From Bifidobacterium psychraerophilum (lineage in GTDB: Bacteria; Actinomycetota; Actinomycetes; Actinomycetales; Bifidobacteriaceae), in NCBI RefSeq assembly GCF_000741705.1, contig NZ_JGZI01000009.1:1-64000 (forward strand): a stretch of DNA of 64,000 nucleotides. Direction: 5' to 3'. Made by a program: the position numbers and the translations under genes. This document shows, in pieces, positions 1 through 64,000 of the stretch. Positions within the stretch are counted from its first letter, which is position 1, and each line of letters begins with the position of its first letter. Below the pieces are notes generated by a model. That model was given only the letters and a program-made list of their open reading frames with translations. It searched no databases and was not told where the DNA came from.

Positions 1-225
1 AGCGTAGGTTCGGCCACTGACATTCGACTGCGGCCCGGAGGGCCTGTGCTCTTCGGCTGCCGCCCCACTACGCACCCAGTCGTCAACCTCGCTCGCTTGG
101 AACTTCCAGAGGCGACCAGCCTTGCTCGTCGGCATGGCCTTCTCGGCGATCCACGTATACACGGTGTCCTTCGTGACACCCAGATGGGCGGCGATGTCGT
201 CCGCGGACACCCAGGGTTCGGTCAC
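1..225 (-). CDS. Excisionase-type helix-turn-helix protein (3' partial, runs off the window)
   Basis: A GTG start at 225 is preceded by GAAGGA at about 233-238, and the frame stays open for 75 codons to the window edge, so the C-terminus is missing. The visible protein carries a MerR/excisionase-like winged HTH: WVSADDIAAHLGV, then KDTVYTWI and a GRLWKF wing. Small HTH proteins of this type act as recombination directionality factors of mobile elements or sit next to N6-DNA methylase genes. Which applies here cannot be told without the sequence to the left. It probably binds DNA; the function beyond that is not known. Confidence 0.75.
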   Translation of the reverse strand, partial: MTEPWVSADDIAAHLGVTKDTVYTWIAEKAMPTSKAGRLWKFQASEVDDWVRSGAAAEEHRPSGPQSNVSGRTYA

Positions 226-356
226 GTCAATCCTTCTTCACGCAGCATGACCCAAGCATGGGCCAACACTCCGACTCTACCGGCATGAGCACCGGTTACG
301 CCCGGTGTCTATGGGCATGTACGAACCGAGCCGGTTTGGCCAGATGTGTGGTGGTG

Positions 357-725
357 TCAGCGTGTGCGAGTGTTGGTTTCGACCCAGTTGCGGAGGTGTT
401 TGAGTGGGGTTGCCGCGCTGGTGCCGAGTTCGGTGAGTGCGTATTCGACGCGTACGGGGACTTCGGCGTAGACGGTGCGGGTGATGAGGTTCTCGTCTTC
501 CAGGCGTTTGAGCGTGTGGGAGAGGACCTTGGAGCTGATGCCCTCGAGCTGGCGGCGCAGCTGGCCGAAGCGGCGCGGGCCTTGTTCGAGGGCTCCGATG
601 GCCAGGGCGCTCCATTTGTTGGCGAGCAGGTCGAGCATGTCGCGGCATGGGCACATGGCCGCGTACACGTCGTTGCGGGCGCATTCCCCGGCCGGTGCGG
701 TGTCGGATGCAGATGATCTAAGCAT
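357..725 (-). CDS. HxlR family transcriptional regulator
   Basis: 122 residues with the HxlR winged-helix signature: a cysteine pair (CPCRDML) near residue 26, then KWSALAIGALEQGPRRFGQLRR, LEGISSKVLSHTLKRLE and the wing VPVRVEYALTELG. The family binds DNA as a dimer and often senses aldehydes, quinones or other electrophiles through cysteines near the N-terminus. The gene is divergent from the oxidoreductase starting at 804 and shares a 78-bp intergenic region with it, so it most likely controls that gene; this is inferred from context. Confidence 0.88.
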   Translation of the reverse strand: MLRSSASDTAPAGECARNDVYAAMCPCRDMLDLLANKWSALAIGALEQGPRRFGQLRRQLEGISSKVLSHTLKRLEDENLITRTVYAEVPVRVEYALTELGTSAATPLKHLRNWVETNTRTR

Positions 726-734
726 AACCAATAG

Positions 735-795
735 TATAGCAGGTTTCCATTGGGAACTATATGCCCTTGATGGTAACTGTCTTCCGTTTGATACG
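735..795 (+). promoter_or_regulatory. Divergent promoter of the oxidoreductase gene with a possible HxlR operator
   Basis: TTGATG (767-772), a 17-bp spacer and GATACG (790-795) form a plausible sigma-70 promoter whose start point would fall at or next to the ATG at 804. This fits a leaderless message and the absence of a Shine-Dalgarno sequence. Upstream, TATAG (735-739) and CTATA (757-761) form an inverted repeat with centres 22 bp apart, about two helical turns, as expected for a dimeric winged-helix regulator. The operator role is inference. Confidence 0.35.
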
Positions 796-803
796 GTGTG
801 CGC

Positions 804-1814
804 ATGACCTATCAAACTACAGCCATCGGCTATGAAAAGAACCTGCCCATCACCGACCCGTCGAGCCTGATCGAACGCACGATCCAGGTCCCCGCCCCCC
901 TGGATCATGACCTGCTGGTCGAGGTCAGGGCGGTGTCCGTGAACCCGGTGGACGTGAAGCTGCGCGCGCACGCGTCGGCGAGGGGATTGCGCGTGCTCGG
1001 CTTCGACGCGGCCGGCGTCGTCCAATCGGTTGGGAGCGCCGTGACCCTGTTCAAGCCCGGGGATGAGGTGTACTACGCCGGGACGATCGACCGGCCGGGC
1101 ACGAACCAGCATCTGCACCTGGTGGACGAGCGCATCGTGGGGCGCAAGCCGCGGTCCCTGTCGTTCGGCGCCGCGGCGGCGCTGCCCCTGACGTCGATCA
1201 CCGCGTGGGAGACGCTCTTCGAACGGTTCGATCTCACCCTCGACAGTCACGGCACGCTGCTGGTCGTCGGTGCCACGGGCGGCGTGGGTTCCATCATGGT
1301 GCAGCTGGCCGAGGCGCTGCTGCCCGAGGTGACCGTGATCGCCACGGCGTCCGATCCCCAACGCGCCGCATGGATCAAGAGTCTGGGGGCGGAGCACACG
1401 GTGGACCATCACGGCGATCTGGCCGCCCAGGTGCTGGCCATCGCGCCACGGGGGGTGGACTGGCTGTTCACCGCACATTCGGCACGCCAGTTGTCCCTGT
1501 ATGCGAGGATCGTCCGGCCGTTCGGCCAGATCACGGCCATTGATGACGGCCCGCGCAACGTGGAGCCGTTGAAGGCCAAGAGCATCGGCTGGCACTGGGA
1601 GTTCATGTTCACCCGGCCCGTCCAGCACACCCCCGACATGATCGGCCAGCACGAGCTGCTCGACCACGTCGCCGGCCTGGTCGACGAAGGACGAGTGCAG
1701 ACGACCGCCACCCAAACGCTCACGCCGATGAACGCGGCCACGCTGCGCCGGGCTCACGAACTCGTCGAATCAGGCCGCACCCTCGGCAAAATCGTCGTCG
1801 AAGACCGATCATAG
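804..1814 (+). CDS. Zinc-independent MDR family NADPH oxidoreductase (quinone reductase/alcohol dehydrogenase-like)
   Basis: 336 residues of the medium-chain dehydrogenase/reductase family. An N-terminal GroES-like domain (VSVNPVDVKLR, LGFDAAGVV, GDEVYYAG) is followed by a Rossmann domain with the dinucleotide motif VGATGGVGSIMVQLA near residue 155. The zinc-binding residues of true alcohol dehydrogenases are absent, pointing to a quinone or enone reductase. GTG at 798 is in frame, but ATG 804 gives the usual N-terminus. The 3' end overlaps the convergent regulator gene by 61 bp. The neighbouring HxlR gene suggests induction by electrophiles. The substrate is unknown. Confidence 0.85.
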   Translation: MTYQTTAIGYEKNLPITDPSSLIERTIQVPAPLDHDLLVEVRAVSVNPVDVKLRAHASARGLRVLGFDAAGVVQSVGSAVTLFKPGDEVYYAGTIDRPGTNQHLHLVDERIVGRKPRSLSFGAAAALPLTSITAWETLFERFDLTLDSHGTLLVVGATGGVGSIMVQLAEALLPEVTVIATASDPQRAAWIKSLGAEHTVDHHGDLAAQVLAIAPRGVDWLFTAHSARQLSLYARIVRPFGQITAIDDGPRNVEPLKAKSIGWHWEFMFTRPVQHTPDMIGQHELLDHVAGLVDEGRVQTTATQTLTPMNAATLRRAHELVESGRTLGKIVVEDRS

Positions 1815-2698
1815 CCACCCCGCGACGGGAGCCCGTCATGCCCGGCCACCCAGCTGATCAACAGATCAAGCTTCTCGGCCGAGGGCGAGGCGGGGTCGGC
1901 GGCGTACGTGGAGATGAACAGACCGTCATCGCCGGCCACGCTGAGGGTCTCGTAGTTGAGTGTCAGGTCACCGACAAGATCGTGGTGGAACCGTTTGCGT
2001 CCGTACCCATGCTCAAACAGTCGGTACTCGGACCAGAAGCGGGAGAAGTCGGGTGACTTCACGGTAAGCTCGCCGACGAGTTCTTCGAGCATGGTGTCGC
2101 GTGAACCGGGATTCCAGGAACGGCGCAGTGCGGCGACCGTTCCGGCGGCCACAGATTCCCAGTCCGGGTATACGCGACGTGCCGACGGGTCAAGGAACAG
2201 CCAGCGGGCGATGTTGCGTTCTTTGACAGGCATCGCATCGAAGTCCGCGGTCAGGGCAGCCCCTATGCGGTTGATGGCGAGCACTTCCATGCGTGGGCCT
2301 TGCAGTATGGCGGGCACCGGGTCCATGAGCCGGACAAGCTCTGCCAGTGCGGGGCGTGCGATTCGCCGAAGTCGGGTTGAATGCGGGGTCGCGGTTGCCG
2401 TGGATCGCCTCGTCGCCCCAGCTGAATCGAGCAGCCGATGCAGATGATCGCGTTCGGTCCCGTCGAGATTGAGCGCCTTGGACACCGCATCGATCACCGC
2501 GTCGGAGACTTTGCCGACCCGGCCCTGCTCCAGCCTCGTGTAATAGTCGACGCTGACCCCTGCCAGCACGGCAACCTCCTCACGCCGCAGACCGGGGCGG
2601 CGACGCGGAACCGTGGAGACGGGCAGACCAGCCTCCCGCGGGTCGATCGCCCGCCGTCTGGAGGTCAGAAATTCACGGAGGCCGCCGAAATCAGGCAT
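1754..2698 (-). CDS. XRE family regulator with MmyB-like ligand-binding domain
   Basis: 314 residues. The N-terminal Xre-type HTH spans about residues 30-85 (RRPGLRREEVAVLAGVSVDYYTRLEQGR). The C-terminal MmyB-like domain, roughly 110-290, is a PAS-like fold that in characterised homologues binds fatty acids or other small ligands. The architecture is common in actinobacteria, often next to a short-chain dehydrogenase that it controls; here the SDR at 2853 is divergent, which fits that pattern. The 3' end overlaps the convergent oxidoreductase gene. The ligand is unknown. Confidence 0.88.
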   Translation of the reverse strand: MPDFGGLREFLTSRRRAIDPREAGLPVSTVPRRRPGLRREEVAVLAGVSVDYYTRLEQGRVGKVSDAVIDAVSKALNLDGTERDHLHRLLDSAGATRRSTATATPHSTRLRRIARPALAELVRLMDPVPAILQGPRMEVLAINRIGAALTADFDAMPVKERNIARWLFLDPSARRVYPDWESVAAGTVAALRRSWNPGSRDTMLEELVGELTVKSPDFSRFWSEYRLFEHGYGRKRFHHDLVGDLTLNYETLSVAGDDGLFISTYAADPASPSAEKLDLLISWVAGHDGLPSRGGYDRSSTTILPRVRPDSTSS

Positions 2699-2852
2699 GT
2701 TTCACATTCTGTCACAACATGCGTATACGCGTCGCCTGCTATCTGGTCTTGGCAATCCTAGGTAACTCAAGACCAACCATCATCTTTCATGAATCGCTTT
2801 GACGGGATTGACTGAACGTGTATTGGCAAGATCGAGAAAGGAATGCCAAACC

Positions 2853-3611
2853 ATGGTCGACAACTTACAGGGAACAGTGGCATTGATCACCGGGGCCTCC
2901 AGCGGCATCGGACAGGCAAGTGCGCGTCGCCTGGCCGCGGCGGGAGCGAGCGTGGCGATCGTCGCGCGTCGCACCGAACGGCTTGAGGAGCTTGCCGATG
3001 AACTTCGGGCTTCCGGCAGCACCGTGCTCACCGTTTCAGCGGATCTGACCGATGCCGACGCCGCGACGGACGCCGTGGAACGCACGGTATCCAAGCTCGG
3101 GCGCCTCGACACGGTGGTGAATGCAGCCGGGCTGATGCTCAACGGCCCCACCGCCGAACTCACTTTGGACGATTGGGATCGCATGATCGACATCAACCTG
3201 CGCGGACTGCTGCACGTCTCGAAGGTCGCGCTGCCGCATCTGCTCGCGGCCGCGCAACAAGAGCCCAGGAAGGTGGCTGACCTCGTCAACATCTCCTCCG
3301 TTGCAGGAAGATTCGCGGCTCCCGGAACAGCGGGATACAACGCAACGAAATTCGGCGTGACCGCGGTCTCTGAGGCATTGCGTCAGGAGTACGCCAAAGA
3401 GCATCTGCGCGTCTCGGTCGTCGAACCGGGACGGGTCGACACCGAACTGTTCGACCATCGCGAGGGGTCTGCCGAGGACTTCGAGGCCATGTTCGGGAAA
3501 ATCGAACCCCTCCGAGCATCGGACATCGCCGAGGCAGTCGCCACCATCGTCACCAGCCCTCGACGCAGCGCAATCAACGAAATCGTCATCAGACCCACAG
3601 AACAATTCTGA
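2853..3611 (+). CDS. Short-chain dehydrogenase/reductase (classical SDR)
   Basis: 252 residues with the classical SDR signatures: nucleotide-binding TGASSGIG near residue 15, NAAG near 88, catalytic Ser in NISSVAG and the YNATK active-site Tyr/Lys pair. ATG 2853 is chosen because GAGAAAGGA lies just upstream (about 2834-2842); the frame is open further upstream to 2799 without an equivalent ribosome binding site. It likely reduces a carbonyl with NADPH (an RR pair follows the second strand). It is divergent from the MmyB-type regulator, which may control it. The substrate cannot be read from the sequence. Confidence 0.9.
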   Translation: MVDNLQGTVALITGASSGIGQASARRLAAAGASVAIVARRTERLEELADELRASGSTVLTVSADLTDADAATDAVERTVSKLGRLDTVVNAAGLMLNGPTAELTLDDWDRMIDINLRGLLHVSKVALPHLLAAAQQEPRKVADLVNISSVAGRFAAPGTAGYNATKFGVTAVSEALRQEYAKEHLRVSVVEPGRVDTELFDHREGSAEDFEAMFGKIEPLRASDIAEAVATIVTSPRRSAINEIVIRPTEQF

Positions 3612-3674
3612 ACATCACCATCGTCACGCAACCCACGTTCATGCCTGATGACTGCAACAGAGGGAGATAATCCT

Positions 3675-4496
3675 ATGAACCTAACAGGCAAGACAGTTCT
3701 TGTAACTGGCGGAGTCACCGGAGTCGGCGAGGCTACAGCCCGCATACTGGCCCGAGACGTTCGCCGGCTGTTCGTCCACGGCGTCCAGCCGCTCCACACA
3801 GTCTCGGATCTACTTGAAGAGCTGCGTGGGCCCGGGCAGGCCACAGTCGAATATTTCCAAGCCGATTTCACCCGCCTGTCAGAAGTATCGGATCTGGCAC
3901 GGCGGGTGAGAGATGCAGGCGGAGCCGACATACTGATCAACAACGCCGTTGCCCCTGCAACCAATAAGCGCATTGTCACGTCGGACGGCATTGAAGAAAC
4001 ATTGCAGGTGAACTATCTTGCCATGGTCAAGCTGGTAACCGAGCTGCATGACGTGATTCGACATCGCATCGTTAATGTAGCATCGGAAACGCACCAATCG
4101 GCCGATCTCAATGTTGATGATCTCCAACTCGAACACGGTTACTCAGCTTTCGATGGCTACCGACGCTCAAAACTGGCCATCGTGACATTCAGTCAATGGG
4201 TTGCCGGGAAATTGGGCGAGACAGGATCCGGCATTGTCACTGTCTGTCCGGGACTAACCGAGACACCACTATTGCATGACATGTTCCCCGGACTCCACGG
4301 GCAATCGCCTGTGGAAGCGGCAAAAAACGTATTGGCTGGATTGGATGACGCACTTCCCAATGGCGCCTACCTTTCGAGTGGCCGCATCAAGGAACCAAAT
4401 CCGATCGCTACTAATCCAGATACGCAAACCCGTTTGGTTGAAGCCACCAACGCGTTACTCGATCAGGATATTCGTGATCTGGTTGCGAAGTGGTAG
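3675..4496 (+). CDS. Short-chain dehydrogenase/reductase
   Basis: 273 residues. The cofactor loop is a variant, TGGVTGVGEA, followed by NNAVA in place of NNAG, a catalytic Ser in VASETHQS and Tyr/Lys in GYRRSKLA. The shape resembles oxidoreductases of the retinol-dehydrogenase/WW-oxidoreductase branch. AGGGAGATAA at 3661-3670 precedes the ATG. It lies 63 bp after the first SDR on the same strand. Base composition is visibly lower in GC than the first SDR and falls further in the next gene, suggesting separate acquisition. Substrate unknown. Confidence 0.83.
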   Translation: MNLTGKTVLVTGGVTGVGEATARILARDVRRLFVHGVQPLHTVSDLLEELRGPGQATVEYFQADFTRLSEVSDLARRVRDAGGADILINNAVAPATNKRIVTSDGIEETLQVNYLAMVKLVTELHDVIRHRIVNVASETHQSADLNVDDLQLEHGYSAFDGYRRSKLAIVTFSQWVAGKLGETGSGIVTVCPGLTETPLLHDMFPGLHGQSPVEAAKNVLAGLDDALPNGAYLSSGRIKEPNPIATNPDTQTRLVEATNALLDQDIRDLVAKW

Positions 4497-4829
4497 TTCT
4501 GATGCCGCAGGAGGGAGGCTTTAGCTATTAGGCCCAAAGCCATACCGTCTGAACGCAATTATTTGATGTCAATATACTTATTGCGGTAAATATCAGCTCT
4601 GATGTGCAATCCATTCCCAATCATGTTTTCAGATTCTGATGGAAAGAGTTCCGGTAATCGGCATTGTTGTCAAACATTTAGGACACCAATTTATGTTGTG
4701 ATTCGAGGGCTTCCATTGAGGTGTTATGGCCTCTTCGAACAGTCAACAAGGCCACATCAAATCATTCAGACTCTCAAAAATCTATGAGCTGTCAATGATA
4801 GTATCCGTGCGGAATCCGGGGGTCTTCCC
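4497..4829. other. Intergenic region of 333 bp, AT-richer than its surroundings
   Basis: This stretch separates the second SDR from the AraC-type regulator. A 61-codon open frame at 4602-4787 has no ribosome binding site and no recognisable domain. No RNA gene or clear terminator was seen. It should contain the promoter of the AraC-type gene, but no convincing -35/-10 pair stood out. Confidence 0.5.
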
Positions 4830-5825
4830 GTGTCTGATGTTTTCCATATGAGATCGCAGCTCAATGCTGTCGAAGACATGGCTGGCAATATTCGAACGAG
4901 CCAGAGCATTGGATGCATGGGTCCAGTGATAGCTCGAACGGAGACAATTCGAAAAAGTCTAGAACCGGTGGCTTACGAATGCGCGAGACTGTTTGTTGTG
5001 CGAAAAGGTTCCGCAGTTCTGTCGAGTGAACTCGGGAAGCAGTCCGTACACGTTGGTGATGTGGTGCTATTAAGCACAAATACTGTATGCGGTATTGAGC
5101 CCGAAGATGGGGTCACGATAACTGAGATCTATATGGATACCAACTACGTGATTGATCAAATATTCTGGCGACACGTAAGATTTTTGAGTGATCGGTTTGA
5201 TGCAAAAAAATTTATCTCAGACATATGCGTCGAGACTCCGCAGATTATCCATTTAGACTTGGATGAAAAACACGCTGAAATGTTGACGTCGTGGTTGGAT
5301 GAACTTGGATTTCTCACCAAGAATGACGAGTATTTTTCGAATTTCAATCGCATACAAGCTCTGTGGTTCTTGGTTGCGGATGTGATAATGCCTTTTAAGA
5401 CAGTTACACCTACACAGACGCATATTTCATATTGCCAGCAGTCAGCGCTGCCACGCCATTGTCAACTCAAGCCATTAAGAGAAGAAGCCCGGGAAGCTGC
5501 CAAGCTCTTGCGCATGCATCCGGCATGTCGATGGACATTGAGTGTCTTGGCGGCCAAGACTCATATGTCCGTCTCTCAGTTGGTTCGAATGTTTGTCCAC
5601 TCTTACGGAAAGACACCATCAAAATATCTCACCATGGTCCGAGTCGAAAAATTGGCGACATTATTACGAGAAACAGATACTCCGATTAAGGCAGCAATGC
5701 GCCAGGTTGGTTGGCATAGTCGTGGTCATGCGTCTCAATTATTCAAAGAAATCTCGGGGTTAACTCCACTCGAATATCGTCGGTTGAGTTTGCAGGTACC
5801 TGGACGCTCCCAATCCGGTCATTGA
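4830..5825 (+). CDS. AraC family transcriptional regulator
   Basis: 331 residues: an N-terminal cupin-like sensor part (about 40-190; RLFVVRKGSAVLS, VHVGDVVLLSTNT) and a C-terminal pair of HTH motifs of AraC type (about 225-320; WTLSVLAAKTHMSVSQLVRMF and IKAAMRQVGWHSRGHASQLFK, then GLTPLEYRR). The start could be GTG 4830, with GGGGG upstream, or ATG 4848. GC content is clearly lower than in the flanking genes, so it is probably foreign. Target genes and effector are unknown; the adjacent SDR genes are candidates. Confidence 0.85.
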   Translation: MSDVFHMRSQLNAVEDMAGNIRTSQSIGCMGPVIARTETIRKSLEPVAYECARLFVVRKGSAVLSSELGKQSVHVGDVVLLSTNTVCGIEPEDGVTITEIYMDTNYVIDQIFWRHVRFLSDRFDAKKFISDICVETPQIIHLDLDEKHAEMLTSWLDELGFLTKNDEYFSNFNRIQALWFLVADVIMPFKTVTPTQTHISYCQQSALPRHCQLKPLREEAREAAKLLRMHPACRWTLSVLAAKTHMSVSQLVRMFVHSYGKTPSKYLTMVRVEKLATLLRETDTPIKAAMRQVGWHSRGHASQLFKEISGLTPLEYRRLSLQVPGRSQSGH

Positions 5826-6038
5826 TGCTCCTGATTTGGGGATTCTCAGATATCACGGTTCCGTTGCTGACGTGTCTCGCGTAAACCAGTAAGGACTCGC
5901 CGGGTTCGTTGTGGATCCTGACGGTCTTGGTTGCATCCCGGGGCTTGCTCTTTGTCGTCTTCGTGACGGACCTGGCGTACCTCATAGCCGCATGACCGCC
6001 CGTGCTTTGGGTGGTCCCCGACGGAGGGAGGCCCTGAT
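5826..6038. other. Junction between the regulator block and the conjugative module
   Basis: 213 bp without a convincing gene. A frame on the minus strand (5743-5985) overlaps the AraC gene and has no recognisable motif. GC content rises sharply across this stretch. It is one candidate place for the left end of the mobile element, but no copy of the tRNA-Lys 3' end is seen here. GGAGGGAGG just before 6039 is the ribosome binding site of the next gene. Confidence 0.4.
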
Positions 6039-7124
6039 ATGGCGACGGAAGAGGAGATGCGGGCCGCGCGCGAGGCGCGGCTCGAGGAACTACATGGGCG
6101 GTTGGCTGGTGCGGTCGAACGGCTTGTCACAGGCGAGGACTGGGTGCGGGCAGTGTCGTTTGCGGCCCGGTTTCGTTCGCGCAGCTTCAGCAACACGCTG
6201 CTGATTTGGACGCAGCACCAGGCGGCGTTCGGGCAGGGTCGTGTCGCCGAACCGTTTCCCACGTACGTGGCGGGCTATCGGCAGTGGCAGGGCCTGGAAC
6301 GTCAGGTGGTCAAGGGCCAGGCCGGCTACATGATCTTCGCCCCTGTCACCGCCCGCTTCGCCACGGTCAACCCGTCGGACCCGACGTCGTGGCGGCGCCT
6401 GGCGCGCGGTGAGAAGTGCAAGACCAATGAGGTTGAGCGTTCGCGCATGGTGGGCGTCAAGCTCGCCTATGTGTGGGATGTGAGCCAGACCGACGGTAAA
6501 CCGATCCCCGAACCGCCCGCGCCTAGGTTGCTGGAAGGCCAGGCGCCGGAGGGTTTGTGGGAGGGGCTGGCCGCGCAGGTGAAGGCGGCGGGGTTCGACC
6601 TGCTCCGAGTCCCTGATGCCTCGGTGATCCGTGAGGCGAACGGGATGACCGACTATGCGGCTAGGACGGTCGCTGTGCGTTCGGATATGTCGGATGCGGC
6701 GCGGGTGAAGACGCTGGCGCACGAATTGGCGCATGTGTTGATGCACGGGCCGGACAATCCGGAGACGCGCGCGCATCGGGGCATCGCCGAGGTGGAGGCC
6801 GAGTCGGTCGCCCTGATGGTGGGGGCGGCCCATGGCATGGACACCAGCGGCTACACGGTGCCGTACGTGTCGGGGTGGGCGTCCTCGGTGAAGGACACCA
6901 GCCCGGTCGAGGCCGTCAAGGCCACCGGTGAACGCGTGCGCAGGACCGCGCTCGGCGTGCTCGACCGGCTCGACACCCTCAAGGTGGGCGACGGCAACCC
7001 GCTCGGCCTCGACCGGGAACCCCCGAGTAACGCGGGGCCTCGGCTCGCATTCAGGGCGGCCTCTGTCGTCGAGAGCCAGCAGGTGAGGCTTGGTGAGCCG
7101 GTTCCTGCGGGACGGGGGCTGTGA
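6039..7124 (+). CDS. ArdC-like anti-restriction zinc peptidase-domain protein
   Basis: 361 residues. The N-terminal part (about 1-130) matches the ssDNA-binding domain of ArdC (RSFSNTLLIWTQHQ, FPTYVAGYRQWQ, KGQAGYMIFAPV). The C-terminal part has a zincin motif HELAH near residue 230 followed by EVEAESVA as the third ligand region. ArdC-type proteins accompany incoming conjugative DNA and protect it from host restriction. It is the first gene of the module and overlaps the primase gene by one base (TGATG), so the two are translationally coupled. Assignment is by domain organisation. Confidence 0.85.
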   Translation: MATEEEMRAAREARLEELHGRLAGAVERLVTGEDWVRAVSFAARFRSRSFSNTLLIWTQHQAAFGQGRVAEPFPTYVAGYRQWQGLERQVVKGQAGYMIFAPVTARFATVNPSDPTSWRRLARGEKCKTNEVERSRMVGVKLAYVWDVSQTDGKPIPEPPAPRLLEGQAPEGLWEGLAAQVKAAGFDLLRVPDASVIREANGMTDYAARTVAVRSDMSDAARVKTLAHELAHVLMHGPDNPETRAHRGIAEVEAESVALMVGAAHGMDTSGYTVPYVSGWASSVKDTSPVEAVKATGERVRRTALGVLDRLDTLKVGDGNPLGLDREPPSNAGPRLAFRAASVVESQQVRLGEPVPAGRGL

Positions 7125-8035
7125 TGCATCCGCTTGTCTCCGTGTTCAGCGATCTCTCGCCACGTCCTGCTCTCGCCGCCGGCCGTCTGGCCGAGGCCGG
7201 TGTTCCGGTGTTTGCCTGCGTGCCGGGTGGCAAGCGTCCGTTGCCGGGCGGTCGTGGCTTCCTGGATGCCAGCACCGAGCTCGCGCGGGTCGAGTCGTGG
7301 TGGCGGCAAGTCCCCAAAGCGAACCTGGCGGTGCCCACCGGTCGAATGTCAGGGGTCGTGGCGGTGGATGTCGATGTGCATGGCACTAGCGGGTTTGACG
7401 CCTTCCGCCGTGCGCGCGACGTCGGATTGCTGCCGCGGCCCCTGGCGGTGGTGCGCACTCCGTCGGGCGGCATGCACCTCTACTATCCGGCCGACCCGGG
7501 CATGGAGCAGCGGTCGTGGCAGGCCGCACGGGCCGGAATCGACTTCCGTGGCGACGGCGGCTACATCGTCGCTCCGCCCTCCCGCGTGCGTATTGACGGC
7601 GTGCTGCGGGCGTATGAGGTCGTCGAGCTGCACGCCGACGCTGTCGAGTCGGTGGATGCGGCGCGGTTGCGGGGTTTCCTCGATCCGCAACCGGTCGCGT
7701 GGCGTAATGTGCTTCGGCCTGTGCTGTCTGATGCAGTGCGCGTGGGGCGGATTGCGTCGTGGGTGGGCACGCTGGTGGAGGGCGAGCGGAACCGGGGCCT
7801 GTTCTGGGCCGCCTGCCGCCTCGCCGAACACGGGCTCGCCCCAGCCGACGCGTTCGATGCGCTGCGCTCCCCGGCACAGGGCGTGGGCCTGTCGGAGCGG
7901 GAGGTCGCGGTGACGGTGCGCTCCGCCTACCGCACCACCCAGCCTGCACCCGCCAGCACAGCCGCGGCGTCTTCGGTTGGCTCTTTTGTGCGTCGGGACC
8001 CGCAGCACGCCTCGCCTGCAAGGAGGCTGCCATGA
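7124..8035 (+). CDS. Bifunctional DNA primase/polymerase (Prim-Pol domain)
   Basis: 303 residues. The AEP primase-polymerase domain occupies about residues 10-190: GGKRPLPGGRGFLDAS, the catalytic VAVDVDVHG, PSGGMHLYYP with the active-site His, and DFRGDGGYIVAPPS. The remaining part may be a small helical domain. No helicase domain is fused. Such enzymes prime the complementary strand of transferred or replicating elements. ATG 7124 overlaps the upstream stop; GTG 7121 is also in frame. The 3' end overlaps the next start by 4 bp. Confidence 0.87.
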   Translation: MHPLVSVFSDLSPRPALAAGRLAEAGVPVFACVPGGKRPLPGGRGFLDASTELARVESWWRQVPKANLAVPTGRMSGVVAVDVDVHGTSGFDAFRRARDVGLLPRPLAVVRTPSGGMHLYYPADPGMEQRSWQAARAGIDFRGDGGYIVAPPSRVRIDGVLRAYEVVELHADAVESVDAARLRGFLDPQPVAWRNVLRPVLSDAVRVGRIASWVGTLVEGERNRGLFWAACRLAEHGLAPADAFDALRSPAQGVGLSEREVAVTVRSAYRTTQPAPASTAAASSVGSFVRRDPQHASPARRLP

Positions 8036-8826
8036 CCAGGACCGCAAGCCGCCGGTGGGCGGCGCGAACCGCGATCGCCGGAACGTGCCTGATCGCGTTG
8101 GGCGCGTTCTGGCTGTCCTTCACCGCTCTGGCTGACCTGGCGGCGCGTTCGGGTATCGCGTCGGGTCAGGCGTGGGCGTGGCCGTTGATCGTGGATGGGA
8201 TCATCGTGGTCGCCACCGTCTCGGTCGTCGCCCTAGGAGGGCAGAAGTCGGCGTGGTATCCGTGGATGCTGCTGGCCGGCGGCGCGTTGATCTCGGTGAC
8301 CGCCAACGCCGTGCACGCCGTCGTCGCCGCCGACACCGATGTGCCCAGCCTCTTGGCGGCGGCGGTCGCCGCCGTCCCGCCCATCGTGCTGCTGGCCATC
8401 ACGCATCTGACGGTCATCCTCACCCGCACACCCGACGCCACCCACACGAGCGAAGCATCGCCACAGACCCCGGCCATCACAGTGCGCCAGACATCCGCGC
8501 TGGATACCGGCTCGCTACTCACGTCTGCTGCGGTCGCGCCGGAACTTCTATCTGGTGAGCGGTCGCCGGAACTCGGCCAGGCATTCAGCGAGAACGGGAC
8601 GACCACCGACGCGCCCCCTATTGAAGAGCCCGTCGGCAGCGATTCACCAGCCGACGAGTCGCCTGCGGACCGGCGCGAGCGGGCGCGGCAGTTGCGTGGG
8701 GCGGGTTGGTCGAACAAGCGGATCGCCCGGCATCTGGGCGTCCACCCTTCGACGGTGGGCCGCTGGTTCACGGTCGTGCACCCCACTACTGGAATCGAAT
8801 CGGGTACGGCAGGAGATGAACCATGA
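8032..8826 (+). CDS. DUF2637 membrane protein with C-terminal HTH
   Basis: 264 residues. Four predicted membrane helices lie in the first 130 residues (TCLIALGAFWLSFTALADLA, WPLIVDGIIVVATVSVVAL, WMLLAGGALISVTANAVHAVV, AVPPIVLLAITHLTVIL), matching DUF2637, a family carried on actinobacterial conjugative elements. A Pro/Ser/Glu-rich linker leads to a homeodomain-like HTH near 225-250 (WSNKRIARHLGVHPSTVGRWF). AAGGAGG precedes the ATG. The combination suggests a membrane-tethered DNA-binding protein, perhaps holding element DNA at the transfer pore; that role is inference. Confidence 0.8.
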   Translation: MTRTASRRWAARTAIAGTCLIALGAFWLSFTALADLAARSGIASGQAWAWPLIVDGIIVVATVSVVALGGQKSAWYPWMLLAGGALISVTANAVHAVVAADTDVPSLLAAAVAAVPPIVLLAITHLTVILTRTPDATHTSEASPQTPAITVRQTSALDTGSLLTSAAVAPELLSGERSPELGQAFSENGTTTDAPPIEEPVGSDSPADESPADRRERARQLRGAGWSNKRIARHLGVHPSTVGRWFTVVHPTTGIESGTAGDEP

Positions 8827-9275
8827 ACGAGCACACACAACCCATGAACAACCCCATCGAACCGCGGCAGATGACGGAGACTCCGCGCGACATCGACAAT
8901 CAGAGATTGCACCTCGACGCGTTCGGGGTTGAGCCCCGCGCCGTCACGGCTGCCGCCGAGCAGATAGGAGGCATGGTGCAGGATGCGGTCAAGACGGATG
9001 CTTCCCGGCGGGCGTTGGAGGAGAAGCTAAGTTCGGTGCGTTCTCGTGGCGTCGAGTGGGTGCGTGCCTCTGATCTGATCGCGCGTGGCACGGGCCGGGT
9101 CGCCGGGGTGGGTATCCGCTTGCACCGGGCGGTCGGTACTCAGACGCGGCGTGGCCTGGCGTCCGGGGTCGGGGCGGTGTCGCGGCGGGTGCGGGAGTTG
9201 CCGCCGGTCTCGGCGTTCGGACGGCGTGGCACGTCGTCGATGGCGGCGGCCCGTCCTGAGGTGGGGATGCGGTGA
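8823..9275 (+). CDS. Hypothetical protein of the conjugative module
   Basis: 150 residues, start overlapping the upstream stop by 4 bp. No family was recognised. The middle part is charged and probably helical (TAAAEQIGGMVQDAVKTDAS, RRALEEKLSSVRSRGVEWV), followed by a basic Gly/Arg-rich C-terminus (TRRGLASGVGAVSRRVRELP) that could contact nucleic acid. There is no signal peptide or membrane segment. Its place in a tightly coupled operon is the main argument that it is real. Confidence 0.65.
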   Translation: MNEHTQPMNNPIEPRQMTETPRDIDNQRLHLDAFGVEPRAVTAAAEQIGGMVQDAVKTDASRRALEEKLSSVRSRGVEWVRASDLIARGTGRVAGVGIRLHRAVGTQTRRGLASGVGAVSRRVRELPPVSAFGRRGTSSMAAARPEVGMR

Positions 9276-9403
9276 TGGCTTATGCGTACCGCCCGTTTGG
9301 CAAGCCCCCGCCGGTGCGGGGAGCGGGTGCCTACCTGCTGTGCAGGAGGTTCCCAGATGATGACCAGCACAATCCTGAATGCCGCTCCCGACGGGGGCGA
9401 TGA
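9275..9403 (+). CDS. Possible 42-residue protein overlapping the next gene
   Basis: The ATG at 9275 overlaps the upstream stop codon (TGATG), the usual coupling arrangement in this operon, and reads 42 codons to a TGA at 9403. The product starts MAYAYRPFGKPPPVRGAGAY and has two cysteines. It overlaps the next gene, which starts at 9357 behind its own AGGAGG. It may be a small protein or simply a coupling leader; there is no homology evidence. Confidence 0.35.
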   Translation: MAYAYRPFGKPPPVRGAGAYLLCRRFPDDDQHNPECRSRRGR

Positions 9404-10214
9404 TTTCCGTACCGGCGAGGGTCTGCGCGCGATCCTGACCCGGCTGCACCGGGCCGGGCGGGGCGCGTGGCGGGCCGATCCAATCGTGGACGAGCTGATG
9501 GCGTTCACCGCCGAGAAGTACGCCGGCCTGGCGCGCAAGCACGGGTTGGACCCGTGGGAGGCGGCCGGGGCCGCGTTCGATGTGATGCGCACGCGGGCCG
9601 CCCGCAACGCCGCGGACCCGTGGGCGGTGATCACGCACGCGGTGCGGATCACCTGCATCGCCGAACAGCGCGCCCAAGGCCTGTTGTGCTCCACGCATCA
9701 GGCGCGCCGTCCCCAGGTCTCCCGATTCCATGATCCGGAGCGCTTCTCCGAACGCGAGAACCTCCTGCTCGACTACCATCCCGCGTTCCAAGTCCTCGAC
9801 CCGAACGCCGACGAGCACGCCGAGCAGAAGGACACAGGATCGGTGATCGGCGTCATCGAGGACGCGGTCACCTTGTGCACGCTGCTTGGTCGGCCCCGGG
9901 GGACGGTGGAGGCGGCGGTCGGCCATGTGTGCGATGCGCTCGCCCGGCTCGGCAGCCGCGCCTCCACGTATGAGGCGTTGCGCCGGGACCGGCATGCCCG
10001 GGCGTTATTGGATGTGCCGGCCGCGTCGTGGACCGCATTGTTGCGCATCCTGCTGGGCAGCCCTGATGCCGCGTATGCGGCCACGAGCCGTGGCCAGGGC
10101 ATCCTGCTGCGGCTCCTGACCGGTCAGAGCCTGGCCGATCTGCTCGCCGATGACGAACTGGTCGCGACGCTCGTGCTGGCCGCGCCCGGCGGGCTGGATG
10201 TGCGGGGTGCCTGA
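9357..10214 (+). CDS. Hypothetical protein of the conjugative module
   Basis: 285 residues, no family recognised. Start chosen at ATG 9357 because AGGAGG lies at 9343-9348; this site is inside a short potential hairpin (CCTGC-TGT-GCAGG), so initiation may depend on upstream translation. The protein is mostly helical, soluble, with a conserved-looking helical start (TGEGLRAILTRLHRAGRGAW) and no membrane segment. Helical layout with repeated DPW motifs (HGLDPWEAAGAAF, AADPWAVITHAV) is reminiscent of sigma-like or replication accessory proteins, but this is not enough for a call. The stop overlaps the next start. Confidence 0.75.
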   Translation: MMTSTILNAAPDGGDDFRTGEGLRAILTRLHRAGRGAWRADPIVDELMAFTAEKYAGLARKHGLDPWEAAGAAFDVMRTRAARNAADPWAVITHAVRITCIAEQRAQGLLCSTHQARRPQVSRFHDPERFSERENLLLDYHPAFQVLDPNADEHAEQKDTGSVIGVIEDAVTLCTLLGRPRGTVEAAVGHVCDALARLGSRASTYEALRRDRHARALLDVPAASWTALLRILLGSPDAAYAATSRGQGILLRLLTGQSLADLLADDELVATLVLAAPGGLDVRGA

Positions 10215-11179
10215 TGGGTGCGGCGACGGGCTATATCGAATTGGACCGGGCGGTCTCCTCGATCCGGGTCGGCCAACGCCACCGCCAAGACCTGGGCGAT
10301 CTGGACGCGTTGGTCGCCTCGATCGGCCGTGACGGCCTGTTGCAGCCCATCACCATCACCCCCGACGGGCTCTTGGTGTGCGGGGCCAGACGGCTCGCGG
10401 CGGTGCGCCGGTTGGGCTGGCAGACGGTGAACGTGTGGGTGCGTTCGGCGATCTCGGGCCGGCTCGCCCACCTGCTGGCCGAGCAGGACGACAACGTGCT
10501 GCACAAGGAGCTGACCCCCTTGGAGGCCGAGGCCCTGTACCGGGAGATCAAACTGCTGCTCGCCGAGGATGCCTCCCGCCGTCAGAGCGCCAGCCGGTTC
10601 AGCACCGCCCATCAGCCGGCCACCGGCGGTGCGCCAAAATTTGGCACACCGGCGCAGACGGTGGCGCGGGTCAGCAAGCAGGCGGCCGGCATGGTGCCCG
10701 GCGCCCCCTCGGACACGACCTTGGAGAAGATCGGCTACCTGAAGGACGCCGCCGACAACCCCGAGCTTTCCGACGGGCTGCGCCAACGGGCCCGCGACGG
10801 TCTTGCTCGGATCGAGGCGGGCGATCCGGTCCACCCGATCTACCAGGACGTGCGCGCAGGCGTGGACGCCGCCGACGTGGATCGTGACGCCCGCCTGCAC
10901 CTGCTGGCCGACGAGGCGCTCGCCAGGGTCAAGGACGCGCCGAGCAAACCCAAGCCCGCACCTGCGGTGAAGGGGCCGGCCCGCTATGCGGTGCGCGCGT
11001 TCGTGCTGACCTGGGGCGAACTGCATGACTGGTGGGATCGCTACGACCTGGAGAGCCTGGCCCGGCAGTTGAGCGATGAGCAGGCCGAAGCGTTCTACGC
11101 CACCGCCGAGGGCACCGCCCAGGCTGCCCGGCGGCTGCGCGCCTTGCGCGACCAGCAGCCCCGCCTGCGCGCCGTCTGA
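10214..11179 (+). CDS. ParB/Spo0J-like N-terminal domain protein
   Basis: 321 residues. The ParB nuclease-like domain lies at about 8-95: VGQRHRQDLGDLDALVASI, GLLQPITITPDGLLVCGARR and the GARRLAAVRRLGW helix. A KorB-like helical region follows (LTPLEAEALYREIK, TPAQTVARVSKQAAG), then a Pro/Lys linker and a C-terminal helical domain. No ParA partner is encoded nearby, so it more likely acts as a regulator or nuclease of the element than in classical partitioning. Starts at an ATG overlapping the upstream stop by one base. Confidence 0.83.
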   Translation: MGAATGYIELDRAVSSIRVGQRHRQDLGDLDALVASIGRDGLLQPITITPDGLLVCGARRLAAVRRLGWQTVNVWVRSAISGRLAHLLAEQDDNVLHKELTPLEAEALYREIKLLLAEDASRRQSASRFSTAHQPATGGAPKFGTPAQTVARVSKQAAGMVPGAPSDTTLEKIGYLKDAADNPELSDGLRQRARDGLARIEAGDPVHPIYQDVRAGVDAADVDRDARLHLLADEALARVKDAPSKPKPAPAVKGPARYAVRAFVLTWGELHDWWDRYDLESLARQLSDEQAEAFYATAEGTAQAARRLRALRDQQPRLRAV

Positions 11180-11224
11180 TCCTCGCCCGATCGGGGGCGG
11201 GGCGCATGGGTGCACCTGCCGGTC

Positions 11225-11905
11225 ATGAAGACTTTTCCCGATTCTCGTTCGCGTGGCCGCCTCGTCGCCGCGCTTGCTGCCGCACTCGTACTGCTCGTCC
11301 TTGCCGGCGTGGGCGTGTACGGACTGCTCACCGGCCGCACGCAGCCCTCCGCCTCACCGTCCCCGGCGTCGAGCCCCTCGCAGGCCGGGCCTTCGGCCAG
11401 TGCCTCGCCGTCGGCCGCGAAGCCACCGACAGTTCAGAGGTCGACCGATCCTGACGTGTTCGCCCGCAATGTCGCCACCGCCCTGTTCGGCTGGGACACC
11501 GGCGTGGGGTTGTGGCCCGTGGACTACACATCGCCGATCCTGACGGTGGACGACCCGACGGGGGCCGAACAGGCCGGGCTGGCATCCGACGTGGCGGCAT
11601 ATCTTCCCTCACGCGAGCAGTGGATCCAACTGCGCAAACACGCCACCCGCCAATCCCTGACCATCACGCGCACGTACGTGCCCGCCGCCTGGGCGCAGGC
11701 CGTGCAGCAGGCCACGGCCGGCCAACTGCCGGACGGGGCGACCGCCATCACGATCGAGGGCACCCGCCACCGGGCCGGGACCTGGGACGGCCGGCCGGTA
11801 CGCGAGGACTTCGCGGTCACGTTCACCGTATTCCTCGCCTGCCCGCCGAACGCGGACTCGTGCCATGTGCTGCGCCTGTCCCAACTCGACAACCCACTCA
11901 AGTAG
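11225..11905 (+). CDS. Membrane-anchored VirB8/TcpC-like conjugation protein
   Basis: 226 residues. A short basic N-terminus is followed by one membrane helix (LVAALAAALVLLVLAGVGVY), a Ser/Pro/Ala linker and an external domain of about 150 residues (TALFGWDT to LRLSQLDNPL). One membrane anchor plus a single external alpha/beta domain is the layout of VirB8 and TcpC, which scaffold the mating channel. The position before the wall hydrolase and TrbL-like gene supports this. GTG 11210 is an alternative start. Sequence similarity is too weak to be certain. Confidence 0.65.
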   Translation: MKTFPDSRSRGRLVAALAAALVLLVLAGVGVYGLLTGRTQPSASPSPASSPSQAGPSASASPSAAKPPTVQRSTDPDVFARNVATALFGWDTGVGLWPVDYTSPILTVDDPTGAEQAGLASDVAAYLPSREQWIQLRKHATRQSLTITRTYVPAAWAQAVQQATAGQLPDGATAITIEGTRHRAGTWDGRPVREDFAVTFTVFLACPPNADSCHVLRLSQLDNPLK

Positions 11906-11913
11906 AGGCGCTC

Positions 11914-13149
11914 ATGTTGAGAAAGCTCGCCATCGCCGCCCTCGCCCTGATCCTGCTCGGCCCCTCCACGATGCTCATGGGCGTCGCGGTGCTGATGAAC
12001 CCCGCCGCGAACGGCGCTTGCACCGCCACCGCCACCGGTCTGACGGTGGGCAGCGTGCCCGACTCCCTGAAGGCGACGGCCGGGGACGGCACCACGCTCA
12101 CGCTGAACAAAGCGCAGCTCACCCACGCGGCCACCATCATCACCGTCGGCTCCCAGATCAACGGCGTCACCCGCGACGGCGTGCAGATCGCCCTCATGGC
12201 CGCCCTGACCGAATCCACACTGCGGATGCTCGCGAACACCAGCGCCTACCCGCAGTCCGCCGACTACCCCAACGACGGGGACGCGTCCGATCACGATTCG
12301 CTGGGCCTGTTCCAGATGCGCCCCCAATCCGGGTGGGGCAGCGTGAAGGACCTCATGGACCCGGCCTATCAGGTCAAGGCGTTCTTCGGCGGCCCCACCG
12401 GGCCGAACTACCCGTCCCCGCGCGGCCTCCTGGACATCCCCGGCTGGCAATCCATGGACAAGGGCCAGGCCGCCCAGGCCGTCGAGGTCAGCGCGTACCC
12501 CGACCGCTACCGCAACTACGAGCCCGTCGCCCAGACCATCATCGACACCCTCACCGCACCTACCGCAAGCAATTCAGGCGAGCCGAATGCGGCAATTCCT
12601 GAGACCTCGCGGATCGTGTTCCCCCTGCCGGAGGGCACCTGGGTGCTGACCTCGCCGTTCGGCTACCGGACTCACCCGATCACCGGGGCGCGCACCCTGC
12701 ACGAGGGCACCGACTACGCCGCCCCCGACGGCAAGCCCATCTACGCAGTGGCCGACGGGATCGTCACGCTCGCCGAATACTCCGAGGCATGGGGCGGGCA
12801 TCTCGTCATCGACCACACCGTCGACGGCAAGCCGGTCTCCACCGGCTACATCCACATGTGGAAGACCGGCATCCTCGTGGCCGTCGGCCAGAAGGTCACC
12901 GCCGGCCAGCACATCGGCGACGTCGGCAGCTCCGGCCAGTCCACCGGACCCCACCTGCACTTCGAGGTCAGGCCCGGCGGCGGGCAGGCCATCGACGGCG
13001 ACAAGTGGCTCAAAGAGCACGGGGCCACCAGCCAGAACAACACGGTCGACATGGACACGAGCAGCGCATGCACGTCCGAACCACAAACCGAACAAACGAC
13101 CCCGGCAACCGCGCCGGCGGCCGTCGACGTATCATGCGAAGCGAACTGA
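11914..13149 (+). CDS. Secreted wall hydrolase: lysozyme-like domain plus M23 endopeptidase
   Basis: 411 residues. An N-terminal signal or anchor segment is followed by a lysozyme/transglycosylase-like domain (about 70-210) with a candidate catalytic Glu in ALTEST and the motif SLGLFQMRPQSGWG. An M23 zinc endopeptidase domain follows (about 235-365): HEGTDYAAPDG near 262 and TGPHLHFE near 344 hold the zinc ligands. It acts outside the membrane, cutting glycan and peptide bonds so the channel can cross the wall, like VirB1 and Gram-positive equivalents. The tail is disordered. ATG 11914 follows GAGG and lies 8 bp after the upstream stop. Confidence 0.88.
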   Translation: MLRKLAIAALALILLGPSTMLMGVAVLMNPAANGACTATATGLTVGSVPDSLKATAGDGTTLTLNKAQLTHAATIITVGSQINGVTRDGVQIALMAALTESTLRMLANTSAYPQSADYPNDGDASDHDSLGLFQMRPQSGWGSVKDLMDPAYQVKAFFGGPTGPNYPSPRGLLDIPGWQSMDKGQAAQAVEVSAYPDRYRNYEPVAQTIIDTLTAPTASNSGEPNAAIPETSRIVFPLPEGTWVLTSPFGYRTHPITGARTLHEGTDYAAPDGKPIYAVADGIVTLAEYSEAWGGHLVIDHTVDGKPVSTGYIHMWKTGILVAVGQKVTAGQHIGDVGSSGQSTGPHLHFEVRPGGGQAIDGDKWLKEHGATSQNNTVDMDTSSACTSEPQTEQTTPATAPAAVDVSCEAN

Positions 13150-13163
13150 GGGAGGCGTGGATC

Positions 13164-13430
13164 ATGAATGTGTTTCCTGACTTCGGCGGTCTGTCCGGGA
13201 TCGACAGCCTGAAGGACGTGGTGGGCGCGCTGCTGACCATCACCCTGATCGCCGCGGTCGCCGCCCTGGTCGTCTCGGGGGTGGTGTGGGCGTTCGGCGT
13301 CTCGACCGGCAACTATCGGCTGGCCTCGCGCGGCCGGACCGCGGTGCTCGTCGCCCTCGGGGTCGCGGTCATGGCCGGTGGCGGCGTGGCGCTGTTGAAC
13401 TGGCTGATCGGCGTCGGCGACCAACTCTGA
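13164..13430 (+). CDS. DUF6112-like small membrane protein, copy 1
   Basis: 88 residues: a short amphipathic start (MNVFPDFGGLSGIDSLKDVV), then two membrane helices (VVGALLTITLIAAVAALVVS and TAVLVALGVAVMAGGGVALL) with a basic loop NYRLASRGR between them. GAGGGAGG precedes the ATG. Size and two-helix topology with an inner basic loop match VirB2/TrbC-type pilins, but a cleavable signal is not evident. It is a paralogue of the next gene; both likely contribute membrane subunits to the channel. Confidence 0.75.
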   Translation: MNVFPDFGGLSGIDSLKDVVGALLTITLIAAVAALVVSGVVWAFGVSTGNYRLASRGRTAVLVALGVAVMAGGGVALLNWLIGVGDQL

Positions 13431-13568
13431 CCACAGTTTCTCTTGCTGTCCGTCCTCCTTCTGGGAGGGCGGGCTTTCTTCATGTTCGGGGCGTGGGCGC
13501 GCACCTGTCTGGGGACATATCGCTGTCGCCCGCACCCCCGTGGGCGGCCCTGATTCTGGGAGCACATC

Positions 13569-13889
13569 ATGATCGACTTCGCTGTTTCGCTCGTTCCTGT
13601 CGCCGGCATCATGCTGGCGGACATCGACATCACCCCGAACACCAACGGCCTGCCCGGCATCGCCCAATTGCGCACGATCGTGGGCGCGGTCATGACCGTC
13701 GGTCTGATCCTGTCCGTGCTCGCGCTGATCGTCTCGGCGATCGTATGGGGGTTCGGGGCCAACAGTTCGAACCCGCACCTGGCGTCCCGGGGCAAGGTCG
13801 GCGTGCTCGTCTCCTGCGGGGCCGCCGTGATCTGCGGGGCCGCGGTCACGCTGATCAACTTCTTCTGGAACGTCGGGCAAGCCGTATGA
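13569..13889 (+). CDS. DUF6112-like small membrane protein, copy 2
   Basis: 106 residues with the same layout as copy 1: a GLPGIAQLRTIVGAV start, helix 1 (MTVGLILSVLALIVSAIVWG), the loop NPHLASRGKVGV (compare NYRLASRGRTAV) and helix 2 (VSCGAAVICGAAVTLINFF). An extra N-terminal hydrophobic stretch (VSLVPVAGIML) could be a signal. The shared LASRG loop and spacing indicate tandem duplication. Likely a pilin-like or inner-channel subunit; function not shown by the sequence alone. Confidence 0.75.
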   Translation: MIDFAVSLVPVAGIMLADIDITPNTNGLPGIAQLRTIVGAVMTVGLILSVLALIVSAIVWGFGANSSNPHLASRGKVGVLVSCGAAVICGAAVTLINFFWNVGQAV

Positions 13890-13920
13890 CCGCATCCACC
13901 AGACCGGGAGGAGGCTGCTG

Positions 13921-15321
13921 ATGGGCGTGTGCGATGTCCCCGTCATCTCCAACGTGTGCGATGTGGCGGGCGAGGGTGCCGCCTCTCTGGTGGCGGCCCC
14001 GTTCGACTGGCTGGCTCAGGCCATGGGTGCCGCCGCGAGCTGGCTGTTCACCGCCGTCTGGTCGGTGTTCGACACGACGACATTAGTGGACGTGACCCGC
14101 CCCGAATACGTGAAGGTCTACAACCTGATCTTCGGCATCGGCGCCACCCTCATGCTCCTGTTCTTCCTCTTGCAGCTCATCACGGGCCTGCTCAAACGCG
14201 ACCCCGGAGCGTTGTCGCGCGCCGCCCTAGGCTTGGCGCACAGCGTGCTGGGCAGCTTCCTGGTGATCACCCTGGTGGGCCTGGCGTTGCAGATCACCGA
14301 CCAGCTGTCCACCGGCATCATCCAGGCCGCCGGGGAGACCACCCAATCCATGGGCGACAAGATCGCGGCACTGGTCGCGGGCCTGGCCGGTATCACGATG
14401 GCCTCGCCCGGCGTCGGGGCGATCCTGATCATCTTCCTGGCCGGACTCGCGATCGCCGCCGCCGCGATCGTCTGGCTGTCCCTCCTGGTGCGCAAGGCCC
14501 TGCTCCTGGTGGCGATCGTGCTCGCCCCGCTGGCGTTCTCCGGCTCCTCATGGGATGCGGCGAAGGGATGGATTAGTAAGTGGGCGATGTTCGTGCTCGC
14601 ATTGATCCTGTCCAAGCTGGTGCTGGTGGTGATCTTCCTGGTCGCCATCACCCAGGTCTCCGCACCCATCTCCACGGACCTGACCTCGGTGTCGGACCCG
14701 CTGGCGGGCATCGTGCTCATGGCCCTGGCCGGCTTCTCCCCGTACATGGTCTACCGGTTCCTCTCGTTCGTGGGCGTGGACTTCTACAACCAGATGGGCG
14801 CCGAACAGGACACCAAGAGCGCGCTCAACCGGCCCCTGCCCATTCCCACCCAATCCTCGGGCGAGGGGCCAACCAAGATTCTCGACGGCAGCAGCAGCGG
14901 CAGTACCGGTGGCGGCGCGGGTGGCGGTGCGCCAAGCGGCCTGCCATCAAGCGGACCGACCTCCTCGACGGCTACCGCGGGTGCCAGTCAAGGAGCGGGG
15001 GCATCGGGCAGCGCAACGGCCACGTTCAGCGGTGCGGCCGCGGGCGGTGCCGCGGCTGCGGCACCGGTGGCCGGCGCGCTGATCGTGGCGAAAGAGGCCT
15101 CGACCGCCGGCCCCAAGGCGGCCACCAGGCTGGCCGGACAGGCCGAGCAGGCCGCCGACGCCGCGAACCAGACGACAACCAACCCATCGCCCGGCCCTCC
15201 GGCCTCGGCCACATCGTCGCCGCCGAGCGTGCCGTCGTCGGGTTCGCCGGGTGGGTCGCGTGGCAGCGAGCCGCCTCCGCCGCCCCCACCAGTGCCCAGG
15301 ACCCCGTCGAGCAAGGAGTGA
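13921..15321 (+). CDS. TrbL/VirB6-like polytopic conjugation protein
   Basis: 466 residues. After an N-terminal amphipathic part there are about six or seven membrane helices between residues 60 and 290 (GATLMLLFFLLQLITGLL, HSVLGSFLVITLVGLALQI, GAILIIFLAGLAIAAAAIVW, LLLVAIVLAPLAFS, FVLALILSKLVLVVIFLVAI), followed by about 150 residues rich in Gly, Ser, Ala and Pro. This is the layout of TrbL/VirB6, the polytopic inner-membrane channel protein. GGGAGGAGG lies just before the ATG. It precedes the SCO6880-like gene, the expected order. Confidence 0.82.
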   Translation: MGVCDVPVISNVCDVAGEGAASLVAAPFDWLAQAMGAAASWLFTAVWSVFDTTTLVDVTRPEYVKVYNLIFGIGATLMLLFFLLQLITGLLKRDPGALSRAALGLAHSVLGSFLVITLVGLALQITDQLSTGIIQAAGETTQSMGDKIAALVAGLAGITMASPGVGAILIIFLAGLAIAAAAIVWLSLLVRKALLLVAIVLAPLAFSGSSWDAAKGWISKWAMFVLALILSKLVLVVIFLVAITQVSAPISTDLTSVSDPLAGIVLMALAGFSPYMVYRFLSFVGVDFYNQMGAEQDTKSALNRPLPIPTQSSGEGPTKILDGSSSGSTGGGAGGGAPSGLPSSGPTSSTATAGASQGAGASGSATATFSGAAAGGAAAAAPVAGALIVAKEASTAGPKAATRLAGQAEQAADAANQTTTNPSPGPPASATSSPPSVPSSGSPGGSRGSEPPPPPPPVPRTPSSKE

Positions 15322-15325
15322 ACCG

Positions 15326-16789
15326 ATGAGCAGCAGTGACGACACGCCTTCGACGCAGTTGGTGCCAGTCAAGTTCTCCCGCCTCACCCGCCGCGGCATC
15401 CTGCTGGGGCTCTCTCTCGCCCAGCTCATCACCCTGGGTGTCGCGCTCGGCACCGTCGTGGTGGCAGTGTATGCGGGCGGTGGCATGCTCGTGGCCTACA
15501 CCGCACCCATCTGGGCAGCCAGCATCGCGCTGACATGGATACCCATCGCGGGCCGGCCTCTGGTGGAGTGGCTGCCGGTCGGCTTCTGGTGGCTGTGGAG
15601 GAGCACCGGCGAGCAGGTCCTGTATCGCCGCCGGATCGTGCAGCCGCGCCCCGAGGGCACGCTCGCCCTGCCTGGCGACATGGCCCGGCTGCGCGAATAC
15701 ACCGACCCGGACACCGGGGCGTGCATGATCCACGACCCGCACGGCCAGACGTTGACGGCCATGTTGGAGGTGTCGCATCCCGCGTTCATCCTCCTGGACC
15801 CCAGCGAGCAGGAACGCCGCGTCACCAGCTGGGGCCGCGTCCTGGCCACCGCCTGCCGCTCCGGACACATCGCCACCCTCCAGATTCTGGAACGGACGTT
15901 GTCCGACTCGGGCACCGGGCTGGCCGAATGGTGGGATCGGCATGGCACGCATGATGATTCCTGGGCGTCGACCACGTACGGGGAGTTGATCGAGCGGGCC
16001 GGTCCGGCCGGGGAACGCCACGCCACCACCATCAGCCTCGCCCTGAACATGCGGACCGCTGCCCGGCAGATCAGGACCGCGGGCGGCGGCGTCAAGGGCG
16101 CCGCCAATGTGCTCCGCCAGGAAATGGGCACCCTGACCACCGCATTGCGCTCCGCCGATCTGCACCCCTCGGGCTGGCTGAAGGCCGGTGATATGGCGGT
16201 GATCCTGCGCTCCGCCTACGACCCGGCGGTCGCCGCCGCATTGGAACGCCATGGCTCCATTGGACGCGAGCTGGCCACGGCCGGCCCGGTCGCGGTCACC
16301 GAAACCTGGGGCGGCCTGCGCACCGACTCCGCCCACCACACCGTGCTGTGGATCAGCGAATGGCCCCGCTCCCTCGTCTATCCCGGGTTCCTCGCGCCCT
16401 TGGCGTTGTCCACCGGCATCCAACGCTCCCTCAGCCTGCTCTACACGCCCCTGCGCTCCGACATCGCGGCACGGGACATCAGGAAGAAGAAGGTCGAGTA
16501 CATCTCCGACGCCACCCAAAGGGCCAGGATCGGCCAGATCGAGGACGCCGCCCAAGCGGCCGAATACCACGACGTGCTCCAACAGGAATCAGAGCTCACC
16601 GCCGGCCACGGCGTGCTCCGATACTCCGGCCTGATCTCGGTCAGCGCCCCATCCGAGCCGGAATTGGAGGCGGCGGTCGCGGCCATCGAGCAGGCCGCCA
16701 TCCAGGCCTCCTGCGAGACCAGACGTCTGGTCGGCCAGCAGGCCCAGGCGTTCACCGCCGCCGCTTTGCCGCTCGCCCGCACCATCTAA
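15326..16789 (+). CDS. SCO6880-like type IV secretion protein (VirB3/PrgI-like plus VirB4 N-terminal part)
   Basis: 487 residues. Two membrane helices near the start (GILLGLSLAQLITLGVALGT, VVAVYAGGGMLVAYTAPIWA) lead into a large soluble part without a Walker A motif. Actinobacterial elements commonly split VirB4 into a protein like this, with PrgI/VirB3-like helices and the VirB4 N-terminal domain, and a separate ATPase; here the ATPase follows directly. AAGGAG at 15313-15318 sets the start. It probably sits at the membrane base and recruits the ATPase. Confidence 0.8.
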   Translation: MSSSDDTPSTQLVPVKFSRLTRRGILLGLSLAQLITLGVALGTVVVAVYAGGGMLVAYTAPIWAASIALTWIPIAGRPLVEWLPVGFWWLWRSTGEQVLYRRRIVQPRPEGTLALPGDMARLREYTDPDTGACMIHDPHGQTLTAMLEVSHPAFILLDPSEQERRVTSWGRVLATACRSGHIATLQILERTLSDSGTGLAEWWDRHGTHDDSWASTTYGELIERAGPAGERHATTISLALNMRTAARQIRTAGGGVKGAANVLRQEMGTLTTALRSADLHPSGWLKAGDMAVILRSAYDPAVAAALERHGSIGRELATAGPVAVTETWGGLRTDSAHHTVLWISEWPRSLVYPGFLAPLALSTGIQRSLSLLYTPLRSDIAARDIRKKKVEYISDATQRARIGQIEDAAQAAEYHDVLQQESELTAGHGVLRYSGLISVSAPSEPELEAAVAAIEQAAIQASCETRRLVGQQAQAFTAAALPLARTI

Positions 16790-16806
16790 CCCACTGAGGA
16801 GACATC

Positions 16807-16854
16807 ATGCCCATGTCCGACGAACCCACCCATGACAGGGAGCCGGGACGATGA
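16807..16854 (+). CDS. 15-codon leader ORF coupled to the VirB4-like gene
   Basis: ATG 16807 follows GAGGAGA and reads 15 codons (MPMSDEPTHDREPGR) to a TGA that overlaps the start of the VirB4-like gene (ATGA at 16851-16854). The spacing and ribosome binding site suggest that ribosomes translate it and re-initiate at the ATPase start, since no strong site precedes 16851 itself except AGGGAG at about 16837. It may be a coupling leader rather than a functional peptide. Confidence 0.4.
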   Translation: MPMSDEPTHDREPGR

Positions 16855-18320
16855 GTGAGGAACGACTGCACACCGCCGTCCTCGTCTCGCCCGCCCACGA
16901 ACGACGCCGCCTACGCCGGCAACGCCGGCAGGCCGCCGCGAAGCTTCAGCAGGAGCAGCACCGGGCCGAACGGGACGCCGCTCGGGAGCTTCGTGACGCG
17001 GAGCGGGCCGAACGGCAGGCCACCCGCTACCTGCCCAAGGCCGGGGAACCCGGGTCCGACGCCCTGCGCAGCCCGGGCCGCTTCCGCCTGCCGCGTCATC
17101 AGGACACCTCGGCCGTGCTGGCGGGCCAGTACCCGTTCCTGGCCGAAGGAGGCCTCGGGGCGAACGGCGTGTTCGTCGGCGCGGACCTCTACTCGGGCGG
17201 CAGCTTCGTGTACGACCCGTGGCAGCTGTACAAGCAGGGCGTCATCACCGCGCCCAACCTCATCGTCGCAGGCATCGTCGGCAGCGGCAAATCATCCCTC
17301 GCCAAATCCCTGTACACGCGGTCGCTGCCGTTCGGGCGCAGGGTCTACATTCCCTGCGACCCCAAAGGCGAACACACCCCAGTCGCCCAGGCCGTCGGCG
17401 GCCGGGCCATCATCCTCGGCCACGGCCTCGCCACCCGATTGAACCCGCTCGACGAGGGCCACCGGCCGGCGGGATTGTCGGACGCGGCGTGGGCGTCCAC
17501 CGTCGCCTCCCGGCGCCGCGACCTGCTGGGCGCACTGGCCGAGACCGTGCTCGGCCGACCATTGACCCCCCTGGAGCACACCGCCCTCGACGCGGCGTTG
17601 ACCGCCACCGTCAGGGAGAATGCGGTGCCGATCCTGCCCATGGTCGTCGACCGGCTCTTCACCCCCGACCCGGCAGGCGACGACGGCAGACTCGCCGACG
17701 ACGGGCGTCTCGTCGCCCACGCGCTGCGCCGCCTCGTCGCCGGAGACCTCGCAGGACTCTTCGACGGGCCCAGCACCATCACCTTCGACCCGTCGCTACC
17801 CATGATCTCCCTGGATTTGTCGCGGGTGGCGGAGAATACCGCCCTGCTCTCCGTGCTCATGACCTGCGCGTCCGCATGGATGGAAGCCGCCCTCCTGGAC
17901 CCCCAGGGTGGACAGCGCTGGATGATCTACGACGAAGCCTGGCGACTCATGAGCCACCCCGCACTGCTGCGCCGCATGGACGCCCAATGGCGGCTCGCCC
18001 GGCATTACGGGATCGCGAACATGCTCGTCTTCCACAAACTCACCGACCTGGACACCGTCGGCGATCAGGGCTCCGCCAACCGGGCCCTTGCCACCAGCCT
18101 CCTGGCCAACGCGGAGACGCGGATCATCTACCGGCAGGAATCCGACCAGCTCGGCATCACCGCCCAGACCCTGGGGCTGACCGGCACCGAACAGAAGCTC
18201 CTCCCCACCCTCTCAACAGGGCAGGGCCTGTGGCGGATCAAGGACCGCTCGTTCGTCGTCCAACACCAAATGCACCCCAACGAACTGGCCCTGTTCGACA
18301 CCACCAGCCGAATGGGCTGA
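16851..18320 (+). CDS. VirB4/TraE-like conjugation ATPase
   Basis: 489 residues. A basic coiled-coil-like N-terminus (about 15-60, rich in Arg, Gln, Glu) precedes the ATPase core: Walker A GIVGSGKSS near residue 141, Walker B-like RWMIYDEAW near 358, and the LVFHKLTDL and TRIIYRQE segments typical of VirB4/TraC. It powers assembly and transport of the mating channel at the inner membrane face. It lacks the VirB4 N-terminal domain, which the upstream SCO6880-like protein seems to supply. Confidence 0.88.
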   Translation: MSEERLHTAVLVSPAHERRRLRRQRRQAAAKLQQEQHRAERDAARELRDAERAERQATRYLPKAGEPGSDALRSPGRFRLPRHQDTSAVLAGQYPFLAEGGLGANGVFVGADLYSGGSFVYDPWQLYKQGVITAPNLIVAGIVGSGKSSLAKSLYTRSLPFGRRVYIPCDPKGEHTPVAQAVGGRAIILGHGLATRLNPLDEGHRPAGLSDAAWASTVASRRRDLLGALAETVLGRPLTPLEHTALDAALTATVRENAVPILPMVVDRLFTPDPAGDDGRLADDGRLVAHALRRLVAGDLAGLFDGPSTITFDPSLPMISLDLSRVAENTALLSVLMTCASAWMEAALLDPQGGQRWMIYDEAWRLMSHPALLRRMDAQWRLARHYGIANMLVFHKLTDLDTVGDQGSANRALATSLLANAETRIIYRQESDQLGITAQTLGLTGTEQKLLPTLSTGQGLWRIKDRSFVVQHQMHPNELALFDTTSRMG

Positions 18321-18352
18321 AGCGTCGGGAGCCGGGTGCGTACCTGACGGGC

Positions 18353-18853
18353 ATGAAGACACCTCCTGCGTCATCCGCACCAGTCACGATTCCCCTCGTC
18401 GTCCTCACCGTCCACCGCAACGGCACGATCACCGTCACCAGGGACGGCACCGTCCTGCCGCCGCCCGCCCACACGACGTGGCGGCGCAGCTCGCTGCCCG
18501 AGATCATCGAACGGGCTTCCGAGCGGCGGACGGTGCCAGTGTGGGTGGAGGTGCACGAGACCGACGGCACCTCCTTCACCGACCTGTTCCCAGCCCAGCC
18601 CCAACCCCAGCATCACGAGGTGGAGGGGTCGAAGCCGCGGCACGCCGCACCCAGCCCCACGCTGGCCGAGATATGCGCTGACGGGTTCATTCCCGGCGAG
18701 GACATCGCCATCGCCCCGGTCATCGGGCATATTGACGCAGGCAAGGACGGGACGGCGCGGGCGTTCCTCGACCCGGCCGAGCACCCCGGCGTCTCCGAGG
18801 TGGTGCTCGTGGGCCGGGTGTCGGGCACGCTGGCGGTCAGGCGGCTTCCGTGA
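18353..18853 (+). CDS. Hypothetical protein between VirB4-like and VirD4-like genes
   Basis: 166 residues, no family recognised. The N-terminal part has a beta-rich look (VVLTVHRNGTITVTRDG, VPVWVEVHETDGTSFTD), then a Pro/Gln linker and a second beta-rich part ending VSEVVLVGRVSGTLAVRRLP. No signal peptide or membrane segment. Its GTGA stop/start overlap with the coupling-protein gene argues that it is translated with it and may be a partner of the coupling protein. Confidence 0.7.
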   Translation: MKTPPASSAPVTIPLVVLTVHRNGTITVTRDGTVLPPPAHTTWRRSSLPEIIERASERRTVPVWVEVHETDGTSFTDLFPAQPQPQHHEVEGSKPRHAAPSPTLAEICADGFIPGEDIAIAPVIGHIDAGKDGTARAFLDPAEHPGVSEVVLVGRVSGTLAVRRLP

Positions 18854-20619
18854 GCCAGCCGCAGCGTTCAGGGTCGATGGGCGACGAGCTGACCAACGCC
18901 GCCATGGTCTGTCTGCTCGCCCTGGTGGCGTTCACGCTCGTGCTGCGCGGGGCCGGCTCCGTCGCGGCGTGGCTCAGCGGGACCAATCAGCCGACGGGCG
19001 GGCCCGCGTCCGGCATCGGCGTGCTGCTCCACCCGAGTAATCCCGGCACCGCACTCGGCGCGGCGAATCTCAACCCGGTCATCTACTGGATGGTCACCGG
19101 GCTCATGCTCACGCTCATCGGCGCTGCGGCGATATTCGTGTGGCTGCGGGTGCGACGGTTTACCAGTGCGATGGAGGCCGATCCGCGGCGCATGGCCGGC
19201 ACCGCCACCCGCCACGACATCGCGCAGACCGCCTCCACGAAGACCCTGCTGAAACGCGCCGCGAACCTGCGGCCGAGCCTGAAGTCTCCGAAGCCGGAGG
19301 ACGTGGGCTACCTGCTGGGCAGGTCGAAGGGCGCAAGCGTCTGGGCGAGCGTGGAGGACTCGATCATGGTCATCGGCCCTCCTCGCTCCGGCAAAGGCCT
19401 GCACCTCGTGATCCCGGCGATATTGGATGCGCCGGGCACGGTCGTCTGCACGTCGACCCGGCCCGACAATCTGACCGCCACCATGCGCGCGAGAGCCAAG
19501 ATCGGCCCGGTAGCGATCTTCGACCCCCAGCACTTGGCCGAGGGCCTGCCGTCGGGGCTGCGCTGGTCGCCCATCCGCGGCTGCGAGAGCCCACAGACCG
19601 CGATGATTCGCGCCACCGGGCTCGCCGCCGGCACCGGGCTCTCAGCCGGCGGCGTGGACTCCGGCGGCTTCTGGGAAGGCAAGACCCGAAGCGCCCTGCA
19701 AGCATTGCTGCACGCGGCAGCCATCGATCATAGGAGTCCTGCCGAACTGTTCCGCTGGACCCTGGACCCGGTGGCGGCCGCCGACGCCGTGGCCATACTG
19801 AACGCCGCGCCGGGCGCGGCGACGGGGTGGGCGGAGTCCTTGCAGGCCATGATCGACTCCGACCCGCGCACCCGCGACTCCATCTGGCAAGGCGTCTCCC
19901 TCGCCCTCGGCTCGCTCGCCGACCCGCGGGTCCTCGACGCCGTATCACCCGGACCGGGCGAGAGCTTCGACCCCGAGACCTTCATCCAAGAACGCGGCAC
20001 CCTCTTCCTGCTGGCGACCGGCAGCGGGGCCGGAGCCTCAGCCGCCTTGGTGGCAGCGCTGGTGGAGGACCTGATCGAGACCGCGCGGCGCATGGCGGCG
20101 CGCTCGCCCGGCGCGCGGCTCGACCCGCCCCTGCTGCTCGCCCTGGACGAGATCGCCAACCTCAGCCCGCTGCCCTCCCTGCCCACATTGATGGCGGAGG
20201 GCGGCGGGTCGGGCATCACGACCATGCCCGTCCTGCAATCCCTATCCCAGGCGCGGGACCGGTGGAACGAGCACCAGGCCAGCGCGATCTGGGACGCGGC
20301 CATCGTCAATGTCATCCTGGGCGGGGCGTCCGGCTCCCGCGACCTCCAGGACATCTCGAACCTCATCGGGGAGCGCGACGAAACCACCGACTCCGTGACC
20401 CTGGGCGACCAAGGCAGCAGGTCGAACCAGCGGTCGATACGCCGGGTGCCGATCCTGCCGCCCGACCGCATCCGCCGCCTCCCGTTCGGCACCGGCATCG
20501 TGCTCCTGCGCTCCGCACCACCCATCATCACCGACCTGCGAGCCTGGCCCACACGTCCCGACGCGAAGCAACTCGCCGCCGACCGTGCCGGGATCGAAGC
20601 CCTGCTGCGATACGGCTGA
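18850..20619 (+). CDS. VirD4/TraG-like type IV coupling protein
   Basis: 589 residues. Two N-terminal membrane segments (AAMVCLLALVAFTLVLRGAG and VIYWMVTGLMLTLIGAAAIF) precede the ATPase: Walker A GPPRSGKG near residue 176, Walker B LLALDEIANL near 430, then the TraG/VirD4 pattern VLQSLSQARDRW and GGASGSRDLQDISNLIGER. It connects the DNA substrate to the channel and pumps the strand. Starts at GTG 18850 overlapping the upstream stop. A coupling protein without a visible relaxase in the same element is unusual. Confidence 0.9.
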   Translation: MSQPQRSGSMGDELTNAAMVCLLALVAFTLVLRGAGSVAAWLSGTNQPTGGPASGIGVLLHPSNPGTALGAANLNPVIYWMVTGLMLTLIGAAAIFVWLRVRRFTSAMEADPRRMAGTATRHDIAQTASTKTLLKRAANLRPSLKSPKPEDVGYLLGRSKGASVWASVEDSIMVIGPPRSGKGLHLVIPAILDAPGTVVCTSTRPDNLTATMRARAKIGPVAIFDPQHLAEGLPSGLRWSPIRGCESPQTAMIRATGLAAGTGLSAGGVDSGGFWEGKTRSALQALLHAAAIDHRSPAELFRWTLDPVAAADAVAILNAAPGAATGWAESLQAMIDSDPRTRDSIWQGVSLALGSLADPRVLDAVSPGPGESFDPETFIQERGTLFLLATGSGAGASAALVAALVEDLIETARRMAARSPGARLDPPLLLALDEIANLSPLPSLPTLMAEGGGSGITTMPVLQSLSQARDRWNEHQASAIWDAAIVNVILGGASGSRDLQDISNLIGERDETTDSVTLGDQGSRSNQRSIRRVPILPPDRIRRLPFGTGIVLLRSAPPIITDLRAWPTRPDAKQLAADRAGIEALLRYG

Positions 20620-20699
20620 GCATCCGGGTGGCATGCGCCCACCTGTCTGGCACAGCAGCCCGAACGACGGGCCGCCCCAGTCAGATCGGAGCACGGCTC

Positions 20700-21227
20700 A
20701 TGGCCAGACAAGACGACACCACACCAGCACAAGCAACACCCCGCGTCGAACCAGGGGAAGGCCGCGCGGCGGATACGCCGGACCTTCGCGACAGCTTCTA
20801 CGGGTTCGTGGCCTCCAACCCCCAGTTCACCCATCCCGAAGGCGGCACGCCCCGCCTCTACTTCAAGGCGGGACAGGAGCACTACCGGCCCGAGCCCGAC
20901 GGCACGTTTACCAAGCTGGAGACCACGTTCCACGACGTGGTGGCCTTCCGAGCGGCAGCCGTGCGCGGCTTCGAGCGGCTGGCCAAACAGGACTACTTCG
21001 TCGCCCAAGGCCAGCTGGACACTTCCGTGGACAAGGACACCGGCGTCCAGCGGACCCGATTCATCGCTAGCCGGCTCGGCCACGACCTGGCGCGCACCCG
21101 CTACGAAGTCGACCGGACACCCAGACACACCAGCGTCGGTCAGGAGGCCCCGGCCCGTGACGCCGCCACCTTCCAGGCGTCCGAGCGCCCCAGCCAGGCG
21201 CGTTCCAACCCGGCCATCGGACTGTGA
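20700..21227 (+). CDS. Single-stranded DNA-binding protein-like (OB-fold) protein
   Basis: 175 residues. The central part (about 30-135: DSFYGFVASNPQFTH, TPRLYFKAGQEHY, TTFHDVVAFRAAAVRGFERL, KQDYFVAQGQLDT, RTRFIASRLGHDLART) follows the strand order of an SSB OB-fold, including an F-x-x-VVAF strand and a late RTRF-IASRLG segment. The flanks are disordered and end with a Pro/Ser-rich tail lacking the acidic DxPF tip of housekeeping SSB. It would coat transferred single strands. Assignment rests on pattern similarity. Confidence 0.68.
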   Translation: MARQDDTTPAQATPRVEPGEGRAADTPDLRDSFYGFVASNPQFTHPEGGTPRLYFKAGQEHYRPEPDGTFTKLETTFHDVVAFRAAAVRGFERLAKQDYFVAQGQLDTSVDKDTGVQRTRFIASRLGHDLARTRYEVDRTPRHTSVGQEAPARDAATFQASERPSQARSNPAIGL

Positions 21228-21237
21228 GCGGGCCATC

Positions 21238-21828
21238 ATGAGCGACGACGACTACACGCCCGACACCGGACCCTCCGACGGGCAGGACTATGCGGACAAT
21301 CCCGGACCCTCCACGTTCGACTCCCGGCCTGATCTGCCCGAGCCGCCGCACCCGATCAACTGGAACCTGCTGACGGCCACCGACCTGGAGGCCGAGCTGC
21401 TGGAGCTGAACCGGTGGGTGGACTGGCTGCGCCACACCTATGGGCTTCCGGCCAGCGTGATCCCGCCGATGTGGCACCGGCACCCCGAACTGCTCTGGGA
21501 GCTCTCCGCCCTGCACTTGAGCTGGCTGGCCGCCTACGACCCCGAACAGAACGCCGCCGCCCCCTTGGGCTGGCACCGCGACTTCGCCGACACGCGAACC
21601 CGTCTGCGCGAATGGGTCACCACTTCGGGTACCAGGTTGGACCGTGACCGGCCCACACGGCAGACCAGCTGGCCTGGCGAACGGCCCGCCCCACCCGTCG
21701 AGGAGACCCCCGTCACTAATCGAGACGAGGACTTCGTCAACTTCGTCATCGACGAGGTCAACAAGCGCCGGAAGGCCGAAGACGCCTTCTACGCCGGTGT
21801 GGACCCGAAGACGGGAGAAGCGCGATGA
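21238..21828 (+). CDS. DUF4913 domain protein
   Basis: 196 residues. The central block matches DUF4913, a family of actinobacterial mobile elements: NWNLLTATDLEAELLELNRW, VDWLRHTYGLPASVIPPMWH, RHPELLWELSALHLSWLAAY, then a conserved-looking DPEQNAAAPLGWHRDF. The N-terminus is acidic and disordered and the C-terminus charged. Function of the family is not known. It ends with a 4-bp overlap with the next gene. Confidence 0.8.
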   Translation: MSDDDYTPDTGPSDGQDYADNPGPSTFDSRPDLPEPPHPINWNLLTATDLEAELLELNRWVDWLRHTYGLPASVIPPMWHRHPELLWELSALHLSWLAAYDPEQNAAAPLGWHRDFADTRTRLREWVTTSGTRLDRDRPTRQTSWPGERPAPPVEETPVTNRDEDFVNFVIDEVNKRRKAEDAFYAGVDPKTGEAR

Positions 21829-22031
21829 CCCGGAAACGCAAGGAGCGGAAGGCTCCGCCACAGCGGTTGCGTGGCTACAGGATCGAGGCGCAGCAGCGCT
21901 CGGACCCGGACCTGCACAAGCTGGCTCAGGTGTTCATCGGCCTGGCCATGCAGCGGGCCCGAGCCGAGCGCGACACCCAGAAACCGGACCAGCCCGACGC
22001 TGGGCAGAGTCCGGATGATCCGGTAGAATAA
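21825..22031 (+). CDS. Small hypothetical protein
   Basis: 68 residues, basic at the start (TRKRKERKAPPQRLRGYR) and acidic at the end, with a short helical centre (DPDLHKLAQVFIGLAMQRAR). It overlaps the DUF4913 gene by 4 bp (ATGA), and is the last gene of the co-directional run before the recombinase. No family recognised; a DNA- or partner-binding accessory is possible. Confidence 0.65.
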   Translation: MTRKRKERKAPPQRLRGYRIEAQQRSDPDLHKLAQVFIGLAMQRARAERDTQKPDQPDAGQSPDDPVE

Positions 22032-22221
22032 TGAATCATACAAGCCAGCAGCCGGGCCTTCGGGTGTGACTGTGGTGCTCAGTCCTTTTTGGCCTTCGAG
22101 GCTTACCTGGGGACGTTGCAACGCCAAGCGTTCCGGGTCGTGTTGATTTCTTACTGGCACCGTGCGAACGGCATCCGCCGTGCGCATTGGCCCCGCACCC
22201 GTCGGGGAAGGAACCACGACC
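22032..22221. other. Non-coding gap before the recombinase gene
   Basis: 190 bp between the last transfer-operon gene and the recombinase. It likely holds the recombinase promoter. TTTTTGG at about 22086 follows a GC-rich stretch and could mark an end of transcription, but no clean hairpin was found. Nothing else was recognised; it is a candidate region for an element-specific site such as oriT. Confidence 0.35.
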
Positions 22222-23922
22222 ATGACCACCACACAGAACGCAACTTCCGACGCACCCGCACGGGAGACCACCGCACTGGCCGTCTCCTATCTGCGTGTCT
22301 CGACCAAGGAACAAGCCGAGAAGGGCGGAACCGACGAGGGCTTCTCGATCCCCGCGCAGCGTGAAGCCAACCTGCGTAAGGCCCGAGAACTGGACGCGAT
22401 CATCGTCGAGGAGTTCGTGGACGCCGGCGAGTCCGCGCGCAAGGCCGACCGGCCCGAACTGCTGCGCATGATCGAATACGTCAAGGCCAACGAGATCACG
22501 TACTGCATCGTGCACAAGATCGACCGGCTGGCCCGCAACCGGGCCGACGACGTGACCATCCACCTCGCCCTCAAACAGGCCGGGGTCACGCTCGTGTCCG
22601 TGACCGAGAACATCGACGAGACCCCATCGGGCATGCTCGTGCACGGCATCATGTCCTCCATCGCCGAGTTCTACAGCCGCAACCTCGCCACCGAGGTGTC
22701 CAAGGGCATGACCCAGAAGGCGATCACCGGCGGCACCCTCGGCAAGGCGCCCATCGGCTACCTCAATGCGCGTAAACGCGACGAGCTGGGGCGTGAGATA
22801 CGCACGGTCGAACTCGACCCTCGGCGTGCCCCGCTGATCAAGTGGGCGTTCGAGGCGTACGCGACCGGACGCTACTCGACCATCACCCTGCGCGAGGAGC
22901 TCATCGACCGAGGCCTGACCACCGCGCCCACGCCCAAGCACCCGGCCCGGACGCCCGCCCTGTCATCGGTGCACCGCTTCCTGACCAACCCCTATTACAA
23001 AGGGCAGATCACCTTCCGGGGCGCGGCCTACGACGGCCTGCACGAGCCGTTGGTGTCCAAAGAAATCTGGTACCGGGTCCAAGCCGTGCTCAACGCGCAC
23101 CAGGCGTCCGGGGAGAAGACCCAGGCCCACGACCACTATCTGAAGGGCAGCATCTACTGCGGGGAATGCGGCTCCCGGCTCATCCTGTCGAACGCGCGCG
23201 GCAGCCAGAACGTCATCTACCCCTACTTCCTGTGCTCCGGCCGGCACTCCAAGCGCACCGACTGCGAACGGCGCGCCATGTACGTGCCCGACATCGAGGC
23301 CGCAGTCGAGGAGTACTACCGAACCATCGAGATCCCCGAACACACCATCGCCTCCCTGCGCGGGCTGGTCATGGCCGAGTTCGACCAGCTGCGCGACATC
23401 GCCCGCAGGGAACAACACGCCTACCAGGCCGAACGAAGCGACCTGCTCGACGAGCGCGGCAAATTGCTCCAGGCCCACTACTCGGGAGCCATCCCCATCG
23501 ACCTGCTCAAAACCGAACAGGAGCGCATCAGCAGGCGGCTCGCGTTCCTTGACGTGCAGATCGAGGCCGGTGACATGGAGTACGAGCGGGCCAAAGCCCA
23601 TCTGGACGACTGCCTGACGCTGGCCGGCAACTGCCACCAGCTGTACATGAGCCTGGACGACTCGATGCGCCGCATCGCCAACCAGGCGTTCTTCGGCAAG
23701 CTCTGCGTCCAGGAGCACAACCGGATCGAGGGCCGGCCCGGTGAGCCCTTCGATATCCTCATGGACCCCGACATACAAAAACTCGCCCTCCGCTACAAAT
23801 CGGAGAACGAAACGGGAAATCAAACTCAGTTCGTCGCAAGTTTGAACAACGAACAGCTGGTGCCCCCCCTCGGATTCGAACCGAGAACCCACGACTTAAA
23901 AGGACGCTGCTCTAACCATTGA
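22222..23922 (+). CDS. Large serine recombinase (integrase of the element)
   Basis: 566 residues. The resolvase catalytic domain spans about 18-165: SYLRVSTKEQ with the nucleophilic Ser, IPAQREANLRKA, HKIDRLARN and IAEFYSRNLA. A recombinase domain follows (PIGYLNA; ALSSVHRFLTNPYYKGQITF), then a zinc ribbon (YCGECGSRL and later FLCSGRH-DCERR) and a coiled coil. GGGGAAGG precedes ATG 22222. The last ~20 codons read antisense through the tRNA-Lys gene (PPLGFEPRTHDLKGRCSNH), so the natural C-terminus was probably altered by insertion. It integrates and, with a directionality factor, excises the element. Confidence 0.92.
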   Translation: MTTTQNATSDAPARETTALAVSYLRVSTKEQAEKGGTDEGFSIPAQREANLRKARELDAIIVEEFVDAGESARKADRPELLRMIEYVKANEITYCIVHKIDRLARNRADDVTIHLALKQAGVTLVSVTENIDETPSGMLVHGIMSSIAEFYSRNLATEVSKGMTQKAITGGTLGKAPIGYLNARKRDELGREIRTVELDPRRAPLIKWAFEAYATGRYSTITLREELIDRGLTTAPTPKHPARTPALSSVHRFLTNPYYKGQITFRGAAYDGLHEPLVSKEIWYRVQAVLNAHQASGEKTQAHDHYLKGSIYCGECGSRLILSNARGSQNVIYPYFLCSGRHSKRTDCERRAMYVPDIEAAVEEYYRTIEIPEHTIASLRGLVMAEFDQLRDIARREQHAYQAERSDLLDERGKLLQAHYSGAIPIDLLKTEQERISRRLAFLDVQIEAGDMEYERAKAHLDDCLTLAGNCHQLYMSLDDSMRRIANQAFFGKLCVQEHNRIEGRPGEPFDILMDPDIQKLALRYKSENETGNQTQFVASLNNEQLVPPLGFEPRTHDLKGRCSNH

Positions 23923-23933
23923 GCCAGAGGGGC
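23861..23933 (-). tRNA. tRNA-Lys (anticodon TTT)
   Basis: 73 nt on the minus strand. The acceptor arm pairs GCCCCTC with GGGGGGC plus discriminator A; the D arm is GCTC/GAGC; the T arm is CTCGG-TTCGAAT-CCGAG. The anticodon loop CTTTTAA gives TTT (Lys). The anticodon stem GCGTC/GTCGT has one T-T mismatch at 30-40. No CCA is encoded. A TATTAT at 23945-23950 (read on the minus strand) fits its -10 box. The 3' half abuts the recombinase gene, so it is the likely integration target. Confidence 0.9.
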
Positions 23934-24117
23934 AACAGCATTTCATAATACAACTGAAATCGAGAAGACGCCACCTGCAGGGGTTACGGTGTGCCTTCGT
24001 GCATCCGGGCGTCTATCGGATCGCAGGTATACGGCCTTCGCCAATCCGAGAGCATCACCGCCCGAACAGCGTGACGGGGCGGCTATGCAACACCCTACGG
24101 CTCATGGGAGGGCCGAA

Positions 24118-24396
24118 TCAGTCGAGACCCAGCTCGTAGGCGGCGTTGATGTCCTTGTCGGAGTAGGTTTTGAACGCCATCAAGGTTTGTGTGCTGAGCA
24201 CGCCATCAACCTTCGCGATACCTCCGGGAATGACCGTCGTCAGATCGTCGAAGGCCTTGGTGGAGATAACGGCGACCAGGTCAATGTCGCCGGCGACCGA
24301 GTAGACGTCTTTGACGCCTTCGATTTCAACGATTGATTGTGCCGCTTCATTGATGCTGTTCGGCTCGGCGTTGATCAGCACTATCGCATCTACCAT
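24118..24396 (-). CDS. Lrp/AsnC ligand-binding (RAM) domain protein without HTH
   Basis: 92 residues consisting only of the effector-binding RAM domain of Lrp/AsnC regulators: MVDAIVLINAEPNS, VEIEGVKDVYSVAGDIDLVA and a late THTLMAF-like strand (STQTLMAFKTYSD). No DNA-binding domain is fused. GAAAGGAAC sits just before the ATG. Stand-alone RAM proteins form oligomers that bind amino acids and may modulate other regulators. It is divergent from the NAD operon. The ligand is unknown. Confidence 0.85.
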   Translation of the reverse strand: MVDAIVLINAEPNSINEAAQSIVEIEGVKDVYSVAGDIDLVAVISTKAFDDLTTVIPGGIAKVDGVLSTQTLMAFKTYSDKDINAAYELGLD

Positions 24397-24720
24397 GAGT
24401 GTTCCTTTCGTGTGTGGGGCATCTGGGCGCACGCCATGCATAGGTGCGGCGTGCGGAATCACTGCCTGCTGACCAGTATAGATTCTTCGCCGCTGCCTGC
24501 TTCACCGCGGTTTACCGGACTGCGCCGCTTCGAAGCAGGCTTCCGGACCGTGGTGGGCAGACGGGAGCGCGCACCGTCGCACCCAATTAAAAGTCATGTC
24601 GACTATAAGTGGGGTACAATAACAGTCAGGCGAATGGAGAAACCCTGCGATTTCGCTTGAATCGGTCACATTATGCGGCATCGGCCAGGGGTGTGCAAAA
24701 CAGTATACGAGGTGGATGAA
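24397..24720. promoter_or_regulatory. Divergent control region of the RAM protein gene and the NAD operon
   Basis: 324 bp. A perfect 9-bp inverted repeat, GCCTGCTTC (24495-24503) and GAAGCAGGC (24532-24540), could fold in the leader of the RAM gene. TACAAT at 24615-24620 is a plausible -10 for the NAD operon, with only a weak -35. GTATAC near 24701 is a short palindrome close to the nrtR start. No confident NrtR operator was identified. Confidence 0.4.
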
Positions 24721-25539
24721 GTGCCTTTCGGGAATGTCAGTGAGCGTTTGCAGCAGCCGCCCGACGTGGGGGTGTCTGTGGTGATACTCGCATTGGGAGC
24801 GCCCGAGAACGAAGAGTCCCGGGATGCTTCAGGCGACTCCAAGGATCGCACCGGTCGGCTATGGCTGCCATTGGTCAGGCGCGTCAGGCAACCCTTCCTC
24901 GGTGACTGGGCGCTTCCTGGTGGCGGTCTGCAATGTGGCATCTCCTTGGAGCAGGCAGCCTTCGCGGCCTTGGAGTCCACAACCGACATGCACCCCAGGT
25001 ATCTTGAGCAGCTCTATACCTTTGGCGATCCGAAGCGTTCCAGCGGTGGTCTGCCGATGGTATCCATCGTGTACTGGGCTCTTGTGGGATCGGCCGAAAT
25101 CAGGACCTGCACCGAGGGCGGGAACGTCCAGTGGTTCCCGGCCGACGAGTTGCCCGCCTTGGCCTTCGATCATCGCGGCATCATCGAGTACGCGCTCTGG
25201 CGGTTGCGCAACAAAATCGAATACTCCACCATAGCCGCCCGTTTCGTCGGGGAACGCTTCACTCTGGCCCAGTTGCGCAGCGTTCATGAAGCGGTTCTCG
25301 GGCGTTCCCTGGATCCGGCGAACTTCCGACGTCACATCCTGGGATCGGGTGAGCTGGAGGACACCGGGACCACGGTCATTCAAGGCCGGAGTCGTCCGGC
25401 ATCGGTGTACCGCTACCGGCGTGCGGAAACGACATCATCGCTGTTCTCGCCCTCCGTGGATCTGGCGCATGCTCGCGCCGACGGCAGCAGAGTATCGCAA
25501 TCCGCGATGACAAACGCTCATAACAAAGGAGTTTCATGA
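24721..25539 (+). CDS. nrtR: NrtR-type Nudix-related transcriptional regulator of NAD synthesis
   Basis: 272 residues. The N-terminal Nudix-like domain (about 15-150) has VGVSVVILALG, QPFLGDWALPGGGLQ and a degenerate Nudix box (LEQAAFAALESTTDMHP) lacking the REXXEE metal-binding core, as in NrtR, where it senses ADP-ribose instead of catalysing. The C-terminal winged helix follows (FTLAQLRSVHEAVLGRSLD, NFRRHIL). GTG 24721 is preferred because GAGGTGG precedes it; the frame extends to ATG 24673. Its stop overlaps the nadA start, so it probably represses its own operon. Confidence 0.85.
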   Translation: MPFGNVSERLQQPPDVGVSVVILALGAPENEESRDASGDSKDRTGRLWLPLVRRVRQPFLGDWALPGGGLQCGISLEQAAFAALESTTDMHPRYLEQLYTFGDPKRSSGGLPMVSIVYWALVGSAEIRTCTEGGNVQWFPADELPALAFDHRGIIEYALWRLRNKIEYSTIAARFVGERFTLAQLRSVHEAVLGRSLDPANFRRHILGSGELEDTGTTVIQGRSRPASVYRYRRAETTSSLFSPSVDLAHARADGSRVSQSAMTNAHNKGVS

Positions 25540-26804
25540 TGACGGCAGTTGACGAAATCATAGCCCGCTTGGATGCGAAGGAAAGCTGCGATACCGGTCT
25601 GTCCTTGGACCCTTGGGTGTTCGACGATCCCCAGGTGGGCAACTCCTATGGCCCGGGTGCTTCGATCAACGATCGCATCCCGCGATTCGCCCCCCGACAG
25701 ATGCCCCTTCCCGAGTCATACCGGCAGGCTTCCGAGGAGGAACTGCGCGATCGCATCGTGGATGCCAAAGCGAAACTCGGCAGCCGTGTGCTCATCCTTG
25801 GACATTTCTACCAGCGGGACGAAATCGTCGCGCATGCGGATTTCGTCGGTGACTCCTTTCAGTTGGCGAAGAATGCCACGGAGCGACCGGATGCCGAGCA
25901 TATCGTTTTCTGCGGTGTGCACTTCATGGCGGAGACCGCGGATATCCTCTCCACACCGGAGCAGAGCGTCACGCTGCCGAATCTTTCCGCAGGGTGCTCG
26001 ATGGCCGATATGGCCGACATCGGGCAGGTGGAGGAGTGCTGGGAACAGCTCAGCGAAATCTGCGCTTCGTCACAGGACGGCAGGGGATTGGCGCCCATCA
26101 TCCCTGTCACCTATATGAACTCCTCAGCTGCGTTGAAGGCTTTCTGCGGTCGTCACGGCGGCATTGTGTGCACATCGTCCAACGCGAGGGCCGTGCTGGA
26201 ATGGTCATTCGCGAGAGGCAAACGTGTCCTCTTTTTCCCGGACCAGCATCTTGGCCGTAATACCGCAGCCGCCATGGGCATGGACCTTCGTCGCATGCCG
26301 GTATGGAACCCCTTCCGTCCCCTGGGTGATAACAGTGCGGAGGATTACCGAGATGCACAGATGATCCTGTGGAAGGGATTCTGCTCCGTCCATCAGCGCT
26401 TCACGGTCGAGCAGATCGAGCGGGCTCGCGCAGCCTATCCCGGGGTCAAGGTCATCGTGCACCCCGAATGCTCCTTCGAAGTGGTCAATGCGGCCGATGG
26501 AACCGGTTCTACCGCATACATCGTCAACGAGATCGAAAACGCGCCTGCGGGATCCGCTGTCGCCGTAGGCACCGAGATCAATCTGGTCAATCGGCTCGCC
26601 GCCGACCATCCGGATAAAACCGTGTTCTGCCTCGATCCGGTGGTGTGCCCCTGCTCCACGATGTATCGCATTCACCCTGCGTATCTCGCCTGGTCTCTGG
26701 AACATCTGCTCGCAGGGGATGTGGTCAACCGCATCACAGTAGATGCCGACACCGCAGGTGAGGCCAAAATAGCCCTTGAGCGGATGCTGAGGGTGCATCC
26801 ATGA
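25536..26804 (+). CDS. nadA: Quinolinate synthase A
   Basis: 422 residues, the long NadA form. It condenses iminoaspartate with dihydroxyacetone phosphate to quinolinate and needs a [4Fe-4S] cluster. Candidate cluster cysteines are in IVFCGVHFMAE, VIVHPECSFEV and DPVVCPCSTMYRIH. Other family marks are LGHFYQRDEIVAHADFVGDS, VTYMNSSAALKAFCGRHGG and FFPDQHLGRNTA. AAAGGAG at 25525-25531 precedes ATG 25536, which overlaps the nrtR stop. First enzyme gene of the nrtR-nadA-nadB-nadC-desulfurase operon. Confidence 0.96.
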   Translation: MMTAVDEIIARLDAKESCDTGLSLDPWVFDDPQVGNSYGPGASINDRIPRFAPRQMPLPESYRQASEEELRDRIVDAKAKLGSRVLILGHFYQRDEIVAHADFVGDSFQLAKNATERPDAEHIVFCGVHFMAETADILSTPEQSVTLPNLSAGCSMADMADIGQVEECWEQLSEICASSQDGRGLAPIIPVTYMNSSAALKAFCGRHGGIVCTSSNARAVLEWSFARGKRVLFFPDQHLGRNTAAAMGMDLRRMPVWNPFRPLGDNSAEDYRDAQMILWKGFCSVHQRFTVEQIERARAAYPGVKVIVHPECSFEVVNAADGTGSTAYIVNEIENAPAGSAVAVGTEINLVNRLAADHPDKTVFCLDPVVCPCSTMYRIHPAYLAWSLEHLLAGDVVNRITVDADTAGEAKIALERMLRVHP

Positions 26805-28819
26805 TCGTGATCGTCGGCTCAGGCATTGCCGGGCTTTCGGCCGCGCTAGCAGCGACGGGCGGTCTCGGACCCGAAGCGGATGCCGTTGGACATGATGCCG
26901 AAGTGCTGTTGGTGAGCAAAGGCTCCTTCCTTGAATCCAACACGCTGCATGCCCAGGGCGGTGTTGCGGCAGCACTATTCCATGACGACGACCCTTCGCT
27001 GCATGCACAGGACACACTTGCGGCAGGGGACGGCCTATGCGATCCCACCGCGGTGGATGTGCTGACCACGGCTGGGGTGCAACGTATGAATGAGCTGCTG
27101 GCTGAGGGCGTCCACTTCGACCGGGCCGATGACGGGAGCCTGCTGCGTGGCCTCGAAGCCGCACATTCCAAACCGAGGGTGGTGCATGCCGGCGGCGACG
27201 CCACGGGCAGGGTGTTGGAGCACGATGTGGCCGCTCTGGTGCTTGCGAATCCCCGAATCCATCTGCTGGAATACGCCTTTCTCACTGACCTTCGTATCAG
27301 TGACGGCAGGGTCTGCGGCATCACGGTGCTGCTTGATGTGGGAGCCGGGCATGACGGCGGTAAGGGAAACGATTCGTATACCGCAGGATTGATCGACCGT
27401 GCACGTCGAAGCCCTTCGCACCGTATCGATATTGATGCTGGAAGCGTCATCCTTGCGACAGGTGGTTCAGGTCAGCTCTATCCGTACACGACCAACCCCG
27501 AAATCGCCACCGGGGATGGGGTGGCGGCTGCTTGGCGCGCGGGGGCGCAGATCGCGGATTTGGAGTTCTACCAATTCCATCCCACGGCCTTGGCTGTCGG
27601 CGAGCATTTTCTGATTTCCGAGGCGGTGCGTGGGGAAGGCGCCCAGCTGCTTGATGAGCAGGGCGTAAGATTCATGCCCGGAGTGGACCGACGCGCGGAA
27701 TTGGCTCCGCGCGACGTGGTGGCCCGCGCGAACTTCGCCGTGATGCAACGGCAATCAGGACGCCCTGTGCGCCTGGACCTGTCAACGGTGAAGGTTCCGG
27801 ACGGCAAAGACGACACACTTGAGAGCTTCCTCCGCAGGCGGTTCCCGACGATTGATGCGTATACGCATTCCCTCGGTTTCCATTGGGAATCACAGACCAT
27901 TCCGGTGACTCCTGCAGCGCACTATTCAATGGGGGGTATCTGCACGGATGTCTATGGGCGGAGCAGCATTCCCGGATTGTATGCGGCCGGCGAGTGCGCG
28001 CGAAGCGGGGTGCATGGGGCGAACAGGCTGGCCTCGAACTCGCTGCTCGAAGCCATGGTCTTTGGTCACCGTGCGGGCATCTCCGCACTGAGGGACGGCG
28101 AGGCGCTTGAGGGTAAGCATGCTCCTCTCGATCACACTTCGGATGAGGCGGCAGACGGTTATGCTCAGCGGCGGCCCCATGATCATTGGCAGGTAGCCTC
28201 ACCACATGCGGTCAAGCAGCGTCTGACCGCAATCGAGATACCCGATTACGGAAACACGCGGAGCGATGACGGCGGTCAATCCGCGATCTGGGAACGGGAT
28301 CGCATCCAACATGAGATGTGGACGCATGTCGGGGTGCTGCGGGAGCAATCGGGGCTGCAACAGGCGGTGTCCTCGCTCGGGGTGGCGCTTACCTGTGCTG
28401 ACGGCTGCTGTCGGAAGCAGTCCACGCAGGAGCAGGCAATCAGCGATCGGGAAGCGGAGCATTCGTATGACGAGAATGTTCGTGCCTTGGAGAACCGCAA
28501 TCTGCTGACGATAGGGTATCTGAGCGCCCGGGCGGCCTTGGAGCGCCGTGAATCGCGCGGGGCCCACGCCCGTACCGATTTCCCCGACACCGATGCTGAA
28601 GCCGTATCACGTCGATACGTGCTTGCTTCGGCGACAGCGGCAGCATCGACGACCGACCGAACCCTGCCTATTCCGGTTTTCTCCTCGACTACGTATACGG
28701 AAGCGTCATATGCGCAGTCGTCGCATGCGCAGTCGTCGTATATCCAGTCGACTCAGCGTCATGATCGGCCCGGAAGAGTTCAGGGAGCCGAAAACGAAGG
28801 GAATGGGAAGACATGCTGA
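26801..28819 (+). CDS. nadB: L-aspartate oxidase with unusual C-terminal tail
   Basis: 672 residues against about 530-560 usual. FAD-binding GSGIAGLSAALAA at the start, SNTLHAQGGVAAALF, a Rossmann-type VILATGGSGQLYPYTTNP and the active-site region EFYQFHPTAL; GLYAAGECARSGVHGANRLASNSLLEA closes the flavin domain (positions about 27980-28060). It oxidises aspartate to iminoaspartate for NadA. The extra length is an insert near 180-210 and a low-complexity tail of about 70 residues with a triplicated 5-residue repeat. The start overlaps nadA by 4 bp; the end overlaps nadC by 7 bp. Confidence 0.94.
   Translation: MIVIVGSGIAGLSAALAATGGLGPEADAVGHDAEVLLVSKGSFLESNTLHAQGGVAAALFHDDDPSLHAQDTLAAGDGLCDPTAVDVLTTAGVQRMNELLAEGVHFDRADDGSLLRGLEAAHSKPRVVHAGGDATGRVLEHDVAALVLANPRIHLLEYAFLTDLRISDGRVCGITVLLDVGAGHDGGKGNDSYTAGLIDRARRSPSHRIDIDAGSVILATGGSGQLYPYTTNPEIATGDGVAAAWRAGAQIADLEFYQFHPTALAVGEHFLISEAVRGEGAQLLDEQGVRFMPGVDRRAELAPRDVVARANFAVMQRQSGRPVRLDLSTVKVPDGKDDTLESFLRRRFPTIDAYTHSLGFHWESQTIPVTPAAHYSMGGICTDVYGRSSIPGLYAAGECARSGVHGANRLASNSLLEAMVFGHRAGISALRDGEALEGKHAPLDHTSDEAADGYAQRRPHDHWQVASPHAVKQRLTAIEIPDYGNTRSDDGGQSAIWERDRIQHEMWTHVGVLREQSGLQQAVSSLGVALTCADGCCRKQSTQEQAISDREAEHSYDENVRALENRNLLTIGYLSARAALERRESRGAHARTDFPDTDAEAVSRRYVLASATAAASTTDRTLPIPVFSSTTYTEASYAQSSHAQSSYIQSTQRHDRPGRVQGAENEGNGKTC
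28709..28753 (+). repeat. Three 15-bp tandem repeats inside the nadB tail
   Basis: Copies at 28709-28723, 28724-28738 and 28739-28753. The first two differ at one base (TATGCGCAGTCGTCG and CATGCGCAGTCGTCG); the third is more diverged. They encode YAQSS, HAQSS and YIQST. In-frame repeats of this size can change copy number by slippage without breaking the gene. Confidence 0.85.
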
Positions 28820-29661
28820 CCTCGCAGCTTATCCGCCAGGCGGTCTCGGCCGCTCTTATCGAGGATGCCCCGACAGGGGACATCAGTTGCGCCTATGCGA
28901 TGGAGCCCACCGCGCTCGCAACGGTACGGCTGACGGCGCGCGAAGCGGGTGTGATGAGCGGCATGGAGGTATTCACGGCCGCCTTCACCTTGCAGGGGAG
29001 CGGGAATACGGTAACCCCGGCCATTGCCGATGGCGAGTCCTTCGGCGCTGGAGCCGTGCTGGCAGGTGTGACAGGCACCCTTCGCGACGTCCTGGGGGCC
29101 GAAAGAGTGGCTTTGAACTTCATCCAGCGTATGTGCGGCATAGCCACGATGACGGCAGACTTCGTCGCGGCCGTAGGCGACCGTCCCACACGTATCGTCG
29201 ATACGCGCAAAACGACGCCCGGCCTGCGCGCTTTCGAGAAGTATGCGGTGACATGTGGCGGCGGAAGCAACCATCGGCAGGGTCTTTCCGACGCCGTCAT
29301 GCTGAAGGACAACCATCTCGCGGCCTTTGAGAGCCAGGGCATCCCGATCGTGCGGGCCATCAGGGAGATCCGGGCCCATATAAGCCACACGACCCATATC
29401 GAGGTCGAAATAGATCGTCTTGATCAGCTTGACGCGGTGTTGGAGGGGCGACCGGACACTATTATGCTCGACAACTTCAAGCTCTCCGACCTGAACAGCG
29501 CCGTGCGCATCATCGACGGACGGACGCTTGTGGAGGCGAGTGGGAACATGACGCTTGACCGTATCGCGTCAGTGGCTGACAGCGGTGTCGATCTGATTTC
29601 CGTCGGGGCGTTGACTCACAGCGTCAGGAGTATCGATCTGGGCTTGGATTGGCTGGGATAG
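28813..29661 (+). CDS. nadC: Nicotinate-nucleotide pyrophosphorylase (quinolinate phosphoribosyltransferase)
   Basis: 282 residues, typical length. It converts quinolinate and PRPP to nicotinate mononucleotide. Signatures: EDAPTGDIS near the start, RVALNFIQRMCGIAT, RIVDTRKTTPGLRAFEKYAV, HRQGLSDAVMLKDNH (substrate-binding His, Arg and Lys) and the C-terminal SGNMTLDRI and GVDLISVGALTHS. Completes the three-enzyme route from aspartate. Start overlaps nadB by 7 bp; the next gene starts one base after its stop. Confidence 0.96.
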   Translation: MLTSQLIRQAVSAALIEDAPTGDISCAYAMEPTALATVRLTAREAGVMSGMEVFTAAFTLQGSGNTVTPAIADGESFGAGAVLAGVTGTLRDVLGAERVALNFIQRMCGIATMTADFVAAVGDRPTRIVDTRKTTPGLRAFEKYAVTCGGGSNHRQGLSDAVMLKDNHLAAFESQGIPIVRAIREIRAHISHTTHIEVEIDRLDQLDAVLEGRPDTIMLDNFKLSDLNSAVRIIDGRTLVEASGNMTLDRIASVADSGVDLISVGALTHSVRSIDLGLDWLG

Positions 29662-29662
29662 C

Positions 29663-30982
29663 GTGAGTGGCGCGGTCGCGGACGGCGGGGCAGCTGAGGA
29701 ATTCGTGTATCTGGATGCTGCCGCGACGGAGGCCGCCGACCCTGAAGTCGTCAAAGCGATGTTGCCGTATATGATTCAGGAATTCGGCAATCCCTCAAGC
29801 GTGCACACCCAAGGCAAGGCCGCCGCCTCGGTCCTCCGCCGGGCGCGGGAGGAGGTGGCCTCTCGTCTGGGAGCCAGGGCGGGGGATGTGATCTTTACCT
29901 CCGGCGGCACTGAATCAGACAATCTGGCCATCAAGGGCATCGCCTTGGGCATAAGGGCCAGGCAAGCGGAACAACAGGGCATGCGTGATCGGCGCTTATC
30001 GCTTCCGGTCCCTGATGCCGCTCGCTCGGATGACGCACGGAGGCCAATCGGGGTGGCTGCGGACGATGGTCCCGCCCTACGCAGAGAGATCGTGATATCG
30101 GCGGTGGAGCATTCGGCCGTGAGGGAATCGGCGAGATGGCTTGAACGGAATGCGGGTTTCAGGGTTATCGAGATTCCCGTCGATGGACAGGGACATGTCG
30201 ATGTCGGGTGTCTGAAGGATTGCGTCGGTCCTGAAACCGCTCTGGTCTCGGTCATGCTCGCCAGCAATGAGGTCGGAACGATTCAGCCGATATCCCGAAT
30301 CGCTGAGATCGCCCATGCCCAGGGGGCCTTCATCCATACGGATGCCGTGCAGGCAGCCGGCCTGATTCCTGTGAGCATGCGCGATCTGGGCGTGGATGCG
30401 ATCAGCCTTTCCGGTCATAAATTCGGCACGCCCAAAGGGATCGGGGCACTCATCATGCGCTCGACTGTGCCGTATGAGGATCTGATATCAGGCGGGGGGC
30501 AGGAGCATGGAATCCGTTCCGGAACCGAGAATGTGGCCGGTGCCGTGGCTTTGGCGGTGGCTTTGAACAAGGCCTTGGAGCACCTTCCGGATCGTTCGGC
30601 TGCTCTGAGCGCGACGGCGCGACGGCTGACCATGGCATTGTGCGATGCCGTTCCTGAAGTGATGGTGACGGGCGATCCCGTGCACCGGCTTCCAGGGCAT
30701 GTCTCCTTGATTCTTCCCGGGGTTTCGGGTGAGGCGCTGCTGGTGGAATTGGACGCGCACGGAATCAGCTGCTCGAGCGGATCCGCATGCGCGGTCGGAA
30801 GGACGGAAGCCTCACCGACACTGCTGGCCATGGGATTTGATGCCGCTGCGGCCAAGGCTTCGCTGCGTATGACCTTCCGCTCTCCGATCAGTGACGCCAC
30901 AATAGACAGGGTCGCCGTAATAGTGAAGGATGCCGCGTCGCGGCTGAATCCTCATGTGGAACACGTCGGCAGGAATTCGTGA
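29663..30982 (+). CDS. NifS/IscS-like cysteine desulfurase of the NAD operon
   Basis: 439 residues. PLP-dependent class V fold: N-terminal YLDAAATEAADPEVV, IFTSGGTESDNLAIKGIALG, the PLP-binding Lys in SLSGHKFGTPKGIGAL, and the sulfur-carrying Cys in SCSSGSACAVGR. An insert of about 25 residues follows position 95. GTG 29663 starts one base after nadC. In many bacteria a desulfurase next to nadA/nadB (sometimes called nadS) helps build the NadA iron-sulfur cluster, the likely role here. Confidence 0.92.
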   Translation: MSGAVADGGAAEEFVYLDAAATEAADPEVVKAMLPYMIQEFGNPSSVHTQGKAAASVLRRAREEVASRLGARAGDVIFTSGGTESDNLAIKGIALGIRARQAEQQGMRDRRLSLPVPDAARSDDARRPIGVAADDGPALRREIVISAVEHSAVRESARWLERNAGFRVIEIPVDGQGHVDVGCLKDCVGPETALVSVMLASNEVGTIQPISRIAEIAHAQGAFIHTDAVQAAGLIPVSMRDLGVDAISLSGHKFGTPKGIGALIMRSTVPYEDLISGGGQEHGIRSGTENVAGAVALAVALNKALEHLPDRSAALSATARRLTMALCDAVPEVMVTGDPVHRLPGHVSLILPGVSGEALLVELDAHGISCSSGSACAVGRTEASPTLLAMGFDAAAAKASLRMTFRSPISDATIDRVAVIVKDAASRLNPHVEHVGRNS

Positions 30983-31087
30983 TCCCTCATCGGCGTCGGG
31001 CATTGTGGAGCATTGCCGGGAGTAGATCAGCGGAAGGGTGATCGGCGGAAGGACGATCGTTCGGTGGCTGGATCCATGCCCGGTGAC

Positions 31088-31894
31088 TCAGCCCTCGCCG
31101 ATGCCATCCTTCTCGGTGCTGTGTTCCGCAGAGGCGGCTTTGTCGTCTGTGCCCGCCGTCGTGCCGTCCTCGATATGCCCGTCTTCAACAGGGTCGACGG
31201 CATCGGATCGTTGCGCATCGGTGTCCGGTGCGGCCCGGTGTTCCGGCTTCCGCTGCTCCTTCGCCTTGTTCCGCTTGCCTTCGAAACGCAGCACCGGTTT
31301 CGATTCGAGACGCGAAAGGCCATTCCACGCGAGATTCACGATATACGCGGCGAGCTGCTCCTTGCTCGCTTTGCGCCGATCGGCCCAATACTGGCCGGTG
31401 AACACGGTCAGTCCCACCAGCATCTGGGCGTAATAGGGAACGGCTCGAGTGGAAAGCTTCTGGCGTTTGAATGACTCATCAAGTATCTCTTCGACCTTGA
31501 GACTCACATCGCCAAGCAGTGAGCTGAAGGAACTCGAGGGGTCGGTGCTGGGGGAATCCCGGACCAGGATCTGAAAGCCCTCGGTATGCTCCTCGATGAA
31601 GGTCAGCAGGGCGAGCGCCGTTCGTTCCACAATTCTCCGTGGATGATCGCTGCTCTCCTCCAAAGAGGCGTTGAGGGCAACGGTGAGGGACTGCATCGCA
31701 CGGTCGACCACAACCGCATACAGGCCTTCCTTGCCGCCAAAGTGCTCGTACACGATGGGTTTGCTGACCTTGGCGCTCGAAGCGATCTCCTCCACGCTCA
31801 CCGCTTCGAAGCCTTTGGTCGCGAATAGCGAGCGTCCAACCTCGATCAGCTGTTCGCGGCGCTGAAATGATGTCATTCGTGAAGATCCGCTCAT
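31088..31894 (-). CDS. TetR family transcriptional regulator
   Basis: 268 residues. N-terminal TetR HTH at about 8-65 (RREQLIEVGRSLFATKGFEA, VSVEEIASSAKVSKPIVYEHF, GGKEGLYAVVVDRAM), then a ligand domain and a charged C-terminal tail of about 65 residues (ESKPVLRFEGKRNKAKEQR onward) that is probably disordered. ATG 31894 is used; ATG 31876 is an in-frame alternative starting directly at the HTH. It is convergent with the NAD operon and divergent from the small membrane-protein gene at 32055, its likely target. Effector unknown. Confidence 0.9.
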   Translation of the reverse strand: MSGSSRMTSFQRREQLIEVGRSLFATKGFEAVSVEEIASSAKVSKPIVYEHFGGKEGLYAVVVDRAMQSLTVALNASLEESSDHPRRIVERTALALLTFIEEHTEGFQILVRDSPSTDPSSSFSSLLGDVSLKVEEILDESFKRQKLSTRAVPYYAQMLVGLTVFTGQYWADRRKASKEQLAAYIVNLAWNGLSRLESKPVLRFEGKRNKAKEQRKPEHRAAPDTDAQRSDAVDPVEDGHIEDGTTAGTDDKAASAEHSTEKDGIGEG

Positions 31895-32054
31895 GCTATA
31901 CAGTTTCCCACAGTTTTCACCGCGGATGAGGTGGGCCGGGCATCGCCCTGCAGGGAAAGGAATCGCGCGCCTGCAAGGCGCAAAGCGGCCAAGGGTGTGG
32001 AGAACGCGCGGGGGTTCGGCTTTGCTGCGAGAGAATGCCGCCATAGCTGGCACA

Positions 32055-32465
32055 ATGAGTGTCATGGTTTGGGCGATTTTCATATGGTTGGCCGTGGTCA
32101 TTGCATTGGTCGTGGTTGTGCTGCGCCTCGCGCGAGGCGAGTCGCATCAGGGTGCCTCGTATGAGCCGGTCGACGACCTGTTGGATGCCGAGCAGCAATC
32201 ACAGCAGGCGCGTAGCCCGCGCGTGGCAGGTACGGCACCTTCATTTCAGCCCACCGGACATCCCCGTCCCGAATACCGTGGTGATGACACACTCGACTCG
32301 ACGATGGAGAATCCCGTGTATGTCAATAACGCTTCGGTCGTAGAGGTCAGGGCGCTGTTCAAATCGGGAGAGCGGCGTGATGACAAGCAAAGCGCGACGG
32401 AGCTCAAGGCCCCGTCTTCCGCAAACGACTCAGACGCCATCCATCCTCTGAAGCCTCTTGGCTGA
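32055..32465 (+). CDS. Small single-pass membrane protein, unknown function
   Basis: 136 residues: an N-terminal membrane helix (VWAIFIWLAVVIALVVVVLR) followed by a polar, probably disordered cytoplasmic tail. No family recognised. CACAAT directly before the ATG suggests a -10 box next to the start, hence a leaderless or nearly leaderless message. The gene lies 77 bp before ftsY on the same strand and may share its transcript. Confidence 0.7.
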   Translation: MSVMVWAIFIWLAVVIALVVVVLRLARGESHQGASYEPVDDLLDAEQQSQQARSPRVAGTAPSFQPTGHPRPEYRGDDTLDSTMENPVYVNNASVVEVRALFKSGERRDDKQSATELKAPSSANDSDAIHPLKPLG

Positions 32466-32542
32466 TTCTCCGATCCCAAAGCGGCGTAGGGCATGCCGCT
32501 CCTGTGCGTAACGCTGTCCCTCTCCGTTTTTAGTGTTGTGGT

Positions 32543-33784
32543 ATGGATACAAAGCTGATTGTGGGCATTATCGTTGCCGCAGTAGTCATTTTGGCGATTA
32601 TCGTTGCAGTCGTCAGCATCAGGCGTTATCACGAACAACGTTCCTCAGGCGAATCACCGCGCCCGACGGTGGATGCGCAGGCGAATCCGGATGCCCCGGG
32701 TGGGCGATCCGTGCAGGATGGTGTCACCAATCCGCGTCTGGAACCTGTGTCGGCACAGGTACTCGACCCGATCGTCGCCGCGGAGCCCGCCCCGCAAATC
32801 GACGGGACCGGAGAGATTGCCACTCGAATGGCGGATGCCGAGCGCAAACCCGAATCCTCGACATCGCGCCTGCTGCGCCTGCGCTCGCGTTTGGCAAAAA
32901 GCGCCAATCCCTTCGGCAAGGCCCTGTTCAACATACTGACCAAGGACGCCCTGACCGAAGCGGATTGGGAAGAGGTCGAAGACATCCTACTGATGGCGGA
33001 TGTCGGCGCCGAGGCGAGCGCCCAGTTGATCGAGGAATTGCGTTCGGATGCACGCGTGACAGGGCAGAGGGATCCCTCCGCCATTCGTGAGCTGCTGCGC
33101 AGCAAACTGCTCGTGTTGCTGGACATCGACAAGGACCGTGCATTGAGGGCGAGCCGCGCTGATGCGCCGAAACCCTCGGTCATCATGATGGTCGGTGTGA
33201 ACGGCACGGGTAAGACCACCACGGCCGGCAAACTCGCGCGTCTTTTCGTCGCGGAATCCAAAACGGTGGTCATGGGGGCGGCGGACACCTTCCGTGCGGC
33301 TGCCGCCGATCAGCTCGAAACCTGGGGCAACAAGGTCTCGGTTCCGGTGGTGCGCAGCGATCGCGATGGCGCCGACCCCGCCTCGGTGGCCTTCGAAGCG
33401 GCGAACCGGGCCGTTGAGGATCACGCCGACGTTCTGATCATCGATACGGCCGGACGGCTGCAGAACAAGGCGAACCTGATGGACGAACTCGGCAAGATCC
33501 GACGGGTGACCGAGAAAACCGTGACGGTGGACGAGGTGCTGCTGGTGCTCGATGCCACAACAGGACAGAACGGCATGGCACAGGCAAAGGTGTTCGCCCA
33601 GGCGATCGGCATCACCGGAATCGTGCTGAGCAAGATGGATGGCTCGGCCAAAGGTGGCATCGTGATCTCCGTGCAGAAGGAGCTCGGGGTCCCGGTGAAA
33701 TTGGTCGGTCTGGGGGAAGGGCCGGATGATCTGGCACCCTTCGACGCCGAAGCCTTCGTGGATGGCATTCTGGCCCAGGGATAA
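32543..33784 (+). CDS. ftsY: Signal recognition particle receptor FtsY
   Basis: 413 residues. An N-terminal membrane helix (LIVGIIVAAVVILAIIVAVV), typical of actinobacterial FtsY, and an acidic/Pro linker precede the NG domain: helical N part (LLRLRSRLAKSANPFGKAL) and GTPase G part with G1 GVNGTGKTTT near residue 218, ADTFRAAAADQL, DTAGRLQNKANLMDEL and SKMDGSAKGG. It docks SRP-ribosome complexes at the membrane for co-translational insertion. Confidence 0.97.
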   Translation: MDTKLIVGIIVAAVVILAIIVAVVSIRRYHEQRSSGESPRPTVDAQANPDAPGGRSVQDGVTNPRLEPVSAQVLDPIVAAEPAPQIDGTGEIATRMADAERKPESSTSRLLRLRSRLAKSANPFGKALFNILTKDALTEADWEEVEDILLMADVGAEASAQLIEELRSDARVTGQRDPSAIRELLRSKLLVLLDIDKDRALRASRADAPKPSVIMMVGVNGTGKTTTAGKLARLFVAESKTVVMGAADTFRAAAADQLETWGNKVSVPVVRSDRDGADPASVAFEAANRAVEDHADVLIIDTAGRLQNKANLMDELGKIRRVTEKTVTVDEVLLVLDATTGQNGMAQAKVFAQAIGITGIVLSKMDGSAKGGIVISVQKELGVPVKLVGLGEGPDDLAPFDAEAFVDGILAQG

Positions 33785-33901
33785 GGTGATTGTCCCTGTA
33801 TCACGGAGCGGTCGAATAGGCGCCGATACACCTCGTATAAACTGTTCAGCCACAATATGGTTGGCTAAGATGTCTTGTAGGAGTAGGGGATTTACATTCT
33901 C

Positions 33902-33939
33902 GTAACATACTGGAATGGTCACGGTAACCCTGCGGACGT
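33902..33939 (+). promoter_or_regulatory. GlnR-type binding site before amtB
   Basis: GTAAC (33902-33906), 6 bp, GAATG (33913-33917), 6 bp, GTAAC (33924-33928), 6 bp, GACGT (33935-33939). This reproduces the a-b-a-b spacing of actinobacterial GlnR boxes (GTnAC-n6-GAAAC twice); both a-sites are perfect, the b-sites degenerate. It lies 136 bp before amtB, a classical GlnR target. No glnR gene is in the window, so the regulator is inferred. The rest of the 290-bp gap after ftsY holds no gene. Confidence 0.6.
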
Positions 33940-34074
33940 TGTATTGCAGCTGTTGGTTTCCTAAAAGGAACACCAGTAGAGAAGTCTGCCGGATCCCCGC
34001 CGGTGGTATTGAGAAAGACCCGCGATGCCGACATGGATTGACGGGTCCATTTATGAACAGAGAGGGAGGTAGAC

Positions 34075-35701
<1,627 letters not shown>

Positions 35702-35756
35702 TCCCGGGCGGTACACGGATCTGATGCCCATTCCAGGCATCACGCATTGAATCAGG

Positions 35757-35787
35757 AAGGCCCCGCACCACAGGTGTGCGGGGCCTT
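35757..35787 (+). terminator. Strong hairpin after glnB
   Basis: AAGGCCCCGCAC (35757-35768) pairs perfectly with GTGCGGGGCCTT (35776-35787) around a 7-nt loop. There is no long T-run after it, but the stem is long and GC-rich and sits between glnB and glnD. It likely limits read-through from amtB-glnB into glnD. Confidence 0.75.
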
Positions 35788-35820
35788 CCCATACCACAAC
35801 AAGGGTGGGGGCATTCAGTT

Positions 35821-37635
35821 ATGGGCCATGCAGTCGAGAAGCTGCACGATCGTTTGATGGAAATCAGCCGTGTCGATGATGATGGTGTCTACCGCTACGG
35901 TGCCGAGAAGAGGTCACAGAGGAGTGAACTCGTGAAGACATCCCTGAAGGCCTTGTGGCAGGAGGCTTCTGCGGAGGTGGACTTCGACCTTCCTGAATCA
36001 GGGGTAGGTCTTGCGGCGGTTGGCTCTCTCGCGAGAGGCCAGATGGGACCGAACTCCGACCTGGATCTGGTGTTGATGGTCGAGGATCGTGCCTTGAAGC
36101 AGGAGCAGCTCGCCCGCTTCGCGGACAGATTGTGGTATCCACTCTGGGATTCGGGGCTCGATCTCGATCATTCCGTCAGAACGCGCTCCCAGTGCGAATC
36201 GGTGACCGATCATGACCTGCCGGCGGCAATGGGTTGGCTCGATGTCACCGCGATTGCGGGGGACACCGCATTGATCGAGGGAACGGCATCTTCGATTCTG
36301 GAACGCTGGCGGAAAGCGGCCAGAAAACGCCTGCCCGAGCTTACCGAATCCGCGACGGCCAGACTCAGGCAGTTCGGCAGACTGCCCTATATCAACCAGC
36401 CCGACATCAAAGAGGCTCGGGGCGGGCTCCGCGATTCAACACTTATCGCCTCGCTCGCAGCCTCGTGGCTTTCCGATCGCCCGCACGGACAGTATGACGC
36501 GGCCTTGGAACGACTGTTGGATGTGCGCGACTGCATACATCTGGCCAGTAAGAAGGACACGAATCTGCTGCTGCCGCAGTACCAGCCACAGGTCGCCGGG
36601 ATGCTCGGTCTGGCCGATCCTACCTTGCCGAAGGATGAGCGAGAGGCGTTGTCGATCGACGATTTGCAGACCCTGCTGGCCAGTCTGGGCAGACGCATCG
36701 CATTCGCCCTGGACTCCACCACGTCACGTGCGCAGCATTCTCTGACGCATGAACGTCCTCGTTTCGCATTCTTCCAAGGCAAGAGGGAGGCTCCGAGATT
36801 CGATGTGATAGCGCCGGGCATCGCCAAGCATGAACAGACGGTGGTGCTGGCTCCCGGCGTGAGCCCGGTGAGCGACCAGTACCTGCCTTTACGGGTTGCG
36901 GTGGCCGCGGCTGAATTCGGATTGCCGATCGCCAACTCGACGCTGATCAATCTCAGCAAATCGCCTATTCGTGATTCGGTCTGGGATGATTCGTCGAGAC
37001 GCCTGTTCATCCGCTTGCTGGCGTGCAGCGAGGAGCTGACCCGTGTGTGGGAGGAGATCGACTATGTGGACATCCCAGGCAGATGGATACCCGAATGGCT
37101 GGGTGTCCGCAATCGTCCCAGCGCCTCCGCGGCGCATCGTTATACCATCGACCGCCATATGGTTGAGGTCACGTCACGTTTGGGGGAGCGTTCGCCGGGC
37201 GGGGTCCTGTATGACGAGGAGCATTACCAGGCTTTGCTGCTGGCAGGGATCCTCCATGACATCGGCAAACGCCCAGGCGTTGCTGACCATGCCGAGGAGG
37301 GCGCCCGCCATGTGCCGGTGATTCTGCGACGGATGGGATACGCCGATGCGGTGGTTGAAATGGCCACGGTCCTGGTCCGTGAGCATTTGACCTTGTCGGA
37401 CTATGCTTCGGGAAAGGATCCTCATGATCCCGATGTCCTCGCTTCGCTCGCCGCCCATGTGCGTGGTGATACGACGCTGCTGGATATGCTTTTCGATCTG
37501 ACGAAGGCTGACGGATCATCCTTGGGTGCCACCTCGACGGAAGCCATCACGAAACGCTATGGCTGGTCCAAGTGGCGAGAGAACCTGGTGTCGACGATGT
37601 ATTCGGCGGCCAAGGCCTACATGCTCGATCGCTAG
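35821..37635 (+). CDS. glnD: PII nucleotidyltransferase GlnD, short form without ACT domains
   Basis: 604 residues. Nucleotidyltransferase core near residue 68 with GSLARGQMGPNSDLDLVLMV (the G-S and D-x-D metal ligands), a GlnD helical region (GRLPYINQPDIKEARGGLRD), and an HD domain near 475-500 (LAGILHDIGKR, ADHAEEGARH). Proteobacterial GlnD is about 890 residues and ends in two ACT domains that sense glutamine; here the protein stops soon after the HD domain. ATG 35821 lies after GGTGGGGG. It would modify and demodify PII, but glutamine control must differ. Confidence 0.9.
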   Translation: MGHAVEKLHDRLMEISRVDDDGVYRYGAEKRSQRSELVKTSLKALWQEASAEVDFDLPESGVGLAAVGSLARGQMGPNSDLDLVLMVEDRALKQEQLARFADRLWYPLWDSGLDLDHSVRTRSQCESVTDHDLPAAMGWLDVTAIAGDTALIEGTASSILERWRKAARKRLPELTESATARLRQFGRLPYINQPDIKEARGGLRDSTLIASLAASWLSDRPHGQYDAALERLLDVRDCIHLASKKDTNLLLPQYQPQVAGMLGLADPTLPKDEREALSIDDLQTLLASLGRRIAFALDSTTSRAQHSLTHERPRFAFFQGKREAPRFDVIAPGIAKHEQTVVLAPGVSPVSDQYLPLRVAVAAAEFGLPIANSTLINLSKSPIRDSVWDDSSRRLFIRLLACSEELTRVWEEIDYVDIPGRWIPEWLGVRNRPSASAAHRYTIDRHMVEVTSRLGERSPGGVLYDEEHYQALLLAGILHDIGKRPGVADHAEEGARHVPVILRRMGYADAVVEMATVLVREHLTLSDYASGKDPHDPDVLASLAAHVRGDTTLLDMLFDLTKADGSSLGATSTEAITKRYGWSKWRENLVSTMYSAAKAYMLDR

Positions 37636-37669
37636 AGAATGCCATCCTGTGGATCGTACGCCGCGGGAC

Positions 37670-39004
37670 TCAGACCTTGGCGATGGCCTGGTCGATCCAG
37701 GTGTCGCCACGTACGCGCAGACCGTTGCATAGCGCCCTGACGCCGATGAACACCACGCTTATCAGGCTCCAGAGCACGGTAATCCGCCAGAAGTCGTCCG
37801 GCCACTGCATCCTGGCCGCGCCCCACAGCGTGAGCATGTACACCAGAGCGGTGAGTGTGCAGGAATATGCGAGGAAGCGGTAATCCTCCGCGCCGATCAA
37901 TATGCCGTCGAGGGCCCACATCCAGCCGGAAAGAGGCAGGAAGATCGCCTGTACGATCATCCCTGTGGTAATCAGCATCTGTATCGCAGGGGTCGGGCTG
38001 AACAGCGGTGCTGCCACCAGGCCAAGCAGGATCATGCCGATGCCGATGGCGATACCCGCGAGGAATCCGGCGCGCGATACCTCTTTCACCATTCGTCTGG
38101 CCTCGTCGCGTTTGCGCGCACCGATCGAGGTAGCCACCAGCGCCTGCCCGGCGATGCCGATCGCGTCAAGCATATTGAGCGCGAAGTTCCATGTTGAGTT
38201 GACGGCCTGGTAGGAGGCGAGCACCCGCTCGCCCATGTTGGCGGCCAGGACCACGGTCATCACCATCGAAGCGCGCAAAGCCAGGGTGCGGATAAAGAGT
38301 GGGAAGCCGTCGCCGGCACTGGAGACGATGCCCTCGACACGGGGTTTCCAGCTGGCCCCGTACTTCCTGGCCCAGATCAGTGCCGGCACGGTGAGCATGA
38401 TTCCCATGAACCACTGGGCGATGAGTGTCGCCGTTCCTGAGCCGATGATGCCCCAGCGGAAGACCACCACGAAGAGTATCTCGAGCACGGTGTTCACCAC
38501 TGCGCCCGTGACGGCGGCGATGAGTGTGATGCGGACCTTCTGAAGCCCCCTGAATATGCCGTTCGCCGCATAGACCAGCAGCATGCCCGGCAGTCCGAAT
38601 ACGATCGCCTGGAGATAGAGCTCGGCCTGCACCAGTACCTGTCCCCGTGCACCCATCAGGGCGCAAAGCTCACCGCCGAAGAAAAAGAGCAGCAATGACA
38701 CCACCACTCCGATGATGAGCGCAAGCCACATGCCGTCAACGCCGGCTTCGATGCCTTCGCGTTTCTTTCCTGCGCCGATCAGCCCGGCAACCTGGGAGGT
38801 GGTGTTGTATGCGAGGAACACGCATAGCCCCACCGTGGTGAGAATGATGGTCGAGCCGATGGAAAGGCCGGCGAGCGAGGCGTCGCTGACATGCCCCACC
38901 ACTGCGGTGTCGATCAGGATGAATGCTGGTTCCGCTATGAGCTGGCCGAATGTGGGAATCGCCAGGGAGATTATTGAACGTCTGATCGTTGCACTCTTGG
39001 TCAT
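37670..39004 (-). CDS. MATE family efflux transporter (DinF-like)
   Basis: 444 residues with twelve predicted membrane helices. Signatures of the DinF branch: IRRSIISLAIPTFGQLIAEP, FILIDTAVVGHVSDASLAGL, AANGIFRGLQKVRI, and AINSTW-like QAVNSTWNFALNMLDAIGIA, then GQALVATSIGARKRDEARRM. GAGGGGG precedes ATG 39004. It exports drugs or other organic cations/antioxidant-related compounds using Na+ or H+. Convergent with glnD, divergent from dnaB. Confidence 0.92.
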   Translation of the reverse strand: MTKSATIRRSIISLAIPTFGQLIAEPAFILIDTAVVGHVSDASLAGLSIGSTIILTTVGLCVFLAYNTTSQVAGLIGAGKKREGIEAGVDGMWLALIIGVVVSLLLFFFGGELCALMGARGQVLVQAELYLQAIVFGLPGMLLVYAANGIFRGLQKVRITLIAAVTGAVVNTVLEILFVVVFRWGIIGSGTATLIAQWFMGIMLTVPALIWARKYGASWKPRVEGIVSSAGDGFPLFIRTLALRASMVMTVVLAANMGERVLASYQAVNSTWNFALNMLDAIGIAGQALVATSIGARKRDEARRMVKEVSRAGFLAGIAIGIGMILLGLVAAPLFSPTPAIQMLITTGMIVQAIFLPLSGWMWALDGILIGAEDYRFLAYSCTLTALVYMLTLWGAARMQWPDDFWRITVLWSLISVVFIGVRALCNGLRVRGDTWIDQAIAKV

Positions 39005-39222
39005 TACCCATCCCCCTCGTGATTCCGGCTTGCTCAGGCTATCAACAAGGGGCTGTGGAAGCTTTCGCCCGTTCGTGCTGCGGAAGGAATCACCATGTGC
39101 TGTGAGCGATGTCACGCTTGCGGCGCTGGTATGCGGCATGGTGGGGAGATGATGGGGATCGCGCTAGCACAGGAATCGCTTTTTGGAAAACGGAAGAGAA
39201 GAAAGGGAACTCTGTCCCCAAA

Positions 39223-39315
39223 TTATGCACAGAGTTATACCCATCGTGTGGATAACTATGGGGATTATCCCCCAAAACACGCCTGCGATGTGGATAACTT
39301 ATTTTTTCATCCACA
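39223..39315 (+). promoter_or_regulatory. Cluster of DnaA boxes upstream of dnaB
   Basis: Six 9-mers in 93 bp: TTATGCACA (39223, +), TTATACCCA (39235, +), TTATCCACA (39247-39255, - strand), TTATCCCCC (39265, +), TTATCCACA (39289-39297, - strand) and TCATCCACA (39307, +). Three are perfect matches to TTATnCACA, two have one mismatch and one has two. An AT run (ACTTATTTTTTCAT) lies at 39298-39310. The rest of the 368-bp gap between the MATE gene and dnaB holds no gene. dnaA and dnaN are not adjacent, so this is either a DnaA-controlled promoter or an extra DnaA-binding locus. Confidence 0.85.
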
Positions 39316-39372
39316 TAAGCACACCGCCATCAGCGTACCCAACTGACAAGGGGCGAACGTAGAATCAAAACC

Positions 39373-40824
39373 ATGAATTCCGAGGATTTCCCTGATTTCT
39401 CGCGCTCCGACCGAGCAGGAGGCCGACAACAAGGTTCACGGCAAGGCCGATCACAGGATCGGAGCCAGGACCTGTCGCGCGATGCCCTATTCGACCGTGT
39501 TCCGCCGCATGACGATGAAGCCGAGATGGCTGTGCTCGGCGGCATGCTGATGAGCAAGGATGCGATTGGTGAGGTCAGCCAGCTGATCGATGTTTCCGAT
39601 TTCTACCAACCGAAGCATCAGACCATCTACGAAGCGGTGATCACCCTGTTCTCCGCCTCCCAGCCCGTTGACGCCGTGCTGGTGGCGAATGTGCTGCTCA
39701 AAGACGGCGACCTGGATAAGGTCGGGGGCACTGATTACCTCCATTCGCTCGTGGCCTCAGTGCCGACCGCCGCCAACGCGACCTACTATGCCGATATCGT
39801 CCATCAGCGCGCGATTCTGCGCAACGTCATAGCCGCCGGGACGAAAATCGCCCAACTCGGCTATTCCGCGGAAGGCTCGCAGGCCGAGGATGTGGTCAAC
39901 CTCGCCCAGGCGGAGGTTTATGAGGTCAGTGCGGGCAAGGTGAGACAGGATTATCAGGCCATCGGTCCCGTCGTGCATGATGCGCTCGACCAGCTTGACA
40001 AGCTTCAGAACGGTGATCTGGAGCGCGGTGTCCCAACCGGGTTCAAGGACATCGATGACGTGACCCAGGGTCTGCAACCGGGACAGATGATCGTGGTGGC
40101 GGGACGTCCGGCCATGGGCAAGTCCACGCTGGGTATTGATTTCGCGCGCTCCGCGGCCCTGCACCATCACCATTCGGCCGTCGTCTTCTCGTTGGAGATG
40201 AGCAAAACCGAGCTGGCACAGCGCATCATCTCGGCTGAGACGAATATTCCGCTGGTGGCGCTGCGCCGCGCCGATGACATCACGCCGGAGCGTTGGAACA
40301 CCCTGAATAATTTCTGGAACAAACTGGACGACGCCCCCCTCTTCATCGATGATTCGCCGAATATGAGCCTGATGGAGATCAGGGCCAAATGCCGCAGGCT
40401 CAAGCAGACCGACGATCTGAAACTTGTGGTCATCGACTATCTGCAGCTGATGAGTTCGGGCAAGCAGGTTGAGTCCAGACAGCAGGAGGTCTCCGAATTC
40501 TCCCGCGCCCTCAAACTGCTGGCGAAAGAGCTGGAATTACCGGTGGTCGCCCTCAGTCAGCTGAACCGAGGGCCGGAGATGCGCAACGACCGCAAGCCGA
40601 TGCTCTCCGATCTGCGAGAATCGGGATCGATCGAGCAGGACGCCGACGTGGTGTTCCTCGTCCATCGCCCGGATTTCTACGATAAGGAGGATCGCCCAGG
40701 CGAGGCGGACATCATCATGGCCAAGCACCGCAACGGTCCGACCGATACCTTCCATCTGGCATTCTTGGGAGCGACATCGAAGTTCAAAGACATGCCACAG
40801 GACTACCAGCAGGCGGGGGTGTGA
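39373..40824 (+). CDS. dnaB: Replicative DNA helicase DnaB
   Basis: 483 residues. N-terminal helical domain after a short disordered start (RVPPHDDEAEMAVLGGMLM), then the RecA-like motor: Walker A GRPAMGKST near residue 247, MSKTELAQRIISAET, Walker B LVVIDYLQLM, and SQLNRGPEMRNDRKP, LRESGSIEQDADVV. No intein. TAGAAT at 39360-39365 sits 7 bp before the ATG and there is no Shine-Dalgarno sequence, which suggests a leaderless message. It unwinds DNA at the fork. murT starts one base after its stop. Confidence 0.97.
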   Translation: MNSEDFPDFSRSDRAGGRQQGSRQGRSQDRSQDLSRDALFDRVPPHDDEAEMAVLGGMLMSKDAIGEVSQLIDVSDFYQPKHQTIYEAVITLFSASQPVDAVLVANVLLKDGDLDKVGGTDYLHSLVASVPTAANATYYADIVHQRAILRNVIAAGTKIAQLGYSAEGSQAEDVVNLAQAEVYEVSAGKVRQDYQAIGPVVHDALDQLDKLQNGDLERGVPTGFKDIDDVTQGLQPGQMIVVAGRPAMGKSTLGIDFARSAALHHHHSAVVFSLEMSKTELAQRIISAETNIPLVALRRADDITPERWNTLNNFWNKLDDAPLFIDDSPNMSLMEIRAKCRRLKQTDDLKLVVIDYLQLMSSGKQVESRQQEVSEFSRALKLLAKELELPVVALSQLNRGPEMRNDRKPMLSDLRESGSIEQDADVVFLVHRPDFYDKEDRPGEADIIMAKHRNGPTDTFHLAFLGATSKFKDMPQDYQQAGV

Positions 40825-40825
40825 G

Positions 40826-42316
40826 ATGACGGGCGAACAGAGTGGAACGGCCGAGGTTCCCAGACCTTGGTACGCGTTTTCGATACCGCTGCTCGGCAAA
40901 GGCATACGCGCACTGTCCCGTCTCGCCAAGCATGGTGGGAGCGCCTTCCCGGGCAAGGTCATCGAGTCGCTCGATCCTGGATTCCTGGCACGGTCCCTGT
41001 CCCAACTGCCGCTTGGCGTGGTGCTGGTCTCCGGGACGAATGGCAAGACCACCACGACGCGTATGGTCTCCTCGATGCTTGGTGATCTTGGATTCCGCGT
41101 GTTCACCAACCCGACCGGATCGAATTTCACCCGGGGTGTGGTGTCCTCGCTGCTCGGATCGGTGAGTGCGGGCGGACGGTTGGATGCCGACATCGCCGTC
41201 CTCGAACTCGATGAGGCCTATGCCGTGCACTTCGTGAAACAGGTGAAGCCACGCTTCTCACTGCTGCTGAATGTGATGCGCGACCAACTCGACCGTTTTG
41301 GCGAGATCGACAACACCGCACGTCTGCTCAGCCATGTGGCGCAGGCCACAACCGGCACGGTGGTGCTCAACCGCGAGGATCGGCGTATCGCGAATCTTGC
41401 CGAATGCGTTCCCGAAGGCGCTTCGGTCAGATACTTTGGTCTGAGTGACGAGCTGAGAAGCGCCTTCCCCTCGGATGACGACATGCACTCCGATGCCGAT
41501 GCCGATGCCGGAGACGGAGACAGAGACGAGACGGCGACGCATGATGGCGAAGCGTCCAGGCAGGGTGAAGGGTCTCCTGCCGCCGAGAGCCAGAGCGCGC
41601 CGCGCCCTGCCGGCGATGACGAGCAGGTGCAGGACGATCTGCTGCTTTCGCGCAGCAGGCCCATAGCCGATGTGACGCTGTCCTCGGTGGGCAAACAGTA
41701 CGCCGAGTTCGAGATGGATGGCGTGGTGAGCGGAACCTCGGTCAAACTCGAAGGACTCTACAATCTCTTCAATGCCGCTGCCGCACTTACCGTCGTGCGG
41801 GCGGTGCAGCGTGTCTCCGGGACGCAGGGTGCCGCCGACGATGACAGCCTGCTGAAGTCGCTGTCAACCGTGACTCCGGCATTCGGTCGCGGCGAGGTCA
41901 TCGACTACCACGGCATGCCGGTCGAACTGGTGCTGGTCAAGAACCCCATGGGCTTCAGGCTCTCACTGCAATCCTTCGACCCCAGCGGTTACGACACGAT
42001 GATCGTCATCAACGACGACTTCGCCGATGGCAGGGATATGAGCTGGCTGTGGGATGTGGATTTCAGATCCCTGTCCCCGGAAGGTGTGGCTATGGTTTCC
42101 GGCGTGCGGGCCTGGGATATGGCCTTGCGTCTGGAATATGATCAGGTTCCCGTGACGGCGGTCGATACCGAGATCGCCCAGTCGCTTGATGCCTTGCTTG
42201 GGCGTCACGGTGAGGAGAACGGGCGTCCCAAGCGCATCTATTGCACATATACGGCGATGCTCAGGATCCGGTCCTGCATGTCGCATCTCACCAAGGTCGC
42301 CGATGCAGGGGTATGA
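40826..42316 (+). CDS. murT: Lipid II isoglutaminyl synthase subunit MurT, atypical centre
   Basis: 496 residues. Mur-ligase-like ATPase: GVVLVSGTNGKTTTTRMVSS near residue 68, TNPTGSNFTRGV, DIAVLELDEAYAV, LLLNVMRDQLDRFGEID, and the C-terminal MurT domain (NPMGFRLSLQSF, INDDFADGRDMSWLWDVDF, with the catalytic Asp region). With GatD it amidates D-Glu of lipid II. After VRYFGLSDEL, where MurT usually has a Cys4 zinc ribbon, there is an Asp/Glu-rich insert of about 70 residues without cysteine. Forms an operon with dnaB and gatD. Confidence 0.93.
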   Translation: MTGEQSGTAEVPRPWYAFSIPLLGKGIRALSRLAKHGGSAFPGKVIESLDPGFLARSLSQLPLGVVLVSGTNGKTTTTRMVSSMLGDLGFRVFTNPTGSNFTRGVVSSLLGSVSAGGRLDADIAVLELDEAYAVHFVKQVKPRFSLLLNVMRDQLDRFGEIDNTARLLSHVAQATTGTVVLNREDRRIANLAECVPEGASVRYFGLSDELRSAFPSDDDMHSDADADAGDGDRDETATHDGEASRQGEGSPAAESQSAPRPAGDDEQVQDDLLLSRSRPIADVTLSSVGKQYAEFEMDGVVSGTSVKLEGLYNLFNAAAALTVVRAVQRVSGTQGAADDDSLLKSLSTVTPAFGRGEVIDYHGMPVELVLVKNPMGFRLSLQSFDPSGYDTMIVINDDFADGRDMSWLWDVDFRSLSPEGVAMVSGVRAWDMALRLEYDQVPVTAVDTEIAQSLDALLGRHGEENGRPKRIYCTYTAMLRIRSCMSHLTKVADAGV

Positions 42317-42375
42317 GACACTGCCGCAGAATGTGGCGCTGATTGGACGGAACAGACATGACTGAGGAGGATGTG

Positions 42376-43125
42376 ATGGACAGAAGCATCGACGTGCTGT
42401 CCCTGTATCCGAAGGATATGAATATCTACGGGGATTCGGGCAATGTGCTGTCTATTCGTCGTCGTCTCGAGCTCTACGGGTATGACGTGCATGTGCATGA
42501 ATACAACCAGGGTGATGATTGGCCCGATCAGGTCGATCTCATTCTGGGCGGAGGAGGTCAGGACCAGGGGCAGCGCAAAATCATCCGAGATCTCTTCAAA
42601 CGTGCCGAGCGCATCCGTGCGCTGGCCCATGACGGGACGCCGATGCTGATGATCTGCGGGATGTACCAGCTCTTCGGTGACTTCTTCGAAACCATCGAGG
42701 GGGACCGCCTGCCGGGAATCGGAGTGCTGGGACTGCACACCATCGGTCAGGAGGAACGTCTGATCGGGAACCTGGTGGAGCATTCCGAGCAGTTCGGGGA
42801 CATCATCGGCTATGAGAACCACTCGGGCAAGACCTTCCTGCACGACGGCACCCACCCCTTGGGAAGGGTCGATGCACCGGGGACCGGCAACAACGGTTCC
42901 GACGGTACCGAGGGCGCGCGCATCCACAACGTGATCGGTACATACATGCATGGTTCCCTGCTGCCGAAGAACCCTACGGTCACTGACTTCCTGATCCGTA
43001 CAGCATGCGAGCACCGATACGGGGCATTCGAGGCGAGGGTCGATCCCGCCTGCGAGCGGGAGCTTGCACGGATCAACGAGACAGCCCGACAGGCAAGAAC
43101 CGTGGCGATGCAGCGTCCGCGCTGA
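42376..43125 (+). CDS. gatD: Lipid II isoglutaminyl synthase subunit GatD
   Basis: 249 residues, class I glutamine amidotransferase. SLYPKDMNIYGDSGNVLSI start, LILGGGGQDQGQ, nucleophile Cys in PMLMICGMYQLFGDFF, GYENHSGKTFL, and the catalytic His in GTYMHGSLLPKNPT. It releases ammonia from glutamine for MurT. ATG 42376 is chosen for the GAGGAGG at 42364-42370; ATG 42358 is in frame upstream. An insert of about 15 residues (GTGNNGSDGTEG) precedes the catalytic His region. Confidence 0.94.
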   Translation: MDRSIDVLSLYPKDMNIYGDSGNVLSIRRRLELYGYDVHVHEYNQGDDWPDQVDLILGGGGQDQGQRKIIRDLFKRAERIRALAHDGTPMLMICGMYQLFGDFFETIEGDRLPGIGVLGLHTIGQEERLIGNLVEHSEQFGDIIGYENHSGKTFLHDGTHPLGRVDAPGTGNNGSDGTEGARIHNVIGTYMHGSLLPKNPTVTDFLIRTACEHRYGAFEARVDPACERELARINETARQARTVAMQRPR

Positions 43126-43216
43126 ATCCGGCACACCTCCCGATTTCCGCTGGGGTAGAGTTGAAGCATATGTGGGATGAAGCATTCCACAGCCATTGCG
43201 ATACGAGGAGGCAGTC

Positions 43217-43453
43217 ATGGCAGATTTCGACTTTGGCGAGGGACTGCGCAAGGTGTTTCTCGCTGGTGTGGGCGCTCTCGCGACAGGTGTTGAGAAGAGC
43301 CAGGAGATCGTGGATGATCTGGTCAAAAAGGGCGAGATCACGGTTGAACAGGGCAAGCAGCTCAATACCGAGTTGAAGCATAAGGCCGCACAAAGCAAGT
43401 CCGAGGCACAGGCCGCCAAGGACTCCAAGGATGATACAGACAACGATCAGTGA
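43217..43453 (+). CDS. Phasin-like small helical protein
   Basis: 78 residues. The N-terminal FDFGEGLRKVFLAGVGALAT, then SQEIVDDLVKKGEITVEQGK and a Lys/Glu/Ala-rich helical tail. This matches the short phasin-like/PhaF-type family found in Gram-positive bacteria, where it does not imply polyester storage. GAGGAGG lies just before the ATG. The role may be membrane-associated or stress-related; unknown. Confidence 0.75.
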   Translation: MADFDFGEGLRKVFLAGVGALATGVEKSQEIVDDLVKKGEITVEQGKQLNTELKHKAAQSKSEAQAAKDSKDDTDNDQ

Positions 43454-43531
43454 TGATCCCTGCTGGCGGTTACCAGGCATGCCCGGGGTTGGCATGCGGA
43501 CGCATGACGGCCCAAGTGACGGGCAGGGGAT

Positions 43532-43569
43532 CGATGCGCATCGCCACGACCATGGAATCCTGATTCCAT
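43532..43569. promoter_or_regulatory. Two adjacent palindromes before the ABC1 kinase gene
   Basis: CGATGCGCATCG (43532-43543) is a perfect 12-bp palindrome. ATGGAATC (43552-43559) and GATTCCAT (43562-43569) form an 8-bp perfect inverted repeat with a 2-bp spacer. Both lie within 65 bp of the next start and look like operators; no regulator can be named. Confidence 0.45.
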
Positions 43570-43596
43570 AAACCAGACGGGGAGAGTTCGGTCCGC

Positions 43597-45384
43597 ATGA
43601 CATCCGGCCAAGAGCATACATGGCGTGGACGCGGCGACGAGGCAACGACGGCGCCGCGCCCAGGTGCCGGTGCGCCGTCTGCGCGTCCCTCCGTATCCGC
43701 CCCGGCGGAGGATATGGCCCGACACACGCAGACGATCGGGTTGTTCGGCAGTAAGACACAGCCGTCATACCCGGGTTCATACCATCTCACCTCTCGCGGC
43801 AAACTCAGGCGGTTGTGGCAGATAGCCCGGATCGCCACCCGCTTCGATGTGGTCCGAGGTCTGACCCCGGTGACCATGAGATTGATGCTGGAAGCCCTCG
43901 GACCGACATTCGTGAAGGTCGGTCAGATACTCTCGATGCGTTCGGAGATACTGCCTGACGCCTTCTGCAAAGAACTCTCCCGGTTGAGGGCCGATGCCGA
44001 TCCGATGCCATACCAGACGGTGGTCAACACCCTGGCCCGTGAATACGGACGCCCGGTTGGTGAGGTGTTCGAGGAGATCGATCCGACGCCCTTGGGCTCG
44101 GCCTCCCTGGCCCAGGTCCATCGCGCCAGATTGATCACGGGCGAGGATGTCGCGATCAAGGTGCAGCGGCCGGGTGTGCGCGAAATCATGGCGCAGGACA
44201 TCGACATCATGCGCACCTTCGCCAAGATGGCGACCCGTTTCGCGCGTAGCGCCCAGATCCTTGATCTCAAAGGCGTTGTGGAAGAGCTCTGGGACACATT
44301 CCAGACCGAAACGGATTTCATGATGGAGGCCAGAAATCTTGATGACTTCCGGGTCTTCTGCAAGGACTATGCCTACATAGACTGCCCCCGACCGTATATG
44401 CGCCTGTGCACGCAGCATGTGGTGGTGATGGACTATGTCGACGGCATCTCGGTCTCCCATCCCAAGGAGTTGCTGGACGCAGGATACGATCTTGAAGAGA
44501 TCGGCATGAAACTCGTGGACAACTACGCCACGCAGGTCTTGGATGCCGGGTTCTTCCACGCGGATCCCCACCCCGGAAACATCATCATCGACGAGGGGCG
44601 AATCGTACTCATCGACCTTGGGATGACCGGCAGGTTGGATTCAGGCACGCGTTCGGTGCTTCGCGACATGCTGTATGCCGTTGCCCGCCAGGATTCACCC
44701 GCCTTGGCGAACGCCCTGCTCAGATTCGCCGGATCCGATGAGAAGCGCGCCGATGATTATCCGGCGTTGCTGAATGATCTGGATGCGGTAATCGAACAGT
44801 TCGGTACCGTGGCATTGGCTGAACTCAACATCGGCGATTTCTTCAACGCCCTGATGCAGCTTGCCCGCAGGCATTCCATAGAGATGCCCAGTTCGGTGAC
44901 CACGGTTGCCCGCGGGCTCATCACCCTGGAAGGCACCTTGGATGAGTTCCTGCCATCGACGAATATGATCGAGATCATCTCGCATCATATCCTCGCCTCC
45001 AAAAGCGCCGGCACGAGGGTGAAGGAGGAGGGCCGCTCCCTGGTGGACCAAGGCAATCGGGCGCTTCATGGTCTGCTTGGTGCCCTGGTGGAGACGAAAA
45101 CGGTCTCTAAGATGCTGACCAGAGGTCAGATGAAGGTCAACATCGAGTTGGTGGGTTCCGAACAGCCTCTGCAGCAACTCTCCGACATGGTGAACCGCAT
45201 CACGATGGCATTGATCGTGGTCGGTCTGTATGTGGGGTCGTCAATCGTCTATTTTGCAGGGATCAAGCCTGTGATTTTCGGTATTCCGGTCATCGGTCTT
45301 ATGGGCTACGTCGTGGCATTCATACTGTCGGTCTGGATCGTGATCGATATCATGATCAAGAACCGCGCGATCAAACGCCACTGA
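43597..45384 (+). CDS. ABC1/UbiB-AarF family protein kinase-like membrane protein
   Basis: 595 residues. After a disordered start, the family motifs are present: the KxGQ motif in LGPTFVKVGQILSMRSEILP, the Ala/Ser-rich loop PLGSASLAQVHRA, the ATP-site Lys in VAIKVQRPG, the catalytic block FFHADPHPGNI and the metal-binding IDLGMTGRL. Two C-terminal membrane helices follow (RITMALIVVGLYVGSSIVYF, PVIGLMGYVVAFILSVWIVI). UbiB proteins support ubiquinone synthesis elsewhere; fermentative bifidobacteria make no quinones, so the role is probably lipid-related or unknown. GGGGAGAG lies upstream. Confidence 0.9.
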   Translation: MTSGQEHTWRGRGDEATTAPRPGAGAPSARPSVSAPAEDMARHTQTIGLFGSKTQPSYPGSYHLTSRGKLRRLWQIARIATRFDVVRGLTPVTMRLMLEALGPTFVKVGQILSMRSEILPDAFCKELSRLRADADPMPYQTVVNTLAREYGRPVGEVFEEIDPTPLGSASLAQVHRARLITGEDVAIKVQRPGVREIMAQDIDIMRTFAKMATRFARSAQILDLKGVVEELWDTFQTETDFMMEARNLDDFRVFCKDYAYIDCPRPYMRLCTQHVVVMDYVDGISVSHPKELLDAGYDLEEIGMKLVDNYATQVLDAGFFHADPHPGNIIIDEGRIVLIDLGMTGRLDSGTRSVLRDMLYAVARQDSPALANALLRFAGSDEKRADDYPALLNDLDAVIEQFGTVALAELNIGDFFNALMQLARRHSIEMPSSVTTVARGLITLEGTLDEFLPSTNMIEIISHHILASKSAGTRVKEEGRSLVDQGNRALHGLLGALVETKTVSKMLTRGQMKVNIELVGSEQPLQQLSDMVNRITMALIVVGLYVGSSIVYFAGIKPVIFGIPVIGLMGYVVAFILSVWIVIDIMIKNRAIKRH

Positions 45385-45632
45385 CCCGTTCTTTGCGCCC
45401 ATGCGCATACCGGCTTCGGCGCGGCGCATCTCGGTGCGAACACCGCATGCATGGCGCTATGAACCACGCGGGGGCCACGTATATCCGCCTTCGTTAGCCC
45501 GTTCAAGATTATTGCAATAGCCTGAAGATGATAACGCTACAGGTGAAGAGTGCCGCTCTTCGTTACAGTGGTGGAGCAATCGTCGATTACATTGATAGGT
45601 TGTCACTGCTTGTTGTAGGGGAAATGGGATTG

Positions 45633-45659
45633 CCTTCCATGGCGTTTGGGCATGGAAGG
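45633..45659 (+). promoter_or_regulatory. 5' UTR hairpin before the binding-protein gene
   Basis: CCTTCCATG (45633-45641) and CATGGAAGG (45651-45659) pair perfectly around a 9-nt loop, ending 4 nt before the ribosome binding site AGGAGAGG (45663-45670). Further upstream lie a perfect palindrome TATTGCAATA (45510-45519) and a short hairpin GAAGAG/CTCTTC near 45545-45561. The 296-bp gap after the kinase gene holds no ORF. The hairpin may stabilise the mRNA or tune translation. Confidence 0.55.
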
Positions 45660-45680
45660 ATTAGGAGAGGATAGATATCT

Positions 45681-46646
45681 ATGTTTGCTTTGGGTACCAG
45701 ATTGTCCAAGAAGGCGGCAACGACAGCCGCCGCCATTATGATCGTCACCGGCCTGGTCGCGGTCGCGGGCTGCGGGGAGGCCCCGGCGCCTTCGGCCTCG
45801 GGTTCAAGCAGCTCCTCGGTCAACCCTGATCTTGACGCTGCCGCATACACGAAGATCATCGATGGTGGCGAGACCGCCGACGCATCCACGGTGGATGCGA
45901 ACACCTGGGCCAAGGCCGTGAAAGCGGCCGGTGTGTTGAAGGTCGGTGGCACGAAGACCTCCACGCTGTTCTCGCTGCAATCCACGAGTGACAACAAGGT
46001 TCGAGGATTCGATGCCGGACTGTCACAGTTGCTGGCGAAATACATCATCGGCAAATCGGATACCGAGCTGACGGTTGTGGATTCATCCACCCGTGAGAGC
46101 GTGCTTCAAAACGGTACGGTCGATTCGGTGTTCGCCACGTACTCGATCACCAGCGAACGCAAGCAGAAAATCGACTTCGCAGGACCGTACTACGTCTCGC
46201 AGCAGGCGATTCTGGTCAAGAAGACGAATAACGACATCTCGAGCGTCAAGGATCTTGACGGCAAGAAGGTCGGAGTCCAGGCGGGCTCCACGGGTCCTGA
46301 TGTGGTCAAGGAGAATGCTTCAGGCGCAACGGTCCAGGAGTTCCAGACCGATGACGAGATCACCCAGGCGCTGCGTCAGGGTCGTATCGATGCCTACGTG
46401 GTCGATCAGACGCTGCTGCTTGGTGATGTGGTGAAGAACCCCAACGATTTCAAGATCGTCGGTGAGCCTTTCGGTGATAAGGACCCATACGGCATCGGTC
46501 TGCCGAAGGGTTCCGACGCTGCCGAATTCGTCAACGCCTGGCTCAAGAAGATCGAGGCCGACGGCACGTGGGCGAAACTTTGGAAGGTTACGATAGGGGA
46601 CCGTACAGGGGTCACCGAGGTTCCGACACCCCCGACAATCGAGTAG
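45681..46646 (+). CDS. Amino-acid (glutamate-type) ABC transporter substrate-binding lipoprotein
   Basis: 321 residues. Lipoprotein signal with lipobox VAVAGC, then a Ser-rich linker and a family 3 solute-binding fold: VLKVGGTKTSTLFSL, RGFDAGLSQLLAKYI, SVFATYSITSERKQKIDFAG, YYVSQQAILVKKT, GKKVGVQAGSTG and IDAYVVDQTLLLG. These are hallmarks of Glu/Gln/polar amino-acid binding proteins such as GluB. It is anchored outside the membrane and feeds the permeases encoded next. The family assignment is firm; the ligand is inferred. Confidence 0.9.
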   Translation: MFALGTRLSKKAATTAAAIMIVTGLVAVAGCGEAPAPSASGSSSSSVNPDLDAAAYTKIIDGGETADASTVDANTWAKAVKAAGVLKVGGTKTSTLFSLQSTSDNKVRGFDAGLSQLLAKYIIGKSDTELTVVDSSTRESVLQNGTVDSVFATYSITSERKQKIDFAGPYYVSQQAILVKKTNNDISSVKDLDGKKVGVQAGSTGPDVVKENASGATVQEFQTDDEITQALRQGRIDAYVVDQTLLLGDVVKNPNDFKIVGEPFGDKDPYGIGLPKGSDAAEFVNAWLKKIEADGTWAKLWKVTIGDRTGVTEVPTPPTIE

Positions 46647-46671
46647 TTTGGGGACTGTCGCTCTGTCAGAT

Positions 46672-46711
46672 ATTCGGTCGTTTCGCCGCCCGTGGGCGGT
46701 GACGGCCGAAT
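46672..46711 (+). promoter_or_regulatory. Intercistronic hairpin between binding protein and permease genes
   Basis: A 10-bp outer stem (46672-46681 with 46702-46711, one G-U pair) encloses a second GC-rich arm, CCGCCC with GGGCGG. The permease gene starts 34 bp later behind AAGGAGG. Such structures commonly protect the upstream message or partly terminate it, giving an excess of binding protein over permease. Confidence 0.6.
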
Positions 46712-46745
46712 TCTGTTGATGATGCATACACAGTAAGGAGGTGTT

Positions 46746-47411
46746 ATGGGAGCTGATCTTATACACCTACTGAATACATATGGCACGCAGTTCCTCAGCA
46801 GCTACTGGGTTTCCCTGCGTATCGCGCTGATTGCCTTCGCCGGGGGTTTTCTCCTGGGGACGCTGCTCACTGTGGCCCGGGTCAGCCCGATTCCGCCCCT
46901 GCGTGGCGCCGTCAATGTTTTCGTCGAGACCTTCCGCAATGCACCGGTGCTTTGCGTACTCATCTTCATCGTCTATGCCTTGCCTGATCTGGGCATCGTC
47001 ATCGACTACGAGCCCAGCGTGATCATAGCCTTGGTTCTGGTCTCATCCGCCTTCGCCTGCGACAATCTTCGCACCGGAATCAATACGATAGATGCCGGTC
47101 AGATCGAGGCCGCACGTGCCTTGGGCATGGGCTTTTCTTCAATCGTCGGATCGATCGTGCTTCCTCAGGCCTTTCGCAGTGTGATCCAGCCGATGGTCAC
47201 CCTGTTCATCTCGGTGGTCATCAGCTCCTCGGCCGGTTCGCTGGTGCCGCTGGCGCATAAGGAGCTCACCGGTCTGGTGGCCGATATCAACAATCATGAG
47301 GCGATGGGCATGGTCACCTTCCTGATCGCTTCGCTGTTGTATGTATTCACCGGTCTGATCATTGCGTTCTTCGGACGCAAGGTCGAAAGGAGGCTGGCGA
47401 TATGGCGATGA
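46746..47411 (+). CDS. Amino-acid ABC transporter permease 1 (GluC-like)
   Basis: 221 residues. Five predicted membrane helices and the polar amino-acid permease signatures: FLSSYWVSLRIALIAFAGGF, VFVETFRNAPVLCVLIFIVY, and the EAA loop GQIEAARALGMGFSSIVGSI that contacts the ATPase, followed by LPQAFRSVIQPMV. AAGGAGG precedes the ATG. Its end overlaps the second permease gene by 10 bp. It forms the channel as a heterodimer. Confidence 0.93.
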   Translation: MGADLIHLLNTYGTQFLSSYWVSLRIALIAFAGGFLLGTLLTVARVSPIPPLRGAVNVFVETFRNAPVLCVLIFIVYALPDLGIVIDYEPSVIIALVLVSSAFACDNLRTGINTIDAGQIEAARALGMGFSSIVGSIVLPQAFRSVIQPMVTLFISVVISSSAGSLVPLAHKELTGLVADINNHEAMGMVTFLIASLLYVFTGLIIAFFGRKVERRLAIWR

Positions 47412-48220
47412 CGCGCACGGAACGGGCTCTGTTCGAAGTCGGAGGGCCCAAGGCACGCAGACGGATCGTGATCGGTACCGTGATCAGCGCCATCCTTCTG
47501 GCTCTTCTGCTGGCTTGGGTCATATACCGCTTCTACGAAAAAGGGCAGCTCGACTACCGGTACTGGTATTTCTTCACGCAAGGCAATGTGATCGCCTTCC
47601 TGGGGGCCGGACTCATCGGCACGATGCGGGCCGCACTCGGTGCCGGCGCAATCGCACTCGTGATGGGCATGCTGCTGATGCTATGCCGCACGTCAAGCAT
47701 CCGGCCGCTCTCATGGCTGGCGGCGACCATCACTGAATTCCTTCGTGGAACACCGACCCTGCTCTTCATCTACTTCCTGTTTTTGGTGCCTGCGCAATTC
47801 GGCATCCATATGAGCACGTACTGGATGGTGGTCATCCCGACTTCAGCCTATGCCTCGGCCGTACTGGCAGAAGTCTATCGGGCGGGTGTCGCGGCCGTGC
47901 CGAGCGGGCAGAAGGAGGCGGGCATATCGTTGGGGCTGACATCCTCCCAGAACTTCCGTTATATCGTGATGCCGCAGATGCTGCGCATCGTCACGCCGAC
48001 CCTTGTCGCGCAGTTGGTGGTTGTGGTGAAGGACACCACATTCGGCTATGTGGTGACCTACCCGGAGCTGATGGTCAACGCCAAGGTGGTTATCGCCAAC
48101 TTCAGCAGTCTGGTTCCGGTCTATCTGGTTGTGGCCATCATCTATGTGCTGATCAACTATGCGATCTCCCGTTTCGCCAACTGGCTCTCGCACCGGAACA
48201 GCATAGATATCCTGGTGTGA
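47402..48220 (+). CDS. Amino-acid ABC transporter permease 2 (GluD-like)
   Basis: 272 residues. An extended N-terminus with one helix (IVIGTVISAILLALLLAWVI), then the permease core: GLIGTMRAALGAGAIALVMG, ITEFLRGTPTLLFIYFLFLV, AEVYRAGVAAVPSGQKEAGI with the EAA loop (EAGISLGLTSSQNFRYIVMPQ). Partner of the upstream permease. No ATP-binding subunit gene follows or precedes the cluster in this window, so the ATPase must be encoded elsewhere. Confidence 0.93.
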   Translation: MAMTRTERALFEVGGPKARRRIVIGTVISAILLALLLAWVIYRFYEKGQLDYRYWYFFTQGNVIAFLGAGLIGTMRAALGAGAIALVMGMLLMLCRTSSIRPLSWLAATITEFLRGTPTLLFIYFLFLVPAQFGIHMSTYWMVVIPTSAYASAVLAEVYRAGVAAVPSGQKEAGISLGLTSSQNFRYIVMPQMLRIVTPTLVAQLVVVVKDTTFGYVVTYPELMVNAKVVIANFSSLVPVYLVVAIIYVLINYAISRFANWLSHRNSIDILV

Positions 48221-48317
48221 TCGCGGCGGTGCGAGTTAAGATACAGAGCAGTGGTGAACTGGTAGGGCGGTTGGTTTTACCAGCGTCTCAGAAGCGCACA
48301 ACGAAGGGATATCTACG

Positions 48318-49385
48318 ATGAGTTTCGGAAAGAACGTTCGCAGACTTGCATTGTTCGGAGCCGCAGCCGCAGGACTCGGCACCTGGGCCCTCGCGCCAAG
48401 AGGCCCTCGCGGCAGAAGCAATGCCCTCGTCACCGCCACTCCGGGAGGTGTCCCGGGGCAGGAGATCTATGAGAACGGCCCCATCCCCAGTGTGTATTAT
48501 GCCCATCGCGGTCTGCATGACTCAGGTTCGGGCCTGACCGCCGGCTATCTGTCGGAGAGCGTGGATTACGTGACCCTGGCCAGGGAGATGGCCGCAAAGG
48601 CCGGGTACGGGGATGTGAACTCCAAGGGAGCCATCGCCCCCGAGAACTCCCTGGCGGCATTCGCCGCGGCATGCGAGGCGGGCTTCGGCATTGAGCTGGA
48701 TCTGCAACTCAGCAAAGACGGGCATGTCGTGGTCGTCCATGACGACGATCTGGCGAGGGTCGCCGGTGTGAACCGCAGGATATCCGATCTCACGTATGCG
48801 CAGCTGTGCAGGATACCGTTGTTCCCGAGCCCCGCGAAGGCAGGGGATTCGCATGTGGAGCAGGTGACCGATGTCATCCCTGAAGCAGCGGAGGATTCAG
48901 GCTATGCGCAGTATGTTCCTCTGCTCACCGAGGTGCTGGACGTGGTTGACGGTCGAGTCCCACTCATCATCGAATACAAGATGGGCGATGACTTCGATGA
49001 GGAGTTGATGAAGCGCGCTGATGCCATTCTTCAGGGGTATCAGGGTCCGTATGTGATCGAGTCCTTCAATCCTCTGGCGGTGAACTGGTATCGGCTCCAT
49101 CGCCCGGAAGTGTGCAGAGGACAGCTCTCGGCCCCTGAACAGGCGTCCTTCAAAGGCGTTGCGGATGTGCAGCACTGGCTGGCGGGCAAGCTGATGTTCA
49201 ACTGGCTCGGACGTCCTGATTTCATCGCCTACGACTGGCATGGAGGGGACAGCCTCCCGGTTACGACGGCCCGTTCCCTCGGCGCGATCACGGTCTCTTG
49301 GACCGTCCGCAGCAGTGCCGAACAGGAGGCCTCCGACCCCTACTTCGATTACATGATCTTCGAGTCCTTCGTCCCGCTGGGCTAG
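48318..49385 (+). CDS. Glycerophosphodiester phosphodiesterase
   Basis: 355 residues. N-terminal basic-plus-hydrophobic segment (RRLALFGAAAAGLGTWALA), so anchored or exported, then the GDPD barrel: YYAHRGLHDS, APENSLAAFAAA, GIELDLQLSKDGHVVVVHDD (metal and catalytic Glu, Asp, His residues), VDGRVPLIIEYKMGDDFDEE and YVIESFNPLAVNWYR. It hydrolyses glycerophosphodiesters to glycerol-3-phosphate and an alcohol, for lipid or teichoic-type polymer turnover. CGAAGGGAT lies upstream. Confidence 0.9.
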   Translation: MSFGKNVRRLALFGAAAAGLGTWALAPRGPRGRSNALVTATPGGVPGQEIYENGPIPSVYYAHRGLHDSGSGLTAGYLSESVDYVTLAREMAAKAGYGDVNSKGAIAPENSLAAFAAACEAGFGIELDLQLSKDGHVVVVHDDDLARVAGVNRRISDLTYAQLCRIPLFPSPAKAGDSHVEQVTDVIPEAAEDSGYAQYVPLLTEVLDVVDGRVPLIIEYKMGDDFDEELMKRADAILQGYQGPYVIESFNPLAVNWYRLHRPEVCRGQLSAPEQASFKGVADVQHWLAGKLMFNWLGRPDFIAYDWHGGDSLPVTTARSLGAITVSWTVRSSAEQEASDPYFDYMIFESFVPLG

Positions 49386-49477
49386 GACAGCCCGGATTCG
49401 GAGGGCCGCTTGGCGGGGCGCGGAGGCGTCTGGGCCGTGCCCGCAGCCGGTCCCGGACGAGGTACTGTGCGAATATG

Positions 49478-49513
49478 AGTGTGAGCTTCGGTGCATGCAC
49501 CGAAGCTCACACT
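49478..49513. terminator. Bidirectional terminator between the phosphodiesterase and upp genes
   Basis: A perfect 36-nt palindrome: AGTGTGAGCTTCGGTGCA followed by its exact complement, ending at 49513, then TGTTTAT. It lies between two convergent genes and can fold on either strand, so it most likely ends both transcripts. Confidence 0.85.
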
Positions 49514-49540
49514 GTTTATGGCCATAAGAGGCCCGAAGGA

Positions 49541-50179
49541 CTAGTCGATCACGCCGTACAGGCGGTCTCCGGCGTCGCCCAATCCGGGAACGATATAGGA
49601 TTTCTCATTGAGTTTCTCGTCGACCGCGCACACCACCACTTTGAAATCGATGCTCGGATCGATTTCCTCGCGAAGACGGTCGAGACCTTCGGGCGCGGCG
49701 ATGATATTGATGGCTGTGACGTCTTTGGCGCCTCTTTCGGCGAGGTAGTGCGTCGCCGCGATAAGCGTGCCGCCGGTGGCAAGCATCGGATCCAGCAGGA
49801 AGCACTGACGGCCGGACAGATCCTCGGGAAGACGGTTCGCATAGGTGACGATATCCAGTGTGTTCTCATCACGTTTCATGCCGAGGAATCCTACCTCGGC
49901 CGTCGGGACGAGACGGGTCATGCCATCGAGCATTCCCAGACCGGCGCGCAGAACAGGGACGACCATCGGTCGCGGTGTGCTCAGCTTCTTGCCGACCATT
50001 GAGGCCACTGGGGTTTCGATGGGGTAGTCGGAGATGGCGAGATTGCGGGTGGCCTCGTAGGCCTCCAGCATCACGAGTTCGCTCACCAGCTCACGGAAGG
50101 TGTTGGACGGGGTGTTTTTATTACGCAGTACGGTGAGTTTGTGCTCTACCAGAGGATGCTGCAATACATGAAGTTCCAT
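49541..50179 (-). CDS. upp: Uracil phosphoribosyltransferase
   Basis: 212 residues, standard length. [20 protein letters not shown] start, [31 protein letters not shown] and the PRPP-binding loop [15 protein letters not shown], plus the C-terminal uracil-binding [15 protein letters not shown]. It salvages uracil to UMP with PRPP. ATG 50179 is chosen from the conserved N-terminus; the frame is open further upstream but not conserved. Confidence 0.96.
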
Positions 50180-50533
50180 ATCTACAAGGGTAAACCCCAC
50201 GCTTGGGTGATGAGAGGGTTTGGCGCGCCGTTGCCCAAATAGACAAGAAGGAAGTGCGCCGAATCGTGAAAGCGCCTGTCGGCGCAAACGCCGCTCGCAG
50301 CGGCAACAAATGGAGCCCGGGGCTTAAACACGACCCGACGCGGTAATCATTGTACGGCACAGGCCGATCGCCGAGGCGGGGTGTTGTGCTCTTCGAGGAA
50401 TATGCGGGGTGGATTTCCCGAAGTCCGCTCCGGTGGGCACCGCGGTGCAATACGAACATCATGCCGAGCGATGACGGCGCCCCATCAGATCCGGGTCGGT
50501 GGACAACAGGGTAGCCGGCGGGGAACATCGCCG
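50180..50533. other. Upstream region of upp, no gene seen
   Basis: 354 bp between upp and the next gene, both on the minus strand. On the minus strand a GTACAATG string near 50350 could be a -10 box for upp, giving a leader of about 170 nt. No tRNA, riboswitch or ORF was recognised. Confidence 0.4.
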
Positions 50534-51301
50534 CTATTCGAGTTTCCCCCTACGCCATAGGGAGGCGCCATGCTTGAAATCATTCGCCGTGCCAGCCAGC
50601 TTTCGGGAGGTCCTCAGCAAGGAGGTGACTCTCGGATCGCCGCTTTCCGCACCGAGTGCCTCCTGGCCGATGCTCTCCCTGCCCCGGCGTTCGGCCTCGG
50701 CGGACAGACCCGTCGCAATCACTTCGCAGAACACGCAGGCACGTTCGAGTGCCACCGCGAAATCCCCTGTGAATGCTCCTGAAAGAATCGAATCCGCGGT
50801 TTTGGCGATATCCGACGCGCTTGGCGTCTGGTCGATGCCGACGATCGCCGAGGCGGCTGTGCCGAAGGGCTCACCCGAGCGCCACAACAGGCTGATCGAT
50901 TCGCGGTTGCGGTGCATCCAGGTCCGCAGCGTGTACAGACGCCAAAGGATGCCGGGTAGGGAGTCGGCCTCCGATTTGCTCCAGAGCTCGGCGACCAGAT
51001 CAATGCCTTCATGATCGATGAGCGAGAGTACACGCTTCACGATCTGGGGATCCTGCGTATGGTGCACACGGTCAAGCAATGAGGCTGCCGAACTATGGCT
51101 CAATTCGCTGATCTGCTGGGGATCCAATCCGCCTGCCAAGTGATCGGCCACGGCCTGGTCAAGCTGAGCCGGTCGGGCCGGTCGGTTCGAGCCGAGGCGA
51201 GCCGTTGAAAAGGAGTTGGAGGAGGAGCGTACCGATCCTGAATATGAAGAGTCAATAGACAATAGGTGCCACTTTCTGGATGTCGATGATAATCGGTCCA
51301 T
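50534..51301 (-). CDS. Hypothetical helical protein downstream of mutT1
   Basis: Up to 255 residues on the minus strand. No family recognised. Most of it looks helical (QLDQAVADHLAGGLDPQQIS, PQIVKRVLSLIDHEGIDLVA, DIAKTADSILSGAFTGDFAV) with an HTH-like spacing at the start. The N-terminus is uncertain: ATG 51301 overlaps the upstream gene by 50 bp, and TTG 51262 is an alternative. Position behind mutT1-ppk suggests cotranscription. Clear codon structure over about 230 residues argues it is a real gene. Confidence 0.7.
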   Translation of the reverse strand: MDRLSSTSRKWHLLSIDSSYSGSVRSSSNSFSTARLGSNRPARPAQLDQAVADHLAGGLDPQQISELSHSSAASLLDRVHHTQDPQIVKRVLSLIDHEGIDLVAELWSKSEADSLPGILWRLYTLRTWMHRNRESISLLWRSGEPFGTAASAIVGIDQTPSASDIAKTADSILSGAFTGDFAVALERACVFCEVIATGLSAEAERRGRESIGQEALGAESGDPRVTSLLRTSRKLAGTANDFKHGASLWRRGKLE

Positions 51302-52337
51302 CCGCAGAATCTACTACATTCAGCACAAGCGCGTGCGCCGTCGGCATGAAGGGGGACACACGGGGCAGTTTCTTCGCCAAGGCCGTATTGATGCACAATC
51401 CGCGCAATTGCTCGAATACGCCCTCGAAGAGCGGGCGGTGAGCGCAGATAACGGTATTCTGGCCTTCACGTAGAGCTGATTCGATCTGCTCTTGGAAGCA
51501 ATCCAGAACGGTCTGCTCGCTGCTGGCGTAGGTGTCTTCGGTGAGGTCATCGCTGCGTTCCAGCGGTATGCCGGATTGCAGGGCATAGGGGAGCACGGTG
51601 TCGGCGCAGCGCGTCCAAGACGAGCTGATGATGCGGCTTGGCGCAAAGCAGGCCAGCTCGCGGGTCAGCGCATAGGAGGCCGCGGCGCCTTGCGGGGTGA
51701 GCGGCCGCACCCCATCCTCTCCCAGCCATGATTTGCGCGATTCCGCCTTGCCGTGCCGCACGATCAGTACGCTGCGTGATGGCAGTGCACCTTCACGCAG
51801 ACGAGAGACGAAGGCATCGAGAACCGTGCGGTCAGTGGAGTGTGAAAGCAGCCGTCGTGCCTCCTGGACCGAAGTCCAACGACACTCATCGATCTCGGAG
51901 ACGTCCGGTTCGTGAACCGGGCCGAAGGCGACCTGGCGCTGCTGCGCCTGCATGGAATCGAGCGCCGTGGCCATCCAGTACGACACATGTTTGACTCCCG
52001 AGCGCGAGCCTCCCTTGTTCTTCTTTCCGCCCTCCTCGTTCAGAGGGTATTCCAGGGAGGTGAGAAAAGGACCCAGACAGACAGGGACACCGGTTTCCTC
52101 GCCCACCTCGCGCACGGCGGTATGGAACAGCGACTCGTTCTGTTCCTGCTTGCCTTTGGGCCAGCTCCAATCGTCATACTTGGGCCTGTGCACAAGGCAG
52201 ACTTCCAGGTCCTCAAGGATGTTGTGGAGCTGATCGTCGTTGAGCGTCGCCGACCTGCCCGCCAGAGAGGGCGCGACGGCACGGCCGTTGATCGGCCTTA
52301 CCAGAATCGCGCCGGCCGCCTCGATGATTCTAGACAT
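51252..52337 (-). CDS. mutT1: MutT1-like Nudix hydrolase fused to a histidine phosphatase domain
   Basis: 361 residues in two domains. Nudix domain about 1-170: GAILVRP, WSWPKGKQEQNESLFHTAVR and the box REVGEETG with the metal-binding Glu residues. Histidine-phosphatase domain about 190-345: catalytic VLIVRHGKAESR, then SSSWTRCADTV and ICAHRPLFEGVF. This is the architecture of mycobacterial MutT1, which hydrolyses 8-oxo-(d)GTP and diadenosine polyphosphates. It lies 24 bp after ppk in one operon, the same neighbours as in mycobacteria. Confidence 0.9.
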   Translation of the reverse strand: MSRIIEAAGAILVRPINGRAVAPSLAGRSATLNDDQLHNILEDLEVCLVHRPKYDDWSWPKGKQEQNESLFHTAVREVGEETGVPVCLGPFLTSLEYPLNEEGGKKNKGGSRSGVKHVSYWMATALDSMQAQQRQVAFGPVHEPDVSEIDECRWTSVQEARRLLSHSTDRTVLDAFVSRLREGALPSRSVLIVRHGKAESRKSWLGEDGVRPLTPQGAAASYALTRELACFAPSRIISSSWTRCADTVLPYALQSGIPLERSDDLTEDTYASSEQTVLDCFQEQIESALREGQNTVICAHRPLFEGVFEQLRGLCINTALAKKLPRVSPFMPTAHALVLNVVDSADGPIIIDIQKVAPIVY

Positions 52338-52361
52338 GTTTGGCCAGTCCCCGATGCCGGA

Positions 52362-54605
52362 TCAGCGCGCGACCTGCGGACCGCGGGTGTGCTTTTTGAT
52401 CAGGTATTCCTGGCAGTCGATCAGCGGTTGCCCCTGCTCATCGCGGGAATGCCGGATATAGGAGCCGTCCCCCTGCATATGCCAAGAACTGGTCGTATCC
52501 GCCATCTGCAGGTCCACGTATTTGATCAGCTCATCGACCTCGTCGGGCGCGGTGATGCGGACCAGTGCCTCAACGCGGCGGTCGAGGTTACGGTGCATCA
52601 GATCCGCCGAGCCGATCCATACCTCCGGTCCTGAAATCGGCCCTTCGCCGATCTGAGGGCCCTCTGAATTCGCGAATGCGAAGATGCGGCTGTGCTCCAG
52701 GAATCGTCCGAGGACCGAACGAACACGGATGTTCTCGCTCAATCCGGCCACTCCTGGTTTCAACGCGCAGATGCCGCGTTCGACGATGTCGATCTTGACC
52801 CCGGCCTGACTGGCCCGGTACAGGGCATCGATCGTCTTCTCATCGACGAGGGAGTTCACCTTGATCTTGATCCAGGAATCCTTGCCCTGACGGGCTGCAT
52901 CCTCTTCGCGCTGAATGCGCTGAATCAAGCCCGTACGTACCGTTCGGGGAGCGACGAGCAGTCTGTGGAAGCTGGACTTCGGAGCATAGCCCGAGAGCTG
53001 GTTGAACAGCCTGGTGAGGTCCTGGCCGACCACAGGATCGCAGGTCAGCAATCCCAGATCGGTGTAGATCCTTGCCGTCTTGGGATTGTAGTTTCCTGTT
53101 CCGACGTGGCAATAGCGTCTCAGACCCTCCTGCTCCTGACGGATGACCAGTGAGAGCTTGCAATGCGTCTTCAGCCCGACGATGCCGTACACCACGTGCA
53201 CTCCGGCCCGTTCGAGTTTGCGGGCCCAGGCGATGTTGGCCTCCTCATCGAATCTGGCCTTGATCTCCACCAATGCGAGCACCTGTTTGCCTGCGTGCGC
53301 CGCGTCGACCAGGGCGTCGATGATCGGGGAGTTGCCCGAAGTCCGGTACAGGGTCTGCTTGATGGCCAGCACCTTGGGATCCGCGGCGGCCTGGGCGAGG
53401 AAGGCCTGAACCGAGGTGGAGAAGGAGTCATAGGGATGGTGCAGCAGCACATCGTGTTCACGGATCGCCGCGAAGATGTCCTGTGCGCGGCTGGACTCGA
53501 CCTCTGCGATCTGGCGGTTGGTCGCGGGGATGAAGGGTTGGTACTTCAGATCCGCGCGATCGATCGACTGGAGTTCGAAGAGGACGGTGAAGTCGAGCGG
53601 TGAGGGCAGACGATACACCTCGTCCTCGTTCACACCGAGCTTGTCGGCCAGGAGCTGCGAAAGGAAGGGGGAGGTCGTATCCGAAATCTCCAGACGGATC
53701 GGCGGGCCGAAGCGTCTGCGCAGCAGCTCCTTTTCCATCGCGTTCAGCAGATTCTCCGCATCATCCTCTTCGACGTCGATATCCTCGTTGCGTGTGACGC
53801 GGAAGGAACGGGCCTCCTTGATGATCATGCCGGGGAACAGCGCCTCCAGATGGGCGATCAGCAGGTTCTCCATGGTGATGAAGCCATAGCGCTCCTCGTC
53901 GCCCTCCTCATCCGTGAGGTCTTCGACGGCGACGAGTCGTGGCATGTTGTCGGGGATCTTTATTCGGGCGAAGTGAGATTTGCCCGAGGCGGGGTTCTCG
54001 ACGATGACGGCGAGGTTCAGGGAGTTGCCGGAGATGTAGGGGAAGGGGTGTGCCGGATCCACTGCCAGAGGGGTGAGCACCGGGAACACCTGGCGACGGA
54101 AGATGCGCGAGAGGCGTTCCTGCTCGCCGGCGCTGAGCTGGTTCCAACGAAGTAGCACAATGTGCTCATTGGCCAGTTCAGGCAGAATATGCTCATTGAC
54201 ATAATGCGCATGCTCGTTTTGCAGACGGTGTGCATGATCGGATATGGCGCGCAGCTGTTGCCGCGGGCTCATGCCGCTCGCGGCTGTCACGGCGATCCCG
54301 CTGTCTATGCGGCGCTTGAGGCCGGCGACCCGTACCATGAAGAACTCGTCCAGATTGCTGGCGAAGATGGCCGCGAAATTGGCGCGCTCAAGCATCGGCT
54401 GTGTCTCGTCCTCCGCAAGTTCCAGCACGCGCTTGTTGAACTTCAGCCAGCTGATCTCCCTGTCGAAGAAACGATCCTCCGGCAAGGGGTTGGAATCGGC
54501 GGCGGATGCGTCACCACGACGCTCGGCTTTGTCGGTCTCCGCGATGTGTTCGGCGATCTGGCTTCGCAGCACGGCTTTCGAGGGAGCATCAAAAATCTGA
54601 ACCAT
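52362..54605 (-). CDS. ppk: Polyphosphate kinase 1
   Basis: 747 residues. N-terminal domain after an acidic start ([40 protein letters not shown]), head domain, then the catalytic core: [17 protein letters not shown] with the autophosphorylated His, [20 protein letters not shown], and the second His region [21 protein letters not shown]. It makes polyphosphate from ATP reversibly. ATG 54605 gives the conserved N-terminus ([15 protein letters not shown]). CTTACA-17-TTATAC on the minus strand (about 54627-54655) is a plausible promoter. Confidence 0.96.
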
Positions 54606-54654
54606 ATCCCTATCGTAGATGCAGGGGTATAACGCAGAAGTGTCGAGCCTGTAA

Positions 54655-54671
54655 GAATTCAATATGAATTC
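54655..54671. promoter_or_regulatory. Palindromic operator candidate before ppk
   Basis: GAATTCA (54655-54661) and TGAATTC (54665-54671) form a perfect 7-3-7 inverted repeat. It touches the proposed -35 box of ppk (54650-54655 on the minus strand). Its position suits an activator or repressor; the protein is unknown. Confidence 0.45.
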
Positions 54672-54834
54672 ACATAGGCGGTGGCGATCGTGGCGTTTCG
54701 GGCGTTGCGCCGTCTCCGTCAGGACGGCAAAGAAGTGTCTCGACCGGAAGCGGGGGAGAGTGGGAGAGGATGGGATCAACAGGGGGTGTAAGGGGCTTTT
54801 GCGTGGCTCAGCTCTTATGAGGCCGGTGGTCATG

Positions 54835-54866
54835 AAAAAAGGAGGCCTCCCAACCGGGAGGCCTCC
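54835..54866 (-). terminator. Intrinsic terminator on the minus strand
   Basis: GGAGGCCTCCC (54841-54851) pairs perfectly with GGGAGGCCTCC (54856-54866) around a 4-nt loop. Read on the minus strand it is followed by six T residues (54840-54835). It is therefore a textbook Rho-independent terminator for a minus-strand transcript starting near 55000; no protein gene lies there. Confidence 0.9.
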
Positions 54867-55000
54867 TACAAGTCCAACAAGCAGAATCTCTGCACAACAT
54901 CCTCGTTGCAACGGTAAGTCTTTCCATTGCCCGTCCAACGTAACGGTCCTCGTGACCATGTACCTTTGTGGGCTTCTGCTCTGTTCTGTTGTCCTTGTAC
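54835..55000 (-). ncRNA. Candidate structured small RNA, about 165 nt
   Basis: On the minus strand a CATAAT box (55006-55011) with TTGCAT 16 bp upstream (55028-55033) precedes a stretch ending in an intrinsic terminator. The 5' end TACAAG (54994-54999) pairs with CTTGTA (54867-54872) right before the terminator; AGCAGAA (54974-54980) pairs with TTCTGCT (54880-54886); CACAA (54966-54970) with TTGTG (54893-54897); CAACG/CGTTG (54936-54940, 54904-54908) close an inner arm. The result is a long rod with internal bulges, like 6S RNA in outline. It matches no RNA family I can name with certainty. It could also be a ppk leader with attenuator. Confidence 0.6.
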
Positions 55001-55146
55001 TCACTATTATGCCCGGTTTGCGACGGGATGCAAGCCGGGGAGGGGCAATGTCAGCAACTTATCGAAACTGGTAAATCTTGGTGCATGAGAAGGTCCGAAA
55101 GTGCCGTTCATGTGCTCTCAACCGCCCTATATGTGCGTTTCTGTGA

Positions 55147-55188
55147 ATGCTCGCCACACGGACCCTGCCAACCCGGCGTGGCGAGCAT
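55147..55188 (+). promoter_or_regulatory. 11-bp inverted repeat upstream of the Tad locus
   Basis: ATGCTCGCCAC (55147-55157) and GTGGCGAGCAT (55178-55188) are perfect complements around a 20-nt loop. There is no T-run. It lies about 115 bp before the first Tad gene and about 115 bp beyond the promoter of the candidate small RNA, so it could be a leader structure, an operator or an insulator. Confidence 0.5.
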
Positions 55189-55302
55189 CAACCGAGCCGG
55201 GATCAGGCATTATCCATCCACCATGCCGGTGGGTGACAGTGACATCCGACCACAGCATCGCCATGCATTGTCACGGCCCGGGCGCCTGTGTTGAATCATG
55301 GC

Positions 55303-56313
55303 ATGAAAGAAGCACGCAGACCAGCCAGACGCTCGCCGTCGAGATCACCCAGACGCGCGGCGCGTGTGACGAGGGGGCCAATCGGCCGCCCCCCGGTGAA
55401 GGGGCATACGGCAAGCGAGGTGCGGACGCAGTGCAGGATCGTCGTGTTCGTAGGGGTCAGTGGCGGACTGGGACTGAGTACCTTGGCGGCGATGACGGCC
55501 TGGACCTTCACCGACATGCGGATGCGCTGCACCATCATCGACGCGGATTTCTCAGGCGGCGGGATCGATGTGTTGCTTGGTATCGAGGCGGAAAGCGGTA
55601 TGCGTTTCACCGATATCAAGGCGCCTCTGGGCAGGCTGGATGGCGAGGCACTCGAACACGAGCTGCTTCATTGGGAGGGAAACGGCGTACTGAGTGTGGA
55701 TCCACGGAAGGTGCGGCATCCAGACTGGTGGGAGCAGCAGGCGGCTCTGCATGCATTGCAGGAGGTCAACGACATAGTGGTCGTGGATGCGGGACGAGGT
55801 GAGCGCATCGAGGAGATCGCGTTGCCGCAGAGCGCGCAGATCGTTGTATTGGCGGAACTGTCCGTGCTTGGACTGGCCAGGGCCGGAGTCGCGCTCTCCC
55901 GTGGGCAGCTGACGGCATCCTCCGGCACGGCTCTGGTCATCGGTGTGCACCCCCGTGCGTTACGTGCGAGATCGGAGAGGATATCGGTCCAGGATGCACA
56001 GGAGTACCTGGGTGTCCCGCTGATCGGCGAATTCTCGCCGATCCGGAGACTGGGCTTATCCATAACGCAGGGCTTCGGGATAGCTCGCATCCCGAAACAA
56101 TACAGGTATCTGCTCAGGTCCCTGACGGACGCCCTCCTCGCCGGAGAAGGCGCATCCGGCGATGGGCCGGCGGCACCGCTGCGCCAGGGGACAAAAGCTT
56201 TCGACGACCGGATGAGAGCCGATCCGTCCCCGGTGGACAGACAGAACTCGCATCCCTCTGATGCCGCACCAGGAGCGGGCGCTGTGGGCGCTGCGGAGGA
56301 TATCCATGGATAG
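55303..56313 (+). CDS. TadZ/CpaE-like pilus localisation ATPase
   Basis: 336 residues. A basic disordered start leads into a ParA/MinD-like fold: RIVVFVGVSGGLGLSTLAAM (a deviant Walker A, GVSGGLGLST), CTIIDADFSGGGIDVLLGIE, and NDIVVVDAGRGERIEEIAL. The P-loop has lost the signature Lys of MinD, as in TadZ proteins. It places the pilus machine at the membrane. GTG 55288 is an alternative start. The end overlaps the next gene by 8 bp. First gene of the Tad operon. Confidence 0.85.
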   Translation: MKEARRPARRSPSRSPRRAARVTRGPIGRPPVKGHTASEVRTQCRIVVFVGVSGGLGLSTLAAMTAWTFTDMRMRCTIIDADFSGGGIDVLLGIEAESGMRFTDIKAPLGRLDGEALEHELLHWEGNGVLSVDPRKVRHPDWWEQQAALHALQEVNDIVVVDAGRGERIEEIALPQSAQIVVLAELSVLGLARAGVALSRGQLTASSGTALVIGVHPRALRARSERISVQDAQEYLGVPLIGEFSPIRRLGLSITQGFGIARIPKQYRYLLRSLTDALLAGEGASGDGPAAPLRQGTKAFDDRMRADPSPVDRQNSHPSDAAPGAGAVGAAEDIHG

Positions 56314-57376
56314 TCTGCTCCCCATCTCTGCCCCGGTCACAGGATTGGTCTTTGGCCCTTTGGATGAGTTCGTCCGGGATCCCGACGTGAGCGACATCGC
56401 CGTTACCGGGGACGGAACCGTGTGGGTGGACGCTGGTCACGGGATGCGGGAGCGTCAGACCAGATTGAGGTTTCGCTCCCCACGGATACTCCGTGAATTC
56501 GCAGTGCAGCTATGCTCGCAATTCGGTCAGCGTCTTGACGATTCCCGTCCGATAGCCGACGTCTCCACACCCGAGGGAATCCGCATCAATGCGGTAATCG
56601 AGCCACTGGTGGCCCAAGGCGCCTCCATCTCCATACGCTTCCCCAATCGTCAGCAGCCTGACCTTGAGCAGTTGGCTCGTATGGGGATGATGCCGGCTGT
56701 CTGGCTGCGGACCATGAAGGCATTGGTGCGACGCAAGGCATCCATACTGGTCACCGGGGCGACGGCCACGGGTAAAACCACCCTGCTCAGAGCGCTGCTG
56801 GCGCAGTGCCAGCCTGATGAGCGCATCATCACGGTGGAGGAGACGCGCGAATTGGGGGTGCTGGGCAGGGCGAACCACGTCTCCCTGGTCACCAGGTCCG
56901 CCAACCTCGAAGGTGCCGGTGAGATCGACTTGGAGTCACTGATACGAGCCACCTTGAGGATGCGCCCGGACCGGGTGGTTCTCGGAGAGTGCAGAGGCGC
57001 GGAGATCGTGCATCTGCTCAGGGCCCTGAATTCCGGGCATCGCGGTGGGATGGCCACCATGCACGCCGATGGTGTGGCCAGGGTTCCGGCACGGCTGCTG
57101 TCCCTTGGCCTCCTCGCCGGTATCGATGCACAGGCATTGGGCCTGCTTGCCGATGGGGCCTTCGACGTACTCGTGCATCTGCGTACGGTCGATGGTGTGC
57201 GGCGAATCAGCCATATGGGATGTCTGCGGAGGCACCGGGATGGTGCCTTGCTCGGAGAGGTGCTGTCGGTGTGGAAGGGCGGGGAAAGCGTCATCGGCGG
57301 TGCCCCCTGGTGCCGTTTCCTTGAACGGTGGGACCCTGAATCGGCATATGGCACGGGCAAGGGTGGGCGGCCGTGA
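56306..57376 (+). CDS. TadA/CpaF secretion ATPase
   Basis: 356 residues, GspE family. DPDVSDIAVTGDGTVWVDAG, QRLDDSRPIADVSTPEGIRI, Walker A TGATATGKTTLLRALL near residue 150, Asp-box ERIITVEETRELG, Walker B RMRPDRVVLGECRGAE and the His box GHRGGMATMHADG. It is shorter than CpaF of Caulobacter but keeps all motifs. It drives Flp-type pilin assembly. ATG 56306 follows GCGGAGGA. Overlaps both neighbours. Confidence 0.93.
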   Translation: MDSLLPISAPVTGLVFGPLDEFVRDPDVSDIAVTGDGTVWVDAGHGMRERQTRLRFRSPRILREFAVQLCSQFGQRLDDSRPIADVSTPEGIRINAVIEPLVAQGASISIRFPNRQQPDLEQLARMGMMPAVWLRTMKALVRRKASILVTGATATGKTTLLRALLAQCQPDERIITVEETRELGVLGRANHVSLVTRSANLEGAGEIDLESLIRATLRMRPDRVVLGECRGAEIVHLLRALNSGHRGGMATMHADGVARVPARLLSLGLLAGIDAQALGLLADGAFDVLVHLRTVDGVRRISHMGCLRRHRDGALLGEVLSVWKGGESVIGGAPWCRFLERWDPESAYGTGKGGRP

Positions 57377-58071
57377 TGTCCGATGGTGCCGATGCCCTGA
57401 TGCTTGCCGTGTGCGTTGGGGCGCTGGTCCTTCTGCGCTCAGGGGGACCATGCCGCGCATCGGATCGGCTCTACGCGCGCGGGAGTGTCCGTGCTGCGGA
57501 GCGTTCCGGAGCCGGGACGATCGCCGCTTTGTCGTCATTGAGCTCGCTGTTGCGTAGCGGCAGCGGCCTCACCGAAGGTGTCGAGGAGCTGGCGGGCAAG
57601 CCCTTCGCGACGCGGGAATTGACGGCGGAGCGATGTTACGAGGCCCTCTGGCGGTGTCGTTCACCACAGGAGCGTCCCCGACAGGTACTCGAAACCGCGC
57701 TGGCCGTGGCCGCGGCCTGCAGATTGAGCGAAGAGATGGGATGCGAGGCGGCGCGATGCATCGATGCCGCAGCCGCCGCGTGCAAACGTTCTCGCATGAT
57801 CGATGATCTGAGAAACACGTCCTTTTCGATGCCCAAGGCCACGGTTCGTCTGCTTTCGCTGCTGCCTGTGGCATCGATTGCGCTCGCCGAGATAATAGGG
57901 ATCAGGGCGCTGTCGTTCCTCTGCTCGAGCACTCCTGGTCTGCTGTGCCTCGTGGTGGGAGGTGCGTTCTATGCAGCGGGCATGTTCTGGATGAGGGCCC
58001 TGCTCCGCTCCGGGATTACGGACAGCGACCGCAGTGCTTCAAGGAGGGGAGCGGGGCAGTGGAGACGGTGA
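57376..58071 (+). CDS. TadB-like pilus membrane protein
   Basis: 231 residues. An N-terminal hydrophobic segment, a helical part of GspF type (SLSSLLRSGSGLTEGVEELA, TALAVAAACRLSEEMGCEAA) and two C-terminal membrane helices (LLSLLPVASIALAEIIGIRA, LLCLVVGGAFYAAGMFWMRA). This is the layout of the short actinobacterial TadB. ATG 57376 overlaps the TadA stop; GTG 57373 is also in frame. It forms the inner-membrane platform with TadC. Confidence 0.83.
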   Translation: MSDGADALMLAVCVGALVLLRSGGPCRASDRLYARGSVRAAERSGAGTIAALSSLSSLLRSGSGLTEGVEELAGKPFATRELTAERCYEALWRCRSPQERPRQVLETALAVAAACRLSEEMGCEAARCIDAAAAACKRSRMIDDLRNTSFSMPKATVRLLSLLPVASIALAEIIGIRALSFLCSSTPGLLCLVVGGAFYAAGMFWMRALLRSGITDSDRSASRRGAGQWRR

Positions 58072-58604
58072 TCCTTCCCATCGCATCGGCCTGCATATTC
58101 ATGCTTATGCACCTGGAAGACAGCAGGCTTGACGTCCTGCATGGAGCAATGGCAAGGCCCCCTGTGCGGATCGTGTTGGTGCTGGAGATGTTGGCGGTCG
58201 CGATACGACGGGGTGCGTCGATCTCGCATGCGCTTGAAAGGGTCTCCATGGCCATCGACGATGATCTGGGCGGGGCGATCGGGCGAGTGGTGTGCAGACT
58301 GCATCGTGGTATCGCGTGGACTCCGGCCTGGGCTCCGGTCTGTGACGGGAATGCCTGCGGTGTGTGTTGCACGGTGCTGCGTGACTCCCTGGAAGCCTCC
58401 TGGCGCCTCGGCGCTTCGCCGTTGCCGAGAATTGAGGCGGTCGTCCAGCAGTTGGATAGTGCCGAGCGCAATCGTATCGAGTCCGAAGCGGCACATCTGT
58501 CCGTGAAACTTCTGCTGCCCACCGCGCTGTGTTTTCTGCCTGCATTCGTGTTGATCGGCGTCATCCCTTGCATCGCCGCCTTCGCTCAGGGGATGTTCGC
58601 CTAG
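58059..58604 (+). CDS. TadC-like pilus membrane protein
   Basis: 181 residues, GspF family. TVILPIASACIFMLMHLED start, VLEMLAVAIRRGASISHALE, RVSMAIDDDLGGAIGRVVCR and the C-terminal EAAHLSVKLLLPTALCFLPA followed by FVLIGVIPCIAAFAQGMF. GTG 58059 is chosen for AAGGAGG at 58041-58047; it overlaps the TadB end by 13 bp. Companion of TadB in the platform. Five cysteines are unusual for the family. Confidence 0.82.
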   Translation: METVILPIASACIFMLMHLEDSRLDVLHGAMARPPVRIVLVLEMLAVAIRRGASISHALERVSMAIDDDLGGAIGRVVCRLHRGIAWTPAWAPVCDGNACGVCCTVLRDSLEASWRLGASPLPRIEAVVQQLDSAERNRIESEAAHLSVKLLLPTALCFLPAFVLIGVIPCIAAFAQGMFA

Positions 58605-58758
58605 CGTCCACAGCCATTGTGCGGAGCCGCCATTCAACCACATCCGTGCCCCTGCAGTCCATTGCCTTCGGGCTGCAGGCATAGTTGGCATCACCTGGGG
58701 CATAAGGGCGTGACCAGCGCACCCCACATCCGGAAGACAATATGGAAAGGAAACGATC

Positions 58759-59085
58759 ATGAGACACCAATACAGATGGCGGAACAACTGGCAGCTCATA
58801 CGCGGAAGCCTCCGCCTGCGGCAATCATGCGACGCGGATAAGGCGGGCACATACAGATCGTGGTTGCGGCGTCGAATGCAGGGGCTGTCCCGGCAATACT
58901 ATGTGTTCGACGCCCGATGGCGAATGCTTGCTGCGGAACCTGAAGCGGGTATGGCGACCGCGGAGTACGCGGTGGTTCTCATCGCGGCGACGGGATTCGC
59001 CGGGTTATTGGTCGCGATACTCAAATCGGGAGAGGTCAGGGAACTGTTGGTGACCATCATCCGCCAAGCCTTGAATATCGGCTGA
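58759..59085 (+). CDS. Flp-type pilin-like protein (DUF4244)
   Basis: 108 residues. The C-terminal half is a class III prepilin: EPEAG, then MATAEYAVVLIAATGFAGLL with Glu at +5 and a hydrophobic helix, matching DUF4244, the likely major pilin of actinobacterial Tad loci. The predicted leader before cleavage is about 64 residues, much longer than usual (about 10-25). GGAAAGGAAAC precedes ATG 58759; no internal ATG with a better site was found. Stop overlaps tadE. Confidence 0.8.
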   Translation: MRHQYRWRNNWQLIRGSLRLRQSCDADKAGTYRSWLRRRMQGLSRQYYVFDARWRMLAAEPEAGMATAEYAVVLIAATGFAGLLVAILKSGEVRELLVTIIRQALNIG

Positions 59086-59447
59086 TGTCCGGCATCAAGC
59101 GCTTCTTCTCCGGAAGCGATCCGGGGACCGTGACGGCTGAATTCGCAATGATCCTGCCCGCTGTGATGGCTTTGGCGATGCTGTTGCTGGGGCTGACCGA
59201 GGCCGTCCGCAAAAGCCTGGATTGTCAGGATGCGGCCAGCGTCGCCGCCAGGGAGATATTCATATCGGGAGATGATGCCCGTGCCGTTGCCGCCGCACGG
59301 GTCGCGGCGGGAGAACGGACCGTCGTGCAATTGCAGCACTCAGAGGGTCACGTCGTGGTGACCACCCAATGCCCGATCGCCGCGGAGGTGTTCGGCGCGC
59401 TGCCCTTCGCGGTCACGGGCAAGGCGACGGGATTCCTCAACGAATGA
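59085..59447 (+). CDS. TadE-like pseudopilin
   Basis: 120 residues. Class III leader ending SDPG, then TVTAEFAMILPAVMALAMLL with Glu at +5 and one membrane helix, and a small external domain (QDAASVAAREIFISGDDARA). TadE pseudopilins need the same prepilin peptidase as Flp; no peptidase gene is in this locus. Start overlaps the upstream stop by one base. Confidence 0.86.
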   Translation: MSGIKRFFSGSDPGTVTAEFAMILPAVMALAMLLLGLTEAVRKSLDCQDAASVAAREIFISGDDARAVAAARVAAGERTVVQLQHSEGHVVVTTQCPIAAEVFGALPFAVTGKATGFLNE

Positions 59448-59596
59448 TTGCATCCGGACGTGCTGCAGGGCGCGTCCTCACAAGGATTCCCGTCACCATG
59501 CAGCACCGGTGAAGAACGCCATGAGATGACGAGTTCGGGTGGGCTGGCCGGGCGGAGCGGCCAGACGGTCCTTAACTGCGGAGGGAAGGTGGGGTC

Positions 59597-60082
59597 ATGA
59601 TGCGACGGTATGGGAATCATAGTGCGCGCCGCGCCTCCGATTGCGGATCCGGATCGATGGCGGGCGTGGTGCTGATACTGTGCATCGCGCTCTCGTTGAC
59701 CGTGTTGGTAGCGGTGGGTAATGGGCTGATCTGTATGAACCGCGCGAGAAACACCGCAGATGCCGCGGCGTTGGCCGCAGCCTCCGCATGGATCCGGGGA
59801 CGGTCCGAGCCATGCCTGGAGGCTGCGCGGATCGTGGCATCCAACGGTGCGCAGTTGCTGAGATGCGATATGGATGACGAGGATGCGTGGGTGGATGTTG
59901 CCGTGAGGACGATGGTCGCATTCATACCTCCGATCGAAGGGCGCTCCAGGGCTGGTCCCGAGATGTGCGGAGCAGCCTTCATCGAGCCTGCGCCATCGGG
60001 CCATGACCTCGCGGTGCAAGCGCATGTGCCGGCATTCACCTTGGGCGAAGCCACAAGTGGATGGGGGTTGTTAGTTTGGTAG
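59597..60082 (+). CDS. TadG/TadE-like minor pseudopilin
   Basis: 161 residues. Basic start, one membrane helix (MAGVVLILCIALSLTVLVAV) and the pilin-like external pattern MNRARNTADAAALAAASAWI typical of TadG-like proteins next to TadE in actinobacteria. The Glu+5 of true pilins is missing. GGAGGGAAGG precedes ATG 59597. It is 149 bp after tadE; that gap holds no gene. Probably exposed outside the membrane in the pilus base. Confidence 0.82.
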   Translation: MMRRYGNHSARRASDCGSGSMAGVVLILCIALSLTVLVAVGNGLICMNRARNTADAAALAAASAWIRGRSEPCLEAARIVASNGAQLLRCDMDDEDAWVDVAVRTMVAFIPPIEGRSRAGPEMCGAAFIEPAPSGHDLAVQAHVPAFTLGEATSGWGLLVW

Positions 60083-60155
60083 CTCCTGAGTCGGTCGGAT
60101 CCGACCCGGGGATTGTCGATGCCACGCTGGGAAGAGAGAACGGTAGATTAGAGGT

Positions 60156-62888
60156 ATGGCTCTTGCACTATATAGGCGTTACCGTCCCGATACCTTCAGC
60201 GGAGTAATCGGTCAGGACCAGGTGACTGTTCCCCTGGGGCGTGCGCTCGATCAGGGCAAGCTCACACACGCGTATCTGTTCTCCGGCCCGAGAGGCTGCG
60301 GGAAGACCAGTTGCGCACGAATCCTCGCCCGTTGCGTGAACTGCGCCAAGGGCCCCACCAGCCATCCTTGCGGTGAGTGCGATAGCTGCAGGGACTTGGC
60401 AACAGGCGGCCCCGGATCCATCGATGTGGTGGAGATCGACGCGGCAAGCCACAACGGTGTCGATGATGCCCGTGAACTGCGCGAACGGGCGGGCTTCGCG
60501 CCGGCGCGAGACCGCTATAAGATATTCATCCTTGACGAAGCCCACATGGTGACCCAGCAAGGTTTCAACGCGATGCTGAAAATCGTCGAGGAACCTCCCG
60601 AGCATGTGATGTTCATATTCGCGACCACAGAGCCGGAGAAGGTAATCGGCACCATCCGTTCGCGCACTCATCATTATCCCTTCCGTCTGGTTCCGCCCGA
60701 AGTGATGGGACCGTATCTGGAAGAGGTCTGCTCCAAGGAGGGCATTCAGACCCAACAAGGGGTTCTGCGTCTGGCCATGCGTGCCGGTGGCGGGTCGATG
60801 AGAGATACATTGTCGGTTCTCGACCAGTTGATGGTCGGTGCTCAGGACAACACGGTGACCCTTGATTCAGCGGTCGCCCTGCTGGGTTTCACCCCCGAGA
60901 CCTTGATCGGTGAGGCGGTCGATGCCGTTATCGACTGCGACGGCGAGAAACTCTACGGTGTGGTGCAAAAAGTCGTGGTCGGCGGTTTCGATCCAAGACG
61001 CTTCGTTGAGGATCTGCTTTCCAGAGTCCGTGATCTCCTGGTGCTTACACTGGGCGGTCAGCGCGCACAGAGCGTGCTCAGTGATGATGCGGAGGCCGAG
61101 AGCATGCAGGAGCTTGAGAGGCAGGCTTCGAGCCTCGGCCTGCAGGCGCTTACACAGATGGCCCAGATCATCAATGAGGCAGTTGCTTCGATGAGTGGGG
61201 CGACCTCACCGCGTATGCGTCTGGAGCTTCTGGCGGCGAAGCTGCTCGCCTACAGATTCGGCGAAGAGGAAGCCGCATCCGCCCCTTCGGCGGGTGGACA
61301 GGCGCAAGTGGCGGAGTCTGCCCCACACCCGCGGTCCAAGGGCGGTTTCGTGGGATCACGCCGTTCCGAAACGGCATCTTCCGGACCAGTGTCCTCTGGG
61401 CCGGCGCCTTCTGAAGCTGTGTCTTCTGGAGCTGTGCCTCCCCAATCGTCATCCCCCCAATCCTCGCCAGCGCACCCGGCTTCGACCGAACCGCGCCCGG
61501 CTCCGGTCAATACCTCAGGTGATGGCTCTGCCCCTCAGACGCAGCAGGACGGTGCCTCGACGCGCCAGGCGGCTTCGACGCAATCCGACCGTGGACAGGG
61601 CAGCACCTCCGCCACCGGTGCAGGGACGGGGGAAATGGCCGGGACAGGTGAGAAGACCGGCGAGGCGGAGGCCGTCGCGTCCTCCTCACCCGTAGAGGCG
61701 AAGGCTTCGGCGGGCCCCTCATACGGCAGCGTGGACGAGCAATGGGACGCCGTTGTCAAGGAACTGCCACAAGACGTGAAGGAATACGTCAGCAGAGACA
61801 AAGTCCCCAGTGTGGCTCTTGATGTTTCGACCTCAGGCAGGCAACGCCTGCGGATGACCTTCGACACACCTCTGAGTCAGCACGCATTCGCCCTGGCCGT
61901 GGCCAGCGAGGCGGTCGGTGGGGAAACCAGTATTCCGAAGATCGTCTTGCTGATGGTGAAGCACTCCTTCGGCGCGCAGACCTTCATAGCGCCATCACCC
62001 ACCGCGGCGGATGGCGAAGCCGTGGAATCGACGCGAAAGATGTCACCTGAGCAGCTGGCTGACATCAAAAGACGCATAGCTCTCGATAAAGCGGGTCTAT
62101 CCGCCGCCAATCTCGGCATGACAGGCAAGGTTGCGGGCAAGCCAACGGGCAATGCGGCGAATACCACGCAGCATGACGCTGCAGGAAGCAGGGCGCGGAA
62201 CGCTTCCAGCAACGCGAAAGCCCCGGTGGCCCGATCCGGGGACACCACGATCGGCGGTCAGGACGATGGTGGTCAGGATGACGATGCCGCTCATCATCGA
62301 GGGGGGCACGTCGCCCGGCCCGCAGACGATGTGGATCCCTGGGCCACCCCCCAGCGGATGCCCGATGAGGCTGCGCCGGGCACCGATCAGGAGCGGATTC
62401 CCGAACATCATGTCAAGAAAAGCGTTTCGGTGCCCGACCTTTCGGATGATTCCGACCCTTGGCTGAATCCTTCGACCTCGGCGAAGGCTGTTTCCACGGG
62501 CCAGACGGCAAGCGATGATCCGCGCCAAAGCCAGGACGACGGCGGGCGCGACGATGGACTACAGACCGAACAACACTTTGTCGGGAACCCCGCGGCAGGG
62601 GCGTTCCACGCCGACAAGCCGCGCCCGGAAATCGCAGAAGAGGACAAAGCCCCGGCGGGCGTGCACGGCGGAACGGCGAATGGGGAGACGGCAGGGCCGG
62701 CAAACCCTCCGGTTTCGGCCGAGGATGACGTCTACACCATGCATGACAAGGCACTGAACAGCGGTACCGCTCTCGACCTCGATGCCCTCAAACAGATGTT
62801 TGACGTGAAACAGGTGGAGACCTTTGATTCGGATGACCCACTGAACCCCATCAATGTGGAGCACAGTAAGCAGCAAGGACACGAGTAA
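60156..62888 (+). CDS. dnaX: DNA polymerase III subunit gamma/tau
   Basis: 910 residues. Clamp-loader ATPase: [17 protein letters not shown], Walker [10 protein letters not shown] near residue 45, the Cys4 zinc module ([19 protein letters not shown]), Walker [11 protein letters not shown], and sensor 1 around [19 protein letters not shown]. From about 370 on it is low-complexity (Ser, Pro, Gly, Asp, Gln), except a tau-like patch near 530-650. TAGATT 6-12 bp before the ATG, without a Shine-Dalgarno sequence, suggests a leaderless message. The stop overlaps recR. No slippery frameshift run was seen. Confidence 0.95.
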
Positions 62889-63490
62889 TGGCATTGGCAT
62901 ATGACGGTGCGATCCAGGATCTTATCGACGGTTTCGCCAAATTGCCCGGAATCGGGCCGAAGGGCGCGCAGCGTATCGCCTTCTACATGCTGGGTACGGA
63001 TATGCAGGAGGCCCAGGATCTGGCGGATGCGATCGTCACCGTGAAGATGAAGGTCAGATTCTGCGAGATATGCGGGAATGTGTGTGAAAGCAGCCCCTGT
63101 CCGATCTGCGAGGATCCAAGACGCGACCGAAGCGTCATCTGCGTCGTTGAAGAACCCAAGGACGTGATGAGCATCGAGAGAACACGTGAGTTCAAGGGTC
63201 TGTATCACGTGCTCGGAGGAGCCATCAACCCGATGGCGAATATCGCTCCCGCCGATCTGAGGATCGCCCAGTTGCTCAACCGTCTGAAGTCCGAGGAGGT
63301 CAAAGAGGTTATCCTCGCTCTGGATCCGAACATCGAAGGTGAGGCGACAACCACATATCTCAGCAGACTCCTCGGGCCACTTGAGTTGAAAGTCACCCGC
63401 CTGGCGAGCGGTTTGCCTGTCGGCAGTGATCTGGAATACGCGGATGAGATCACACTCGGACGTGCGCTCTCCGGACGGCGAAGCGTCTGA
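62888..63490 (+). CDS. recR: Recombination mediator RecR
   Basis: 200 residues, standard length. HhH region [20 protein letters not shown], Cys4 zinc finger [19 protein letters not shown], Toprim domain [20 protein letters not shown] and [20 protein letters not shown], and the Walker-like end [13 protein letters not shown]. It loads RecA at gaps with RecO/RecF. ATG 62888 overlaps the dnaX stop (TAATG), the usual dnaX-recR coupling. Confidence 0.97.
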
Positions 63491-63632
63491 ACGGCGTCCC
63501 CCGGGATCGCGGTCACATGCACCACGGTATCGCCCATAACGCGTGGGGACCCTGCCCGCCGCAAGGCGCACAGGCGTGTGACCGTGGCATTCGACTGCTC
63601 ATATGCTGGGAGACGGCGGCTCTGAAGGTATG

Positions 63633-63652
63633 GGGACGCCTATAATCGTCCC
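63633..63652 (+). promoter_or_regulatory. Aspartokinase promoter -10 inside an inverted repeat
   Basis: TATAAT at 63641-63646 is a perfect -10 box about 60 bp before the aspartokinase start. It is flanked by GGGACG (63633-63638) and CGTCCC (63647-63652), a 6-bp inverted repeat around the box. No good -35 is present, so a regulator may bind here. The leader also has inverted repeats near 63510-63584. Confidence 0.5.
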
Positions 63653-63706
63653 AATTGCGTAGAATGTCGCCAAGCGGTGCAACACCAGCTGCGAGATTGG
63701 ATAGAA

Positions 63707-64000
63707 GTGGCTCTTATCGTTCAGAAATTCGGCGGGTCCTCCGTCGCGGATTCGGATTCCATCAAGCGTGTCGCGAAGCGCATCATTGCGACCAAAAAAG
63801 CCGGTAATGATGTCGCCGTCGTGGTTTCGGCCATGGGTGACACCACCGACGACCTGATCGAGCAGGCGTTGGATATGGATTCCAACCCTCCCGCCCGTGA
63901 GATGGATATGTTGATGACCGCAGGTGAGCGCATCTCCATGAGCCTGTTGGCCATGGCCATTCATGCGCAGGGGGAGAAGGCGCATTCCTTCACCGGCTCA
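63707..64000 (+). CDS. ask: Aspartokinase (5' part; runs off the window)
   Basis: 98 codons to the window edge, no stop. [20 protein letters not shown] is the aspartokinase ATP-binding start, followed by [19 protein letters not shown] and [21 protein letters not shown] 63707 starts the conserved N-terminus. It phosphorylates aspartate for lysine, threonine, methionine and diaminopimelate. The regulatory ACT domains lie outside the window. Confidence 0.95.

Follow-up and report, generated by a model that had tools for sequence, protein, structure and literature searches.

What kind of RNA is encoded between the ppk gene and the cpaE-like gene of Bifidobacterium psychraerophilum, and to which known RNA is it related? 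In the window (the whole stretch of 64,000 nucleotides that was analysed), the gene was placed at 54835..55000 on the minus strand (about 166 nt), and we propose it as a diverged Ms1 of Bifidobacteriaceae from its conservation, folding, covariation and likeness to Ms1. On one side lies ppk, the gene for polyphosphate kinase (52362..54611, minus strand; the start was taken at 54611). On the other side lies a gene for a cpaE/Ssd-like ATPase (55288..56313, plus strand), the landmark of the Ms1 locus, which is divergent from the RNA and was matched by TIGR03815 with 102.8 bits (below the cut-off, 154.45). The original prediction had proposed a stand-alone structured RNA, '6S-like in outline', or a ppk leader with an attenuator; Ms1 was not considered there. 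The closest relative that we found for the window RNA was Ms1, not 6S RNA.

The RNA gene and its distribution

The promoter-like boxes described in the original prediction were read on the minus strand as a -10-like box CATAAT (55011-55006; 55006..55011, minus strand) and a -35-like box TTGCAT (55033-55028; 55028..55033, minus strand) with a 16-nt spacer, and transcription of the small RNA probably starts near 55000. In the relatives, TTGC upstream and GCATAAT or GATAAT recur at the corresponding boxes. At the 3' end, the expected hairpin and T run are present as an intrinsic-terminator-like element (54835..54867, minus strand), of which the stem (54867-54840) has 12 pairs, 9 of them G-C, and a loop of 4, followed by the T run; the terminal hairpin also recurs in the relatives. 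A pattern scan gave no sigma-70-type site over the scan threshold in the region and one terminator-like site, as against an average of 1.2 in shuffles, so that the scan by itself proves nothing. The gene is judged to be real because of the conservation of the whole gene, the recurring boxes and terminal hairpin in the relatives and the covariation (see below), not because of the pattern scan. The window RNA is thus a widely conserved RNA gene, and the stand-alone structured RNA of the original prediction was borne out by the same features. A coding reading was also considered and rejected: although the ppk frame stays mechanically open as far as a GTG at 55004, indels of single bases and compensatory changes occur in the family alignment.

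A DNA search of 59 relatives gave 28 matches, all within Bifidobacteriaceae: 25 of the 27 genomes of the window's genus, with that of the window counted, and three genomes of other genera. The covariance model of the family RNA built from 25 distinct copies (R1) matched 159 of the 189 Bifidobacteriaceae genomes at E<=0.01; among the good-quality genomes of the family, 146 of 161 were matched, and 8 of the 16 genera were represented. The misses of R1 included several genomes of 0.7-1.1 Mb, as well as two of the window's genus that were missed even under looser filters. Genome scans with R1 and with a further model of the family RNA (R3) gave matches in Bifidobacteriaceae only. A search of named genomes with the core pattern found 101 stretches, 94 of which were in Bifidobacterium, Gardnerella or Bifidobacteriaceae; the 7 stretches elsewhere (two Nocardioidaceae with an identical stretch and five others) were taken as chance matches. 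One genome (G466) had two copies of the RNA, at C1:52374-52510 (plus strand) and C1:183931-184067 (minus strand); note that this assembly has 8% contamination.

As far as our literature searches go, which were made mostly outside subscription articles and on texts without supplementary files and found no earlier report of the RNA, the window RNA is undescribed. The available part of a transcript map of B. breve gives RNase P, tmRNA, 4.5S RNA and three riboswitch-type elements (PMC5746004), and the parts consulted of two other papers contained nothing on the family RNA (PMC10832533 and PMC3388012).

Fold and covariation

All pairings listed in the original prediction are present in the sequence. 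The closing helix, TACAAG (54994..54999, minus strand) with CTTGTA (54867..54872, minus strand), was taken from the sequence and the consensus of 25 copies. The outer helix (helix 1 of the covariation analysis) is formed by AGCAGAA (54974..54980, minus strand) and TTCTGCT (54880..54886, minus strand) and 3 of its 4 counted pairs are changed on both sides. The inner helix (helix 2), CACAA (54966..54970, minus strand) with TTGTG (54893..54897, minus strand), hardly varies. Two hairpins follow, of which H1 (TGGTC-ACGA-GGACC; 54945..54958, minus strand; helix 3) has both-side changes in all 6 counted pairs and H2 (CGTTG-GACGG ... CCGTTG-CAACG; 54904..54940, minus strand) has 97.8% of its cells paired and both-side changes in 2 of 10 pairs; within H2, CGTTG (54940-54936) is opposite to CAACG (54908-54904) on the minus strand. 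The CACAA/TTGTG and CGTTG/CAACG arms, which had been predicted to follow the paired ends, stood in the consensus and appeared together in the single-sequence folds of the relatives L028 and L173, but did not occur together when the window copy was folded alone to minimum energy.

The claim that the nested pairing of the ends goes beyond chance was upheld when 134 nt without the terminator were folded (z of -3.25; 0 of 200 shuffles as stable). With the terminator included, z was -6.60, a value inflated by the terminator. Folding energy alone was regarded as moderate evidence, since five relatives folded alike gave z of only -1.8 to -3.1.

The first alignment (A1) was made from 28 copies, from which the duplicates L009, L011 and L012 were removed to leave 25; the consensus by RNAalifold had 33 pairs, 10 of them with both-side changes. 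A second alignment (A5) contained 41 more diverse copies of the family (L308 and L309 were left out), and its consensus consists of the outer helix, the inner helix (CC.CACAA with TTGTG..G.G) and a three-way junction with the two hairpins H1 and H2; 90.5% of the cells of A5 pair under this consensus. In A5, 77 cells were changed on both sides, as against 28.9 +/- 5.0 in shuffles (0 of 500 as high), and the covariation score was 0.284, as against 0.124 at most for slid versions, in a test that favours the structure because it was derived from A5 itself. In A5, neither the number of covarying pairs nor that of pair types was above the shuffles (105/500 and 114/500, respectively). The inner helix is nearly constant in A5, so it provides little covariation information. 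In the alignment of relatives, by which the stems could be checked for compensatory changes, both-side changes were found in H1, the outer helix and part of H2.

Comparison with Ms1

We take MTS2823/Ms1 to lie near the cpaE-like gene Rv3660c. The stretches 5' of the matches to Ssd/cpaE (TIGR03815) were therefore collected from 60 genomes belonging to the order and class. The Rfam model of Ms1 (RF02566) matched 3 of the 18 cpaE loci scanned (L126-L128), and a motif search turned up Ms1-like cores at 22 of the 60 oriented cpaE loci, to which three more (L109, L123 and L132) were added by eye. Eighteen of these 25 cores formed the alignment A2, four Streptomyces-like and three mycobacterium-like cores being left out, and the covariance model of the Ms1 core (R2) was built from these 18. 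R2 matched 89 of 297 genomes of the order at E<=1.5e-4, belonging to nine families, none of which was Bifidobacteriaceae; f3, f5, f6, f7, f9, f14, f18 and f19 were among the other families of the order without a match at this threshold. For the count of positions, the 43 genomes that were matched by R2 at this threshold and also belonged to the cpaE search were used, of which 36 had a TIGR03815 match (E<=1e-15) on the same contig and the other 7 were dropped. In all 36, the recognised Ms1 lay 5' of cpaE, at a distance of up to 2.3 kb in 34 and up to 600 nt in 18; this count is to be read with the fact that 10 of the 36 paired genomes had given training rows of R2, and that the training rows came from stretches near cpaE. 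As for other features of the Ms1 loci, 6C RNA (RF01066) shared the cpaE/HAD neighbourhood with Ms1 in 7 of the 18 loci scanned (L126, L127, L128 and L137-L140), and in one locus (L107:3354-3464, minus strand) the closing helix of Ms1 leads directly into a T run and may double as the terminator.

The window-type RNA is likewise beside cpaE/Ssd, on its 5' side: cpaE adjoins the RNA in 28 of the 28 loci L001-L028, which come from the window's genus and three other genera. In the genus g32 (Bifidobacterium/Gardnerella), cpaE was within 1.5 kb of the RNA in only 5 of 13 loci, and in those 5 the RNA is on the strand of cpaE; the five Ms1 genes of family f17 recognised by R2 also adjoin cpaE on the strand of cpaE. 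Around seven g32 loci, a tblastn search of about 20 kb with the window protein found cpaE 6-7 kb off in two and none in five. In the 34 single-contig genomes of the family, the RNA was within 0.19 genome lengths of dnaA in all 34 (median, 0.106; many of the lengths were rounded). Its transcription was directed toward dnaA in 12 of the 34 genomes and away from it in 22. Ms1 is described, in the part of the paper available, as close to ori and pointing toward it (PMC4191392), whereas in g32 22 of the 23 single-contig genomes have the RNA directed away from dnaA.

Likeness in sequence was evaluated with a profile test, in which 39 distinct family cores (from 43, cut out around CCCAC-type motifs) were compared with 58 Ms1 cores (A4, from which L166 was left out; L192 and L193 were likewise unused) by sequence only. 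The local score was 30.0, as against 16.4 +/- 2.5 in column shuffles and 17.9 +/- 2.6 in block shuffles (0 of 2000 as high in either case); note that the test came after the likeness had been seen by eye, and that Ms1 was the sole RNA tried. When A5 (41 rows) served as the family profile, none of 1000 shuffles was as high for either of two choices of the Ms1 rows, and with other gap costs the counts were 1/1000 and 0/1000. By subset of the family, the window's genus plus g32 gave 0/1000 and the other genera alone 5/1000. The scores of reversed, complemented and reverse-complemented profiles were inside the null. The alignment obtained was in register, with GGAAGCCCAC on GGaACCCAC, H1 on H1, H2 on H2 and GTGCA on TGCA; 10 of the 18 mapped pairs coincide with pairs of Ms1, and 13 of 18 are within one position.

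As positive controls, groups of Ms1 were compared with the order-level Ms1 in the same way: p was about 1e-4 for a group that is probably of Streptomyces, and about 2e-11 for the other class-level Ms1, while the RF02566-positive, probably mycobacterial group gave 6/400; for the family RNA p was about 2e-4. Compared with the class-level Ms1 rows alone, the family RNA was equalled by 17 of 400 shuffles, with the Streptomyces-like rows alone by 125 of 400, and with the mycobacterium-like rows alone by 153 of 400. The significance of the profile holds against the order-level Ms1, and is weak or absent against single distant groups.

The covariance models were applied in both directions. R1 reached at best 13.5 bits on 37 loci, at no recognised Ms1, and R3 gave no match to Ms1 at E<=10 on 38 loci. 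R2 found no copy on the strand of the RNA at E<=10 in 28 + 15 loci of the family RNA; one match of 7.1 bits overlapped the RNA gene of L025 on the other strand. Because the models fail in both directions, the RNA stays a candidate Ms1. Other matches of R2 in genomes of the family (G184 with 25.3 bits, G157 and G000) are away from the RNA and were taken as chance matches. The resemblance of the 5' end, TACAAGG, to TACAAAGG of the Ms1 loci was not counted as likeness, since TACAAAGG appears, from our reading of the sequences, to be the -10 box in these loci.

In summary of the two structures, the window RNA and Ms1 (RF02566; MTS2823 in M. tuberculosis and scr3559 in S. coelicolor) are alike as stand-alone genes on the 5' side of cpaE/Ssd and near dnaA, and both have an outer helix, an internal loop with CCCAC on the 5' side, an inner helix and then H1 and H2. 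The rod with an internal loop and two hairpins, which is typical of Ms1, was found in the covariation-supported consensus of the family. The two are most alike in the internal loop that carries CCCAC and in the junction that follows this loop. In the window, CCCAC comes after the outer helix on the 5' strand (54968..54972, minus strand); the motif does not vary among the 18 Ms1 cores of A2, and 37 of the 41 rows of A5 contain it. On the other hand, the window RNA is about 166 nt long, whereas Ms1 has about 230 nt in S. coelicolor and 304 nt in M. smegmatis, and it is without the 3' signature of Ms1, YTGGTA. Unlike Ms1, it is recognised by neither RF02566 nor R2 and has no HAD gene alongside: the gene for HAD-IB hydrolase, the published neighbour of Ms1, is not beside the window RNA, and the matches to TIGR01490 in the genome (C9:640107 and C10:202870) are below the cut-off.

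Possible role and alternative explanations

On the basis of the Ms1-type position, the sequence profile, the coinciding pairs, the covariation and the nearness to dnaA, we consider that the window RNA is probably a diverged Ms1 of Bifidobacteriaceae that binds core RNA polymerase. Descent of the family RNA from Ms1 is in itself quite likely; binding of core RNA polymerase by the family RNA, suggested by analogy, is somewhat less so but still favoured. The RNA is presumably transcribed and abundant. According to the part of the report available (PMC4191392), stationary-phase cells contain much Ms1, which binds the core polymerase and has an internal bubble that matters for this binding. The RNA of about 166 nt, made from a single gene, would end at the terminator hairpin, and its paired ends would form a rod that leads into the internal loop (CCCAC in its 5' strand), the short inner helix and the three-way junction with H1 and H2. 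If the analogy with the Ms1 of M. smegmatis and S. coelicolor holds, a surface like that of an open promoter might be presented by the loop together with its flanking helices, and core RNA polymerase that lacks the primary sigma factor could bind there. Idle, sigma-free polymerase may be stored in this way in resting bifidobacteria, and the amount of polymerase may be kept up once growth stops.

In the part available of a 2022 survey, Bifidobacterium is described as a genus in which no intergenic region able to contain Ms1 was found, the groups without Ms1 as having syntenic gaps of 20 to 100 nt, and the loss of Ms1 as related to small genomes; the search relied on annotation phrases, HAD hydrolase among them (PMC9130861). 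If the family RNA is Ms1, one case for the loss of Ms1 is removed, and the RNA shows the extent of drift possible in such an RNA with its place and junction kept. A covariation-supported candidate in 159 of 189 genomes of the family also reduces the question of a polymerase RNA in Bifidobacterium to one pull-down.

The strongest alternative, which we regard as rather improbable, is an unrelated RNA that binds polymerase, like CoRP in Corynebacterium, or another protein, and that either originated at the cpaE locus or was transferred to it, and became Ms1-like by convergence. Such an origin would agree with the failure of the covariance models to connect the family RNA and Ms1, but it has to account for the occupation of the same locus as Ms1, the same order of elements and the coinciding pairs in the sequence-only alignment, and a significance comparable to that of the probable Streptomyces group of Ms1. 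It would also agree with the 2024 RIP-seq paper, the available part of which names Bifidobacterium bifidum as a species where RIP-seq could identify a unique polymerase RNA and assumes that such RNAs could be found there (PMC11077062). Replacement of Ms1 at its locus by a distinct, family-specific class of polymerase-associated RNA that converged on the junction architecture is to be rated equally low. CoRP resembles what is proposed for the window RNA in being associated with polymerase and in belonging to actinobacteria from which Ms1 was reported missing; it differs in having about 500 nt and close homologues only within Corynebacterium, as described in the same part of PMC11077062, whereas the window RNA has 166 nt and aligns with Ms1, and the two were set apart by description.

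Many bacterial small RNAs act by base pairing, and the size and the stand-alone gene would fit an antisense-acting regulatory RNA that is unconnected with RNA polymerase. We think this unlikely, for the most conserved stretches lie in the paired arms and around the junction, which would be untypical of RNAs of the seed type.

The window RNA resembles 6S RNA in its rod-like outline with paired ends and in its length, which is within the 150-210 nt given for 6S RNA in the part of PMC4191392 available. However, no Rfam family, 6S and RF02566 included, matched the window RNA at the gathering score; at E<=10 on 701 bases, eight weak matches were obtained (E of 0.97-10, all below the gathering scores), and 6S was not among them, a negative outcome for the suggested search with the 6S models. 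The consensus has a three-way junction and the gene sits at the Ms1 locus, in both of which it is unlike 6S RNA, and a true 6S RNA is very unlikely.

A ppk leader with an attenuator is just as unlikely. The window RNA lies immediately upstream of ppk and shares its strand, as do the copies in 24 of the 28 loci L001-L028 (ppk within 1.5 kb; same strand in 24 of 24), with the terminator-like hairpin standing between the RNA and ppk, but a general role as leader fails because the RNA is on the strand opposite to the adjacent ppk in 13 of 13 g32 loci, and ppk was not found within 1.5 kb in the other four of the 28 (L004, L006, L026 and L028). Since the RNA is on the strand of ppk in all 24 window-type loci and on the opposite strand in all 13 g32 loci, the RNA gene flips as a unit. 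In a Gardnerella locus (L331:8908-12477), the RNA is between ppk and a frame which we take, by its motifs, to be aquaporin-like, and no cpaE was found in the 20 kb around it. In the window, the mechanically open ppk frame (52362-55004, minus strand) spans the RNA gene, and annotation programs could wrongly place the start of ppk at the GTG at 55004.
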